Shown here: piece after piece, positions 1 to 46,196 of the stretch
Layout of the letters: every line of letters begins with the position of its first letter
Numbering within the stretch: the first letter of the stretch is position 1
DNA from: an uncultured Prevotellaceae bacterium
Lineage (GTDB): Bacteria > Bacteroidota > Bacteroidia > Bacteroidales > Bacteroidaceae
Assembly (NCBI GenBank): GCA_900317305.1
Contig: ONGG01000024.1
Coordinates: 1-46,196, forward strand
Direction: 5' to 3'
Length of the DNA: 46,196 nucleotides
Position numbers and translations under genes: made by a program
The notes under the pieces: generated by a model
Database searches by the model: none
What the model was told of the DNA's origin: nothing
What the model saw: the letters and a program-made list of their open reading frames with translations, nothing else

Positions 1-63
1 CTCCGCACAGACTATGATGAGGAGGTCGTGAAACTATTGGACACTATCGGCTTGAAGCTCTAA
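1..63 (+). CDS. C-terminal end of an unidentified gene (partial)
   Basis: The window opens inside a reading frame that ends at a TAA at 61-63. The 20 visible residues run LRTDYDEEVVKLLDTIGLKL. The codons look normal for this genome, and an AT-rich hairpin follows at 99-121, which suits the end of a transcription unit. Too little is present to name the product. Confidence 0.4.
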   Translation, partial: LRTDYDEEVVKLLDTIGLKL

Positions 64-98
64 CCCCCGATTTGGGTCACCCCGTTGCGGAAAACAGG

Positions 99-121
99 AA
101 ATAAAAGCGAAGATTTTATTT
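99..121 (+). terminator. AT-rich hairpin after the partial first gene
   Basis: AAATAAAA (99-106) pairs perfectly with TTTTATTT (114-121) across a 7-nt loop, and more T follows. The stem has no G-C pair, so it is a weak candidate terminator for the gene ending at 63. Confidence 0.3.
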
Positions 122-257
122 TCATTTCCGAACCGCGTCCTATATTCGCGATGAAGTCGTAAATTATTGAAAGGTGAAGACAATACAAAACAAAATACGA
201 ACCATTTCGATAAAACTAGATGAGCAATGTCACGACAAGTGGCGGGGTGTTAGCTGG

Positions 258-396
258 GCGAACAATAGCGGGAGCCGTCGGTAACAAATGAGGCTTTTCG
301 GTGTCGTCTCGGGCGAGGACTGTTTGAGCGGCGAAGCCGCGAGTTCCGCAGCCAGACACCGGAAAGCCCATTTGTTCGACGGCGGAGCGTGTTCGC
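258..396. repeat. Large cruciform-like imperfect inverted repeat
   Basis: The left arm (258-305) and right arm (355-396) are near reverse complements. GCGAACA pairs with TGTTCGC at the outer end, GCCGTCG with CGACGGC in the middle, and GGCTTTTCGGTGTC with GACACCGGAAAGCC at the inner end (one G-T wobble), with small bulges between. The 49-nt loop folds into two more hairpins, GTCTCG-gg-CGA-g-GAC (306-320) and GCGGC-gaa-GCCGC (328-340). No convincing gene overlaps it; the short frames here are products of the palindrome. It may be a non-autonomous mobile element or a REP-like sequence. Confidence 0.6.
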
Positions 397-508
397 GGTT
401 CTTTCTTGTTTCTTCTTTCTGTCTGAAAAACAAGCATAATATTAAGGTAAGAAACCCTGTTGCCGGAAGTAAAAAACGGTTTTGGCGGTTTTTCTTTGTC
501 TGAATATA

Positions 509-539
509 TTTGTTGTTTCGAGTTTTTTTTCTATTTTTG
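509..539 (+). promoter_or_regulatory. Bacteroidetes-type promoter of corA
   Basis: TTTG at 509-512, a 19-nt spacer and TATTTTTG at 532-539 match TTTG-N19-TAnnTTTG exactly. Transcription should start near 545, leaving an untranslated leader of about 135 nt before corA. Confidence 0.65.
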
Positions 540-567
540 CACTTGAAAACCAAAAAACAGATAAAAC

Positions 568-664
568 ATGGACGATTACCCGGCGGAAAGCTTTAGGATG
601 TTGGCGTGAGGATACATGGCATTTGTAATCCTCATGCGTGAGTACCTTGCACTGCGCCAAACCT
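568..664 (+). promoter_or_regulatory. Structured corA leader with a 13-codon upstream ORF
   Basis: An ATG at 568 opens a 13-codon frame (MDDYPAESFRMLA) ending in TGA at 607-609. The stop lies in the foot of a strong hairpin: TGAGGATACA (607-616) pairs with TGTAATCCTCA (624-634) with one bulged A. TTGGCG (601-606) can instead pair with CGCCAA (655-660), closing an outer stem that competes for 604-606. A further small stem can form at 636-655. Overlapping exclusive stems plus a leader ORF resemble an attenuator or riboswitch for Mg2+ transport. It does not match the M-box consensus that I remember. Whether it has a regulatory role is inference. Confidence 0.4.
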
Positions 665-680
665 TTATGGAGGATTGCAA

Positions 681-1607
681 ATGAGAACTTTTTGGAACAC
701 TACCGGCGGTCTTACACCTCTCCAGGAGTGGAGGCCGAATTGCTGGATTCAGGTCACTTGTCCTACCGACGAAGACCGTCAGCTCCTGGAGCAAACCTAC
801 AACATTCCCGACTATTTCCTCACCGATATCAGCGATACCGATGAGCGGGCACGTTATGAGTACGACGACGGATGGATGCTCATCATCCTTCGTATTCCCT
901 ATGTGAAGGAAATCAGGTCGCGCACACCCTACACCACCGTGCCGCTGGGTATTATCCACAAGCGCGATGTCACCATCACCGTGTGCTATTACGAGACCAA
1001 CATGATGATCGACTTCGTCAGTTACCAGCAGAAAAGGGGAGAGGGCTTCATCGACTACGTCGACATGATTTTCCGCATCTTCCTCTCATCGGCCGTGTGG
1101 TATCTGAAACGCCTCAAGCAGATCAGCAACCTCATCGACAAGGCCAAGCGCAACCTCGACAAGGAGGTGAACAACGAGTCGCTCATCGGACTGAGCCGCC
1201 TGCAAGACTCGCTCACCTATTTCGCCACCTCTATCCGGGGCAATGAGAACCTGTTGGCCAAACTGAAGTTCAAACTGCAGATCGACGAGCTCGATGCCGA
1301 CATGATCGAGGACGTCAACATCGAGATGAGCCAGGCCAAGGAGACCACCAACATCTATTCCGACATCCTTGAGTCGACCATGGACACCTACTCGAGCATC
1401 ATCAACAACAACATGAACACGGTGATGCGTACGCTCACCTCGGTCACCATTATCATGATGTTCCCCACGTTCATCGCCAGCCTTTTCGGAATGAACCTCG
1501 TCAATGGCATGGAGGAAAGTCCGTTCGGATTCCTCGTGGCCCTTGCCCTCTCCGTGGCCGTATCGGTGCTGCTATGGTGGATTTTCAGGCACAAGAGATT
1601 GATTTGA
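681..1607 (+). CDS. corA: CorA-family magnesium/divalent cation transporter
   Basis: A 308-residue inner-membrane channel for Mg2+ (possibly Co2+ or Ni2+). The long N-terminal part is cytoplasmic and rich in charged helices (around 130-235). Two membrane helices end the protein, and the signature GMN sits at the end of the first, near residue 270 (SLFGMNLVNG). The tail FRHKRLI is basic, as usual in CorA. I prefer the ATG at 681, which has a GGAGG at 669-673, over a TTG six bases upstream. A five-codon frame (MEDCK, 667-684) overlaps the start codon. The gene has its own promoter and a long structured leader. The CorA family is certain; the ion is inferred from the family. Confidence 0.93.
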   Translation: MRTFWNTTGGLTPLQEWRPNCWIQVTCPTDEDRQLLEQTYNIPDYFLTDISDTDERARYEYDDGWMLIILRIPYVKEIRSRTPYTTVPLGIIHKRDVTITVCYYETNMMIDFVSYQQKRGEGFIDYVDMIFRIFLSSAVWYLKRLKQISNLIDKAKRNLDKEVNNESLIGLSRLQDSLTYFATSIRGNENLLAKLKFKLQIDELDADMIEDVNIEMSQAKETTNIYSDILESTMDTYSSIINNNMNTVMRTLTSVTIIMMFPTFIASLFGMNLVNGMEESPFGFLVALALSVAVSVLLWWIFRHKRLI

Positions 1608-1659
1608 GGAAAAATCAAAAAAAAATTAAGAATTTTTAGGTCTTTTCAGTTTTTTTGTT

Positions 1660-1667
1660 TAAGTTTG
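1660..1667 (+). promoter_or_regulatory. -7 element upstream of the DUF349 gene
   Basis: TAAGTTTG at 1660-1667 matches TAnnTTTG. The -33 element is poor (TTAG-like near 1637), so the assignment rests mainly on the -7 box and its position 45 nt before the start codon. Confidence 0.4.
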
Positions 1668-1711
1668 CATTTTGATAATGTGAACAATCGAATCATAAAC
1701 CTAATTGTTAA

Positions 1712-3775
1712 ATGATGGACTCTCAAGAAAATGCCCTTAATCAGGGATCGCAAGTAGAAGAGAATAACGTAGTGGAAACTCCCGAAACTAACACCGAAAG
1801 CACAGCACCAGTAGAAGAAACTCCAGCCGTTGAGGAAGCCCCAGCCGCTGAGGAAGCTACTATTGTCGAGGAAGCCCCAGTTGCAGAGGAAACTCCTGCC
1901 GCCGTTGAAGAGACTCCTGCCGCAGAGGAGGCTCCGGCTGCAGAGGAAGCTCCCGCTGTAGAGGAAACCCTCGTTGCCGAGGAAGCCCCCGCTGCCGTTG
2001 AAGAGGCTCCAGCCGCTGAGGAAGCCCCCGCTGCCGAGGAAGCTGCTGCTGAACCCTCCAAGAAGATTTACAAGACCAAGGCGGAGGTGCTCGAGCGTGT
2101 GTACGAGCTGGCTCATGGTGAGGAGACACCGAGCAAGGAGGAGGTAGACCAACTGAAAACCATCTTCTACAAGCTTCACAATGCCGAGCGCGAGGCTGCG
2201 CTGAAAGCCTATAAAGATGCTGGCGGTGATCCCGAGAAATATCAAGTGGCCCCCGACCAGGACGAGGAGAAGTTCAAGGCCGAGATGAGTCTCATCAAGG
2301 AGCGCAGGGCACGCCTGTTCCAGGAGCAGGAGAACGAGAAGGCCGAGAACCTGAAGCGCAAACTCGATATTATCGAGAAGGTGAAGGGGATGGTCACCTC
2401 GCCCGAGAATGCCAATCGCTCATATCAGGAGTTCAAGAAGCTCCAGCAGGAGTGGAGGGAAATCAAGGCCGTTCCGCCAGAGAAGGCCAGTGAACTGTGG
2501 CGCAACTACCAGCTCTATGTGGAGAAGTTCTACGACCTGCTCAAGCTCAACAGCGAGGCCCGCGAGTACGACTTCCGCAAGAACCTGGAGATCAAGACCC
2601 GCCTGTGCGAGGCTGCTGAGAAGCTCGCCGACGAGCCCGACGTGATCAGCGCCTTCCACCAGTTGCAGGAACTCCATCAGCAATACCGCGAGGCCGGGCC
2701 CGTGGCCAAGGACCTGCGCGAGGAAATCTGGGGCCGCTTCAAGGCCGCCTCTACGGTCATCAACAAGCGTCACCAGCAGCACTTCGAGGAACTCCGCTCT
2801 AAGGAAGAGGAGAACCTGGTGCGCAAGACCGCTCTCTGCGAGAAGGTGGAGGCCATCGCCAAGGAGGAGAACAAGGGTGCTGCCGACTGGGAGCGCCATA
2901 CCCGTGAGATTATCGAGGTGCAGGCCGAATGGAAGACCATCGGTTTTGCCCCACAGAAGATGAACGTGAAGATCTTCGAGCGCTTCCGTGCCGCCTGCGA
3001 CGACTTCTTTGGCCGCAAGACTCAGTTCTTCCGCGACCTGAAGAGCCGCTTCGCCGAGAATGCCGAGAAGAAACGCGCGCTCGTAGAGCAGGCCAAGGCC
3101 CTGCAAGACAGCACCGACTGGAAGGCTACCGCCGCCAAACTCACCGAGTTGCAGAAGGAGTGGAAGACCATCGGCATGGTGCCCAAGAAACTGGGCGACC
3201 AACTCTGGGCCGACTTCCTCGGTGCCTGCAACAAGTTCTTCGAGGCACGCAATGCCGCCAATGCCGGCACCCGCAACGAGGAGCGCGACAACCTGGCCAA
3301 GAAGCGTGACGTCATCGCACGCCTGAAAGCCATCTCTGAGGACGATGAGGACCTGCAGGAGAAGGTGCAGCAACTCTGCGACGAGTACAACAGCATAGGC
3401 CATGTGCCTTATCGTGAGAAAGACCGCCTCTACAAGGAGTATCACGAAGTGCTCGACAAACTGCGCGACGAGTTGAACATCTCGGTGCAGCGCCGCCGTC
3501 TCGACAATTTCAAGAGCAACCTCAAGAATGTGGCCGAGAAGGGTGTCGGAGCACTCGACAACGAGCGTGGTCGTCTGATGAAGCGCTACGATGCGCTGCG
3601 TCAGGAAATCCAGACCTACGAGAACAACATCGGATTCCTCAGCGTATCGAGCAAGAAGGGCAGCAGCCTCATCGATGAGATGAACCGCAAGGTGCAGAAA
3701 CTCAAGGACGACCTGGCCCTCGTTCGCGACAAGATCAAGGCCATCGACGCCGAGAACGCTGCTTCCGAAGAGTAA
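1712..3775 (+). CDS. DUF349 repeat protein with acidic Glu/Ala/Pro N-terminus
   Basis: A 687-residue soluble protein. Residues about 20-115 are low-complexity repeats of Glu, Ala, Pro and Val (units such as EEAPAAEEAPAV). From about 130 to 640 the protein is a series of roughly 75-residue helical repeats with the DUF349 hallmark (LxxLQxEWKxIGxVPxxxxxxLWxxFxxAxxxFFxxR). LQKEWKTIGMVPKKLGDQLW is a clear copy and AEWKTIGFAPQKMNVKIFER another. There is no signal peptide or membrane segment. DUF349 proteins are widespread in Bacteroidetes with no firmly known role. Two ATG codons (1712 and 1715) overlap as starts. A strong terminator follows at 3807-3835. Confidence 0.85.
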   Translation: MMDSQENALNQGSQVEENNVVETPETNTESTAPVEETPAVEEAPAAEEATIVEEAPVAEETPAAVEETPAAEEAPAAEEAPAVEETLVAEEAPAAVEEAPAAEEAPAAEEAAAEPSKKIYKTKAEVLERVYELAHGEETPSKEEVDQLKTIFYKLHNAEREAALKAYKDAGGDPEKYQVAPDQDEEKFKAEMSLIKERRARLFQEQENEKAENLKRKLDIIEKVKGMVTSPENANRSYQEFKKLQQEWREIKAVPPEKASELWRNYQLYVEKFYDLLKLNSEAREYDFRKNLEIKTRLCEAAEKLADEPDVISAFHQLQELHQQYREAGPVAKDLREEIWGRFKAASTVINKRHQQHFEELRSKEEENLVRKTALCEKVEAIAKEENKGAADWERHTREIIEVQAEWKTIGFAPQKMNVKIFERFRAACDDFFGRKTQFFRDLKSRFAENAEKKRALVEQAKALQDSTDWKATAAKLTELQKEWKTIGMVPKKLGDQLWADFLGACNKFFEARNAANAGTRNEERDNLAKKRDVIARLKAISEDDEDLQEKVQQLCDEYNSIGHVPYREKDRLYKEYHEVLDKLRDELNISVQRRRLDNFKSNLKNVAEKGVGALDNERGRLMKRYDALRQEIQTYENNIGFLSVSSKKGSSLIDEMNRKVQKLKDDLALVRDKIKAIDAENAASEE

Positions 3776-3806
3776 GTCTTCGAGGCATCAATAGCCGAAA
3801 ACATAG

Positions 3807-3835
3807 CGAGGCGCATCCATCAGGGATGCGCCTCG
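3807..3835. terminator. Strong terminator between DUF349 gene and pepD
   Basis: CGAGGCGCATCC (3807-3818) and GGATGCGCCTCG (3824-3835) form a perfect 12-bp stem with a 5-nt loop, followed by TTT on the plus strand. It lies between convergent genes and may serve both. Confidence 0.75.
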
Positions 3836-3883
3836 TTTCTGTGTATGCAAGCAAGAGCCTTCTAGGGCCATTTTGCCTTCGGC

Positions 3884-5341
3884 CTATTTCACCGGCACTT
3901 CCTCGAGCGCCTTGCGCAGCAGTTGCCAGAAGGGCTCGATGCTGGGCACGAAGCAACGCTCGCTGGTGGTGTGCGGACTGCACATCGTGGGACCAAACGA
4001 CACCACATCGAGATGAGGATACTTGCCCAGGATCACAGAGCACTCCAGTCCGGCGTGGTCTACCTGAATGATGCCGTCCTTGCCGTTGAGTTCCTTGTAG
4101 ACGCGCAGCAGGTGATGCAGCAGTTCGCTGTCGGGGTTGGGATCCCATCCACCATAGCTGCCAGCGGTCTCCACGCGCATGCCGGCCATGTTGAAGCAAC
4201 TCTCCAGGGTCTTCACGATATAGTCTTTCATGTCCTCGCGCGACGAGCGGGCAAGGATCTTGATGGAGGCCTTGCCTCCCTCGATATTGATGATGGCGAG
4301 GTTCGACGAGGTCTCCACCACGTTGGGATACGACGGTATCATGCGCACCACGCCGTCGTGGCAGGCATAGATGGCGTTGATGAGGTTGTCTTGTATCTCC
4401 ACAGGCACCTCGGTGGCAGGCGTCTCCACGCTCTCGCAGAAGAACTCGATGCCACTCTCAATCTGCTTGTACTCATCGGCGAAGTCGTCGCGCCAGTCGG
4501 CCACCAACTCCTCGAGCGCCTCCACATTCTCCTTCGGGAGGGTGAGCACCACCTCGGCCTTGAACGGGATGGCGTTGCGCATGTTGCCGCCCTGCCACGA
4601 TGCCAGACGGGCCTCGCACTCCTCAATGGCCTCACGCACGAAGCGCACCATCAGTTTGTTGGCGTTGGCACGGCCTTCATGAATCTCCAGGCCAGAGTGG
4701 CCGCCACGCAGACCTTTCAGCGTCACCTTCACGGCCACGTCGTCGGCGTCGGTCTCCACCTCCTTGTATTCGAGGGTGGCGGTGACGTCGATGCCACCGG
4801 CACTGCCGATGACGAACTTGCCCCAAGTCTCGGAGTCGAGGTTCATCAGGATGTCGCCCTGCAACTCGTTCTCGGGCAGGTCGTTGGCACCAAACATACC
4901 CGTCTCCTCATCGGCGGTGATAAGTGCGTCAATGGGGCCATGCTTCATATCCTTTGCCTCCATCACGGCCATGATGGCGGCCACGCCCATGCCGTTGTCG
5001 GCTCCCAGGGTGGTGCCACGGGCCTTCACCCAGTCGCCGTCGATCCAAGGCTCGATGGGGTCGGTCTCGAAGTTGTGGGTGCTCTCGGGCGACTTCTGCG
5101 GCACCATATCCATGTGGGCCTGCAGGATCACGCCCTTGCGGTTCTCCATGCCAGGAGTGGCAGGCTTGCGCATCACGATGTTGCCGGCAGGGTCTTTGAA
5201 GGCCTCTACGCCAGCCTCACGGGCGAAGTCGAGGAGGAATTGCTGTATTTTCTCCAGATGTCCGCTGGGACGTGGAACTTGGGTGAGCGCATGGAAGTTT
5301 TTCCAGATGCAGGTGGGGTTCAGGTTTTTGATTTCACTCAT
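3884..5341 (-). CDS. pepD: Aminoacyl-histidine dipeptidase (M20C family)
   Basis: A 485-residue cytosolic zinc dipeptidase that hydrolyses Xaa-His and other dipeptides. The M20 metal ligands are visible: His76 and Asp78 in QAHMDMV, the bridging Asp115 in TTLGADNGMG, the catalytic and ligand pair Glu145-Glu146 in TADEETG, and Asp169 in NLDSETW. The ALITADEETGMFGA block and overall length (PepD is usually about 485) fit the family closely. There is no signal peptide. It lies downstream of the flippase-like gene on the same strand, separated by a 9-bp tandem repeat tract. The start ATG (5339-5341) gives MSEIKNLNP, typical of the family. Confidence 0.93.
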   Translation of the reverse strand: MSEIKNLNPTCIWKNFHALTQVPRPSGHLEKIQQFLLDFAREAGVEAFKDPAGNIVMRKPATPGMENRKGVILQAHMDMVPQKSPESTHNFETDPIEPWIDGDWVKARGTTLGADNGMGVAAIMAVMEAKDMKHGPIDALITADEETGMFGANDLPENELQGDILMNLDSETWGKFVIGSAGGIDVTATLEYKEVETDADDVAVKVTLKGLRGGHSGLEIHEGRANANKLMVRFVREAIEECEARLASWQGGNMRNAIPFKAEVVLTLPKENVEALEELVADWRDDFADEYKQIESGIEFFCESVETPATEVPVEIQDNLINAIYACHDGVVRMIPSYPNVVETSSNLAIINIEGGKASIKILARSSREDMKDYIVKTLESCFNMAGMRVETAGSYGGWDPNPDSELLHHLLRVYKELNGKDGIIQVDHAGLECSVILGKYPHLDVVSFGPTMCSPHTTSERCFVPSIEPFWQLLRKALEEVPVK

Positions 5342-5380
5342 ATTTTTTCTATTTTTTAAGGTTAATGGTCTTTGAGGATT

Positions 5381-5533
5381 CTGAGTAATCAGAGTAATCA
5401 GAGTGATCAGAGTAATCAGAGTATTCAGAGTAATCAGAGTAATCAGAGTATTCTGAGTATTCCGAGTATTCTGAGTATTCAGAGTAATCAGAGTATTCTG
5501 AAAACTCTGAGATCTCTGAAAGTTCTAAGAACT
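5381..5533. repeat. 9-bp tandem repeat tract (CAGAGTAAT type)
   Basis: Thirteen clear copies of a 9-mer, consensus CWGAGTAWT, run from 5381 to 5497. Variants are CAGAGTAAT, CAGAGTATT, CTGAGTATT and CCGAGTATT. Four more degenerate units (CTGAAAACT, CTGAGATCT, CTGAAAGTT, CTAAGAACT) continue to 5533, directly before the flippase stop codon. The tract is read through as Asn-Gln-Ser repeats on the plus strand, but no start signal or protein family supports a gene. Confidence 0.9.
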
Positions 5534-5540
5534 CTGCGAT

Positions 5541-6530
5541 TCATCCGGCTTTCTTGGTCTGGGCAAGGGCCGCCATGGCGTAGATGCCCAGGAGCACCAC
5601 GAGGAGGGTCTGCAACGAGTGCACGATAAGCACGAACGAGAGGGCGGTGGTGCTGCTCACGCCATAGAGGATGAGCATGGTCTTCACCGAGAAATGCCAT
5701 GGGCCGGCACCATTGGGCGTGGGCACGATGACGGCGATGCTGCCCACCACGAACGACACCAGCGCACAACTGATGCCCAGGCCAGAGGTCTCCTCGAAGC
5801 AGAAAAACGTGAGGTAGTAGTGCAGGAAGTAGCTGCACCAGATGCCCAGGGTGAGGGCGATGTAGAGGGGGATGTTGCGCACATGGCGTAGCGACATCAC
5901 CCCCTGCCACAGGTTGCCGAGCGTGGTCTTCACCTTGTTGTATACCGACATGGTGCGCAGCAGCATCCATACCAGCACGAGGGCGGCCACCAGACAGATG
6001 AACGTGACGATATAGCCCGTGGTGGTGAACTGCCCGAGGAAGGTGTCGAGGCGTGTGCCCGTGGTGACGAAGAAGTTGTGGAAGGTGGGCAGTTGCAGGA
6101 GCAGGGTGATGACGGTGATGGCCATCACCACGATGGTGTCGACGGCACGTTCTGTCACCACCGTGCCCAGTGCCTTCGAGAAGGTCACGCCATCGTAGCG
6201 CTTCAGCACCCCACAGCGGGCAAACTCGCCCACACGGGGAATGACAAGGCTCGAGGCATAACTCAGGAAGACGGCATTGACCGAGGTCGACAGGCGAGCC
6301 TCCTCGCCCAGGGGCGAGAGTGTCTGCCGCCAGCGCAGGCCTCGGAACAGTTGGGCGGTGATGCCGAAGGGCATCGACAGCAGCATCCATGTCCAGTCCA
6401 TCTCATGGAGCAACACCTGACGCACCTCGCCGAAATCGAAATCCCGGTACATCCAATACAAGATGGCACCCCCCAATATCAAGGGGAGCACAATCTTTCC
6501 TGTCTGTGTGGTTAGTCGGTGTAGGTCCAT
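5541..6530 (-). CDS. Lysylphosphatidylglycerol synthase/flippase-like integral membrane protein
   Basis: About 329 residues with seven or eight hydrophobic segments and the general pattern of the PF03706 family (the membrane half of MprF, often annotated UPF0104). Indicative stretches are FRGLRWRQTL, the conserved RVGEFARCGVLKRYDGV block, the following VVTERAVDT, and a late PTPNGAG (family: P.P.G.G). Known relatives move lipids across the inner membrane; the substrate here is unknown. A longer frame starts at a TTG at 6569, but that overlaps the -7 box TATTTTTG (6559-6566, minus strand). The ATG at 6530 is therefore the likely start. The C-terminus runs to the edge of the 9-bp repeat tract. 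Confidence 0.85.
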   Translation of the reverse strand: MDLHRLTTQTGKIVLPLILGGAILYWMYRDFDFGEVRQVLLHEMDWTWMLLSMPFGITAQLFRGLRWRQTLSPLGEEARLSTSVNAVFLSYASSLVIPRVGEFARCGVLKRYDGVTFSKALGTVVTERAVDTIVVMAITVITLLLQLPTFHNFFVTTGTRLDTFLGQFTTTGYIVTFICLVAALVLVWMLLRTMSVYNKVKTTLGNLWQGVMSLRHVRNIPLYIALTLGIWCSYFLHYYLTFFCFEETSGLGISCALVSFVVGSIAVIVPTPNGAGPWHFSVKTMLILYGVSSTTALSFVLIVHSLQTLLVVLLGIYAMAALAQTKKAG

Positions 6531-6558
6531 TAAGAGAATATCTTCATGCCTTCGGCCA

Positions 6559-6566
6559 CAAAAATA
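6559..6566 (-). promoter_or_regulatory. -7 element of the flippase-like gene
   Basis: TATTTTTG on the minus strand matches TAnnTTTG, about 30 nt before the ATG at 6530. No clear TTTG is seen at the -33 position. It argues against translation starting at the upstream TTG at 6569. Confidence 0.4.
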
Positions 6567-6623
6567 CAAAGATTTGATGAAAACGACGAAGGAATGGCGT
6601 TATTTTGACAAAAAATTGTTTAA

Positions 6624-6760
6624 GGAGTTCAGGAGTTCAGAAGTTCAGACATTGTTCATGGAGTTCAGAAGTTCAGGAGTTCAGAAGTTCAGACATTGTT
6701 CATGGAGTTCAGAAGTTCAGAAGTTCAGGAGTTCAGACATTACTCTTGAAGCTCAGGAGT
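6624..6760. repeat. GGAGTTCA 8-mer repeat tract with 44-bp higher-order period
   Basis: The tract is made of 8-mers GGAGTTCA/GAAGTTCA interrupted by GACATTGTTCAT. The junction CAGACATT recurs at 6646, 6690 and 6734, exactly 44 bp apart, so the tract is about 2.7 copies of a 44-bp unit. A degenerate AGTTGAGCG-type tail (CGTTGAGCGTGTGAGAAACT) follows at about 6799. Together with the flippase and rsmA promoters it accounts for the gene-free stretch 6531-6897. Related tracts occur at 28.4, 36.6 and 40.9-41.2 kb. Confidence 0.9.
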
Positions 6761-6841
6761 GCGTGACAAATTAAGCATACCTATTCGAACTCCTGACGTT
6801 GAGCGTGTGAGAAACTTCGGAAGGCGTTTTTTCAGCGAACA

Positions 6842-6873
6842 TTTGGCATTCTCGCCGAAATGGCATAACTTTG
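6842..6873 (+). promoter_or_regulatory. Promoter of rsmA
   Basis: TTTG (6842-6845), a 20-nt spacer and TAACTTTG (6866-6873) fit the Bacteroidetes consensus. The -7 box overlaps a TTG at 6871 that could be mistaken for a start codon. Transcription should begin near 6880, 18 nt before the ATG. Confidence 0.65.
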
Positions 6874-6897
6874 CATCATCACCATTTCGCATCGTTG

Positions 6898-7710
6898 ATG
6901 AAAACCGTTAGACCAAAGAAAAACCTGGGACAGCACTTCCTCACCGACCTCGGCATCGCCAAGGCCATTGCCGACACCGTGGACGCCTGTCCCGACATCC
7001 CCGTGCTCGAGGTGGGGCCCGGTATGGGCGTGCTCACCCAATATCTCACCGAGAAGTCCAGGCCGCTTAGGGTGGTGGAGATCGACAAGGAGTCGGTGGC
7101 CTACCTGAACGAGCATTTCCCTCAACTCAAGGGGCAGGTGATCAGCGACGACTTCCTGCGTATGGACCTCTCACGCCTCTTCGACGGACAGCCGTTTGTG
7201 CTCACAGGCAACTACCCCTACGACATCTCGTCGCAGATTTTCTTCAAGATGCTCGACTACAAGGACTACATTCCCTGCTGCACCGGCATGATACAGCACG
7301 AGGTGGCCCTGCGCATCGCCTCGCAGCCCGGCAACAAGGCCTACGGCATACTGAGCGTGATGATACAGGCATGGTACGACGTGGAATACCTCTTCATGGT
7401 CGACGAACATGTGTTCAACCCACCGCCAAAGGTGAAGAGCGCTGTCATCAGGATGACACGCAACAACGTGGAGCACCTGGACTGCGACGAGCGCCTCTTC
7501 CGCACCGTGGTGAAGACCGTATTCAACCAGCGCCGCAAGATGCTGCGGGTGAGTCTGAGGCAACTCTTCCCCAAGGGGGCTGCCGCTGACCTTTTTGAGC
7601 ACCCGATGATGACCATGCGCCCAGAGCAACTCACCATACCCCAGTTCGTGGCGCTCACCAACCTTGTGGGGCAGGAGTTGGAAAAGGTGAATCAGAATGG
7701 GGATGCTTAA
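6898..7710 (+). CDS. rsmA: 16S rRNA (adenine1518-N6/adenine1519-N6)-dimethyltransferase
   Basis: A 270-residue KsgA/Dim1 family enzyme that dimethylates two adjacent adenines in the 3' hairpin of 16S rRNA late in 30S assembly, using S-adenosylmethionine. Visible motifs are KKNLGQHFLTD at the N-terminus, the SAM-binding VLEVGPGMGVLT (about 36-47), the acidic end of strand 2 (VVEIDKES) and the catalytic NYPYD (105-109; the N-x-P-Y of N6-adenine methylases). PPPKVKSAVIRM is the family's C-terminal signature. The chosen ATG at 6898 gives MKTVRPKKN; an upstream TTG in frame lies in the promoter. It is followed by frr and rsgA, also ribosome-linked. Confidence 0.96.
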   Translation: MKTVRPKKNLGQHFLTDLGIAKAIADTVDACPDIPVLEVGPGMGVLTQYLTEKSRPLRVVEIDKESVAYLNEHFPQLKGQVISDDFLRMDLSRLFDGQPFVLTGNYPYDISSQIFFKMLDYKDYIPCCTGMIQHEVALRIASQPGNKAYGILSVMIQAWYDVEYLFMVDEHVFNPPPKVKSAVIRMTRNNVEHLDCDERLFRTVVKTVFNQRRKMLRVSLRQLFPKGAAADLFEHPMMTMRPEQLTIPQFVALTNLVGQELEKVNQNGDA

Positions 7711-7750
7711 GTTTTTATGGAGATTTGTTGCAGAATAAGAAAAAATATTT

Positions 7751-7758
7751 TAATTTTG
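7751..7758 (+). promoter_or_regulatory. -7 element of frr
   Basis: TAATTTTG at 7751-7758 lies 28 nt before the frr ATG. A TTG at 7728-7730, in the run TTTGTTG, sits at the right distance (20 nt) for the -33 element. Confidence 0.5.
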
Positions 7759-7786
7759 TGCCCAATCGAAACTAATATCAAGAAAA

Positions 7787-8347
7787 ATGATCGACGTAAA
7801 AGCAACATTGAGCGAGAGTGAGGAGAGAATGGAGATGGCCGCTCTCTTCCTTGAGGATGCTCTGGCCAAAATCAGGGCCGGCAGGGCCAACGTGGCCATT
7901 GTGAGCGGAGTGAAAGTAGACTCCTACGGAAGCATGGTGCCACTCAACCAGGTGGCCAACGTGAGCGTGCCCGACGCACGCACCATCGCCATCCGCCCAT
8001 GGGACAAGAAGATGATACGCACCATCGAGAAGGCCATCATGGACTCTGATGTAGGCATCACTCCCGAGAACAATGGCGAGATTATCCGTCTGGCCATACC
8101 GCAACCCACCGAGGAGCGTCGCCGCGACCTCACCAAGCAGTGCAACAAGATTGCCGAGAAGGCTAAGGTGGAGGTGCGCAACGTGAGGGCCGACATCAAG
8201 GACAAACTCAAGAAAGCCATCAAGGACGGACTCTCAGAGGACAACGAGAAAGATGCCGAACTCGAACTGCAGAAACTGCACGACAAGTTCATCAAGAAGA
8301 TTGACGACATTCTTGCTGCCAAGAACAAGGAGATCATGACTGTATAG
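7787..8347 (+). CDS. frr: Ribosome recycling factor
   Basis: A 186-residue protein, the exact family length, that with EF-G splits post-termination ribosomes. Recognisable blocks are the helical start with [17 protein letters not shown], the domain II segment [23 protein letters not shown] (read as two parts), the hinge [12 protein letters not shown] and the long C-terminal helix with [15 protein letters not shown]. The start ATG at 7787 sits after a short A-rich leader. The gene has its own promoter, and rsgA begins 4 nt after its stop, so the two are surely co-transcribed and probably translationally coupled. Confidence 0.97.
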
Positions 8348-8351
8348 GCCT

Positions 8352-9284
8352 GTGAAGGGACTCGTCATCAGAAATACCGGAAGTTGGTATACCGTGCTCA
8401 CCGACGATGGCGAGACGGTGGAGAGCAAGATCAAAGGCAACTTCCGTCTCAAAGGCATACGCAGTACCAACCCTGTGGCCGTGGGCGACAGGGTTGGCAT
8501 TGTGCGCAACCAAGAAGGAACGGCGTTCATCAACGAGATTGATGACCGCCGCAACTATATTATAAGGAAATCGCCCAACCTCTCGAAGCAAAGTCACATC
8601 ATCGCTGCCAACGTCGACCAGGCGGTGCTTATCGCCACCGTCAACTTCCCCGTCACCTCCACCACCTTTATCGACCGCTTCCTGGCCTCGGCCGAGGCCT
8701 ATCGTATTCCCGTAGTGCTCGTGCTCAACAAGACCGACCTCATGGACGAAGACGACCTCCGTCTGCAGGAGATGATGGCCACCCTCTACGAGAATATCGG
8801 CTATACCTGTCTGCAGGTGTCGGCCGAGACGGGGATGGGGCTCGACCAGCTCAAGGCGCTGCTGAAAGACAAGATCTCGGTGTTCAGCGGCAACAGCGGG
8901 GTGGGGAAGTCGACGCTCCTCAACCGGCTCATCCCCGGACTGTCGCTGCGCACGGCAGAGATCAGCGAGGCCCACAAGATGGGCATGCACACCACCACTT
9001 TCAGCGAGATGATCAGGCTGCCCGAAGGCGGATGGGTGATCGACACCCCGGGCATCAAGGGCTTTGGCACCTTCGACATGGAACCGGGCGAGATATCGGG
9101 CTATTTCCGCGAGATCTTCCACTTCTCGAAAGACTGCAAGTATGGCAACTGCACCCATACCCATGAGCCCGGATGCGCCGTGCTCAAGGCCGTGGAGGAC
9201 CACTATATCGCTGCCAGCCGCTACAACTCGTATGTGTCGATGCTCGACGACAAGGACGAGTCGAAATACCGCGAGGCGTTCTGA
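8352..9284 (+). CDS. rsgA: Ribosome small subunit-dependent GTPase A
   Basis: A 310-residue circularly permuted GTPase that checks maturation of the 30S subunit. It has an N-terminal OB-fold (about 1-75), then the permuted G domain: G4 NKTD (126-129) first, G1 GNSGVGKST (180-188) and G3 DTPGI (231-235). It ends in a zinc motif with Cys262, Cys267, His269 and Cys275 ([14 protein letters not shown]). The start is GTG at 8352, 4 nt after the frr stop; no ATG fits. Co-occurrence with rsmA and frr makes a small ribosome biogenesis and recycling group. Confidence 0.96.
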
Positions 9285-9302
9285 ACCTCCATTCCCTTTG
9301 CA

Positions 9303-10256
9303 GTGAGCGAGAAGAGATACAACGACTATGGCAGTTGGCTCAGGGGGCGTTTCCCCTTCCGGGTGCAGAAACTGCCTGTCGACGCGGGATTCACCTGTCC
9401 CAACCGTGATGCCACGAAAGGCAACGGTGGTTGCGTGTTTTGCGACAACCACGCCTTCACCCCCTCTTTCTGCGACCGCCGCGACAGCATTACGCGGCAG
9501 ATAGCCAAAGGCAAGCAGTTCTTTGGCCGCAAATATCCCGACATGAGGTATTTGGCCTACTTCCAATCGTTCAGCAACACCTATGCCGACCTCGACACCC
9601 TGCAACGAAGGTACGAGGAGGCGCTTGCCGACGAGCAGGTGGTGGGCATCGTCATCGGCACACGGCCCGACTGTGTGGACACCGGTGTGCTCAACTATCT
9701 GGAGCACCTGAGTCGGCAGACCTTCGTCGTAGTGGAATATGGTATCGAGAGCGTGAACGACCGCACGCTGGCGGCCATCAACCGGGAGCACGACTTCGCT
9801 TGCAGCCGTGCGGCAGTGGAGGCCACAGCTGCCAGGGGCATCACCACCGGCGCACATGTGATACTCGGACTTCCCGGCGAGGACAAGGAGGACATGCTGC
9901 GGCAGGCTGCCGTCGTCTCGACCCTGCCCATCGACATCCTCAAGGTGCACCACCTGCAAATCGTCAGGGGCACACGTCTGGCACTCCTCCACGAGCAGGC
10001 ACCGCTGCCCGTGTTCGCCATCGACGACTACATCGCCTTGCTGGCCGACTATATCGCCCGGCTGCGGCCCGACATCATCCTTGAGCGGTTCGTCAGCCAG
10101 TTGCCTCCGGGGATGGTGGTGGCACCCCGATGGGGCGTGAAGAGTCAGGAGTTTGCCAGGCTGCTCAACAAGTATATGGAGCAGCACGACCTGTGGCAAG
10201 GAAAGGGGTATGCCACTCCGTGGCGAAAGTACTCCCGTTCGGAAATGCTCAAATAA
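9303..10256 (+). CDS. TIGR01212-family (YhcC-like) radical SAM protein
   Basis: A 317-residue radical SAM enzyme of the YhcC type. The iron-sulfur cysteines lie in TCPNRDATKGNGGCVFCDN (Cys32, Cys44, Cys47). Other family blocks are YFQSFSNTYA, a GTRPDCV segment and the EYGIESVNDRTL loop, followed by GAHVILGLPGE. The reaction of YhcC homologues is not established in my knowledge. The start is GTG at 9303 (MSEKRYNDYGSWLRGRFPF, the usual N-terminus), 18 nt after rsgA. The last ten codons (RKYSRSEMLK) and the stop lie inside a 76-bp sequence that is duplicated in tandem just downstream, so the C-terminal tail may derive from a dispersed repeat. Confidence 0.88.
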   Translation: MSEKRYNDYGSWLRGRFPFRVQKLPVDAGFTCPNRDATKGNGGCVFCDNHAFTPSFCDRRDSITRQIAKGKQFFGRKYPDMRYLAYFQSFSNTYADLDTLQRRYEEALADEQVVGIVIGTRPDCVDTGVLNYLEHLSRQTFVVVEYGIESVNDRTLAAINREHDFACSRAAVEATAARGITTGAHVILGLPGEDKEDMLRQAAVVSTLPIDILKVHHLQIVRGTRLALLHEQAPLPVFAIDDYIALLADYIARLRPDIILERFVSQLPPGMVVAPRWGVKSQEFARLLNKYMEQHDLWQGKGYATPWRKYSRSEMLK

Positions 10257-10366
10257 ATTTGGCATTTCACTCACTTATTCGAATTTTGCGACTCTGTCGC
10301 GAAAGTACTCCCGTTCGGAAATGCTTAAATAAATTTGGCATTTCACTCACTTATTCGTACTTTTGC
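10223..10366. repeat. 76-bp tandem duplication carrying a gene end and a promoter
   Basis: Copy one starts at 10223 and copy two at 10299. For about 60 bp they differ at one base (a synonymous Leu change, CTC to CTT), covering codons RKYSRSEMLK-stop and the -33 region TTTGGCATTTCACTCACTTA. They then diverge around the -7 box: GAATTTTG in copy one, TACTTTTG in copy two. A related sequence lies at 41961-42026. Confidence 0.85.
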
Positions 10367-10378
10367 ACCACCGGTGGT
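10334..10378 (+). promoter_or_regulatory. Promoter of the propeller gene with a 12-bp palindrome at the start site
   Basis: TTTG (10334-10337), 20 nt, and TACTTTTG (10358-10365) form a good promoter. Immediately downstream, ACCACCGGTGGT (10367-10378) is a perfect 12-bp palindrome covering the expected transcription start. This is where a repressor site would lie, but no regulator is known for it. Confidence 0.5.
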
Positions 10379-10443
10379 ATTTGTGCCGGTTTTTCATCAA
10401 CAGAGGGTCTTCAACGACCATTTTTTACCAATAGAATTACAGC

Positions 10444-11970
10444 ATGAGAAAAATGACTTTGGCTAGTCTGGCCGCCACCATCGTGCTCCTGATGAGCACG
10501 ACAGGTGCCGTCGCACAGCAAACCAACCCATCGGTGGTCCATCCGCCCGTGGGCACATCGGTCGATGCGCAGAAGGTGAAGATGACCATCGTGAACAAAC
10601 ACGTGAACTACACCCGCTGCCCTGACGATTACAGGGATCCGTACATCAACTCGCCCAAATCGGCCAACATCCATCCCGATGGCACGAAATACTACGTCAA
10701 CTCCCTGGAAGGCTGTGCCACCGTGGTCTACGACATGAGCACCCACAAGCGGCTGAAGGTGATCAAATACGACTTCAAGGACGAGAAAGACGCCCACCTG
10801 TGGAGCAAACCCAGCGAGTTTTATCCGTTCACCCACTACACGGAGCACCTGAACACCTTTATGGGAAAACCCGTGGAGAGCACCTTCTCGCATGGCGGAA
10901 GATATCTGTGGATACCTTTCTACCGCCGCACCTACGACATCAATGCCCAGGACCCCTCGGCCATCGCCGTGATCGACACCCGCAACGACTCTATCGTGAA
11001 ACTAATGGAGACGGGGCCGCTGCCCAAGATGGTGGCCTGCTCGCACGATGGCAAGCACGTGGCCATCACCCACTGGGGCAACAACACCGTGGGACTGGTG
11101 AACGTGGCCAGCCTGAACCCCGACGAGTGGTATCATGAGTCGCTCCTCGTGGTGGACTATGTGCTGCCGCTCAACTTCAGCCTCACCGAGCAGATCGACC
11201 GCGACAACAAGAGCGGCTACTGCCTGAGGGGCACCGTCTACACCCCCGACGACAAATACTTGCTCGTGGGATGTATGGGAAGCAACGGAGGCATCGCCGT
11301 TATCGACATGCAGACACAGAAATACATGGGCCGCGTGATGGGCATGATGGCCAACGTGAGACACCTCGTCATCCGCGACGGTTACCTCTACCTGAGCGTC
11401 AACAAGACCGGCTATGTGCAGCGCATCAAGCTCGACAAGTTCCTGGAGGCCGCCAAACGACTCACCGGCAAGACCGTCACGCTGCAGGGATGGGAGAACT
11501 GCAAGGTGGGAGATGGCGCACGCACCATCGAACTATCGCCCAGCGGCCACTTCGTGTTTGCCGCCTGCAACCTGGCCAGCCGCCTGTATGTGGTCGACAC
11601 CCGTGACATGAAAGTCGTGGGCAGCATCGAGGTCGACTCCTATCCCGTGGGCCTCGACATCTCCAACGACGGCCGCTACGTGATTGTGACCTCGCAGGGC
11701 AGGGGCAACCAGGGCGGAAATGCCGTGAACATCTACGAGGTGGAATACGAGGAAGCCGAGCCTGTGCTCAAGAATACCGACGGTGCCGCCGTGCTCGAAT
11801 GGCTCGAGCACGGCGACAGCGTGGCCCCACAGAAGGAGGAAAAAAATCTCATCGCCTCTTCACTGCCGTTGGTGAAGGGCGATGAGCACACCACTTATCT
11901 CATCGGAGGTGCTTGCGCCGTTGCCGCATTGTTGGCGGCCTTCTTTTTCGTGCGCCGCAAGCGCTCCTGA
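10444..11970 (+). CDS. Secreted YncE-like beta-propeller protein with C-terminal membrane anchor
   Basis: A 508-residue protein of unknown function. It starts with a signal peptide (MRKMTLASLAATIVLLMSTT, cleavage after GAVA). The body contains repeated propeller-like strands: IHPDGTKYYVNSLEGCATVV, the SHGGRYLWIPFYRR block, CSHDGKHVAITHWGNNTV, TPDDKYLLVGCMGSNGGIAV, ELSPSGHFVFAACNLASRLY and DISNDGRYVIVTSQGRGNQG. Each has the S/P-DG-xxxxV-x(5-8)-V-D pattern of YVTN/lactonase-like propellers. A hydrophobic segment (LIGGACAVAALLAAFFFV, near 483-502) followed by RRKRS ends the chain, which suggests inner-membrane anchoring with a periplasmic propeller. It ends 14 bp from the convergent PorT-like gene. 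The fold is inferred from the repeats. Confidence 0.75.
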   Translation: MRKMTLASLAATIVLLMSTTGAVAQQTNPSVVHPPVGTSVDAQKVKMTIVNKHVNYTRCPDDYRDPYINSPKSANIHPDGTKYYVNSLEGCATVVYDMSTHKRLKVIKYDFKDEKDAHLWSKPSEFYPFTHYTEHLNTFMGKPVESTFSHGGRYLWIPFYRRTYDINAQDPSAIAVIDTRNDSIVKLMETGPLPKMVACSHDGKHVAITHWGNNTVGLVNVASLNPDEWYHESLLVVDYVLPLNFSLTEQIDRDNKSGYCLRGTVYTPDDKYLLVGCMGSNGGIAVIDMQTQKYMGRVMGMMANVRHLVIRDGYLYLSVNKTGYVQRIKLDKFLEAAKRLTGKTVTLQGWENCKVGDGARTIELSPSGHFVFAACNLASRLYVVDTRDMKVVGSIEVDSYPVGLDISNDGRYVIVTSQGRGNQGGNAVNIYEVEYEEAEPVLKNTDGAAVLEWLEHGDSVAPQKEEKNLIASSLPLVKGDEHTTYLIGGACAVAALLAAFFFVRRKRS

Positions 11971-11984
11971 CGATCCGAATCTTT

Positions 11985-12686
11985 TTAGAAATTGATACCG
12001 ATATTGGCGAAGAAGGCGCCATTGTGGGTGTCGTCGAAGGCATTGTCGCCGATGTTGCTCAGACCGAAGTCGTAGCCCAGTTCGGCATACAGCATCTCGT
12101 AGGCAAAGCCGCAGCCCACACGGATACCTCCGTCGAAGCGCTTGAAGTTGGCACCATAGCCGTCGTCGAACGAACTGTAGGCTTCGCGGTGGTTATAGTC
12201 CTTCACCTTGCCGCTCACACCCACGCCCAGATAACCGCCGATAAACGGCTCGACGGCAGTGGCCGGAGCCACATAGGCGGAGTATTTGAGCAGCAGGGGC
12301 ACTTCGAGATAGTTGAGTCCGATGCTGAACTTCTCGCCACTCACCTTGCTCTTTCCACCTTTCTCGATATAGCTGAGGCCAGTCTCGAAGAAGATGGGCT
12401 GGTAGTGCGACAACTGCATGCCCACCACGGCTCCCACATTGAGGCCGGTCTTGCTGCTGCTGCCGTTCAGGTCGGGCGCGTCGCTGCTCACGTGCGAGGC
12501 AGAGAGGCCGAAGCGGAGACCATAGTAGGTGTTGACGTCGTAGGTGCGGCGGGAGGGAGGAACCGTGCCGTAGCGGCCTGAGGGACGTGAGTGGCCGAAA
12601 CGGCTCTGGGCGTTGACGGGCATGATGGCAAAGACACAGAGGATGGCCGTCGTCAGGAATAATTTGGTGGAATTCAGATTCTTCAT
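11985..12686 (-). CDS. PorT-like outer-membrane beta-barrel protein
   Basis: A 233-residue protein with a signal peptide (MKNLNSTKLFLTTAILCVFA, cleavage after VNA). Amphipathic strands of the PF13568 barrel type follow: YYGLRFGLSASHV, GLNVGAVVGMQLSHY, IFFETGLSYIEKGG, SIGLNYLEVPLLLKYS and PFIGGYLGVGVSG. It ends in INF, with the C-terminal Phe expected of a BAM substrate. The short basic linker after the signal (RFGHSRPSGRYGTVPPSRR) is unusual. The family is common in Bacteroidetes with diverse or unknown roles, so nothing more specific is claimed. A minus-strand promoter lies at 12727-12757. Confidence 0.85.
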   Translation of the reverse strand: MKNLNSTKLFLTTAILCVFAIMPVNAQSRFGHSRPSGRYGTVPPSRRTYDVNTYYGLRFGLSASHVSSDAPDLNGSSSKTGLNVGAVVGMQLSHYQPIFFETGLSYIEKGGKSKVSGEKFSIGLNYLEVPLLLKYSAYVAPATAVEPFIGGYLGVGVSGKVKDYNHREAYSSFDDGYGANFKRFDGGIRVGCGFAYEMLYAELGYDFGLSNIGDNAFDDTHNGAFFANIGINF

Positions 12687-12726
12687 ATCGTTCTGGGTTT
12701 TATGGTTTTTTTACTTGTTCTCGTTG

Positions 12727-12757
12727 CAAAACTATCGACTTTTTGGACAGTGGCAAT
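12727..12757 (-). promoter_or_regulatory. Promoter of the PorT-like gene
   Basis: On the minus strand TAGTTTTG (12727-12734) is preceded, after 19 nt, by ATTG (12754-12757). It is divergent from the mnmA promoter, whose boxes begin 47 bp away. Confidence 0.5.
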
Positions 12758-12804
12758 GGGATTTACCCTATTTTTCAAAGGATTTTCCCTAAATGGCTCC
12801 AATG

Positions 12805-12836
12805 TTTGTGCATTTCAAAAGAAAATGTTATCTTCG
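12805..12836 (+). promoter_or_regulatory. Promoter of mnmA
   Basis: TTTG (12805-12808), a 20-nt spacer and TATCTTCG (12829-12836, one mismatch to TAnnTTTG) precede the ATG at 12854. The box lies inside the longer open frame that begins at 12743, which supports the later start. Confidence 0.5.
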
Positions 12837-12853
12837 CCATCAAAATCACTGAA

Positions 12854-13924
12854 ATGGAAAATTTGGACGACAAGCGCATCGCTGTGCTGCTCTCCGGGGG
12901 TGTGGACTCCTCGGTAGTGCTCCACGAGTTGTGCACGAAAGGACTCAAGCCCGACTGTTTCTATATCAAGATAGGGCCCGACGAAGACGAGGAGTGGGAC
13001 TGCTCGTCGGAGGAGGATATGGAGATGGCCACTGCCGTGGCGGCAAAATACGGTTGCCGGCTGCAGGTGGTGGACTGCCACCGCGAGTACTGGGACCAGG
13101 TGACGAAATACACGATGGACAAGGTGAGGGCCGGACTGACCCCCAACCCCGACGTGATGTGCAACCGCCTCATCAAGTTTGGCGCCTTCGACGAGAAGGC
13201 GGGGCACGACTACGACCTGATAGCCACGGGCCATTATGCGCAGACCGAGATAGAGGACGGGAAGAAATGGCTGGTGACCAGTCCCGACCCGGTGAAGGAC
13301 CAGACCGACTTCCTGGCGCAGATAGAGACCTGGCAGTTGCGCAAGGCCCTCTTTCCTATCGGCCACTACATGAAGGACGAGGTGCGCGAGATAGCCGAGC
13401 GCGAGCATCTGGTCAATGCCCGCCGCAAGGACTCGCAGGGCATCTGCTTCCTCGGCAAGATCAACTACAACGACTATATCCGGCGCTATCTGGGCGACAA
13501 CCCCGGCGAGGTGCTGGAATGGGAGACGGGCAAGCGGATAGGCCAGCACCGTGGGTTGTGGTTCCACACCATAGGTCAGCGCCACGGATTAGGATTTGGC
13601 GGCGGACCATGGTATGTGGTGAAGAAAGATGTGGAGAAGAACGTGCTCTATGTGAGCAAGGGCTACGAGCCCCGCACGGCCTACAAGGATGTCTTCCAGA
13701 TACACCATTTCCACTATCTTACCGAGAAGGTGGAAATGAGCGAGGTGACGTTCAAGATACGCCACACGCCCGAGTTCCATCGTGCCGTGCTCGAGCCTAC
13801 AGGCGAGGGGGCGTTCACCGTGCATGCCTCGCAACTCATACAGGGCGTGGCGCCAGGCCAGTTCTGCGTGGTCTACGACAGCCGGCACCACCGCTGCCTC
13901 GGCTCGGCAGAGATTACTATTTAG
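12854..13924 (+). CDS. mnmA: tRNA-specific 2-thiouridylase MnmA
   Basis: A 356-residue cytosolic enzyme that adenylates and thiolates U34 in tRNA for Glu, Gln and Lys. The PP-loop SGGVDSS (14-20) binds ATP. The catalytic cysteines are Cys103 (NPDVMCNRLIKF) and Cys198 (DSQGICFLG). TGHYAQ and the HTIGQRHGLGFGG block (about 235) are further family signatures. The frame is open from 12743, but the ATG at 12854 gives the standard N-terminus (MENLDDKRIAVLLSGG) and lies just after a promoter. A short GAAGTTCTGAACTCC repeat follows the stop, before the convergent lipoprotein gene. Confidence 0.95.
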   Translation: MENLDDKRIAVLLSGGVDSSVVLHELCTKGLKPDCFYIKIGPDEDEEWDCSSEEDMEMATAVAAKYGCRLQVVDCHREYWDQVTKYTMDKVRAGLTPNPDVMCNRLIKFGAFDEKAGHDYDLIATGHYAQTEIEDGKKWLVTSPDPVKDQTDFLAQIETWQLRKALFPIGHYMKDEVREIAEREHLVNARRKDSQGICFLGKINYNDYIRRYLGDNPGEVLEWETGKRIGQHRGLWFHTIGQRHGLGFGGGPWYVVKKDVEKNVLYVSKGYEPRTAYKDVFQIHHFHYLTEKVEMSEVTFKIRHTPEFHRAVLEPTGEGAFTVHASQLIQGVAPGQFCVVYDSRHHRCLGSAEITI

Positions 13925-13928
13925 TATA

Positions 13929-13946
13929 GAAGTTCTGAACTCCTGA
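13929..13946. repeat. Short solo copy of the GAGTTC-type inverted repeat
   Basis: GAAGTTCTGAACTCCTGA lies between the convergent mnmA and lipoprotein genes and is an imperfect palindrome built of the same 8-mers as the larger tracts at 6.6, 28.4, 36.6 and 40.9 kb. Confidence 0.5.
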
Positions 13947-13949
13947 AAA

Positions 13950-14456
13950 TTATTCCGAGAAAGAATTCATGTCTACCTCGCACACCTTCACATTGGGGTG
14001 GTCGGCGAGGTAGGCATCGATGTTTTCCTTTTTCACGGAGGCGTATGCCCCCTTGTTGTGTATGCGCTTGGCACTGGTGGCCTTCGAATAGTATTCCACA
14101 CTGTAGTCGCACGACAGTTCTATTGTCTCTACCTTGTCGTTCAGCGTACCCCGTTTATCCTTGGGCTTGGCGGTGGCGACGACCGAAAGGTAGAGGTTGG
14201 AGTATTGTTCCTCTGACTTCTCCTTGTATTGCCACGTCTGTGTGGTCATTGTTTCGGTGAGTTCTTTCCCGTCTACCGTGTGGTAGGTGGCCGTCACGTC
14301 GTAGAACTGGAGGAAATGGTCGGTGAACGTGAGCTGGTAGTTCACCATGGTGTAGTTGGGGCGCTCCATCACCCCTTCGCCAGAGTTGGGGCGGCAGGCC
14401 TCGATGATGGGGAGCAGCAGCAATGCGAGCAATGTGGTGGCCAGATGCTTGTTCAT
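13950..14456 (-). CDS. Putative lipoprotein, function unknown
   Basis: A 168-residue protein with a short basic start and hydrophobic stretch (MNKHLATTLLALLLLPIIEA) ending at Cys21. This resembles a lipoprotein signal with a weak lipobox (IIEAC). The mature part has alternating polar and hydrophobic strands (NYQLTFTDHFLQFYDVTATY, TMTTQTWQYKE, NLYLSVVATAKPK), suggesting a small beta domain. I do not recognise a family. Its ATG overlaps the stop of the HAD gene (ATGA, 14453-14456), so it is the last gene of the lysS-gpsA-pgi-HAD operon and translationally coupled to it. Confidence 0.7.
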   Translation of the reverse strand: MNKHLATTLLALLLLPIIEACRPNSGEGVMERPNYTMVNYQLTFTDHFLQFYDVTATYHTVDGKELTETMTTQTWQYKEKSEEQYSNLYLSVVATAKPKDKRGTLNDKVETIELSCDYSVEYYSKATSAKRIHNKGAYASVKKENIDAYLADHPNVKVCEVDMNSFSE

Positions 14457-15193
14457 TTCTTATTCGGATTGAAGTGTGTGGATAAATCGTGCCAATGGTC
14501 GCGGAAGAGCGTCATGCGGCTAAAGATGAGGTCGGCGCCCTCGTCGAGGAGGGCATTGTCGGGCAGCGGTCCCGTGTTCACCGCCACCGTGAAGATGCCG
14601 GCGGCCACGGCGGCTCGCACCCCCAGCGGGGCGTTCTCCACCACGATGGCCTCATTGGGCGCGACACCGCATTTCTCCAGTCCCTTGAGATAGGGCATGG
14701 GGTGGGGCTTGCCGATGCTCACGTCGTAGGCCGTGACGATGCGCTCCTTGAACACCAGTCCGGCAAAGGCCTGCTCCAGATGGTCGAGCAGGGTGTGCTG
14801 TCCGCTGCCGGTCACGATGCCGATGGCGAGGCCGTCGGCCACGATGGCGCGCATCAGGTCTTCCACGCCCTCCATCTTCCGTGCCGGACCTTGTTGGGCG
14901 AAGAGGGCCGACTTGTAGGCATACATCTCCTTGGCTTTCTCCTCGTCGATGTCGTTGCGGCCTTGCGCCTTGGCCAGTTTCTGGATGGTCTCCACGCCCC
15001 TCATGCCTTCGCAGGCATAGGCGTCGGCCTCCGACATGGCGAGGCCATAGTGTGCCATCGACTCCTTCCATGCGCGCGCGTGGAAAGGCATGGAGTCGTA
15101 GAGCACGCCATCCATGTCGAAGAGCACGGCTTTGGGCGCGAAGGTCCCAAAGCCGTGCTTTCTCAGGTATGCTTGTATGTTTTTCTCAAACAT
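14453..15193 (-). CDS. HAD-superfamily phosphatase, beta-phosphoglucomutase-like
   Basis: A 246-residue cytosolic HAD hydrolase with a C1-type cap. Motif I is DMDGVLYDS (nucleophile Asp26, acid/base Asp28). The cap follows (about 38-105). Motif II is the Thr/Ser in IVTGSGQ, motif III the Lys in SIGKPHPMPY, and motif IV VVENAPLGV, where the usual Asp pair is replaced by E-N, as in many sugar-phosphatase members. Likely substrates are small sugar phosphates, but specificity cannot be read. It starts 11 nt after pgi and overlaps the next gene by 4 nt; neighbouring pgi and gpsA fit a role in sugar-phosphate metabolism. Confidence 0.85.
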   Translation of the reverse strand: MFEKNIQAYLRKHGFGTFAPKAVLFDMDGVLYDSMPFHARAWKESMAHYGLAMSEADAYACEGMRGVETIQKLAKAQGRNDIDEEKAKEMYAYKSALFAQQGPARKMEGVEDLMRAIVADGLAIGIVTGSGQHTLLDHLEQAFAGLVFKERIVTAYDVSIGKPHPMPYLKGLEKCGVAPNEAIVVENAPLGVRAAVAAGIFTVAVNTGPLPDNALLDEGADLIFSRMTLFRDHWHDLSTHFNPNKK

Positions 15194-15204
15194 TCAATGG
15201 TGAT

Positions 15205-16560
15205 TTATGCCTCGTTGGCCAGACGCTCCTTGATGGCCTTGCTGTCGGCCTCATATCCAGGTTTGTCGAGCAGGGCAAACATATTCTTCTTGTAGGCCTC
15301 TACACCCGGCTGGTTGAAGGGGTTCACGCCGAGCACGTTGCCGCTGATGCCGCAAGCAATCTCGAAGAAGTAGATGAGCTGGCCGATGTAGTAGGCATTG
15401 AGTTCGGGCACCGAGATGCGGATGTTGGGCACGCCACCGTCGACATGGGCGAGACGGGTGCCGAGTTCGGCCATCTTGTTCACCTCGTCGACACGCTTCC
15501 CGGCAAGGAAGTTCAGTCCGTCGAGGTTCTCCTCGTCGTTGGGGAAGAGGAGGGTGCGGTTGGGCTGCTCAATGCTGATGACAGTCTCGAAGATGGTGCG
15601 CTCGCCGTCTTGGATCCACTGTCCCATGGAGTGGAGGTCGGTGGTGAAGTCGCAGGAGGCGGGGAAGATGCCCTTCTTGTCCTTACCCTCGCTCTCGCCG
15701 TAGAGCTGTTTCCACCACTCACTCATGAAGTGGAGTTTGGGCTGGTAGTTGACCATGATCTCAATTTTCTTGCCCGACTGGTAGAGGCCATTGCGCACGG
15801 CGGCATAGAGGGCGGCGGGGTTCTCGTCGAAGGCGGCATCCTTGCCACAAACCTTCTCCATCTCGACGGCACCGGCCACCAGTTGCTTGATGTCGAAACC
15901 GGCGCAGGCGATGGGCAGCAGACCCACGGGAGTGAGCACGGAGAAGCGGCCACCCACGTTGTCGGGGATGACGAAGCTCTTGTAGCCTTCCTTGTCGGCG
16001 CAGGTGCGGGCGGCACCACGCTTGGCATCGGTCACGGCCACGATTACCTTGCGGGCCATCTCCTTGCCCATCTGCTCCTCGCACTGCTTCTTGAGCAGGC
16101 GGAAGGTGAGGGCGGTCTCAGTAGTGGTACCCGACTTGGATATGTTGATGACGCCGAATTTCTTTCCTTTCAGGTATTCGGTCAACTCCGACAGGTAGTC
16201 CTCGCCGATGTTGTTGCCGGCAAAGAGGATGGTGGGGTTCGACTTGTCGGCCACAAGCCATGCGAAAGAGTTGCTCAGGGCCTCGATCACGGCCTTGGCG
16301 CCAAGGTAGCTGCCGCCGATGCCAGCCACGACAACGGCCTCGCAGTTGGCGCGCAGCACGTCGGCAGTGGCCTGTACCTCGTCGAGGAACGCTGGGGTGA
16401 TGGATGATGGCAGGTGGAGCCAGCCAAGGAAGTCGTTGCCCGGACAGGTGCCGGCCTCGAGGGCTTCTTGTGCTGCTTTTACTTGTGGCTCAAAGGCTTT
16501 CACAGCGCCCTCGCTGAGGAATTGGGCGGCTTTCGAAATGTCTAAACTGATGTTCTTCAT
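15205..16560 (-). CDS. pgi: Glucose-6-phosphate isomerase
   Basis: A 451-residue cytosolic enzyme interconverting glucose-6-phosphate and fructose-6-phosphate. SIS-fold motifs are clear: [16 protein letters not shown] (phosphate loop), [30 protein letters not shown], a [13 protein letters not shown] block and the C-terminal [19 protein letters not shown] with its catalytic Lys. The length matches the short bacterial type (about 445-450), not the 550-residue enterobacterial type. It sits between gpsA (45-nt spacer with a 16-bp tandem repeat) and the HAD gene. Confidence 0.96.
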
Positions 16561-16570
16561 TGTTGATTTG

Positions 16571-16602
16571 GTTTATGTTTGACTTAGTTTATGTTCGACT
16601 TA
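16571..16602. repeat. Two tandem 16-bp copies in the gpsA-pgi spacer
   Basis: GTTTATGTTTGACTTA (16571-16586) is followed directly by GTTTATGTTCGACTTA (16587-16602), one mismatch, and then GTTTTATC. The repeat fills most of the 45-nt gap. Confidence 0.7.
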
Positions 16603-16605
16603 GTT

Positions 16606-17601
16606 TTATCTGAAACTATCAGTGAGTAGTTTGATTTCTATTTGTGGCGAGATGCGCTCATAGAGGATGTTGTATACGGCATCGAGGATGGGCATGTTGA
16701 CGTGCATGTGGCGGTTGATTTCCTTCATGCACTTGGTGCCGAAGAAACCCTCGGCAATCATCTCCATCTCTATCTGCGCGCTCTTCACGCTGTAGCCCTT
16801 GCCGATCATCGTGCCGAAGACGCGGTTGCGCGAGAAGTTGGAGTAGCCCGTGACCAGCAGGTCGCCCAGGTAGACGGAGTCGTATACATTGCGCTCGAGG
16901 GGGTGGATGGCGGTGAGGAAGCGCGACATCTCCTGCACGGCGTTCGACATGAGCACGGCCTGGAAGTTGTCGCCATATTTCAGGCCGCTGCAGATGCCGG
17001 CGGCGATGGCGTAGACATTCTTGAGCACCGAGGAGTATTCGATGCCGAGCACGTCGCTGCTGGTCTTCGTCTTGATGTAGTTGCTCGAGAGCACCTCGGT
17101 GAAGGCGCGGGCCTTCTCTTGGTCGGCACAGCCCACGGTGAGGTAGGAGAGCCGCTCCAGCGCCACTTCCTCGGCATGCGACGGACCACCGATGCAGGCG
17201 AGATTCTCGTAGGGCACGTCGTAGACGTGGTGGAAATATTCGGAGCACACGAGGTTCTCGTCGGGCACGATGCCCTTGATGGCCGTGACGATGAACTTGT
17301 CGCGGATGCGGGTCTTGAGCTTCTTGAGATGGTTCTTCAGGTAGGGCGACGGGGTGACGAAGACGAGGGTGTCGTAGGTCTCCACCACCTTGTTGATGTC
17401 GCTCGAGAAGAAAATCTCATTGGTGTCGAAGTGGACGCTGGTGAGGTAGGCGGGGTTGTGGCCCATGCGGCGGAAGTCGGCGATGCGGTCGTCGCGGCGC
17501 ATATACCATCCGATGTGGTGGGTGTGGCCCACCACGATCTTGGCAATGGCGGTAGCCCAACTACCTCCGCCGATTATCGCTATCTTCCCGCAGTCGTGCA
17601 T
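16606..17601 (-). CDS. gpsA: NAD(P)-dependent glycerol-3-phosphate dehydrogenase
   Basis: A 331-residue cytosolic enzyme reducing dihydroxyacetone phosphate to sn-glycerol-3-phosphate for phospholipid synthesis. The Rossmann loop is AIIGGGSWATAIAKI near the N-terminus. Family blocks follow: IVTAIKGIVPDENL with the catalytic-region Lys, CIGGPSHAEEVAL, NVYAIAAGICSGLKYGDNFQ (catalytic Lys and Asp region) and GDLLVTGYSNFSRNRVFG. The ATG at 17599-17601 lies 1 nt from the lysS stop, so translation is coupled. Confidence 0.95.
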   Translation of the reverse strand: MHDCGKIAIIGGGSWATAIAKIVVGHTHHIGWYMRRDDRIADFRRMGHNPAYLTSVHFDTNEIFFSSDINKVVETYDTLVFVTPSPYLKNHLKKLKTRIRDKFIVTAIKGIVPDENLVCSEYFHHVYDVPYENLACIGGPSHAEEVALERLSYLTVGCADQEKARAFTEVLSSNYIKTKTSSDVLGIEYSSVLKNVYAIAAGICSGLKYGDNFQAVLMSNAVQEMSRFLTAIHPLERNVYDSVYLGDLLVTGYSNFSRNRVFGTMIGKGYSVKSAQIEMEMIAEGFFGTKCMKEINRHMHVNMPILDAVYNILYERISPQIEIKLLTDSFR

Positions 17602-17602
17602 A

Positions 17603-19348
17603 TCAGTCTTCCTTTGTCTCGGGTTGAGCGGCCTCTATCCAGCGGGCGAACTCGTCGACCTTGGGATTGTCGTAGCCAAGCTTGAATTTCTTGTTCACGC
17701 CGCAGACGTCCATCTGCAGTTTCTGCGGGTTCACGTCCTTGATGTCGCTCACCAGGTAGTAGCCGCACTTGTTGAGCACGGGCACCCACTGCTCGGGCAC
17801 GCCGAGGGCAGCCCATTCGGCCACCGTACTGCGTGGAGCCTTCTTCTCGGGGCGCATCTGTGGGAAGAAGAGCACCTCCTGGATGTAGGTCTTGCCGGTC
17901 ATGAGCATGGTGAGGCGGTCGATGCCGATGCCGATGCCGCTGGTGGGCGGCATACCATACTGCAGGGCGCGCAGGAAGTCCTGGTCGATGATCATCGCCT
18001 CGTCGTCGCCCTTGTCGGCCAGTCGCATCTGCTCCTTGAAGCGCTCCTCCTGGTCGATGGGGTCGTTGAGCTCGCTATAGGCGTTGGCCAGTTCCTTGCC
18101 GTTGACCATCAGTTCGAAACGCTCGGTGAGTCCGGGCTTTGAGCGGTGCATCTTCGTCAGGGGCGACATCTCCACGGGATAGTCGGTGATGAAGGTGGGT
18201 TGGATGAAAGAGCCCTCGCAGGTCTCGCCGAAGATCTCGTCGATGAGCTTGCCCTTGCCCATGGTCTCGTCGACCTCGATGCCCAGTTTCTGGGCGATGG
18301 CGCGAATCTCCTCCTCCGACTTGCCGTCGAGGTCGTAGCCTGTTTTCTCCTTGATGGCGTCGAGGATGGGCAGTCGGCGGTAGGGAGCCTTGAAGCTCAC
18401 CATCTGTCCGTCGATCTCGCACTCCGGCTTGCCATTCACGGCCACGCAGATGGTCTCGAGCAGATGCTCGGTGAACGACATCATCCAGTTGTAGTCCTTA
18501 TACTGCACGTAGAGTTCCATACAGGTGAACTCGGGGTTGTGGTTGCGGTCCATGCCCTCGTTGCGGAAGTTCTTGCCAATCTCGTAGACACCCTCGAAGC
18601 CGCCCACGATGAGGCGCTTGAGATAGAGTTCGGTGGCGATGCGCATGTACATGTCCTGGTCGAGCGCATTGAAATGGGTGATGAACGGACGGGCACTGGC
18701 ACCACCGGCAATCGTCTGCAGCGTGGGGGTCTCCACCTCGGTGTAGCCGGCCTCGTCGAGCACGCGGCGCATGGTGCGTATCACCGTGGCACGCTGCAGG
18801 AAGGTCTCCTTCACACCCTCGTTCACCACGAGGTCGACATAGCGCTGGCGGTAGCGCAGCTCGGGGTCGTCAAACTTGTCGTAGGCCACTCCGTCCTTGT
18901 ATTTCACGATGGGCAGGGGCTTGAGGCTCTTCGACAGCAACGTGAGGCTCTTGGCATGCACGCTGATCTCGCCCGTCTGGGTGCGGAACACGAATCCCTT
19001 GACGCCAATGAAGTCGCCAATATCGAGCAGGCGCTTGAAGACCGTGTTGTAGAGGGTCTTGTCGTCATCGGGGCAGATGTCGTCACGGGTGATATACACC
19101 TGAATGCGGCCCTTGGAGTCTTGCAACTCTGCAAAACTGGCCTTGCCCATCACGCGGCGGCTCATCATGCGGCCGGCGATGACCACATCACGGGGCTCGG
19201 CGTCGTCGTCGAACGATGCCCTGATATCGGTGGAGAAAGCATTGGTGGGGAATTCGGCTGCGGGATAAGGGTCGATGCCCAGCGCGCGCAACTCTTGCAG
19301 ACTCTGGCGCCTGCCTATCTCTTGTTCGCTAAGTTCTAAAATATTCAT
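17603..19348 (-). CDS. lysS: Lysyl-tRNA synthetase (class II) with C-terminal extension
   Basis: A 581-residue enzyme charging tRNA-Lys. The N-terminal OB anticodon-binding domain contains [20 protein letters not shown]. The class II catalytic core has motif 2 [20 protein letters not shown] and motif 3 [15 protein letters not shown]. After the normal end of the core ([11 protein letters not shown]) there are about 90 further residues, including [20 protein letters not shown], which look like a small helix-hairpin-helix module; longer LysS proteins of this kind are usual in Bacteroidetes. The frame is open from 19384, but the ATG at 19348 gives [10 protein letters not shown] and follows the promoter -7 box at 19382-19389. 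It is the first gene of the five-gene operon. Confidence 0.95.
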
Positions 19349-19381
19349 GAATGTATGTGTGTGTATATGATAACAACGCTG

Positions 19382-19389
19382 CAAAATTA
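19382..19389 (-). promoter_or_regulatory. -7 element of the lysS operon
   Basis: TAATTTTG on the minus strand, followed by C and A as in typical TAnnTTTGCA boxes, lies 33 nt before the lysS ATG. No TTTG is evident at -33. Confidence 0.5.
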
Positions 19390-19535
19390 CGAAATATTTC
19401 CGAAGTGACCTATCTTTTTCTTATTTTTCCTCGTCACGACAGAGGCGATTTGCCCTCATCGGTGCTTTTTCGTGTTTTGCCGCATGGGTTTTAGAAAAAA
19501 TACCCCTCAAGGCATAAAGATTTGAAATAAATTCG

Positions 19536-19543
19536 TAAATTTG
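19536..19543 (+). promoter_or_regulatory. -7 element of the men operon
   Basis: TAAATTTG at 19536-19543 is the best match upstream of the thioesterase gene. The -33 position is weak. The leader that follows contains a CTGCC-tgaa-GGGCAG hairpin (19564-19578) and a 12-codon frame (MEFPFRTNYYEC, 19587-19625) that overlaps the thioesterase start. Confidence 0.4.
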
Positions 19544-19614
19544 CCCGTTAGAACGAAAAACATCTGCCTGAAGGGCAGTTTAAAGAATGGAATTTCCGTT
19601 TAGAACCAATTATT

Positions 19615-20031
19615 ATGAATGTTGACCATATCAAGGAAATTATTGAACGAAGCCCCAATCTTTCTACAGCGCTGGGCATGGAGTTCATCTCCACGCCTGA
19701 TGACGACCTGTGCATGGCCACGATGAAAGTGGACGAGCGCAACAGGCAACCCTTCGGATTCCTCAGCGGTGGCGCATCGCTGGCCCTGGCCGAGAATGTG
19801 GCCGGTGTGGGCTCATCGGCGCTCTGCCCGGGGAAAATCTGCGTGGGTATCAACGTGAGCGGCAGCCACGTGAAAGCGGTGATAGAGGGCGACACGGTGA
19901 CGGCGCTTGCCCATCTGGTGCAGAAAGGCAAGAAGTTGCATGTGTGGAATGTGGAAATCAACAACTCGGCCGGTGAACTGATCTCGCTGGTCTCCGTCAC
20001 CAACTATGTGGTGAGTCCGAAGAACAAATAA
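19615..20031 (+). CDS. menI: Hotdog-fold thioesterase, likely 1,4-dihydroxy-2-naphthoyl-CoA hydrolase
   Basis: A 138-residue PaaI/YbdB-type hotdog protein. Signature stretches are MGMEFIS, the catalytic-loop region RNRQPFGFLSGGASLALAEN (with Asn/Gln and Glu for thioester hydrolysis) and GINVSGSHVKAVIEGDTVTA. As the first gene of a menF-D-B-C-E cluster, it most likely removes CoA from 1,4-dihydroxy-2-naphthoyl-CoA made by MenB. That assignment is from context; the fold is from sequence. Other hotdog thioesterases of the same family act on other CoA esters. The start ATG at 19615 is the only good one. Confidence 0.82.
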   Translation: MNVDHIKEIIERSPNLSTALGMEFISTPDDDLCMATMKVDERNRQPFGFLSGGASLALAENVAGVGSSALCPGKICVGINVSGSHVKAVIEGDTVTALAHLVQKGKKLHVWNVEINNSAGELISLVSVTNYVVSPKNK

Positions 20032-20043
20032 TGTAGGAGGAAC

Positions 20044-21234
20044 ATGGACGTGGAAGAAATAAAAGAGGCAGAAGTAAATATGGAAATGGAAGCGACAAAT
20101 AGCAGAAATATCTCAGGATTTGCCCTATACCGGCTGCCCTACGCGCAGGAATGCTGTATCGTGGCACAGACAAAAGGAAAGCCCGAGCGGCTCTTCTCAA
20201 CGAGTGCCCTCGGGGGCAGGAGCGGTTTTGTGGTGGCGCCATTCAAGCCCGACATGCGGCATCCCGTGATCTTGCTTCAGCCTGATGTCACCATGACGGC
20301 TTCGCCCGACGACCTGCTTGTGAACGACAGTAGCCCGCTGGCCGGGCTGCTGGAGAGGCTGGCGGAGAACACCTTCGACCGGCCGTCGGACGAACCGGTG
20401 AGAGATAACGACAAACGCCACTATGACATCGACTTCGCCAATTTCCACTCGCATATCCTCGAGGGCGAATTCACGAAGATCGTACTTGCCAGGTGCTCGC
20501 GTGAGGAGCGTCCCGATGCCATCACCCCCATCCAACTTTTCGTGAAGGCCTGCGAGCTGTATCCCAGGATGTTCGTGGCGCTGGTCTCCACCAAGGTGAG
20601 CGGCACATGGCTCATGGCCACTCCCGAGGTGCTGCTCCAAGGCGACGGCAAGCGATGGATGACCATGTCGCTGGCAGGAACGATGAACCTCACGGGCAAA
20701 CTGCTCGATTTCGACAACCCTCCCTCGCCCGGCAAGCCTGTCGACGACAGCGAGATAGGATGGAGCATAAAGAACATCCAGGAGCAGCGGTTTGTCTCTA
20801 CCTATATCACCGAGTGCCTGGAACAGTATGCCTCCGACATTGTGGAGAAAGGTCCATTTACGATGAGGGCCGGCGACCTGGTGCACTTGAGAAGTGATTT
20901 CGAGTTCAGCCTGCCCGACGACAACTGCATCGGCGACCTGATCAACACGCTCTATCCCACACCCGCCGTCTGCGGACTGCCCAAGGAGTCGTCGCTCGAC
21001 TTCATCGTGGCGAACGAATTTGCGCCGAGACTCTACTACAGTGGCTTCGTGGGACCCTTGGGCATGGATGGCCACACGCATCTCTATGTGTCGCTCAGAT
21101 GCATGCGCGTGGACAGCGATGGATGCTCGCTCTATGCCGGAGGCGGACTGCTGGCCGACAGCAATATGGACGCCGAGTGGATGGAGACGGAATTCAAGAT
21201 GGACACCATGCGCAAGCTCCTGAAAACCCAATAG
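20044..21234 (+). CDS. menF: Isochorismate synthase
   Basis: A 396-residue chorismate-utilising enzyme that isomerises chorismate to isochorismate, the first committed step of menaquinone synthesis. The C-terminal two-thirds is the chorismate-binding domain, with ILEGEFTKIVLARCSREERP, a FVALVSTKVSGTWLMATPE block, SLAGTMNLTG, GWSIKNIQEQRFVSTYI, TPAVCGLPKE, YYSGFVGPLG and the final LYAGGGLLADSNMDAEWMET. The N-terminal 130 residues are the divergent part. It begins 12 nt after the thioesterase and ends 3 nt before menD. Confidence 0.93.
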   Translation: MDVEEIKEAEVNMEMEATNSRNISGFALYRLPYAQECCIVAQTKGKPERLFSTSALGGRSGFVVAPFKPDMRHPVILLQPDVTMTASPDDLLVNDSSPLAGLLERLAENTFDRPSDEPVRDNDKRHYDIDFANFHSHILEGEFTKIVLARCSREERPDAITPIQLFVKACELYPRMFVALVSTKVSGTWLMATPEVLLQGDGKRWMTMSLAGTMNLTGKLLDFDNPPSPGKPVDDSEIGWSIKNIQEQRFVSTYITECLEQYASDIVEKGPFTMRAGDLVHLRSDFEFSLPDDNCIGDLINTLYPTPAVCGLPKESSLDFIVANEFAPRLYYSGFVGPLGMDGHTHLYVSLRCMRVDSDGCSLYAGGGLLADSNMDAEWMETEFKMDTMRKLLKTQ

Positions 21235-21237
21235 AAC

Positions 21238-22944
21238 ATGTTTGTAAACAGCGAAAACGTGAATATCCTCACCTCACTGCTCCTGCAGCATGGGGTAAGG
21301 GAGGCCGTGGTGTGCCCCGGCAGCAGGAACGCACCCATCGTGCACAACCTGAACGCATGTGGTGAGATAAGGTGCTGGCCGGTGACCGATGAGCGCAGCG
21401 CGGGATTCTTCGCGCTGGGGATGGCGCAGGCCGCACGGCAACCCGTGGTGGTGTGCGTCACCTCGGGAACGGCCGTGCTCAACCTGGCACCAGCCGTGGC
21501 GGAGGCGTTCTACCAGCATGTGCCGCTCGTGGTGGTCTCGGCCGACAGGCCGGAGCCTTGGATCGGTCAGCTCGACGGACAGACCCTGCCTCAGCAGCAT
21601 GTCTTCGGACAGTTGGTGAGAAAAGCCGTGGCCCTGCCGGTGGCGGTGGACAACGACACCGACAGGTGGCATTGCAACCGGCTCGTCAACGAGGCGATGC
21701 TGGCCACCTCATTTCCCGTCGCCGGACCGGTGCACATCAACGTGCCCATCGCCGAACCGCTCTTCCGGTTCGATGTAGACCGGTTGCCCGACGAACGGGT
21801 CATCAGACGCGTGGCTTCAGGAGCATTGGAGACAGGCCGAATGGTGGTGAGGCGGATCATGGAGGCCGAAAGACCGATGGTGGTGGTAGGCCAACACTAC
21901 TGCGACTACAGCCGCATCGACAAAGCCGCCTGCCTGAAGGGCGTGACCTTCCTACGGCAACAGGGGGTGTGGCTGAGTGAACGGCTCACCGACCTGAGCG
22001 ACCATTCCTGGCATGTGGACGAGGCGATGGCCGTAGTAGGCGAGGATGCTTCGTTCTTGCCCGACCTCGTCGTTTATATGGGCGAGACGGTGGTGAGCAA
22101 ACGGCTGAGACAATTCCTGCGAAGGGCAGAGCATGCCGAGGTAATGATGGTGACGGCCGATGGCGAGGTGAGTGATGTGACCATGCACGCCACACAAGTG
22201 GTAGTGGCTTCGCCAGAGGATGTGTTGCTGGCAGCCGCCGAGGCCAGCGATAGCCTGGTATCATCCCCTACAGGAAATGGCATGGCCTATCGTGAGCAAT
22301 GGGACAGCGTGTTGCGCAATGTGGCACAGCATGCCGACGACTATATGCCTCCCTTCTCGCAGATGGCCGCCGTGCGCTATCTGGAGGAGCAACTCGAGGA
22401 TTTGGAACTGGACTATGACGTGCATTACGCCAACAGCATGGCCGTGAGATTGGCCAATATCTATGCCGGTCATCCCGTTTGGTGCAACCGTGGGGTGAAT
22501 GGCATCGACGGGTCGGTGTCCACCGCCGTGGGCTTCGCCGCCGCAAAAGGCGACGACCATATGGTGGTGTGCGTGACGGGCGACCTCAGTTTCTTCTACG
22601 ACCAGAACGCGTTGTGGAACCAGAACCTGAAGGGCAACCTGCGCGTGGTGCTGCTCAATAACGGCAGGGGCGGCATCTTCGGCAGTCTGCCTGGACTGCG
22701 TGACAGCGATGCCCTGCACCGCTTCGTGGGGGGCGACCATGCCACGCACGCAGAAGGCATCTGCATGCAGAACGATATCGGGTATATCCGCGCCACCGAC
22801 ACCGATGCGATGAAGGTGGGAATAGTGAGGCTGCTCACCGAGCGTACCCGCCGCCCTATGGTCCTCGAGGTGGTGACCGACGCCGATACCGACAATGCCG
22901 TTGTCGGGGCATACTACAAGATGCTCACCGCCCCAACCCGATAA
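21238..22944 (+). CDS. menD: 2-succinyl-5-enolpyruvyl-6-hydroxy-3-cyclohexene-1-carboxylate synthase
   Basis: A 568-residue thiamine diphosphate enzyme that joins 2-oxoglutarate and isochorismate (SEPHCHC synthase). The N-terminal Pyr domain begins with [20 protein letters not shown] and CPGSRNAP and contains [16 protein letters not shown]. The ThDP/Mg-binding motif in the C-terminal PP domain is [18 protein letters not shown], followed by [11 protein letters not shown]. The length is normal. The start lies 3 nt after menF; menB begins 31 nt after its stop. Confidence 0.96.
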
Positions 22945-22975
22945 ACCAGCGAAACATCATCAACATCATTTCAAT

Positions 22976-23797
22976 ATGGCACAAAGAGAATGGAAGAAAA
23001 TCAGGGATTTCGATGAAATCCTCTTCGAAGAATACAATGGGATTGCCAAAATCACCATCAACCGCCCGAGATACCGCAACGCCTTCACCCCGAAGACCAC
23101 GCTCGAACTCTCTCAGGCCTTCAACTACTGCCGCGAGGCGCAGGATATCAGTGTGGTGCTGCTTACCGGAGCCGGCGACAAGGCCTTCTGCTCGGGTGGC
23201 GACATGCATGTGAAGGGCCGTGGGGGATATGTGGACGACGAGGGCGTGCCCCGGCTGAGTGTGCTCGATGTGCAGATGCAGATCAGGCGGTTGCCCAAAC
23301 CGGTGATTGCCATGGTGAACGGATTTGCCATCGGTGGCGGACATGTGCTGCACTTGGTGTGCGACCTCACCATCGCCAGCGAAAATGCCATCTTCGGACA
23401 GACCGGACCGAAGGTGGGGTCGTTCGACGCCGGATTCGGTTCCTCCTACCTGGCACGCATCGTGGGACAGAAGAAGGCCCGCGAGATATGGTTCCTGTGC
23501 CGGCAGTATACCGCTCAGGAGGCAGAGCGCATGGGAATGGTGAACAAGGTGGTGCCGCTCGAGCGACTGGAGGACGAGTGCGTGGAATGGGCCGAGACCA
23601 TGATGGAGCGCAGTCCGATGGCGCTCAGGATGATCAAGGCCGGACTGAATGCCGAACTCGACGGTCAGGCTGGCATCCAGCAACTGGCTGGCGACTGCAC
23701 CATGCTCTACTATTTCCTCGACGAGGCCCAGGAGGGCGGAAAGGCATTCCTTGAGAAACGGAAACCCGATTTCAAGAAATATCCCAAGATGCCGTGA
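22976..23797 (+). CDS. menB: 1,4-dihydroxy-2-naphthoyl-CoA synthase
   Basis: A 273-residue crotonase-fold enzyme that closes the ring of o-succinylbenzoyl-CoA. Conserved blocks are [28 protein letters not shown] (the flexible oxyanion region), [20 protein letters not shown] and [20 protein letters not shown], with the Asp and Ser/Tyr residues used by MenB. The open frame begins at 22895 inside menD, but the ATG at 22976 gives the standard start [19 protein letters not shown] 9-bp repeat tract separates it from menC. Confidence 0.96.
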
Positions 23798-23812
23798 TAC
23801 AGGCCACTTGGT

Positions 23813-23866
23813 GGACTCTAAGGACTCTAAGGACTCTAAGGACTCTAAGGTCCTTAAGGTCCTTTC
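23813..23866. repeat. 9-bp tandem repeat tract (GGACTCTAA type) between menB and menC
   Basis: Four perfect GGACTCTAA units (23813-23848) are followed by GGTCCTTAA and GGTCCTTTC. The tract lies 15 nt after the menB stop, inside the men operon. The GGTCCTTAA unit is shared with the tract at 41851-41931. Confidence 0.9.
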
Positions 23867-23885
23867 AGGGCTAATAACTACAACG

Positions 23886-24914
23886 ATGCGAATACAGATA
23901 GAGAAGCGGTTGTTTCATTTCCGGCAACCGGCAGGCACTTCGCGTGGGACATACACCACACGCACCTCGTGGATGCTCCATGCTACCGACGAGAGCAAGC
24001 CCGAATGCGTGGGGGTGGGGGAGTGCGCTCCCTTGCCCAAACTCAGTTGCGACGACATTCCCGACTATGAGCGTGTGCTCCGCGAGATGTGTGATGTGGT
24101 GGAGCGCACGGGAGAGATACCCTATGCGCTGCTGCGTCCATACCCGTCGATGCTTTTTGGACTGGAGACGGCACTCCTCAGTCTGAGAAATGGCGACGTG
24201 CTTTTCGATACGCCCTTCACACGGGGCGAGGAGGGCATCACCATCAACGGACTGGTATGGATGGGGTCGTTCGAGGAGATGCGGCGGCGTATGGAGGAGA
24301 AAATCGACCAAGGATTCGGTTGTGTGAAACTGAAAATCGGTGCCATCGATTTCGACAGCGAACTCGCCCTCGTCAAGAGTCTGCGGCAGCGCTTCTCGTC
24401 GCAGGTGATGACACTGAGGGTGGATGCCAATGGCGCCTTCTCGCCCCTGGATGCCATGGACAAACTGCGCCAGTTGGCCCCCTACGACATCCATTCCATC
24501 GAGCAGCCCATCCGTCAGCGCCAGTGGCATGAGATGGCACGCCTGTGCAAGACCACGCCGATACCGATAGCCCTCGACGAGGAACTGATCGGGGTGAACA
24601 GTCCTGAAATGAAAACTGACTTGCTCGACACCATCCGTCCACAGTACATCATCCTCAAGCCCTCGCTCCATGGAGGCATGAGGGGAAGTGAGGAGTGGAT
24701 AGCGCTGGCCCGGCAGAAAGGTATAGGAAGTTGGATAACCAGTGCGCTTGAGAGCAATGTCGGGCTGAACGCCATCGCCCAGTTTACCGCAAAGATCTAC
24801 CCCGACGGGCTCCATGCCCCACAAGGGTTGGGCACCGGACAACTCTTCACCGACAATATCGAGTCTCCCCTTCACATCGAGGGAGAAAAACTGTGGTATA
24901 ATCCTGATTTTTAG
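23886..24914 (+). CDS. menC: o-Succinylbenzoate synthase
   Basis: A 342-residue enolase-superfamily enzyme that dehydrates SHCHC to o-succinylbenzoate. Catalytic features in order are the KxK motif in CVKLKIG, the metal ligand Asp in LRVDANGAF, Glu in SIEQPI, Asp-Glu in ALDEELIG and the second catalytic Lys in YIILKPSLHGG. The N-terminal cap has ECAPLPKLS. The open frame extends upstream through the 9-bp repeat into menB, but the ATG at 23886 gives a normal MenC N-terminus (MRIQIEKRLFHFRQPAGTSR). Confidence 0.94.
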   Translation: MRIQIEKRLFHFRQPAGTSRGTYTTRTSWMLHATDESKPECVGVGECAPLPKLSCDDIPDYERVLREMCDVVERTGEIPYALLRPYPSMLFGLETALLSLRNGDVLFDTPFTRGEEGITINGLVWMGSFEEMRRRMEEKIDQGFGCVKLKIGAIDFDSELALVKSLRQRFSSQVMTLRVDANGAFSPLDAMDKLRQLAPYDIHSIEQPIRQRQWHEMARLCKTTPIPIALDEELIGVNSPEMKTDLLDTIRPQYIILKPSLHGGMRGSEEWIALARQKGIGSWITSALESNVGLNAIAQFTAKIYPDGLHAPQGLGTGQLFTDNIESPLHIEGEKLWYNPDF

Positions 24915-24927
24915 CAGAAACACATAG

Positions 24928-25896
24928 ATGACACTCGAGGAATTCCTTGACGAATGGCATAACGATGATGACAGCATCGTTGTGAAAACCAGTGGGTCGA
25001 CGGGCGCGCCGAAACTGCTGCGTGTGGAGAAATGCAGAATGGAGGCCAGTGCGAGGATGACCCTGCGGTTCCTTGGTCTGCACCCTGGACAGACGGCACT
25101 CCTCTGCATGCCGCTCGATTATATCGCTGCCAAAATGATGGTGGTGAGGGCTTTGGTGGGCAACCTGAGGCTGGTGTCGGTGGAACCATCCGGCCATCCG
25201 CTTGCCGACGCAGGGGTGGGGGATACACCCATCGATTTCGCCGCCATGGTGCCATTGCAAGTCTACGACACACTCTTGGTGCCAGAGGAGAAGGAACGGC
25301 TCAGGAAGGTGGGGCAACTGATTATCGGAGGCGGGGCGGTGAGCCATTCGCTGGCCCGTGAGCTGGCCTGCTTGCCCAATCCCATTTGGAGCACCTATGG
25401 CATGACCGAGACGCTCTCGCACGTGGCCATGCGTCGCCTGAACGGCCCTCAGTCGGATTCTTGGTATACACCGCTTGAGGGAGTGAACATCGGTCAAGAC
25501 AACGACGGATGCCTAACGATCGACGCCCCCTCGATTTGTCCGCACCCCTTGCATACCAATGATGTGGTGCGCCTGCACGATGATGGCAAGCGCTTCATGG
25601 TGCTTGGCCGGAAAGACAATGTGGTGTGTTGTGGTGGCGTGAAGATACAGGCCGAGGAGGTGGAAGAAAGACTGCAGCCCTATATCGACGCACCCTTTTT
25701 TGTGGGCAAGGAGAAGGACGATAAGTTCGGTGAAATCCTTGTCCTTGTGGTTGAGAAGAGGGATAAAAAATTATTGGAAGACATTATTGGCAATGTCCTC
25801 CCTAAATATTGGCGACCTCGAAAAATCTATTCTGTAGAGAAGCTGCCTCTTACGGAGACAGGTAAGCCAAAACGTTTTGTAAATGATTTTGGATGA
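24928..25896 (+). CDS. menE: o-Succinylbenzoate-CoA ligase, compact form
   Basis: A 322-residue adenylate-forming enzyme that activates o-succinylbenzoate to its CoA ester. The phosphate loop TSGSTGAPK is at residues 22-30, unusually near the start. STYGMTETLSHVA, DVVRLHDDGKRF, the hinge LGRKDNVVCCGGVKIQAEEV and the catalytic C-terminal Lys in LTETGKPKRF follow. Typical MenE is 450-500 residues, so the N-terminal subdomain is largely missing; compact MenE is usual in Bacteroidetes and the gene looks intact. It is the last gene of the men operon, and a hairpin overlaps its stop codon. Confidence 0.92.
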   Translation: MTLEEFLDEWHNDDDSIVVKTSGSTGAPKLLRVEKCRMEASARMTLRFLGLHPGQTALLCMPLDYIAAKMMVVRALVGNLRLVSVEPSGHPLADAGVGDTPIDFAAMVPLQVYDTLLVPEEKERLRKVGQLIIGGGAVSHSLARELACLPNPIWSTYGMTETLSHVAMRRLNGPQSDSWYTPLEGVNIGQDNDGCLTIDAPSICPHPLHTNDVVRLHDDGKRFMVLGRKDNVVCCGGVKIQAEEVEERLQPYIDAPFFVGKEKDDKFGEILVLVVEKRDKKLLEDIIGNVLPKYWRPRKIYSVEKLPLTETGKPKRFVNDFG

Positions 25897-25922
25897 CGGA
25901 TACCATTTGGTATTCGTCATCC
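25891..25922. terminator. Hairpin at the end of the men operon
   Basis: GGATGACGGATACCA (25891-25905) pairs with TGGTATTCGTCATCC (25908-25922) with one G-T pair and a 2-nt loop. The stem includes the menE stop codon. There is no long T run on either side, so it may act as a transcript-end stabiliser or a weak bidirectional terminator. Confidence 0.55.
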
Positions 25923-25933
25923 AAAACAATCAT

Positions 25934-26140
25934 TTAGAATTTCTCGTCAGCCTCGGCCTTGTTAGCTTCCTCGTCCCAAACACTCTTGCTGGTGGGAAGT
26001 CTATCGTATGCGTCATCCCATACACCAGTGTTGCCTTCTACAGGCTCGGAGGTGGGAGTTCCCATAGGATTCTCAAGTACAGAATTGTAGAGTTCAATGT
26101 CTACGTAAATTGCCTCTGGCTTCAAATACTCTTTTTTCAT
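25934..26140 (-). CDS. Small MKKxYxxP-family protein A (68 residues), function unknown
   Basis: A 68-residue acidic protein. It starts MKKEYLKPEAIYVDIELYN, continues through VLENPMGTPTSEPVEGNTG and WDDAYDRLPTSKSVWDEE, and ends EADEKF. The 59-residue protein at 29814-29993 matches it in the MKKxYxxP start, a central G-x-(T)S..PV.G..G and a C-terminal SKS(N)VWD. Neither has a signal peptide, membrane helix or cysteine cluster. Similar short proteins occur near secreted proteins in Prevotella and Bacteroides as I recall, without known function. The in-frame GTG at 26254 would add a basic 38-residue leader but lies past the predicted transcription start region; the ATG at 26140 is preferred. It follows the dockerin-protein gene and has its own promoter. 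Confidence 0.7.
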   Translation of the reverse strand: MKKEYLKPEAIYVDIELYNSVLENPMGTPTSEPVEGNTGVWDDAYDRLPTSKSVWDEEANKAEADEKF

Positions 26141-26281
26141 GATGGTAAATATTTTAATAATTATTTTTATTCTTTTCTTCTGTCTATCCGTCTTTTTCTC
26201 GTGCCTTTTGTTTGAATGGACCCTCGTATTGTTTTTCAGCCGAGAGTATTTCACAATTCAATCAATCCTCACTTTTCGATG

Positions 26282-26312
26282 CAAATTTATAAAAAAAATC
26301 AGTCGTGGCAAA
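26282..26312 (-). promoter_or_regulatory. Promoter of small protein A
   Basis: On the minus strand TTTG (26309-26312), a 19-nt spacer and TAAATTTG (26282-26289) match the consensus exactly. The predicted leader is about 135 nt. The same TATAAATTTGCA core and spacing are used upstream of the T9SS-type gene at 31882-31912. Confidence 0.6.
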
Positions 26313-26357
26313 AAAATTGACCTTTATTTTACGACAAAGTTGTTTTTTCTATGATTT

Positions 26358-28190
26358 TTACTTTCTGCCAAGGATGATATTGATGATTCCCGTGACATCG
26401 TTCATGTTGATTAATTTGTCGTCATTCACGTCGGCATTGTTGAATACAAACTTGGTAACGGGCTTGCTCAGGATGTAGTTGATCACGGTGGTCACATCCA
26501 TCATGTTGACCAGGCCATTGCCATCGGCATCGCCTTTCAGCACGCCCTCCTGGGTGGTGAACTCAAGCACTTCGGCTGGATCCTCCTCACCGCTCAGGTC
26601 CAGATAACAGGTGTTGTTGGCGATATAGGTGAGCACCTTGCCGCTGATGGGGTCGGTCACGTTCTTGTTATAGAATCTGCCATAGTCGCCCAGAATACGC
26701 ATGTAGGAGGGGTCGAAGAGGGTGCGGTAGTTGGCCTCGTCGCCGCTCTCGTCATCAAGCCAGATCTCGCCTTTCAGCAGGTTGGGAGTGGTGATGGGGT
26801 CGATGTCCTCTGAAAGGGGCATCAGTCGGTTGTCGATGGGCTGTGTGCCTGTGCACTCAAGTATAACGGCTGTTTTAGCCGGCACCTTACCGCTCTTGAT
26901 CTCAGCCAAATGTGGCTGTCCGTTCCCATCCAGTTTGTCGATGGTATAGGCTTTCACACCGTCAAGACACTGGTAGGGGAAGGCGGTATAGAGTGTGGTG
27001 TAGTATTTGGCACCTTTCTTGCAATTCGGGTCGGGCATCGCTCCGAAGTAGTTGTCGGGATTCTCCTCGTCGATGATGTCGAGATACCACTGTGCAACGG
27101 TCTCTTCTTCATACCTGTTCCAAAGCGACGGCGTACGAACATTGCCAATGAATTCGTAGGTTCGAGTAGTATTACCTCTGTCATTGATATAGCCAGTGAA
27201 TCCATCGTAACTACCAAAGATATAGTAGCTGCCATCGTATTTTTTCTCGACCCTGAATGTCATGTGTCCGATTTCTCTTGTCGAGATTCCTTGCGAGAAC
27301 ATCTCCACGCCTTCAAGGGCACCTGTCTGTGTGGATTTTCCAACTGCTTTAATTACCAAGGCGGGTAGACAATGGGCACGTGCATTGTCGCGGTCGACCA
27401 TCATCAGCGAATTCTTGAACTGTCTTTGGCTTGCAGCAAGTGTGCTTTCTGAAGTGCCACTTACTCCAAGCAGGCGTTTGCTGCTTTTGTTGCGCACATA
27501 GCAGTAGATGCCTTTCGTTTCTGTCTCTTTCGATTCGTAGACGGCCGTATAGGTGCCGGCTGTGCTGTTTGTTACCTTGAACGTGTAAGGATTCTCCTTG
27601 GTTAGTGTGGAAGAATCACCGAAACGCCAACCTAAGAACCTTCCTATCAATTTGTCGGGAAGAGCTGTCAATGTCACTTCATCACCCAATTTGTTATCAG
27701 GTATGTCAATGCTTACCGCACCCAAACCCTCATCGGAAGATACTGGAAATACTAGGCCTTTCTTGGCAAAATATGCATTGAATTTTACTTTTTCCGCTTC
27801 TTCTTCTACGGTGGAGGCCGTGGTCACGATGTCGGAAGCAAATCTCGAATAGCTGATTGTGGTCTCAGATCCATTGCTAGGATTTACTTTTGTCCAATGG
27901 GTGAACATGTAACCTTCTTCGGGCTTGGCAAAGAGGTATGCGGTAAGTGTTGTTGCTTGTACAGTGGCTCCTACTGTAATTTTTTGGGTACCAGTACCTT
28001 TGTAGTTCCTGTATTGGTCATCGGTAGGAGTCATTTCGGTGGTCGACACATATACCTTTCCATATCCTGTGGGTTTTGCCTCAGTATTGATGCTATAATA
28101 GAATGTGGTGCCAGCAGCAAAAGCCTGGTAGCTGTAAATACAGACCAGAGCTAACAATGTCAAAAGACGTTTTGTCAGGGATGATTTCAT
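26358..28190 (-). CDS. Secreted repeat protein with C-terminal dockerin-type calcium-binding pair
   Basis: A 610-residue protein, signal peptide first (MKSSLTKRLLTLLALVCIYS, cleavage after AFA). Residues about 30-200 contain two or three beta-rich repeats of InlB/SHIRT-like character (PEEGYMFTHWTKV, LIGRFLGWRFGDSSTLTKEN with AVYE). The middle is unrecognised but shares a region with the T9SS-type protein at 30013-31713: YTTLYTAFP, VPAKTAVILEC, NRLMPLSED. The last 60 residues form a dockerin type I pair, loops DADGNGLVNMMD and DVNDDKLINMND. In other bacteria dockerins bind cohesins; in Bacteroidetes they often appear as C-terminal tails of exported proteins. The frame is open from 28325, but the ATG at 28190 begins the signal peptide. 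Confidence 0.82.
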   Translation of the reverse strand: MKSSLTKRLLTLLALVCIYSYQAFAAGTTFYYSINTEAKPTGYGKVYVSTTEMTPTDDQYRNYKGTGTQKITVGATVQATTLTAYLFAKPEEGYMFTHWTKVNPSNGSETTISYSRFASDIVTTASTVEEEAEKVKFNAYFAKKGLVFPVSSDEGLGAVSIDIPDNKLGDEVTLTALPDKLIGRFLGWRFGDSSTLTKENPYTFKVTNSTAGTYTAVYESKETETKGIYCYVRNKSSKRLLGVSGTSESTLAASQRQFKNSLMMVDRDNARAHCLPALVIKAVGKSTQTGALEGVEMFSQGISTREIGHMTFRVEKKYDGSYYIFGSYDGFTGYINDRGNTTRTYEFIGNVRTPSLWNRYEEETVAQWYLDIIDEENPDNYFGAMPDPNCKKGAKYYTTLYTAFPYQCLDGVKAYTIDKLDGNGQPHLAEIKSGKVPAKTAVILECTGTQPIDNRLMPLSEDIDPITTPNLLKGEIWLDDESGDEANYRTLFDPSYMRILGDYGRFYNKNVTDPISGKVLTYIANNTCYLDLSGEEDPAEVLEFTTQEGVLKGDADGNGLVNMMDVTTVINYILSKPVTKFVFNNADVNDDKLINMNDVTGIINIILGRK

Positions 28191-28251
28191 TCTTATTTGT
28201 TGAATTATGGTGGACGTAAAACGAGTTATGTTCTCAATTTCCAATTTGGTG

Positions 28252-28259
28252 CAAAGGTA
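28252..28259 (-). promoter_or_regulatory. -7 element of the dockerin-protein gene
   Basis: TACCTTTG on the minus strand, followed by CA, lies about 60 nt before the start codon. No -33 TTTG is visible. The rest of the 310-nt gap 28191-28500 is the repeat element at 28338-28497. Confidence 0.45.
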
Positions 28260-28337
28260 ATAAAAAATACTGAGACAGCACGTTTTGAATGAATAATTTT
28301 GCTTTCGTGCACTATTTGATTGCATTTTTACTCCACT

Positions 28338-28497
28338 TTAGTTGATAGGAGTTCGGAAGTGACAGAAGTTCAGGAGTTCAGACATTACCACAATCTAACA
28401 GCCATTGAACCCGTCGAGGTGAATTCGGGCTATTGTCTGAACTCCTGCAACTCCTGAACTCCTGAACTCCTAAAGTTGAGCGAATGCGAAACTTCAA
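28338..28497. repeat. Palindromic GGAGTTCA element, intact copy
   Basis: The element has 8-mer runs at both ends (GGAGTTC type at left, TGAACTCC type at right). A perfect 12-bp inverted repeat sits inside: GGAGTTCAGACA (28373-28384) and TGTCTGAACTCC (28434-28445), flanking a 49-nt core with TCGAGGTGAATTC. It ends in AGTTGAGCGAATGCGAAACT (28474-28493), which touches the DUF4105 stop codon. The same tail is found at 41168-41187. Confidence 0.85.
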
Positions 28498-28500
28498 ATT

Positions 28501-29715
28501 TTATTTCTTTTCCACAGATTTCCTATATTGCAGATATTTGCTGCACGTGCGCACGGCAAACATGGCCACAACGAGCTGGTGGTCGATGTCGAGTTGCGAT
28601 GAGAGGGGAGTGGCAAGAATGAAGAGCACGAGGATGATGGTGTAGAAAAGGTAGATTTTCCCGAAGTCTCTCTTCCTGCCCAGACAAAGGAGGAGAACCA
28701 GGGGTAGGGGATTGCAGGGAATAAGGTACCAGTTCCATCGGGTGACAAATAGATGGGATACTGTCGAGGTGTAGGTGAGCGCCAGACCAACGAGAAACTG
28801 GATGGTGAGGAGTAGGGCATCGAGCACCTTGGCGGCTTTCTTCCAACCCCAGCACCATTCGCCGATGGTGATGAGAACAACAATGACTAGAAGTACAGAG
28901 AACAGGATGCGTGGAGTGACGGGACTGGCTTTCACGAAATGGGTCTGATGAGCTAGTTCGATGGGTGCGGACTTGAACAGCGGTCGCCGTGCGCCACTGT
29001 CGTCCACGATTTGAGCATTGCTGAACACCTCGACGAGTGATAAGGGGCTCATGCGGTATTCCAGGGCGAAATAGTCGTCGCAGTTGCTGCCAAATAGGGT
29101 GATATATAGAAACTCGTACCATGGTGTGCTGCCGGTGAGATGACGAACACAGTCGCCATTGTTGGTGGTGGCATACCAGGGGAGTTTGCCATAGTCAATG
29201 TGCTCGCTGATGAGTGCGTTCTGCACCATGATGATGACCATCATCACGCAGTTGGTGTTCAGGTAGTTGAACTTCAGATGAGGTGGCTTCATCATCTCCT
29301 CGTCGAGATTCTTCCAAAGCAGTTGCTTCTCGTGATGGGTGAGGCTGAGCTCGTACTGCTTGATGCCACGACCATCTTTTTGGTATTCGGAGATATAGTC
29401 GGATGTTGGGATGGCTCGAACGGACGCGTCAGCATCGCCATTGAAAAACTTCAAATAGTCGCCGGGTTGGGCATTCATCTCCAGCGAGAAGCAGTAGTCG
29501 AGGTCTTCTGACGGACATTCCATGCGTAGGGCGCAGTGCCCCATACTCGAATAGATGATGTCGGTGGGTGTGCTGACAATCACACTGGCCTTCACGAAAT
29601 CGCTGCTGTCGGTGAGCTCCTTTTTATCTTCAGCGCTATATGAGGGTATACCCGTAAGAAACAATGCGATGGAAATGAACAGACGTGTTGTAACGTAGAT
29701 GGAATGTTGCGTCAT
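28501..29715 (-). CDS. DUF4105 / Lnb N-terminal domain membrane protein
   Basis: A 404-residue protein with an N-terminal signal or anchor (RLFISIALFLTGIPSYS). The exported domain resembles DUF4105 (Lnb_N, PF13387): an early SSMGHCALRMECP with the conserved His and Cys, YELSLTHHEKQLLWKNLDEE, and NYLNTNCVMMVI at the place of the usual D-N-C-T-T. After about residue 270 there are five membrane helices, as in Lnb-type proteins. The family has a predicted papain/NlpC-like fold with no proven role that I know. The frame is open from 29823, but the ATG at 29715 begins the signal. It is flanked by a terminator upstream and a repeat element at its stop. Confidence 0.8.
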   Translation of the reverse strand: MTQHSIYVTTRLFISIALFLTGIPSYSAEDKKELTDSSDFVKASVIVSTPTDIIYSSMGHCALRMECPSEDLDYCFSLEMNAQPGDYLKFFNGDADASVRAIPTSDYISEYQKDGRGIKQYELSLTHHEKQLLWKNLDEEMMKPPHLKFNYLNTNCVMMVIIMVQNALISEHIDYGKLPWYATTNNGDCVRHLTGSTPWYEFLYITLFGSNCDDYFALEYRMSPLSLVEVFSNAQIVDDSGARRPLFKSAPIELAHQTHFVKASPVTPRILFSVLLVIVVLITIGEWCWGWKKAAKVLDALLLTIQFLVGLALTYTSTVSHLFVTRWNWYLIPCNPLPLVLLLCLGRKRDFGKIYLFYTIILVLFILATPLSSQLDIDHQLVVAMFAVRTCSKYLQYRKSVEKK

Positions 29716-29764
29716 GTTGCGATGATATGGTAAGAAATTGATGGTCGAAATTTGTATAAAAAAA

Positions 29765-29783
29765 GGTGGCAAGAAATGCCACC
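29765..29783. terminator. Bidirectional terminator after small protein B
   Basis: GGTGGCA (29765-29771) pairs with TGCCACC (29777-29783) around AGAAA, with seven A before and five T after on the plus strand. In the minus direction it also has a T run, so it can end the T9SS-protein/small-protein-B transcript before the DUF4105 gene. Confidence 0.8.
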
Positions 29784-29813
29784 TTTTTATTATGTAGGAT
29801 AATCTTTTGATTA

Positions 29814-29993
29814 TTAGTCCCAAACGTTACTCTTTGATGCCCACATGTCGTCGACACCTCCATCCTGCTCGCCATCACCTTGCACTCCGCCAACGGGAAT
29901 GATTGAGGTGTTGCCCAGCAATTCGTCCATAACGTTTCTCTTCAAAGACAAGGTCATCACCTTGCAAACCGGGTTGATATATTGTTTCTTCAT
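29814..29993 (-). CDS. Small MKKxYxxP-family protein B (59 residues), function unknown
   Basis: A 59-residue protein beginning MKKQYINPVCKVMTLSLKRN, continuing VMDELLGNTSIIPVGGVQGD, GEQDGGVDDMWASKSNVWD and then a TAA at 29814-29816. It matches small protein A (25934-26140) in start, centre and end. Its ATG is 19 nt downstream of the stop of the large T9SS-type protein, and a strong terminator follows 30 nt after its own stop, so the two genes form a transcript of their own. Standard ORF length cut-offs would miss it. There is no signal peptide or recognisable domain. A role as partner, inhibitor or modified peptide of the exported protein is speculation. Confidence 0.7.
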   Translation of the reverse strand: MKKQYINPVCKVMTLSLKRNVMDELLGNTSIIPVGGVQGDGEQDGGVDDMWASKSNVWD

Positions 29994-30012
29994 AATTCAA
30001 ATTGGGCTTTAA

Positions 30013-31713
30013 TTATTTAATAACCATTTTTTTGCCGTTCACGATATACAGACCCTTTGTAGGATTGGTGACAACGCGACCCTGAATGTCGTAGATGGTG
30101 TTGTTCTCTTTAGATGTAGTAGCAACCTCTTCGATGCCAAGGGCGTTGAAGGTCTCGCTGTCAACAATGAAGATGTTGGCGTTGGCCATGCTGCTGTCGA
30201 GAATCATGAATGCCTTGTTAGGAGCAATGAACTTGCCATTGTACTTGTAGAAGCCGATGGGGTTGGGATCGTAAGCGGAAACTTTGTTGAACACGCGCAC
30301 GAGCTTTCTTGCTACGACAGTGGCTTGAGGATCGAGAGGCATGTTGTAGTAGTTGAACACGTCCTCGTCGGTTGGCTCCTCACCATTCACATCAAAGAAC
30401 TCTTTGAAGAAGATACCACTCAGGAACGATTTGCCAAGAGGAGCCTCTGGGTCATCCTCCAGCGGAGTCAGAGTGGGCTGAAGCAGGTTGGTCTCGCGAG
30501 CAGTAGTAGCGCACTCTACAACCACCGGTGTGCGTGCAGGAACGATATCCTTAATCTCAACAGCCTCGAGATAACCAGCTACTGGCCCGTCTTGAACAGT
30601 GATGCCATCAAGAATAGCAGGAGCGTTGGGGAAGCCCCATACACGAACAGTATTGTCACCATTGTCCACAATCTTCATTGGGAAGTCGGTGTAGATAGTG
30701 GTGTAGATCTTCTTGTCGTTGAAACCTTCCACACCATTCTTCACTGCGAAGTAGTCGTGGCGACCCTTCACGTCGGTACCCTCAACGATTTCCTCGAGGA
30801 TCCATTTTGCATAGTTACCAGCTTCGTTGGCTACTTCAATCTCAGGCATGAAACCGTCAATCTTGTAGTACTTGTTGTTGTTGGCAAACCAGATGCTTGG
30901 ACCACCCTGGTCGTTGAATCTCTGATAGGTCTTAAGGTCGGTGTCAACTTTACCACCAATCAGGTAATAGGTATGACCCATATGGATACGGTCCTCGAAA
31001 GCAACATAGTTCCACCAAGTGTCATAGAGCTGGGTGGCACCAATGCTCTCATAGTAAGCGAGTGCGGAGAACACCAGTTTGTTCCATGCCCATTCTGCAG
31101 GAGTGTTACCATCTACTTGAATCTCGATACCTTTCTCTGTAAGGGCGTCAACCAATGGCTGAGTGCTTGGAGTAGTACTCTTCAGATACCATGCTTCCTT
31201 GCCATCAATATCGGTAGGCTCCATGTACATCTTCATCAGTGAGAACATTTTCTCAATGATTTCATTCAGTTCAGCCTCCTTGAACTTCCAATTGTCCTTT
31301 GTGTTGGCATACTTCAATCCGTCGGTGAATCCACCTTTAAGCAGGTCTACTAATGGGCTGTAAACAGCAGCAGAAGCGTCTACACCTTGAGAACGGAGGT
31401 TGAGCACCTCGAGGTCTTTCTCGGGATAAACATCCTCATACTTGCCAGTGGTCTCAGGAGCCTCCTCCATTGGGATGGCATTGAGGAACATCACTGTTCC
31501 AGGCTCGGTGATGGCGTCATCGGAGCTCAATTCAGGCTTAGCTGTCGTCTTCTGAGAGATGTACATTACACCTTTATTCCATTTCTGGCCCTGATAGCCG
31601 GCATTGATAATACGGTAGTAGCCCTTAATTCCACCACCGTCTTGGGCATAAGCGCCAAGGCTCATCGCCGAAGCGATAAACGTCAATAATAAACCTTTTG
31701 TAAATTTTCTCAT
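30013..31713 (-). CDS. Large secreted protein with T9SS type A-like C-terminus
   Basis: A 566-residue protein with a signal peptide (MRKFTKGLLLTFIASAMSLG, cleavage after AYA). The first half is largely helical and unrecognised (a GYYRIINAGYQGQKWNKGVM start, which hints at a ricin-like or 'YYRI' surface domain). The second half shares motifs with the dockerin protein at 26358-28190: YTTIYTDFP, DIVPARTPVVVEC and NLLQPTLTPLEDD. The end, IYDIQGRVVTNPTKGLYIVN then GKKMVIK, is the classic type A sorting signal of the type IX secretion system. It is therefore probably carried across the outer membrane and attached or released. Substrate or ligand is unknown. It is transcribed with small protein B. 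Confidence 0.82.
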   Translation of the reverse strand: MRKFTKGLLLTFIASAMSLGAYAQDGGGIKGYYRIINAGYQGQKWNKGVMYISQKTTAKPELSSDDAITEPGTVMFLNAIPMEEAPETTGKYEDVYPEKDLEVLNLRSQGVDASAAVYSPLVDLLKGGFTDGLKYANTKDNWKFKEAELNEIIEKMFSLMKMYMEPTDIDGKEAWYLKSTTPSTQPLVDALTEKGIEIQVDGNTPAEWAWNKLVFSALAYYESIGATQLYDTWWNYVAFEDRIHMGHTYYLIGGKVDTDLKTYQRFNDQGGPSIWFANNNKYYKIDGFMPEIEVANEAGNYAKWILEEIVEGTDVKGRHDYFAVKNGVEGFNDKKIYTTIYTDFPMKIVDNGDNTVRVWGFPNAPAILDGITVQDGPVAGYLEAVEIKDIVPARTPVVVECATTARETNLLQPTLTPLEDDPEAPLGKSFLSGIFFKEFFDVNGEEPTDEDVFNYYNMPLDPQATVVARKLVRVFNKVSAYDPNPIGFYKYNGKFIAPNKAFMILDSSMANANIFIVDSETFNALGIEEVATTSKENNTIYDIQGRVVTNPTKGLYIVNGKKMVIK

Positions 31714-31753
31714 AATTTAAATTATTTAAGTTTATATATAAAATTCCTCGATT

Positions 31754-31870
31754 CTAGTTGATTGGCAGGATATTGGTGCCTTTGATCTCCCTTAAATTGT
31801 GCGTTCCAGCGAAGTGGTATTTAGCTTTGAAATACTCGTGTGCGCATACGGACACAACAATTTCTAACAT
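31754..31870 (-). CDS. Candidate 38-codon leader ORF upstream of the T9SS-type gene
   Basis: An ATG at 31870 opens 38 codons, starting MLEIVVSVCAHEYFKAKYHF and ending KGTNILPIN, with a stop at 31754-31756. It begins only about 5 nt after the predicted transcription start and ends 40 nt before the large gene, filling the leader. The wording looks familiar from short predicted proteins in Prevotella genomes, but I cannot check this. The RNA can also fold (GTATTT-caaagct-AAATAC), so the conserved thing may be RNA structure and the ORF incidental. Confidence 0.35.
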   Translation of the reverse strand: MLEIVVSVCAHEYFKAKYHFAGTHNLREIKGTNILPIN

Positions 31871-31881
31871 CTAATTTGCTG

Positions 31882-31912
31882 CAAATTTATAAACTCTTTC
31901 CGAAACGACAAA
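31882..31912 (-). promoter_or_regulatory. Promoter of the T9SS-type gene
   Basis: On the minus strand TTTG (31909-31912), 19 nt and TAAATTTG (31882-31889) match the consensus exactly. It gives a leader of about 160 nt. The remainder of the 337-nt gap (31714-32050) up to aroB is AT-rich with no other feature seen. Confidence 0.65.
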
Positions 31913-32050
31913 GGATTTTTCAATATTTATTTCTTAAAAATCGTAAATTTTCCTATTTTGTGAAGAATTGACAACATTTTTGGACTTTTTAGTTGTTTTA
32001 TGCTTTTTTTATACCACTGCGACTTTTTTTGTTCACACATGGGCGATTTT

Positions 32051-33100
32051 TTATCCCTCGCGCATGAAGTCGAGTGCTTCTTCGATGCACACTTGTGTAG
32101 CGGTTTGGTTGATGCGGATGTCGCCAACGTCCCCCAGCAGGGTGAAGTTGATGCTTCCGGCGACGTTTTTCTTGTCGTGGCGCATCAGTTCAAGCAGTTC
32201 GGGATAGTCGTCGCAGGTGATGGGCAGTTTGCCGTAGTAGTCGCGGATGTAGGCCACGGTGGAGCGCATCTTCTCGGTGGGGAAGTGGGTGAGCAGGCAG
32301 CTCAGGTAGAGTTCGCACACCAGTCCGTAGGCCACGGCATAGCCATGCAGAATGGGCTGCTGGTGGCGCATGGCCCACGACTCGAAGGCATGGCCTACGG
32401 TGTGGCCCAGGTTGAGCGCCTTGCGGATGCCATGCTCATGCGGGTCTTCCTCCACGATGTGTGCTTTCACCGCTACCGACCGGCCCACCATTTCCTGCAA
32501 TTGGGCAAGGTCGGGCCGTGCAAGGTCGAAATTGAGCAGTTCTGCCCAGGTGTTGTCGTCGGAGATGAGGCCGTGCTTGAGCATCTCGGCATACCCCGAG
32601 CGGATATTCTCCTCGTCGAGTGTGCGTAGGAACTGGGTATGGATGATCGCTTGTTGGGGCTGGCTGAACACGCCCACCTCGTTTTTCAGTCCGTTGAAGT
32701 TGATGCCAGTCTTCCCGCCCACTGAGGCATCGACCATCGACAGGAGGGTGGTGGGGATGTTGATGTAGTTGATGCCGCGCTTGAAGGTGGAGGCGGCAAA
32801 CCCGCCCAGGTCGCTCACCATGCCGCCGCCAAGGCAAATCATGCAGGAGTGGCGCGTGGCGCCTCCCTCGCCAAGGGCTTGCCATACCGTAGCCAGGGTG
32901 TCGATATTCTTGTGGGTGTCGGTGGCACCGATGACGATGTGGGTGGCGTGGCGCAAGCCTGCGAAATCCTTGAGCAGGGGCCAGCACAACTGTTGCGTCG
33001 TGGTGTCGGTGAGCACAAACGTTCGGTCATGACTGCATTCGGAGATGGCAATGGCCAAATCCTCGAACAGTGTTTGTGACAAGATGACTTTTTCTGACAT
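32051..33100 (-). CDS. aroB: 3-Dehydroquinate synthase
   Basis: A 349-residue cytosolic enzyme converting DAHP to 3-dehydroquinate with NAD+ and Zn2+, the second step of the shikimate pathway that supplies chorismate (used by the men genes above). Signature blocks are CLGGGMVSDLGGFAASTFKR, IPTTLLSMVDASVGGKTGIN, SGYAEMLKHGL with the metal ligand Glu, and ALNLGHTVGHAFE with the ligand His, then LHGYAVAYGL. The N-terminus (MSEKVILSQTLFEDLA) is short, as in Bacteroidetes. A -7 box TATTTTTG on the minus strand at 33194-33201 is the likely promoter. Confidence 0.95.
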   Translation of the reverse strand: MSEKVILSQTLFEDLAIAISECSHDRTFVLTDTTTQQLCWPLLKDFAGLRHATHIVIGATDTHKNIDTLATVWQALGEGGATRHSCMICLGGGMVSDLGGFAASTFKRGINYINIPTTLLSMVDASVGGKTGINFNGLKNEVGVFSQPQQAIIHTQFLRTLDEENIRSGYAEMLKHGLISDDNTWAELLNFDLARPDLAQLQEMVGRSVAVKAHIVEEDPHEHGIRKALNLGHTVGHAFESWAMRHQQPILHGYAVAYGLVCELYLSCLLTHFPTEKMRSTVAYIRDYYGKLPITCDDYPELLELMRHDKKNVAGSINFTLLGDVGDIRINQTATQVCIEEALDFMREG

Positions 33101-33404
33101 TTTTTTTACCTTATTTATATATAATACCCAATTGGTCGTTCCCGTATCCTGAAGTAGAGGGTGAAAATTAGACGCTCAAATTCTTTGTTTTTGCAAAAAT
33201 ACGCATTTTTGCGCTTTTGATGAATCTTTTTCCACTTTTTTTCTCCGACAGCGGCATTTTTCGGCCTTCGTGCCGCAGTTTCGTATTTTTTTTCGCTTGG
33301 AGTTTAAACCATACGCCGTTTGCTTCGTCAAACAATCAAACTATCGTACTCATACTAACTTGCTTATTATTTTTAATAGGTGATTATTAGCATTCAGGAA
33401 AAAG
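33101..33404. other. Divergent spacer between aroB and the TonB-linked gene
   Basis: This 304-nt AT-rich stretch holds the probable aroB -7 box (TATTTTTG, minus, 33194-33201), a small CGGC-cttcgt-GCCG hairpin near 33260-33273 and a GTTTG-cttcgt-CAAAC hairpin near 33318-33333. No clear promoter for the plus-strand gene is seen; a TTTG near 33319 with TATCGTAC after about 20 nt is the best, weak candidate. Confidence 0.4.
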
Positions 33405-36400
33405 ATGAAGAATTTTATGAAGTGCCTATGTGCGATGTTGCTGTTCACAGCCTCCGCATATGCCCAAGAACAAAGCGTCACAGGAAAACTTGTTGACAAG
33501 GAAAACAATGAAGGTGTGTTCCAAGCCACTTTGCAACTGTTGAAACCCGACAGCTCCTTTGTCGCCGGCAGTTTGTCGGACGACAACGGCTATTTCAAGA
33601 TCCCTGTCGAGAAGCCCGGCAGGTACATCGTGAAGGTCACCAGCGTGGGATACACAACGCTCACCAAGAACGTCACGGTGGTCGACGGTAAGGACATCGA
33701 CATGGGCAACCTCACGCTCAGTCCCGACGCTATCTTGCTGAAAGGAGTGACAACCACCGGACAGGCTGCAAAGGTGGTGGTGAGGGAAGACACATTCGTC
33801 TACAACTCGGCTGCCTATCGTGTGCCTGAGGGCTCCGTGATCGAGGAACTGGTGAGGAAACTCCCTGGCGCACAAGTAGATGACGACGGAAAAATCACCA
33901 TCAACGGTAAGCAAGTGAAGAAAATCAAGGTCGACGGCAAGGAGTTCATGACTGGCGACACCCAGACAGCCTTGAAGAACCTGCCCACCTCTATCGTAGA
34001 CCGCATCAAGGCCTACGACGAGCGGAGCGACCTGGCCCGCATCACCGGCATCGACGACGGCGATGAGCAGACCGTGCTCGACTTCGGCCTCAAGGCAGGT
34101 ATGAACAAGGGCTTCTTCGGAAATGTCGACCTCGGCATCGGAACGAAGGAGCGTTATGCCGAGCGTGGAATGGGCGCCCTCTTCAAGGAGAAGTACAGGG
34201 TCATGCTCATGGGAAGCGCCAACAACGTCAACGACCAGGGATTCTATGGTGGTGGCGGTGGCCGTCGAGGTGGATTTGGTGGCAACAGCAATGGCCGCAA
34301 TTCCACCAAGATGCTTGGTCTGCAGTTCAACTACGAGGATACCGACAAACTTGAGATTGACGGTAGCATCAGGTGGAACCACAGCGATGGCGATATCTTC
34401 TCGAAGCAGTCTACAGAAAACTTTGTGGGTACTACGAAGAGCTTCAGCAACAGCGTCAACCAGAACTACACCCGCCGCAACTCCTGGAACGGACAGATGC
34501 GCCTGGAGTGGATGCCCGACACCATGACCAACATCATGTTCCGCCCCAGCTTCACCATCTCGTCGAACGATGGCAACCAGAGCAACAGGTCGGGCTCTTA
34601 CAACGATGATCCTTATAAATATGTTGCCGATCCTCTCGACACCTTGCAGATGAAGGTCCTTGAGAGCAATGGCGTGTTGGTGAACAGCCAGCGCACCATC
34701 AACCTCTCCTACGGCGATTCGAAGAGCATGAACGGTATGCTGCAGTTCAACCGCAAACTCAACAACCGTGGCCGCAACTTCACCCTCCGTGTGGATGGCA
34801 ACTACAGCGACAACGACAATACAAGTTTCGCCATCAGCAGGGTGTATTACTATCAGATGGGACTTGATTCCACCTATATGCCCGCTACCATTACCAACCG
34901 CTATAGCCTCACTCCAAGTACCAGGAAGGGTTATTCGCTCCAGGCCACCTATACCGAGCCCCTCACCCGCACCATGTTCTTGCAGTGGAGCTACAAATAC
35001 AGCTACAGCGTGAATGAGAGCGACCGTGCCACCTACGATATCCAGAATAGCGGTATCACCCCCGGACCAGATTTCGCCTTCATCGTTCCCAGATACCGTA
35101 CATGGGATCCGTATCTCTCGCGTCTGACCGACCCGCTCGAGACTTACAAGGATGATAACCTGAGCCGTTATTCCGAGTATACCAACTACACCCACGACAT
35201 CCAGCTCACCTATCGGTGGATTCATCCCAAGTTCCAGCTCAATGCCGGATTCATGGTGCAGCCGCTGCGCTCACATTATATCCAGAATTATCAGGGCGTA
35301 AATGCCGATATCGTCAGAAACGTAACCAATATGTCGCCGACGCTCGACTTCCGTTACCGCTTCAACCAGTTGAGCAACCTGCGCATCCAGTATCGTGGAA
35401 CGACTCAACAACCGAATATCTCCGACCTGCTCGACATCAGGGACGACAGCAACCCGATGAACATCACTGAGGGTAACCCCGGACTGAGGCCCTCGTTCAC
35501 CAACAGCTTCCAGCTCTTCTACAACACCTATATCCAGAGCCACCAGCGTTCGGTGATGACGTTCGTCAACTTCAGCACTACACGCAACAGCATCAGCAAC
35601 ATGGTGACATACAATGAGAAGACAGGTGGACGCACCACACGCCCCGAGAACATCAACGGCAACTGGAACGTCAACGGCGCCTTCATGTTCAACACCGCGA
35701 TCGACAGCACCGGTTTCTGGAATGTGAACACCTTCACCAACCTGAGTTATGCCAACAACGTGAGCTACCTCTTCCTCGACAATGCCTCGCAGAAGAACTA
35801 CACCCGCACCACGACGGTGATGGAGCGCCTCTCCTTGTCGTACCGCAACTCCTGGCTGGAGGTGGAGCCCAATGGCTCGCTCACCTATACCCATGGCCGC
35901 AACAAGTTGCAGAGTTCCAGTGATCTCGACACTTGGATGTTCTCCTACGGAGTCAACTTCAATGTCTACTTGCCTTGGGGTACCAGTCTTTCCACTGGTA
36001 TCAGCGAGAACTCTCGCCGTGGCTACAACGACACTTCGCTCAACACCAATGAGTTGCTGTGGAATGCGCAGATCAGTCATGGTTTCCTCAAGGGCAAGCC
36101 TCTCACTGTCAGCCTGCAGTTCTACGACATCCTCCACGAGCAGAGCAGCTTCAGCCGCACCATCAATGCCATGATGAGAAGCGATACCGAGTACAACACC
36201 ATCAACAGCTATGCCATGCTCCATGTCATCTATCGCTTCAATGCCTTTGGTGGCTTCGGTGGTGGAAGAAGAGGTCAGGGCCAAGGCTTCGGCGGCGGAT
36301 TCCCCGGTGGTATGCCTCCGGGAGGTATGCCTGGCGGTGGCCGTCCTGGTGGCGGCGGTGGCCGTCCTGGTGGCGGCGGTGGCTTCGGTGGAGGCCGTCC

Positions 36401-36461
36401 CGGTGGCTTCGGCGGTGGTCGTCCCGGTGGTGGCTTCGGTGGCCCTATGATGATCGACTAA
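33405..36461 (+). CDS. TonB-linked outer-membrane barrel protein with glycine-rich tail
   Basis: A 1018-residue outer-membrane protein. Signal peptide MKNFMKCLCAMLLFTASAYA. Residues about 25-110 form a carboxypeptidase-regulatory-like beta domain (VTGKLVDKENNEGV, YIVKVTSVGYTTLTKNVTV). A plug-like region follows (VIEELVRKLPGAQVDDDGKI, a TINGKQVKKIKVDGKEFMTG block). A large barrel of the PF14905 type makes up the rest. The barrel ends with MLHVIYRFN, after which 71 residues of Gly, Pro and Arg (FGGFGGGRRGQGQG..., GGRPGG repeats) run to MMID. A related GGGGGRRGGFGG insert sits near residue 285. The DNA of the tail has a perfect 21-bp tandem repeat (36336-36377). The substrate is unknown; no SusD partner lies next to it. 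A strong terminator follows. Confidence 0.85.
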   Translation: MKNFMKCLCAMLLFTASAYAQEQSVTGKLVDKENNEGVFQATLQLLKPDSSFVAGSLSDDNGYFKIPVEKPGRYIVKVTSVGYTTLTKNVTVVDGKDIDMGNLTLSPDAILLKGVTTTGQAAKVVVREDTFVYNSAAYRVPEGSVIEELVRKLPGAQVDDDGKITINGKQVKKIKVDGKEFMTGDTQTALKNLPTSIVDRIKAYDERSDLARITGIDDGDEQTVLDFGLKAGMNKGFFGNVDLGIGTKERYAERGMGALFKEKYRVMLMGSANNVNDQGFYGGGGGRRGGFGGNSNGRNSTKMLGLQFNYEDTDKLEIDGSIRWNHSDGDIFSKQSTENFVGTTKSFSNSVNQNYTRRNSWNGQMRLEWMPDTMTNIMFRPSFTISSNDGNQSNRSGSYNDDPYKYVADPLDTLQMKVLESNGVLVNSQRTINLSYGDSKSMNGMLQFNRKLNNRGRNFTLRVDGNYSDNDNTSFAISRVYYYQMGLDSTYMPATITNRYSLTPSTRKGYSLQATYTEPLTRTMFLQWSYKYSYSVNESDRATYDIQNSGITPGPDFAFIVPRYRTWDPYLSRLTDPLETYKDDNLSRYSEYTNYTHDIQLTYRWIHPKFQLNAGFMVQPLRSHYIQNYQGVNADIVRNVTNMSPTLDFRYRFNQLSNLRIQYRGTTQQPNISDLLDIRDDSNPMNITEGNPGLRPSFTNSFQLFYNTYIQSHQRSVMTFVNFSTTRNSISNMVTYNEKTGGRTTRPENINGNWNVNGAFMFNTAIDSTGFWNVNTFTNLSYANNVSYLFLDNASQKNYTRTTTVMERLSLSYRNSWLEVEPNGSLTYTHGRNKLQSSSDLDTWMFSYGVNFNVYLPWGTSLSTGISENSRRGYNDTSLNTNELLWNAQISHGFLKGKPLTVSLQFYDILHEQSSFSRTINAMMRSDTEYNTINSYAMLHVIYRFNAFGGFGGGRRGQGQGFGGGFPGGMPPGGMPGGGRPGGGGGRPGGGGGFGGGRPGGFGGGRPGGGFGGPMMID

Positions 36462-36489
36462 GACCTTACGTACGTTCGATAACAGATAG

Positions 36490-36532
36490 AACAATCCCCA
36501 GCATCTCGCTGAGATACAGGGGATTGTTTTTG
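36490..36532 (+). terminator. Terminator of the TonB-linked gene
   Basis: AACAATCCCC (36490-36499) pairs with GGGGATTGTT (36519-36528), with an inner ATCTC-gct-GAGAT stem at 36503-36515 and a T run after it. Confidence 0.85.
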
Positions 36533-36540
36533 TATTCAAG

Positions 36541-36632
36541 TTCCGCGTTCGCTCAACTTAAGGAGTTCAGGAGTTCGAGGTTTCAGGAGTTTAGGAGTTC
36601 AGGAGTTCGGGAGTTCAGACAATAGTCAGCTG
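36541..36632. repeat. GGAGTTCA element, partial copy
   Basis: It begins with the reverse of the AGTTGAGCG tail (CGCGTTCGCTCAACTT, 36544-36559). A run of GGAGTTCAGGAGTTC-type 8-mers follows and it closes with GAGTTCAGACAATAGTC (36612-36628). It lies in the gap between the terminator and hslR. Confidence 0.8.
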
Positions 36633-36653
36633 CTCACTCCGTTATGCTTTTTC

Positions 36654-37064
36654 CTATTCGTCATCATCGTCATCAAACCCGAACATTGCAGGCTCTACGA
36701 AGGCGTCCATCCGGCGGCGGTCTTTCTTCGTGGGGCGGCCGGTGCCACGGGCACGGTCGATGAAGCCGCTGATGCGGCTCATCTCCAGTATCTCATACTG
36801 GCGCGGGTCGGTCACGTTCTCATACACCTCGGGGACGAGTTTGGCACCCACGCGCTGCTCGATACATTTCAGCACCTTGAACGAGTAGGTCACCGGTGGC
36901 TTCTTCACGTCCACCACCTCGCCCACCTTCACGGGCCGTGAGGGTTTCACGTTCATGCCGCCAATTGTCACGCGCCCGTTCTTGCAGGCGTCGGCGGCTA
37001 TCGAGCGGGTCTTGAAGATACGGGCCGCCCATAACCATTTGTCTATTCTTGCCTCGTTGTCCAT
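36654..37064 (-). CDS. hslR: S4-domain RNA-binding protein, Hsp15 family
   Basis: A 136-residue protein with an N-terminal S4 RNA-binding domain (RIDKWLWAARIFKTRSIAAD, GRVTIGGMNVKPSRPVKVGE) and a C-terminal basic then acidic tail (GRPTKKDRRRMDAFVEPAMF, then D-rich DDDDDE). Hsp15 proteins bind 50S subunits that carry stalled nascent chains. It is the third gene of rplY-pth-hslR, all linked to the large subunit or peptidyl-tRNA, which supports the role. It starts 36 nt after pth. Confidence 0.9.
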   Translation of the reverse strand: MDNEARIDKWLWAARIFKTRSIAADACKNGRVTIGGMNVKPSRPVKVGEVVDVKKPPVTYSFKVLKCIEQRVGAKLVPEVYENVTDPRQYEILEMSRISGFIDRARGTGRPTKKDRRRMDAFVEPAMFGFDDDDDE

Positions 37065-37100
37065 TCGATGTGAGGGTGTGGGTTAGTGCTTCAAGCCCCG

Positions 37101-37688
37101 TTATCCATTGGATGGCAGGGTGGGCTTGCGCTTGTTGAACTGGTTCATCGTGATGTCGACGCCCGCGAGCACGAAGCTCTTGATGGCCTCTACCGATGCT
37201 TCTATCACGGGGGTGAGCAGGGGGCGCTCCTCGTCGCCGAAACGGCCAAGCACGAAGTCTACCTGCGATCCGCGGGGAAACTCGTTGCCGATGCCCAGGC
37301 GCAGGCGCGGGTAGTCCTGGCCGATGAGTTGCTGGATGTGCCCCAGCCCGTTGTGGGTGCCGGCACTGCCACGCGACTTCAGCCGCATGGTGCCAAGGGG
37401 CAGCGCAAGGTCGTCGACCACCACCAGCATGCGGTGCTCGTCGATGTTCTCCTTGTTCAGCCAGTATCTCACGGCGTTGCCGCTCAGGTTCATATAGGTG
37501 GTGGGCTTCAGCAGGAAGATCTTGCGGCCTTTCAGCGAAGTCTCCGCCACATAGCCGTATCGGCGGTCGTCAAAAACAATATTGGACGCTTTCGCGAAAG
37601 CGTCCAATACCATATATCCTATGTTGTGACGGGTCTCGGCATATTCCGCACCGGGATTGCCCAGGCCCACAATCAGATACTTGTCCAT
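37101..37688 (-). CDS. pth: Peptidyl-tRNA hydrolase
   Basis: A 195-residue enzyme that frees peptides from peptidyl-tRNA dropped from ribosomes. Family features are [20 protein letters not shown] with the catalytic His, [13 protein letters not shown] with its essential Asn, [20 protein letters not shown] with Asp, and [15 protein letters not shown] with His and Asn. The length is standard. It sits 11 nt downstream of rplY, an arrangement common in many bacteria. Confidence 0.97.
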
Positions 37689-37699
37689 GCGGGGAGAGA

Positions 37700-38311
37700 T
37701 TATTCAGCAGGAGCCTCTTCCTCCTCAGCAGCGGCGTTCTTCGAGGCGGCACGGGTCATCTTGATCGAGCAAACCACCACTTCCTTGCTGGTGGCCATCT
37801 CCAGACCCTCATAGCTCAGCTGACCCACCTTGATGCTCTTGCCAATGCGGAGGTCGGTCACGTCTACATCGAGGAACTCAGGAATCTGCTTGTAGGGAGC
37901 AGTGACGTTGATCTTGCGGATAGAGAGGTTCATACGGCCACCATCGCGCACACCCTGAGCCAGACCCACGAGATGTACGGGGACACCAATGGTAATGGGC
38001 TTTGTCTCGTTCACCTCATAGAAGTCGACGTGAAGCACGGCGTCTGATGTGGGGTGGAACTGGAGCTCCTTGATCACTGCGGTGCGGTGCTCACCCTCGA
38101 GGTCGAGGTTCACCACATATACATGGGGAGTGTAGATCACCTTGCGGAGGTCCTTGGCGGCAATGGCGATGCACTGAGCGGCGGGCTTGCCGTTCTCGTC
38201 CTTCACCTCACCATAGAGGTTGCAGGGTACCAAACCTTGTTTTCTCAAATCCTTGGCGGCTTTCTTGCCGGTGCCTTCCCTCTTCAGGGCCTTGACATTG
38301 ATTTCTTTCAT
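37700..38311 (-). CDS. rplY: Ribosomal protein bL25 (general stress protein Ctc type)
   Basis: A 203-residue protein of the long L25/Ctc form, binding 5S rRNA. The N-terminal beta domain has [20 protein letters not shown], a [14 protein letters not shown] insert and [16 protein letters not shown]. The TL5-type C-terminal domain has [20 protein letters not shown] and [12 protein letters not shown]. It ends with an acidic tail ([11 protein letters not shown]). It leads the rplY-pth-hslR operon. The leader, from a TACCTTTG box at 38416-38423, is about 95 nt and can fold into a hairpin. Confidence 0.95.
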
Positions 38312-38371
38312 TTTGCTAATTGTTAATGTGTTACTCTAAATTAAGTGAATTGTTTTTGCTTAATTCGCCAT

Positions 38372-38423
38372 CACACGAAAACCTATCGGAATAGGTGTGC
38401 GCTAAAAAAGCGGTGCAAAGGTA
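38372..38423 (-). promoter_or_regulatory. Promoter and hairpin leader of rplY
   Basis: TACCTTTG on the minus strand (38416-38423) is the -7 box. Just downstream in the transcript, a hairpin can form: the CCTAT/ATAGG stem (38382-38386 with 38391-38395) is stacked on CACA/TGTG (38372-38375 with 38396-38399) across an asymmetric loop. It might be an autoregulatory ribosomal protein leader; this is inference from position. Confidence 0.35.
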
Positions 38424-38494
38424 CTCAAAATTTTTAGAATACCACCAACTGAATGTTGAAAAATACAAAAAATCCGATATTTTATAGTAATTTC

Positions 38495-38525
38495 TTGCAA
38501 ATAATGTGGAAAACAATTATTTTTG
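38495..38525 (+). promoter_or_regulatory. Promoter of the nusB operon
   Basis: TTG (38495-38497), a 20-nt spacer and TATTTTTG (38518-38525), followed by CA, lie 30 nt before the nusB ATG. Confidence 0.6.
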
Positions 38526-38555
38526 CATCAGTAAAATCTAAAAACACACTCCACA

Positions 38556-39506
38556 ATGATCAACCGGGAATTAATCAGAATTAAGATTGTCCAGTTAACC
38601 TATGCTTATTACCAAAACGGAAGCAACAATCTCACCAATGCAGAGAAAGACTTGATGTTCAGCCTCTCGAAGGCGTATTCGCTCTACAATTACCTGCTGT
38701 TGCTCATTGTTGCCATATCAAAGGAAATGAGGCATAGGGTGGAGGTGAATACGAACAGGGCAAACAGAGAGGGCACGCCGGCGCCTTCCACCAAATTCGT
38801 TGACAACCGGTTTGCCTTGCAGCTTGAGAACAACAATGCCCTGCTCGACTATGTGGATGAGCAGAAACTTACCTGGAGCAACGACGTGGAGTTCATACGG
38901 AAGATGTGCGGTCTCATCGAGCAGAGCCAGATCTATCAGGAGTATATGGCTGCCGAGGACGACAGCTACGACGCCGACCGCGAGGTGTGGCGCAAACTCT
39001 ACAAGGCCATCATCCAGGACAACGACGACCTCGACGCCTTGCTCGAGGAGAAGAGCATCTTCTGGAACGACGACAAGGAGATTGTCGACACCTTCGTGCT
39101 GAAGACCATCAAGCGGTTCGACCCTGCCAACGGGAAGAAGCAGGAGCTGCTGCCCGAGTATAACGACGACGAGGACAAGGAGTTCGCCCGGAAACTCTTC
39201 CGTGCCACCATCCTTAATGCCGACCAGTACCAGCGCTATATGAGCGACGCCTCGCGCAACTGGGATTTCTCGCGTCTCGCCTATATGGATGTGGTGATCA
39301 TGCAGATTGCCATCGCCGAGATGATGACCTTCATGAACATTCCCATCAGCGTCACCATCAACGAGTATGTGGGACTGGCCAAACTCTACTCCACCATCAA
39401 GAGTGGGGGATACATCAACGGGATGCTCGACACCATCGCCCGGTTCCTCGTCGATACCGGTGAGTTGAACAAGCCGGTCGACGACCTCAGGCCAAAGAAG
39501 TATTAA
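38556..39506 (+). CDS. nusB: Transcription antitermination factor NusB with N-terminal extension
   Basis: A 316-residue protein whose C-terminal part (about 210-305) is the NusB fold: FARKLFRATILNADQYQRYM, WDFSRLAYMDVVIMQIAIAE, the FMNIPISVTINEYVGLAKLY block, then KSGGYINGMLDTIARFLVD. NusB with NusE binds boxA RNA in rRNA leaders. Classical NusB is about 140 residues; here some 180 helical, charged residues precede the domain (RELIRIKIVQLTYAYYQNGS and on), a form usual in Bacteroidetes. It leads nusB-yajC-ybbR-like with short spacers. Confidence 0.92.
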   Translation: MINRELIRIKIVQLTYAYYQNGSNNLTNAEKDLMFSLSKAYSLYNYLLLLIVAISKEMRHRVEVNTNRANREGTPAPSTKFVDNRFALQLENNNALLDYVDEQKLTWSNDVEFIRKMCGLIEQSQIYQEYMAAEDDSYDADREVWRKLYKAIIQDNDDLDALLEEKSIFWNDDKEIVDTFVLKTIKRFDPANGKKQELLPEYNDDEDKEFARKLFRATILNADQYQRYMSDASRNWDFSRLAYMDVVIMQIAIAEMMTFMNIPISVTINEYVGLAKLYSTIKSGGYINGMLDTIARFLVDTGELNKPVDDLRPKKY

Positions 39507-39527
39507 TCATCAATCATAACACATCAA

Positions 39528-39857
39528 ATGAACACTCAAATCTTACTTCAAGCAGACGCAGGTGGCGGTGGCGGCCTGAGCATGCTTATCATGATGGTGG
39601 CCATCTTCGCCATTATGTATTTCTTCATGATTCGTCCACAGCAACAAAAGCAAAAAGAGATACGCAACTTCCAAAACTCGCTTGCCGAGGGCTCGCGGGT
39701 GGTCACTGGCGGTGGCATCTACGGCACCGTGAAACGCATCGACACCACCACCAACAAGGTGGAGGTGGAAATCGCCAGAGGCGTGGTCATCGAGGTCGAC
39801 AGGTCGTATGTGTTCGCCGATGCCTCGTCGATGGCTGCTGGTCAACCGTCCAAATAA
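39528..39857 (+). CDS. yajC: Preprotein translocase subunit YajC
   Basis: A 109-residue inner-membrane protein with one N-terminal helix (LSMLIMMVAIFAIMYFFMI) followed by the signature RPQQQKQKE and a small cytoplasmic beta domain (GSRVVTGGGIYGTVKRID). YajC joins SecDF at the Sec translocon. It starts 21 nt after nusB and ends 6 nt before the YbbR-like gene. Confidence 0.95.
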   Translation: MNTQILLQADAGGGGGLSMLIMMVAIFAIMYFFMIRPQQQKQKEIRNFQNSLAEGSRVVTGGGIYGTVKRIDTTTNKVEVEIARGVVIEVDRSYVFADASSMAAGQPSK

Positions 39858-39863
39858 TGACAC

Positions 39864-40841
39864 ATGGTCAGGGAAGGGAAACGATTCAAGTCAATTATCA
39901 GGAACTCCTTATTACGGTTAGCGAGTAAGGAGTTTCTTGTTTTTTTGTTTTTTCTCATCATCAGCGGACTGTTCTGGGTGGCGCTCACCATCAAGGAGCC
40001 GATGGAGAAAGAGATTTCCATTCCTTTCATCATCACCAACCTGCCCAAGAACGTGGTCATCACCGACACCGGCACCGACACGCTGAGGGTCACGGTGAGA
40101 GACGATGGATATAATATCGCCAGACTCTTCTACAGCGAGATAAAACCCATCACGGCCGACTTCACGAAATACGCCAAGAGCGATGGGCGCATCTCGCTCT
40201 CCAGTTCAGAGGTGATGAAGATGGTGAAGCAGCGCATCAGTTCGTCTACCCAGGTGCTGAGTGTGAAACCCGAGCGCATAGAGGCCTACTACAACAACGG
40301 CGACCATATCAAGGTGCCTGTGGAAATCTATGGCAAGGTCTCGGCGGCCGACAATTATTTCCTCGTCAAGACCACCATCACCCCCGACTCCGTGAAAATC
40401 TATTCCACCTCCGAGATCCTGAAAGGCATCACGTCGGTGAAGACAGAGTATGTGAACCTCGACGACATCAAGTCGAACGCGAAGACCACCGTGAGGCTCC
40501 AGCGCATCAGTGGTGTGAAGTTCGAGCCCGACATCGTGACGGTGACCGCCTCTGCCGACCTGATTACCGAGAGGACTGTCGAGGTGCCCATTTCTGCGGT
40601 CGGAGTGCCTGAGGGGAAGATGATCCTCACCTTCCCCAAGCAAGTGGCAGTCACCTTCGTCACACGCTCCAACCTCGCCGACCAGATCACAGGCGATGAC
40701 TTTGTCGTCGAGGTGAGATACGACGAGATTGAAGACAGCACGCAGAAGACGCTGCCATTGCATCTGGTGAAGGTGCCCCAGTTTGTGAAAAATGAGAAGA
40801 TGGCCGTAAGCCGGGTGGATTTTCTCATCGAAAAAGAATAA
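39864..40841 (+). CDS. YbbR-like repeat protein, membrane-anchored
   Basis: A 325-residue protein with an N-terminal membrane helix (FLVFLFFLIISGLFWVALTI) after a basic start, and an extracytoplasmic part of YbbR-type beta repeats: EKEISIPFIITNLPKNVVIT, KVPVEIYGKVSAADNYFLVK and ERTVEVPISAVGVPEGKMIL. In Firmicutes the YbbR protein CdaR regulates the di-AMP cyclase CdaA; in Bacteroidetes this gene usually sits with yajC and coaE, as here. Role is inferred from family only. The start ATG at 39864 follows yajC by 6 nt. Confidence 0.8.
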   Translation: MVREGKRFKSIIRNSLLRLASKEFLVFLFFLIISGLFWVALTIKEPMEKEISIPFIITNLPKNVVITDTGTDTLRVTVRDDGYNIARLFYSEIKPITADFTKYAKSDGRISLSSSEVMKMVKQRISSSTQVLSVKPERIEAYYNNGDHIKVPVEIYGKVSAADNYFLVKTTITPDSVKIYSTSEILKGITSVKTEYVNLDDIKSNAKTTVRLQRISGVKFEPDIVTVTASADLITERTVEVPISAVGVPEGKMILTFPKQVAVTFVTRSNLADQITGDDFVVEVRYDEIEDSTQKTLPLHLVKVPQFVKNEKMAVSRVDFLIEKE

Positions 40842-40862
40842 CACTCAACTTCGTCAAGTTGA

Positions 40863-41187
40863 AAGGAGTTCAGAAGCTGCAGAAGTTCAGACATTACCAC
40901 AGTTCGGGGTACCGTTTCGGGTATCTACGCCCCCTGCACCCCCTCTAATCAAGAGGGGAAGTAGTTACCTTGACTTCGGTTATTTATTCGTCGCTGTGGT
41001 AACTTCCTCCCCCTCTAAGATTAGAGGGGGGAAGGGGGCGTTGATAATCAATGTTTCGGGGTACCGACTTCGGGTATCTACGCCCCCTGAATAACCTTTG
41101 AGCCTTTCGAGGTGAATTCTGACTGTTGTCTGCACTCTTGCAACTCCTGAACTGCAGAACTCCAAAAAGTTGAGCGAATGCGAAACT
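40863..41187. repeat. Mosaic repeat region: GGAGTTCA element interrupted by a second element
   Basis: The outer parts match the element at 28.4 kb: GTTCAGACATTACCACA (about 40885-40901) at left; TCGAGGTGAATTC, TTGTCTG, TGCAACTCCTGAACT and AGTTGAGCGAATGCGAAACT (41168-41187) at right. Between them lies an extra 190 bp. It has two direct repeats, ttcggggtaccg...tatctacgccccct (40903-40936 and 41055-41089), around a hairpin whose arms 40939-40970 and 40998-41030 are near-perfect inverted copies. Each arm is itself a palindrome (CCCCCTCTAA-ga-TTAGAGGGGG at 41009-41030). It fills the 350-nt gap before coaE. Confidence 0.85.
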
Positions 41188-41192
41188 TCAAA

Positions 41193-41768
41193 ATGATAAC
41201 ACCTAAAGTGGCGCTTACCGGTGGAATCGGAAGCGGTAAATCGTTCGTCGCACAGCGCCTCAAGGCGCATGGCATAACGGTCTACGACTGCGACCGCGCC
41301 GCCAAGCGCCTCATGCGCACCTCGTCGCGCATCCGCGAAGAACTCACCGCCCTCGTGGGGCCCGACGCCTACCTCGATGGCTGTCTCAACAAGGCGGCCA
41401 TCGCACGGTTTCTCATGGTCTCGGAAGAGAACACCCAGCGGGTGAACGCCGTGGTGCATCCCGCTGTGGCCGAGGATTTCTATGCCACCGGACTCGACTG
41501 GCTCGAGAGTGCCATCCTTTTCGAGAGCGGATTCGTGAGGTATGTCGACGTGGCCGTGTGTGTCACCGCCCCACTGGAAACGCGTATCGAGCGTGTGATG
41601 GCGCGCGACGGCATATCACGCGAGCAGACGCTGGGGTGGATGGCACGGCAATGGCCGCAGGAGGAGGTGGTACGCCGGTCCAACTACGAAATCGTCAACG
41701 ACGGAGTGGCCGACATCGATGAGCAAATCTCCCGCGTGCTCCTCGAACTGAACAACTGGGGAAAGTAA
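41193..41768 (+). CDS. coaE: Dephospho-CoA kinase
   Basis: A 191-residue kinase phosphorylating the ribose 3'-OH of dephospho-CoA, the last CoA step. P-loop GGIGSGKS (9-16 region), YDCDRAAKRLM with the conserved Asp, WLESAILFESGF and the lid VMARDGISREQTLGWMARQW are visible. An ATG at 41178 would add MRNFK, but those bases belong to the dispersed repeat tail AGTTGAGCGAATGCGAAACT, which occurs elsewhere without a gene start; I prefer 41193 (MITPKVALTGG). The stop overlaps a 30-bp tandem repeat by two bases. Confidence 0.93.
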   Translation: MITPKVALTGGIGSGKSFVAQRLKAHGITVYDCDRAAKRLMRTSSRIREELTALVGPDAYLDGCLNKAAIARFLMVSEENTQRVNAVVHPAVAEDFYATGLDWLESAILFESGFVRYVDVAVCVTAPLETRIERVMARDGISREQTLGWMARQWPQEEVVRRSNYEIVNDGVADIDEQISRVLLELNNWGK

Positions 41769-41853
41769 AAAAACTACGGAATATTCTGATGATTTTAAAA
41801 AAACTACGGAATATTCTGATGATTTTAAAATCAAAAAACTACGGAATATACTG
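41767..41853. repeat. 30-bp tandem repeat after coaE
   Basis: Two identical 30-bp units at 41767-41796 and 41797-41826 each contain ACTACGGAATATTCTGATGA. A third, diverged part copy (ACTACGGAATATACTGA) runs to 41853. Confidence 0.9.
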
Positions 41854-41931
41854 AGAATTCTGAGTTTTTAAAGTCCTTAAGGTCTCTAAGGTCCTTAAAG
41901 TCTCTAAAGTTTCTAAACTCCTTAAGGTCTT
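41851..41931. repeat. 9-bp tandem repeat tract (AAGGTCTCT type)
   Basis: Units CTGAGAATT and CTGAGTTTT, then after one extra T AAAGTCCTT, AAGGTCTCT, AAGGTCCTT, AAAGTCTCT, AAAGTTTCT, AAACTCCTT and AAGGTCTTA. The first units resemble the tract at 5.4 kb and the later ones the tract at 23.8 kb, linking all three as one family. Confidence 0.85.
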
Positions 41932-41960
41932 ATTTCGGAAATGAAAAGAAAAGCAAGCTT

Positions 41961-42026
41961 TCCTTTTGCATTTCTCTCATTTATTCGTAACTTTGACGCT
42001 ATGCGTCGAAGCTACTCCGTCTCGGG
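41961..42026. repeat. Promoter-bearing dispersed repeat, second locus
   Basis: TTTGCATTTCTCTCATTTAT (41965-41984) leads to TAACTTTG (41988-41995), a GACGC-tat-GCGTC hairpin (41996-42008) and GAAGCTACTCCGTCTCGG. The same order (TTTGGCATTTCACTCACTTA, box, GCGAC-tct-GTCGC hairpin, GAAAGTACTCCCGTTCGG) occurs at 10257-10318. Confidence 0.6.
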
Positions 42027-42030
42027 ATAA

Positions 42031-42078
42031 AAAACAAACGAGTTTGTTTTGTTCTCCGCTCAACTTTTCGTAACTTTG
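42031..42078 (+). promoter_or_regulatory. Promoter of the DUF5606-pepT operon, with overlapping palindrome
   Basis: TTTG (42048-42051), a 19-nt spacer and TAACTTTG (42071-42078) match the consensus exactly, 36 nt before the ATG. A perfect 9-bp inverted repeat AAAACAAAC-ga-GTTTGTTTT (42031-42050) overlaps the -33 box and could be an operator or an upstream terminator. CGCTCAACTTTT in the spacer matches the tail of the 8-mer elements. Confidence 0.6.
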
Positions 42079-42113
42079 CACATACAATTCATAGATTAAT
42101 TCATTTCAGAAAA

Positions 42114-42560
42114 ATGGTACAGACAATTCTTTCCATAGCCGGTAAACCAGGGCTTTACAAACTGGTGTCGAGAGGAAAAGCAAATCTTATCGTCGAATCG
42201 TTCGATGAAACGCATAAACGTCAACCTGTGTTCTCTTCCGACAGGGTCACCAGCCTTGCCGACATCGCCATGTACACCGAGGCCGACGACGTGCCCCTGA
42301 TGAATGTGCTTGCCGCCATCCGCGACAAGGAGGAGGGTAAGGCTTGCTCGCTCAACTTCAAGAAGGCTCCCAGCGCCGAACTCAGGGCCTATTTCGCAGA
42401 GGTGCTGCCCGAGTTCGACCGCGACCGCGTGCACGACAGCGACATCCGCAAACTGCTCCAGTGGTATAACATCCTCATTGCCAACGGCATCTCCGATTTC
42501 GAGAAGGAAATGCAACCCACCGAGGGCGACAATATCGACGACCGCAAAGAACAAGAGTAA
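42114..42560 (+). CDS. DUF5606 family protein
   Basis: A 148-residue soluble protein beginning MVQTILSIAGKPGLYKLVSR, then GKANLIVESFDETHKR, which is the conserved start of DUF5606 proteins found across Bacteroidetes. The N-terminal half looks like a small beta barrel (about 1-70), the rest is helical (EGKACSLNFKKAPSAELRAY, ADVLPEFD-like region), with an acidic tail. Function unknown. pepT follows 21 nt downstream, so they share the promoter at 42048-42078. Confidence 0.85.
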   Translation: MVQTILSIAGKPGLYKLVSRGKANLIVESFDETHKRQPVFSSDRVTSLADIAMYTEADDVPLMNVLAAIRDKEEGKACSLNFKKAPSAELRAYFAEVLPEFDRDRVHDSDIRKLLQWYNILIANGISDFEKEMQPTEGDNIDDRKEQE

Positions 42561-42581
42561 CCTCCAACAAGCCACACCACC

Positions 42582-43805
42582 ATGAATATCACACAGCGGT
42601 TTCTCAACTATACCCAGTTCGACACGCAGTCGAGCGAGGAGTCACAGTCGGTGCCCAGCACCCCGAAGCAATTGGTGTTCGCCGAGTACCTGAAGAAAGA
42701 ACTCATCGACGAGGGCTTCAGCGATGTGGAGATGGACGACAAGGGCTATATCTATGCCACGCTCAAGTCGAACATGAGCAAGAAAGTGCCCACCATCGGC
42801 TTCATCTCGCACTACGACACCAGTCCCGACTGCAGCGGCGCCAACATCAAGGCCCGCATCGTGGAGAACTATCCCGGTGGCGACATCCTGCTCTCCGAGG
42901 GCATCGTCTCGTCGCCAAGCAAGTTCCCCGAACTCAATGCCCACATCGGCGAAGACCTCATCGTGACCGATGGCACCACCTTGCTGGGTGCCGACGACAA
43001 GGCTGGCATCGCCGAGATTGTGCAGGCCATGTGCTATCTGCGCGACCACGATGAGATCAAGCATGGCGACATCCGCATCGCTTTCAACCCCGATGAGGAG
43101 ATAGGTATGGGTGCCCATCATTTCGACGTCGAGAAATTCGGCTGCGAATGGGCCTACACCATCGATGGCGGCGACCTCGGCGACCTCGAGTTCGAGAACT
43201 TCAATGCCGCGTCGGCCAAGGTGCGCCTCAAGGGTGTGAGCGTGCATCCGGGCTATGCCAAGGGTAAAATGGTGAATGCCAACCTGTTGGCTGCGGAGTT
43301 CTCCGCCCTCCTGCCCGCCGACGAGACCCCCGAGACCACAGAGGGCTACCAGGGCTTCTACCATCTGCTGGGTATCCAGTCGAACATCGAGAACGCGCAA
43401 CTCTCCTATATCATCCGCGACCACGACCGCGACCGCTTCGAGCAGCGCAAGCGGTTCATCACGCAGTGTGCCCAGACCATCAACGACAAGTATGGTGAGG
43501 GAACCTGCCAGATCGAGGTGAAAGACCAGTACTACAACATGAAGGAGAAGATAGACCCCTGCATGCATGTCATCGACCTCGTGCTCAAGGCCATGAGCGA
43601 CTGTGGCGTGCCGGCCAAGGTCGAGCCTATCCGCGGAGGAACCGATGGCGCCCAACTCTCGTTCAAGGGCCTGCCGTGCCCCAATATCTTCGCAGGCGGT
43701 GTCAATTTCCACGGTCCCTATGAGTTTGTCTCCATCCAGGTGATGGAGAAGGCCATGCAGGTGATCGTGAGGATTTGCCAGCTCACCGCCCAGTACAATG
43801 ATTAA
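42582..43805 (+). CDS. pepT: Peptidase T (tripeptidase)
   Basis: A 407-residue M20B zinc aminopeptidase releasing the N-terminal residue of tripeptides. Ligands are seen in order: His and Asp in [10 protein letters not shown], the bridging Asp in [12 protein letters not shown], Glu-Glu in [15 protein letters not shown], Asp in [11 protein letters not shown] and the last His in [11 protein letters not shown]. The substrate-binding [15 protein letters not shown] is also present. Length is standard. A hairpin (AGAGTAGGGTG/CACCCTTCTCT, 43814-43841) follows the stop. Confidence 0.96.
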
Positions 43806-43813
43806 ATCACAGG

Positions 43814-43841
43814 AGAGTAGGGTGGGCTAACACCCTTCTCT
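43814..43841 (+). terminator. Hairpin after pepT
   Basis: AGAGTAGGGTG (43814-43824) pairs with CACCCTTCTCT (43831-43841) with one T-T mismatch. Only TCCCCTC follows, so termination may be partial. Confidence 0.45.
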
Positions 43842-43865
43842 TCCCCTCATCACCCCACACTACGT

Positions 43866-46089
43866 ATGTCCGAACTTCCTGTACTCGTCAAGGACCTTGC
43901 CCTCATCCTTATTGTGGCGGGGGTGGTCACCCTTGTTTTCAAGCGGCTCAAGCAGCCTTTGGTGCTTGGCTACATCGTGGCCGGCTTCCTTGTCAGTCCG
44001 CACATGCCTTATACCATGTCGGTGGTGGACCAGGCCGCTGTGAAGACCTGGGGCGACATCGGCGCGATGTTCACCCTGTTCTCCCACGGACTTCAAGATG
44101 GGAGCCGCACCGGTCATCGCCACCATCACCATCGTCTTCTGTATGATGACCATAGGCATGCTGGTGGGCCATCTCTTCGGGTGGAGCAAGATGAACTGCA
44201 TCTTCCTCGGTGGCATGCTCGCCATGAGTTCCACCACCATCATCTACAAGGCGTTCGACGACCTCGGACTCGGACATCAGCAGTTTGCCAGTCTGGTGAT
44301 GAGCGTGCTCATCCTCGAGGATATCCTGGCCATCGTCATGATGGTGATGCTGGCGGCCATCGCCAGCGGCGGAGCCTCGGGTGGCATGATGCTCCTCGGA
44401 AGCGTGGGGCGCATCGGGTTCTTCCTCGTGCTCTGGTTCGTGGTGGGCATCTTCCTCATCCCTCTGCTGCTGCGCCAGTTCCGGAAAGACATCAACAACG
44501 AGACGCTGCTCATCGTGTCGCTCGGACTGTGCTGCCTCATGGCCGTGGTCTCCACCTTAGCGGGGTTCAGCAGCGCCTTCGGCGCCTTCGTCATGGGTTC
44601 CATCCTTGCCGAGACCATAGAGGCCGACAAGATTATCAAGGTGGTGGAGCCCGTGAAAAACCTCTTCGGAGCCATCTTCTTCGTGTCGGTGGGCATGCTT
44701 GTCGACCCGCAGATCATCATTTCGTATGCGGGTCCCATCATCGTGTTGGTGATCGCCATCCTCGTGGGACAGGCCGTCTTCGGAAGCCTTGGATTCCTCG
44801 TCAGCGGACAGTCGCTCAAGTCGGCCATGCGCTGCGGATTCTCCATGGCTCAGATCGGTGAGTTCTCCTTCATCATCGCCACGCTCGGACTCTCGCTCGG
44901 CGTCATCGGCGATTTCCTCTATCCTGTGGTCGTGGCCGTGTCGGTCATCACCACCTTCCTCACTCCTTATATGATGAGGGCTGCTGTGCCCTGCCATGAG
45001 TATTGCGAGAAGCACATGCCCAAGTCGTGGATCAGACGGCTCAACCACCTCACCCTGAGCCAGCCCACCAACAAGGTTGCCGACAACAAGTGGAAGAAGT
45101 TGCTTACCCAGATGTTCATCAACACTGGTGTCTACTCCATCCTATCGGCGGCTGTCATCGCGGTGATGCTCACCTTCTTCCTGCCATTCGTAAGGAGGCT
45201 GATGCCCTTGTTCTGGGGCAATCTGGTGTGCGGACTGGTCACGGTGTCGCTCATCTCGCCATTCCTCCGTGCCATCGTGGTGAAGAAGAACCACAGCGAG
45301 GAGTTCAAGGCGTTGTGGACGGAGAGCCGCCTCAACCGGTTCCCGCTGATGTTCACCGTGGTCGTGAGGCTGGCCATCGCCGTGGCGTTTGTGTTCTATG
45401 TGTGCCATTCGCTCACCGACTTCTCCAATGCCATCATCCTCAGCATCGGCGTGGCCATGGTGGGGCTCATGCTCCTCTCGCGCAGACTGAAGCACCGCAG
45501 CATCACGCTCGAGCGGATGTTCGTGCTCAACTTGCGCTCGCGCGACATCGAGGCGCAGGTGCACGGACGTCGTCGGCCACTCTACGAGGGGCGCTTGCTC
45601 GACCGCGATATCCACATTGCCGACTTCGAGGTGCCTTTCGACTCTGTCTGGTCGGGGCAGACCCTGAAGCAACTGCAGTTGGGCTCGCGCTATGGCGTGC
45701 TGGTGAGCAGCATCCTCAGAGCCAACCGCCGGCTCAACATCCCCGATGGCGACTCCGTAATCTTCCCCGGCGACAAGATGCAGGTCATCGGCAGCGACGA
45801 CCAGTTGGCTGCATTCAGCAAGGCGATGCAGACCGATGTCTATGCCGACGACTATGAGTTGGAGAAGCGTGAGATGAAGTTGCGCCGCATGGTCATCAGT
45901 GGCAACAGTCCGTTTGTGGGCAAGACGATGGCCGAGTGTGGCATCCGCCATGAGTTCAACTGCATGGTGGTGGGCTTGGAGGAAGGCATGGAGAATCTGT
46001 CGCAGGTGAGTCCTTCATATCGGTTCGAGAAGGGCGACATCATCTGGGTGGTGGGCGAACTCGACGACCTCAACCGGCTGATAAAATAA
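43866..46089 (+). pseudogene. KefB-type cation:proton antiporter with TrkA-C domains, frameshifted
   Basis: The first frame (43866 on) encodes MSELPVLVKDLALILIVAGV, VLGYIVAGFLVSPHMPYT and TWGDIGAMFTLFSHGL, the first helices of a CPA2 (KefB/KefC) antiporter. It then runs into nonsense. The second frame picks up at KMGAAPVIAT (ATG 44098) and continues through about ten helices, including MLAMSSTTIIYKAFDDLGLG and FGAFVMGSILAE, to two RCK C-type domains (VWSGQTLKQLQLGSRYGVLV and VGKTMAECGIRHEFN). At the junction (44086-44100) the usual 'GLEFSFKKL' segment is missing. A small deletion of length 2 modulo 3 explains both the loss and the shift. It may be a true mutation or an assembly error. An ATG restart at 44098 would lack the first helices. 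Confidence 0.8.
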
Positions 46090-46141
46090 TCTTCAGATTT
46101 ATTGGTGTCCGCTAAAAATGAATAACTGCCAGAACACGTGT

Positions 46142-46178
46142 CCGCAGTGCCGATAAACAGGCATTGCGGATTCGTTTT
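46142..46178 (+). terminator. Terminator after the antiporter
   Basis: CCGCAGTGCC (46142-46151) pairs with GGCATTGCGG (46160-46169) with one G-T pair, followed by ATTCGTTTTT. Confidence 0.7.
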
Positions 46179-46196
46179 TCAAAAAGTAAGCCCCTT

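Follow-up and report, generated by a model that had tools for sequence, protein, structure and literature searches.

Linear polyphosphorylated peptides (LPPs) of Bacillota come from precursors with a YxxP leader, whose cleavage was shown to depend on a RiPP recognition element (RRE) (Nat Commun 2026, PMC13381572). The sections of that paper available to us give the RRE-binding motif as [Y/W]xxPx[L/V/I/A/F/Y], place a Ser 18 residues after the Tyr and, in the discussion, call LPPs restricted to Bacillota. Radical-SAM RiPPs of Bacteroidales are described, in the accessible part of PMC10352776, with GG-motif leaders and C39 transporters, and in the portions of the T9SS literature at hand, including PMC9477747, we found no mention of a dedicated small peptide gene for T9SS cargo. 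RiPP precursors are usually sought beside their modifying enzymes; cluster-based mining would miss precursors that are scattered beside surface-protein genes, as the likely precursors considered here are.

In this work, we analyse the window, a whole stretch of 46,196 nucleotides from an uncultured Prevotellaceae bacterium, in which a preliminary description had noticed two small proteins of one family, A and B, each behind a large secreted protein, and had listed export chaperone, inhibitor and precursor peptide as their possible roles. A and B are members of an unnamed family of ~60-aa proteins that is wider than that description saw, and we propose that they are processed in trans by a trio of kinase-like protein, peptidase and PqqD, much like the LPPs of Bacillota.

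Two small proteins and their large partners

Both small open reading frames are confirmed where they had been placed, on the minus strand, in a locus with the following features:

25934–26140 (including stop), minus strand: small protein A (68 aa) of the MKKxYxxP family, a proposed precursor peptide, with an acidic variable tail carrying SKSVWD
26069–26140, minus strand: proposed leader of A, aa 1–24, MKKEYLKPEAIYVDIELYNSVLEN, with a YxxPxA motif; leader end guessed
26358–28190, minus strand: large-A, secreted-type protein of 610 aa (ATG at 28190), with an InlB-like repeat and a C-terminal dockerin
26370–26537, minus strand: dockerin type I domain of large-A
28501–29715, minus strand: Lnb-like membrane protein of 404 aa between both units (Pfam Lnb_N 5.4e-12, 5TMH_Lnb 3.6e-12)
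29760–29788, minus strand: terminator-like hairpin behind B, stem GGTGGCA/TGCCACC followed by a T run (−14.4 kcal/mol)
29814–29993 (including stop), minus strand: small protein B (59 aa), likewise a proposed precursor peptide, with SKSNVWD at the end of the tail
29922–29993, minus strand: proposed leader of B, aa 1–24, MKKQYINPVCKVMTLSLKRNVMDE; leader end guessed
30013–31713, minus strand: large-B, secreted-type protein of 566 aa, whose T9SS-type C-terminus ends in NPTKGLYIVNGKKMVIK
30016–30165, minus strand: T9SS-type C-terminal region of large-B, the first row of our profile A1

B starts 19 nt behind large-B, as had been described, and A starts 217 nt behind large-A, so that ‘just downstream’ was generous for A. 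The common MKKxYxxP start holds up, with these two sites the only ones in the window even when one mismatch is allowed (0.14 expected by chance; two sites reached in 1 of 100 shuffles), and so does SKS(N)VWD near both ends; the supposed ‘PV.G..G centre’ is a loose match that is lost in orthologues of A. In a whole-genome search, B is the sole second match of A (E 0.039, 34% identity). Lack of protein selection on the small frames, which had been named as a ground for abandoning them, was checked over eight orthologous loci, where pN/pS is 0.33 for B and 0.40 for A (0.08–0.13 and 0.15–0.28, respectively, in the three closest, L112–L114), and both frames are coding. Mean identity between orthologues is 61% in the leader compared to 45% in the rest for A, and 78% compared to 58% for B, of which 58 of 59 residues are identical in Prevotellaceae bacterium RUG003 (L362).

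Large-A matches the Pfam families Dockerin_1 (9.4e-08) and PF18998 (1.4e-05; query without the first Met), and in some of its homologues a T9SS-type tail replaces the dockerin at the end. Large-B has the C-terminal signal of T9SS cargo, with a KxxxK-like tail and the end NGKKMVIK, and a structure model suggests a lectin-like beta-trefoil domain in its residues 28–309. The source genome has SprA, the T9SS part that we scored (SprA_N E 6.6e-235), and profile A1, built on T9SS-type tails, finds 77 matches in it at E up to 10. The T9SS-tail profile matches gingipain structures weakly (E 0.29–0.85), and Por_Secre_tail is absent among the best 25 of the 26 Pfam families matched by 47 partners. The Lnb-like protein matches NCBIfam NF051878 at 1.8e-36, yet under that model's cut-off; a gene of similar size and end stands at its position in four of seven syntenic loci (L115–L118), and any part that it takes in either unit is putative. 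The hairpin behind B was missed by a simple scan.

A family of small proteins paired with surface proteins

Members of the family begin with a conserved MKKxYxxP and have an acidic tail that changes fast, in most cases with a Trp close to the C-terminus. Across 60 genomes of the genus, the MKKxYxxP pattern has 348 matches compared with 29 for the reversed pattern; Y and P were fixed in the family sets by the search itself, so that their constancy is no test. The twelvefold excess in the genus compares with one of roughly twofold in 147 other genomes of the wider order (177 matches, 83 reversed), where the 29 loci inspected, a minority of the matches, hold five strict small ORFs and, by eye, no members; other genera of the same bacterial family (g22, g10, g30) also have members. 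Searches with 86 members against NCBIfam and PHROGs gave no match at E 0.01, and the match of one to a Pfam NTPase model (0.008, among 86) was taken as chance.

We collected 119 distinct strict small ORFs, A and B excluded, 17 of which come from regions picked for large-A or large-B homologues. The earlier suggestion that exported protein and short peptide form a unit is strongly supported, as 78 of the 119 lie behind a gene with a T9SS-type C-terminus (CTD), and by reading a surface gene also adjoins 22 of the remaining 41. Nine were dropped (seven antisense or non-family, two of another small family), and the 110 left were placed by reading. A CTD recognised by pattern lies upstream of 78, and a CTD variant, or a CTD at greater distance, upstream of another 9; the dockerin partner stands upstream of 3, and fimbrillin-like proteins or a homologue upstream of 3 more. 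The order is reversed where the small ORF stands ahead of a CTD or secreted gene (4) or of a predicted lipoprotein (3). The fusion cassette described below accounts for 3, and 7 have no assigned placement. A linkage count had been proposed as a check, and a YxxP small ORF occurs within 260 nt of 54 of 100 CTD-ended genes compared with 12 of 258 other genes, at loci that were picked by large-B similarity and hence chosen without regard to the small ORF.

Not every CTD gene has such a companion. By reading, a member accompanies 7 of 50 inspected CTD genes of the source genome (50 listed of the 77 matches), loci L311, L325, L326, L344 and L351 being flagged by a loose pattern and taken as chance. 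Among the best 30 CTD loci of three genomes, six of whose CTDs were already part of the profile, 17 were flagged, two of these were taken as chance, and 15 have a member. The postulated link to T9SS is common but not required: the one genome scored without SprA (G207) keeps three strict ORFs (L022, L132, L133), two of which adjoin lipoprotein-like genes, and a T9SS-only rule was rejected. SprA was found in 59 of the 60 genomes, so that its presence provides no contrast. The link to dockerin proteins exists too, but in one orthologous group only among the loci examined.

Where pairs exist they are tight. In all seven syntenic loci from other genomes (L112–L118), a B-like ORF stands behind large-B and an A-like ORF behind large-A, with up to three tandem small ORFs behind one large-B (L114). 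Within 50 nt of the partner lie 65 of the 78 members, small and large proteins are co-inherited (Mantel r 0.70 across 89 pairs, a value that none of 2000 permutations reached), and members of the large-B clade have a partner-specific core, for example FGNxSxxPV.

A leader common to PqqD cassettes

In Prevotella, cassettes for the leader-binding protein PqqD also encode a signal-peptidase-like protease and an HPr-kinase-like protein, frequently joined by a radical-SAM enzyme. Of the roles listed earlier, precursor peptide fits best, as the leader of A and B matches that of peptides encoded in these cassettes. On contig C52 of the source genome, three tandem precursor copies (MKKTYFEP..., MKFYSEP... 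and MKAIYSEP...) precede a signal-peptidase and PqqD fusion, and two other genomes have two copies in this fusion cassette. Cassettes that combine radical SAM with PqqD, peptidase and kinase (L251, L454, L455, L457, L257 and L450) each have an ORF of 41–48 aa, whose [YF]xxP leader runs to IAAS in four and to MVCGTS or MVSACS in two; in these six, and in L211, L201 and L049, the precursor is encoded inside the enzyme cluster. The distance from Tyr to Ser is 19, 19, 20 and 20 in four cassette precursors and 18 in the fusion cassette. A similar ORF at L246 (MKKLYTQP...) lies in the frame of a secreted protein beside rpoD and is not a member.

We trained a leader profile on 67 surface-linked members, leaving out A, B, the members of the large-B clade and L043. 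Applied to 5457 small ORFs (5455 from PqqD loci), this profile ranks A third (E 5e-4) and B fourth (8e-4); the other places in the top ten go to seven cassette precursors and to L252, which is the same as L043, and no unrelated ORF appears before rank 14 (E 1.9). Several tandem copies escaped the profile, as did the cassette precursor L455. A and B have the conserved N-terminal YxxP leader and the variable C-terminus of LPP-type precursors. At P+2 of the RRE motif, A has Ala, which fits, and B has Cys, which does not; only 26 of 78 members have one of L/V/I/A/F/Y there. A Ser junction (hydrophobic-x-x-Ser) is found in 41 of 78 members, 34 of which have the Ser 19–20 residues past the Tyr; it is missing in the other 37, and A and B are without it at aa 20–25. 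No modifying-enzyme cluster surrounds A or B, so that neither is encoded inside one. Double-glycine/C39 export was also considered and set aside, the leader pattern being unlike by eye.

PqqD is present in 53 of the 60 genus genomes. The seven genomes without it have 10 pattern matches, which comprise seven antisense artefacts, two non-members and one member (L042 in G218). Match counts differ between PqqD-bearing and PqqD-less genomes (Fisher with a cut at 2, p 1.3e-4; rank test, 4.3e-4) in tests that both ignore kinship; on a 15-genome tree, the PqqD-less genomes occupy three places and the loss of PqqD is clustered (16 of 500 shuffles as low), so that shared ancestry may account for some of the co-loss. 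By the strict pattern, at least four PqqD-bearing genomes have no member (G209, G224, G233 and G244; hand count).

Tight pairing, co-inheritance and a partner-specific core would also suit a cytoplasmic partner, an export chaperone or folding inhibitor that binds the large protein before Sec export and stays unprocessed, and by eye the small proteins have no signal peptide. We nevertheless regard such a partner as unlikely: the best-conserved part is the YxxP start, common to cassette precursors that have no exported partner alongside, whereas the tail, which would be expected to touch the diverse partners, is acidic and fast-changing. Moreover, most inspected CTD proteins of the source genome are unpaired, and the seven PqqD-less genomes have a single strict member between them. 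What endures of the preliminary interpretation is the unit and the precursor option, with nothing beyond the pairing to speak for a chaperone or inhibitor.

A kinase–peptidase–PqqD trio next to rpoD

The trio is present in all 26 genomes whose PqqD loci were read, and in 17 of them it lies beside rpoD, as it does in the source genome:

Contig C35, 1787–3518: kinase–peptidase–PqqD trio of the source genome, next to rpoD

This trio looks intact. Its PqqD matches PF05402 (E 2.8e-11), as a discrete PqqD-like RRE, and the PqqD profile finds TfuB1 (6jx3), which we take to be a lasso RRE, at E 1.5e-4. The peptidase residues S40, H78 and D93 are invariant in 19 of 19 aligned sequences, as befits a Ser-His-Asp enzyme, and the source-genome copy has a weak model match (TIGR02227, 0.0086). 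Walker A occurs in 37 of 37 kinase-like ORFs, which match HPr-kinase models weakly (source-genome copy: TIGR04352, 0.0056; ScmC, 0.001). An NTP transferase and an MsbA-like exporter are both present in L452, and neither was found at the source-genome trio (C35, L243). In none of the 17 genomes could a precursor be recognised next to the rpoD-linked trio; here the simple idea of a PqqD neighbourhood failed, the link came from the other cassettes, and action in trans is what we infer.

The leader might alternatively be a targeting tag only, with PqqD and peptidase delivering to the envelope, and cutting, an unmodified acidic peptide that serves as a structural or regulatory subunit of the surface protein. 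The peptidase and PqqD fusion resembles a lipoprotein by eye, the stretches examined around it have no kinase-like gene, and A and B are without Ser at the usual place, all of which would agree with a tag; of the 43 loci scanned, however, 31 have a kinase-like gene together with the peptidase and PqqD, and we consider a mere tag improbable.

Far less credible is a regulatory ORF whose translation tunes the surface operon, the peptide having no further function: its operon-end position before a terminator-like hairpin (found behind the small ORF in 26 of 39 cases compared with 1 of 39 control stretches taken from within the partner) would suit it, but pN/pS of 0.33–0.40, residues conserved at both ends, relatives outside surface operons and members that precede the surface gene speak against it. 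Hardly any weight can be given, either, to common descent without current use, in which former precursors now do something unrelated, as the missing junction Ser and the lack of an enzyme beside A or B might hint, since the hydrophobic spacing past YxxP is kept enough for the profile to find cassette precursors and members are nearly absent from PqqD-less genomes.

Proposed processing in trans

A and B fairly likely belong to a RiPP-like system, as precursors that depend on an RRE; the kind of modification that they receive is much less certain. The first ~24 residues would be the leader, whose YxxP segment would be bound by the PqqD-type RRE. The bound leader would be passed on to the signal-peptidase-like Ser/His/Asp protease, for a cut near the junction with the tail, and to the HPr-kinase-like protein, which would modify the acidic peptide, probably at the junction Ser in members having it. 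These enzymes would act on A and B in trans from the trio next to rpoD, with one precursor per exported surface protein, be it T9SS cargo, a dockerin protein or a lipoprotein. As each precursor is paired with one surface protein, the finished peptide is probably either an aid to that protein or displayed alongside it. Only tentatively would we extend this to the whole genus, as dispersed, surface-locked precursors modified in trans by one trio into a companion of the surface protein (an assembly factor, displayed ligand or tag).

If true, this would give a function to the PqqD–peptidase–kinase trio of all 26 Prevotella genomes examined, and a peptide partner, of which the literature available to us makes no mention, to T9SS cargo and surface lipoproteins. 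As each precursor points to its surface partner, the role of LPP-like peptides would then become testable.

Comparison with known systems

Large-B resembles T9SS cargo in its NGKKMVIK end and in the presence of SprA in the genome. As in the radical-SAM RiPPs of Bacteroidales, to the extent covered by the available part of their description, radical-SAM enzymes accompany PqqD and small precursors in Prevotella cassettes, but the leaders here are of YxxP type and no radical-SAM gene lies beside A or B. Lasso peptides with a discrete B1, including paeninodin, have the YxxP leader motif, the PqqD-like B1 and, putatively, the HPrK-like kinase in common with our system; unlike in these, a signal-peptidase-like protease takes the place of B2, the tails are acidic and ~35–50 aa long, and no macrolactam cyclase or B2 is found among the cluster genes scanned.

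The LPPs, as far as the sections available to us describe them, differ in that A and B are encoded away from any LPP-like cluster, each with a surface-protein gene of its own, in a host that belongs to Bacteroidota; A and B have no Ser at the position of the LPP one, and the trio beside rpoD stands without a recognised precursor, NTP transferase or exporter. What the two have in common is a discrete RRE, an archaeal/SipW-type signal peptidase with Ser-His-Asp and, putatively, an HprK-like kinase, joined in some Prevotella cassettes by NTP_transf_5 or an ABC exporter, together with precursors that combine a conserved YxxP N-terminus with a variable C-terminus and, in half the family, have a Ser at a similar distance.

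Two small genes in an old pairing

The preliminary description had joined two small, similar proteins, A and B, to the large secreted-type proteins whose genes precede theirs, as units of an exported protein plus a peptide. The genes concerned and their neighbours in the window are:

20044–25896, +: genes in menaquinone order, converging on A; MenC-like and MenE-like were tested, and those ahead of them we take to be isochorismate synthase-like, MenD-like and MenB-like
25934–26140, −: A, 68 aa
26358–28190, −: large-A, secreted-type protein with a C-terminal dockerin
28501–29715: between the two units, an Lnb-like membrane protein that scores under the NCBIfam Lnb cut-off
29814–29993, −: B, 59 aa
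30013–31713, −: large-B, with a T9SS-type C-terminal tail (CTD)

The likeness and the pairing are both real: the shared start, MKKxYxxP, occurs twice within the window compared to 0.14 expected, and at seven syntenic loci of other genomes the counterparts of A and B are both retained in place. Across 60 genomes of the genus the pattern has 348 matches compared to 29 when reversed. Some of the 348 come from the opposite strand of a gene reading MDKLSYALGLGIG..., an artefact (MKKRYLxPS...) with one or two copies in many of the listed genomes. The small frames are also under protein selection, with a pN/pS of 0.33 for B and 0.40 for A. Given the pattern excess, the syntenic retention and these ratios, A and B are protein-coding, and their pairing with the large genes is old.

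Homologues of large-A (26358–28190 in the window; L128, L129, L130 and L131 elsewhere) carry either a T9SS-type tail or a dockerin at the C-terminus, as though one could substitute for the other. By eye, a gene similar in length and terminus to the Lnb-like gene occupies its position in four of the seven syntenic loci, and one also lies beside related units in L128, L129 and L131.

Small genes accompany surface proteins across the genus

We collected 119 distinct ORFs of 30–110 aa with the strict MKKxYxxP form, from 30 loci of the genus pattern search, the own-genome matches except A and B, 76 regions at further pattern places taken in listed order (skipping antisense-type matches and one with a stop) and 20 regions around large-A or large-B homologues (17 rows). 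A gene ending in a T9SS-type tail precedes 78 of them, at a distance of at most 50 nt in 65, and many of the remainder adjoin a surface-type gene in other arrangements.

Family members in other arrangements with surface-type genes
L132, L147 (L033 by likeness): behind fimbrillin-like proteins
L142, L146, own-genome L001: before a CTD protein
L133, L139, L145: before a predicted lipoprotein without a Pfam match

The proposed proximity to T9SS-type genes was borne out by frequency: among 80 loci of named genomes sampled by similarity to large-B, a YxxP small ORF lies within 260 nt of 54 of 100 CTD-ended genes compared to 12 of 258 others (32 and 5, respectively, for the strict form). The reverse direction is weaker, as 7 of 50 inspected own-genome CTD matches (50 listed of 77) have a member, by reading. 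Partners are diverse (n = 47; 13 BspA-type leucine-rich repeat proteins, two C10 peptidases, two fimbrillin-like proteins), and small-protein similarity tracks partner similarity (Mantel r = 0.70 over 89 pairs, a value reached in none of 2,000 permutations). A terminator-like hairpin follows the small gene in 26 of 39 cases, compared to 1 of 39 control stretches.

One entire unit, a large-B homologue with its small gene, is duplicated in tandem with identical small proteins (L118:7326–11168). Small proteins of L160, L188 and L204 have a well conserved core, SGYAIDN or KGYAIDN followed by NxxNII or NxxNVI, and lie behind homologous partners of 812–864 aa, that of L188 without a Pfam match.

A leader-like start leads to PqqD cassettes

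Across 78 members (median 62 aa, pI 4.5; none with a signal peptide discernible by eye), the sequence logo reads M-K-K-x-Y-x-x-P, then hydrophobic residues alternating up to residue 15. Near residues 20–25 follows a junction, hydrophobic-hydrophobic-x-small-S, in 40 of 78 compared to 1.8 expected after shuffling, and then a tail rich in D, E, G and N, with a Trp within the last 15 residues in 58. A and B are without the junction Ser. Tyr and junction Ser are 19–20 residues apart in 34 of 41 Ser-bearing members, a spacing shared by four cassette precursors; in the fusion cassette the distance is 18. Among orthologues the leader is more conserved than the tail (78% versus 58% identity for B, 61% versus 45% for A), and some large-B homologues are followed by two or three successive small ORFs (L112, L114). 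As judged from sequence, this anatomy resembles a leader plus a core, and we therefore searched for PqqD, the classical leader-binding protein.

A separate small-protein family starting with MKKxYxDPslgi or alike also occurs outside the genus (L023:1501, L182, L267:1374–1523, L290:1374–1523), with gdFekP and CdkyD after the start in three of four.

PqqD is present in 53 of the 60 genomes. In the own genome a second match lies in a protein that joins a signal peptidase to PqqD, with three family members in tandem before its gene, and two other genomes have a like cassette with two small-family copies.

Signal-peptidase+PqqD fusions (predicted lipoproteins, two to three tandem precursor genes before)
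L211:7084–7875 (own-genome contig C52)
L201:2256–3026
L049:211–1137

Judging from its N-terminus, the fusion may be located outside the cytoplasm, an unexpected place for a protein that binds leaders.

In other genomes, cassettes that combine a radical-SAM gene with those for PqqD, peptidase and kinase (L251, L257, L450, L454, L455, with the end of the radical-SAM gene only, and L457) each contain a single small ORF whose leader is similar. A leader profile trained on 67 surface-linked members, excluding A, B, large-B-clade members and L043, was scored on 5,455 ATG-started small ORFs of PqqD loci plus A and B. Ranks 1–10 went to L252 (same as L043), L257, A, B, L457, L450, L211, L201, L454 and L049, rank 11 to an inner start of L257 and ranks 12–13 to L251; the first unrelated ORF came 14th (E value 1.9), and L455 and some tandem copies were overlooked.

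A kinase–peptidase–PqqD trio and its candidate substrates

A trio of kinase-like, signal-peptidase-like and PqqD genes was found in 31 of 43 scanned loci, at least once in each of the 26 genomes whose PqqD loci were examined, and adjoins an rpoD-family gene in 17 loci (17 genomes). Peptidase Ser40, His78 and Asp93 are kept in 19 of 19 aligned sequences, all 37 kinase-like ORFs have a Walker A motif and the PqqD profile matches TfuB1. Since no precursor was recognised beside the rpoD-linked trio at the loci read, its substrates would be elsewhere, and the surface-linked small family is the obvious candidate. A secreted-type protein of roughly 130–200 aa lies beside the trio in 20 of the 43 loci (L243:1196–1759 and homologues), two tested copies of which have no Pfam or NCBIfam match.

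The seven genomes without PqqD have ten pattern matches in total, with one member among them. Pattern-match counts differ between PqqD-bearing and PqqD-less genomes with P from 1.3 × 10−4 to 4.3 × 10−4, uncorrected for kinship, and genomes with and without members, counted by hand, with P = 9.6 × 10−4. PqqD-less genomes fall in three places on a 15-genome tree, built from one short protein and weak in its deeper branches, where the label is clustered (16 of 500 shuffles as low). Co-occurrence is not a strict rule, as one member persists in G218, which is without PqqD, and the strict pattern picks out none in at least four genomes that do have PqqD.

A and B are most likely precursor peptides dependent on a RiPP recognition element (RRE) and paired with surface proteins. 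The original unit of exported protein plus peptide was partly right, and is extended to probable RRE-dependent precursors beside varied surface-type genes.

Comparison with linear polyphosphorylated peptides

As described in PMC13381572, the linear polyphosphorylated peptides (LPPs) of Bacillota involve an RRE, a SipW-like peptidase, an HprK-like kinase, an NTP transferase and an exporter, and their precursors carry YxxPxVLxHQxIxFETxxS. In the assay, leader cleavage by the peptidase required the RRE, the cut preceding a core that starts AQS and whose Ser bears several phosphates; according to the authors, LPPs are restricted to Bacillota and their role is unknown. No description of the small family or its pairing was found in searches of the open-access literature, which does not prove novelty. 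Words starting with Prevotella or Bacteroid are absent from the main text of two papers on RRE mining.

We do not class A and B as LPP members, because they lie outside any cluster, the own-genome trio is without two LPP parts and neither small protein has the Ser. The Prevotella parts correspond piece by piece to those of the LPP system, some cassettes also containing NTP_transf_5 and ABC genes, and the junction of half the small family resembles the AQS start of the LPP core, the residue two before the junction Ser being Ala in 12 and Cys in 11 of 41. With parts and junction matching in this way, the Prevotella system would, by analogy, work like that of the LPPs.
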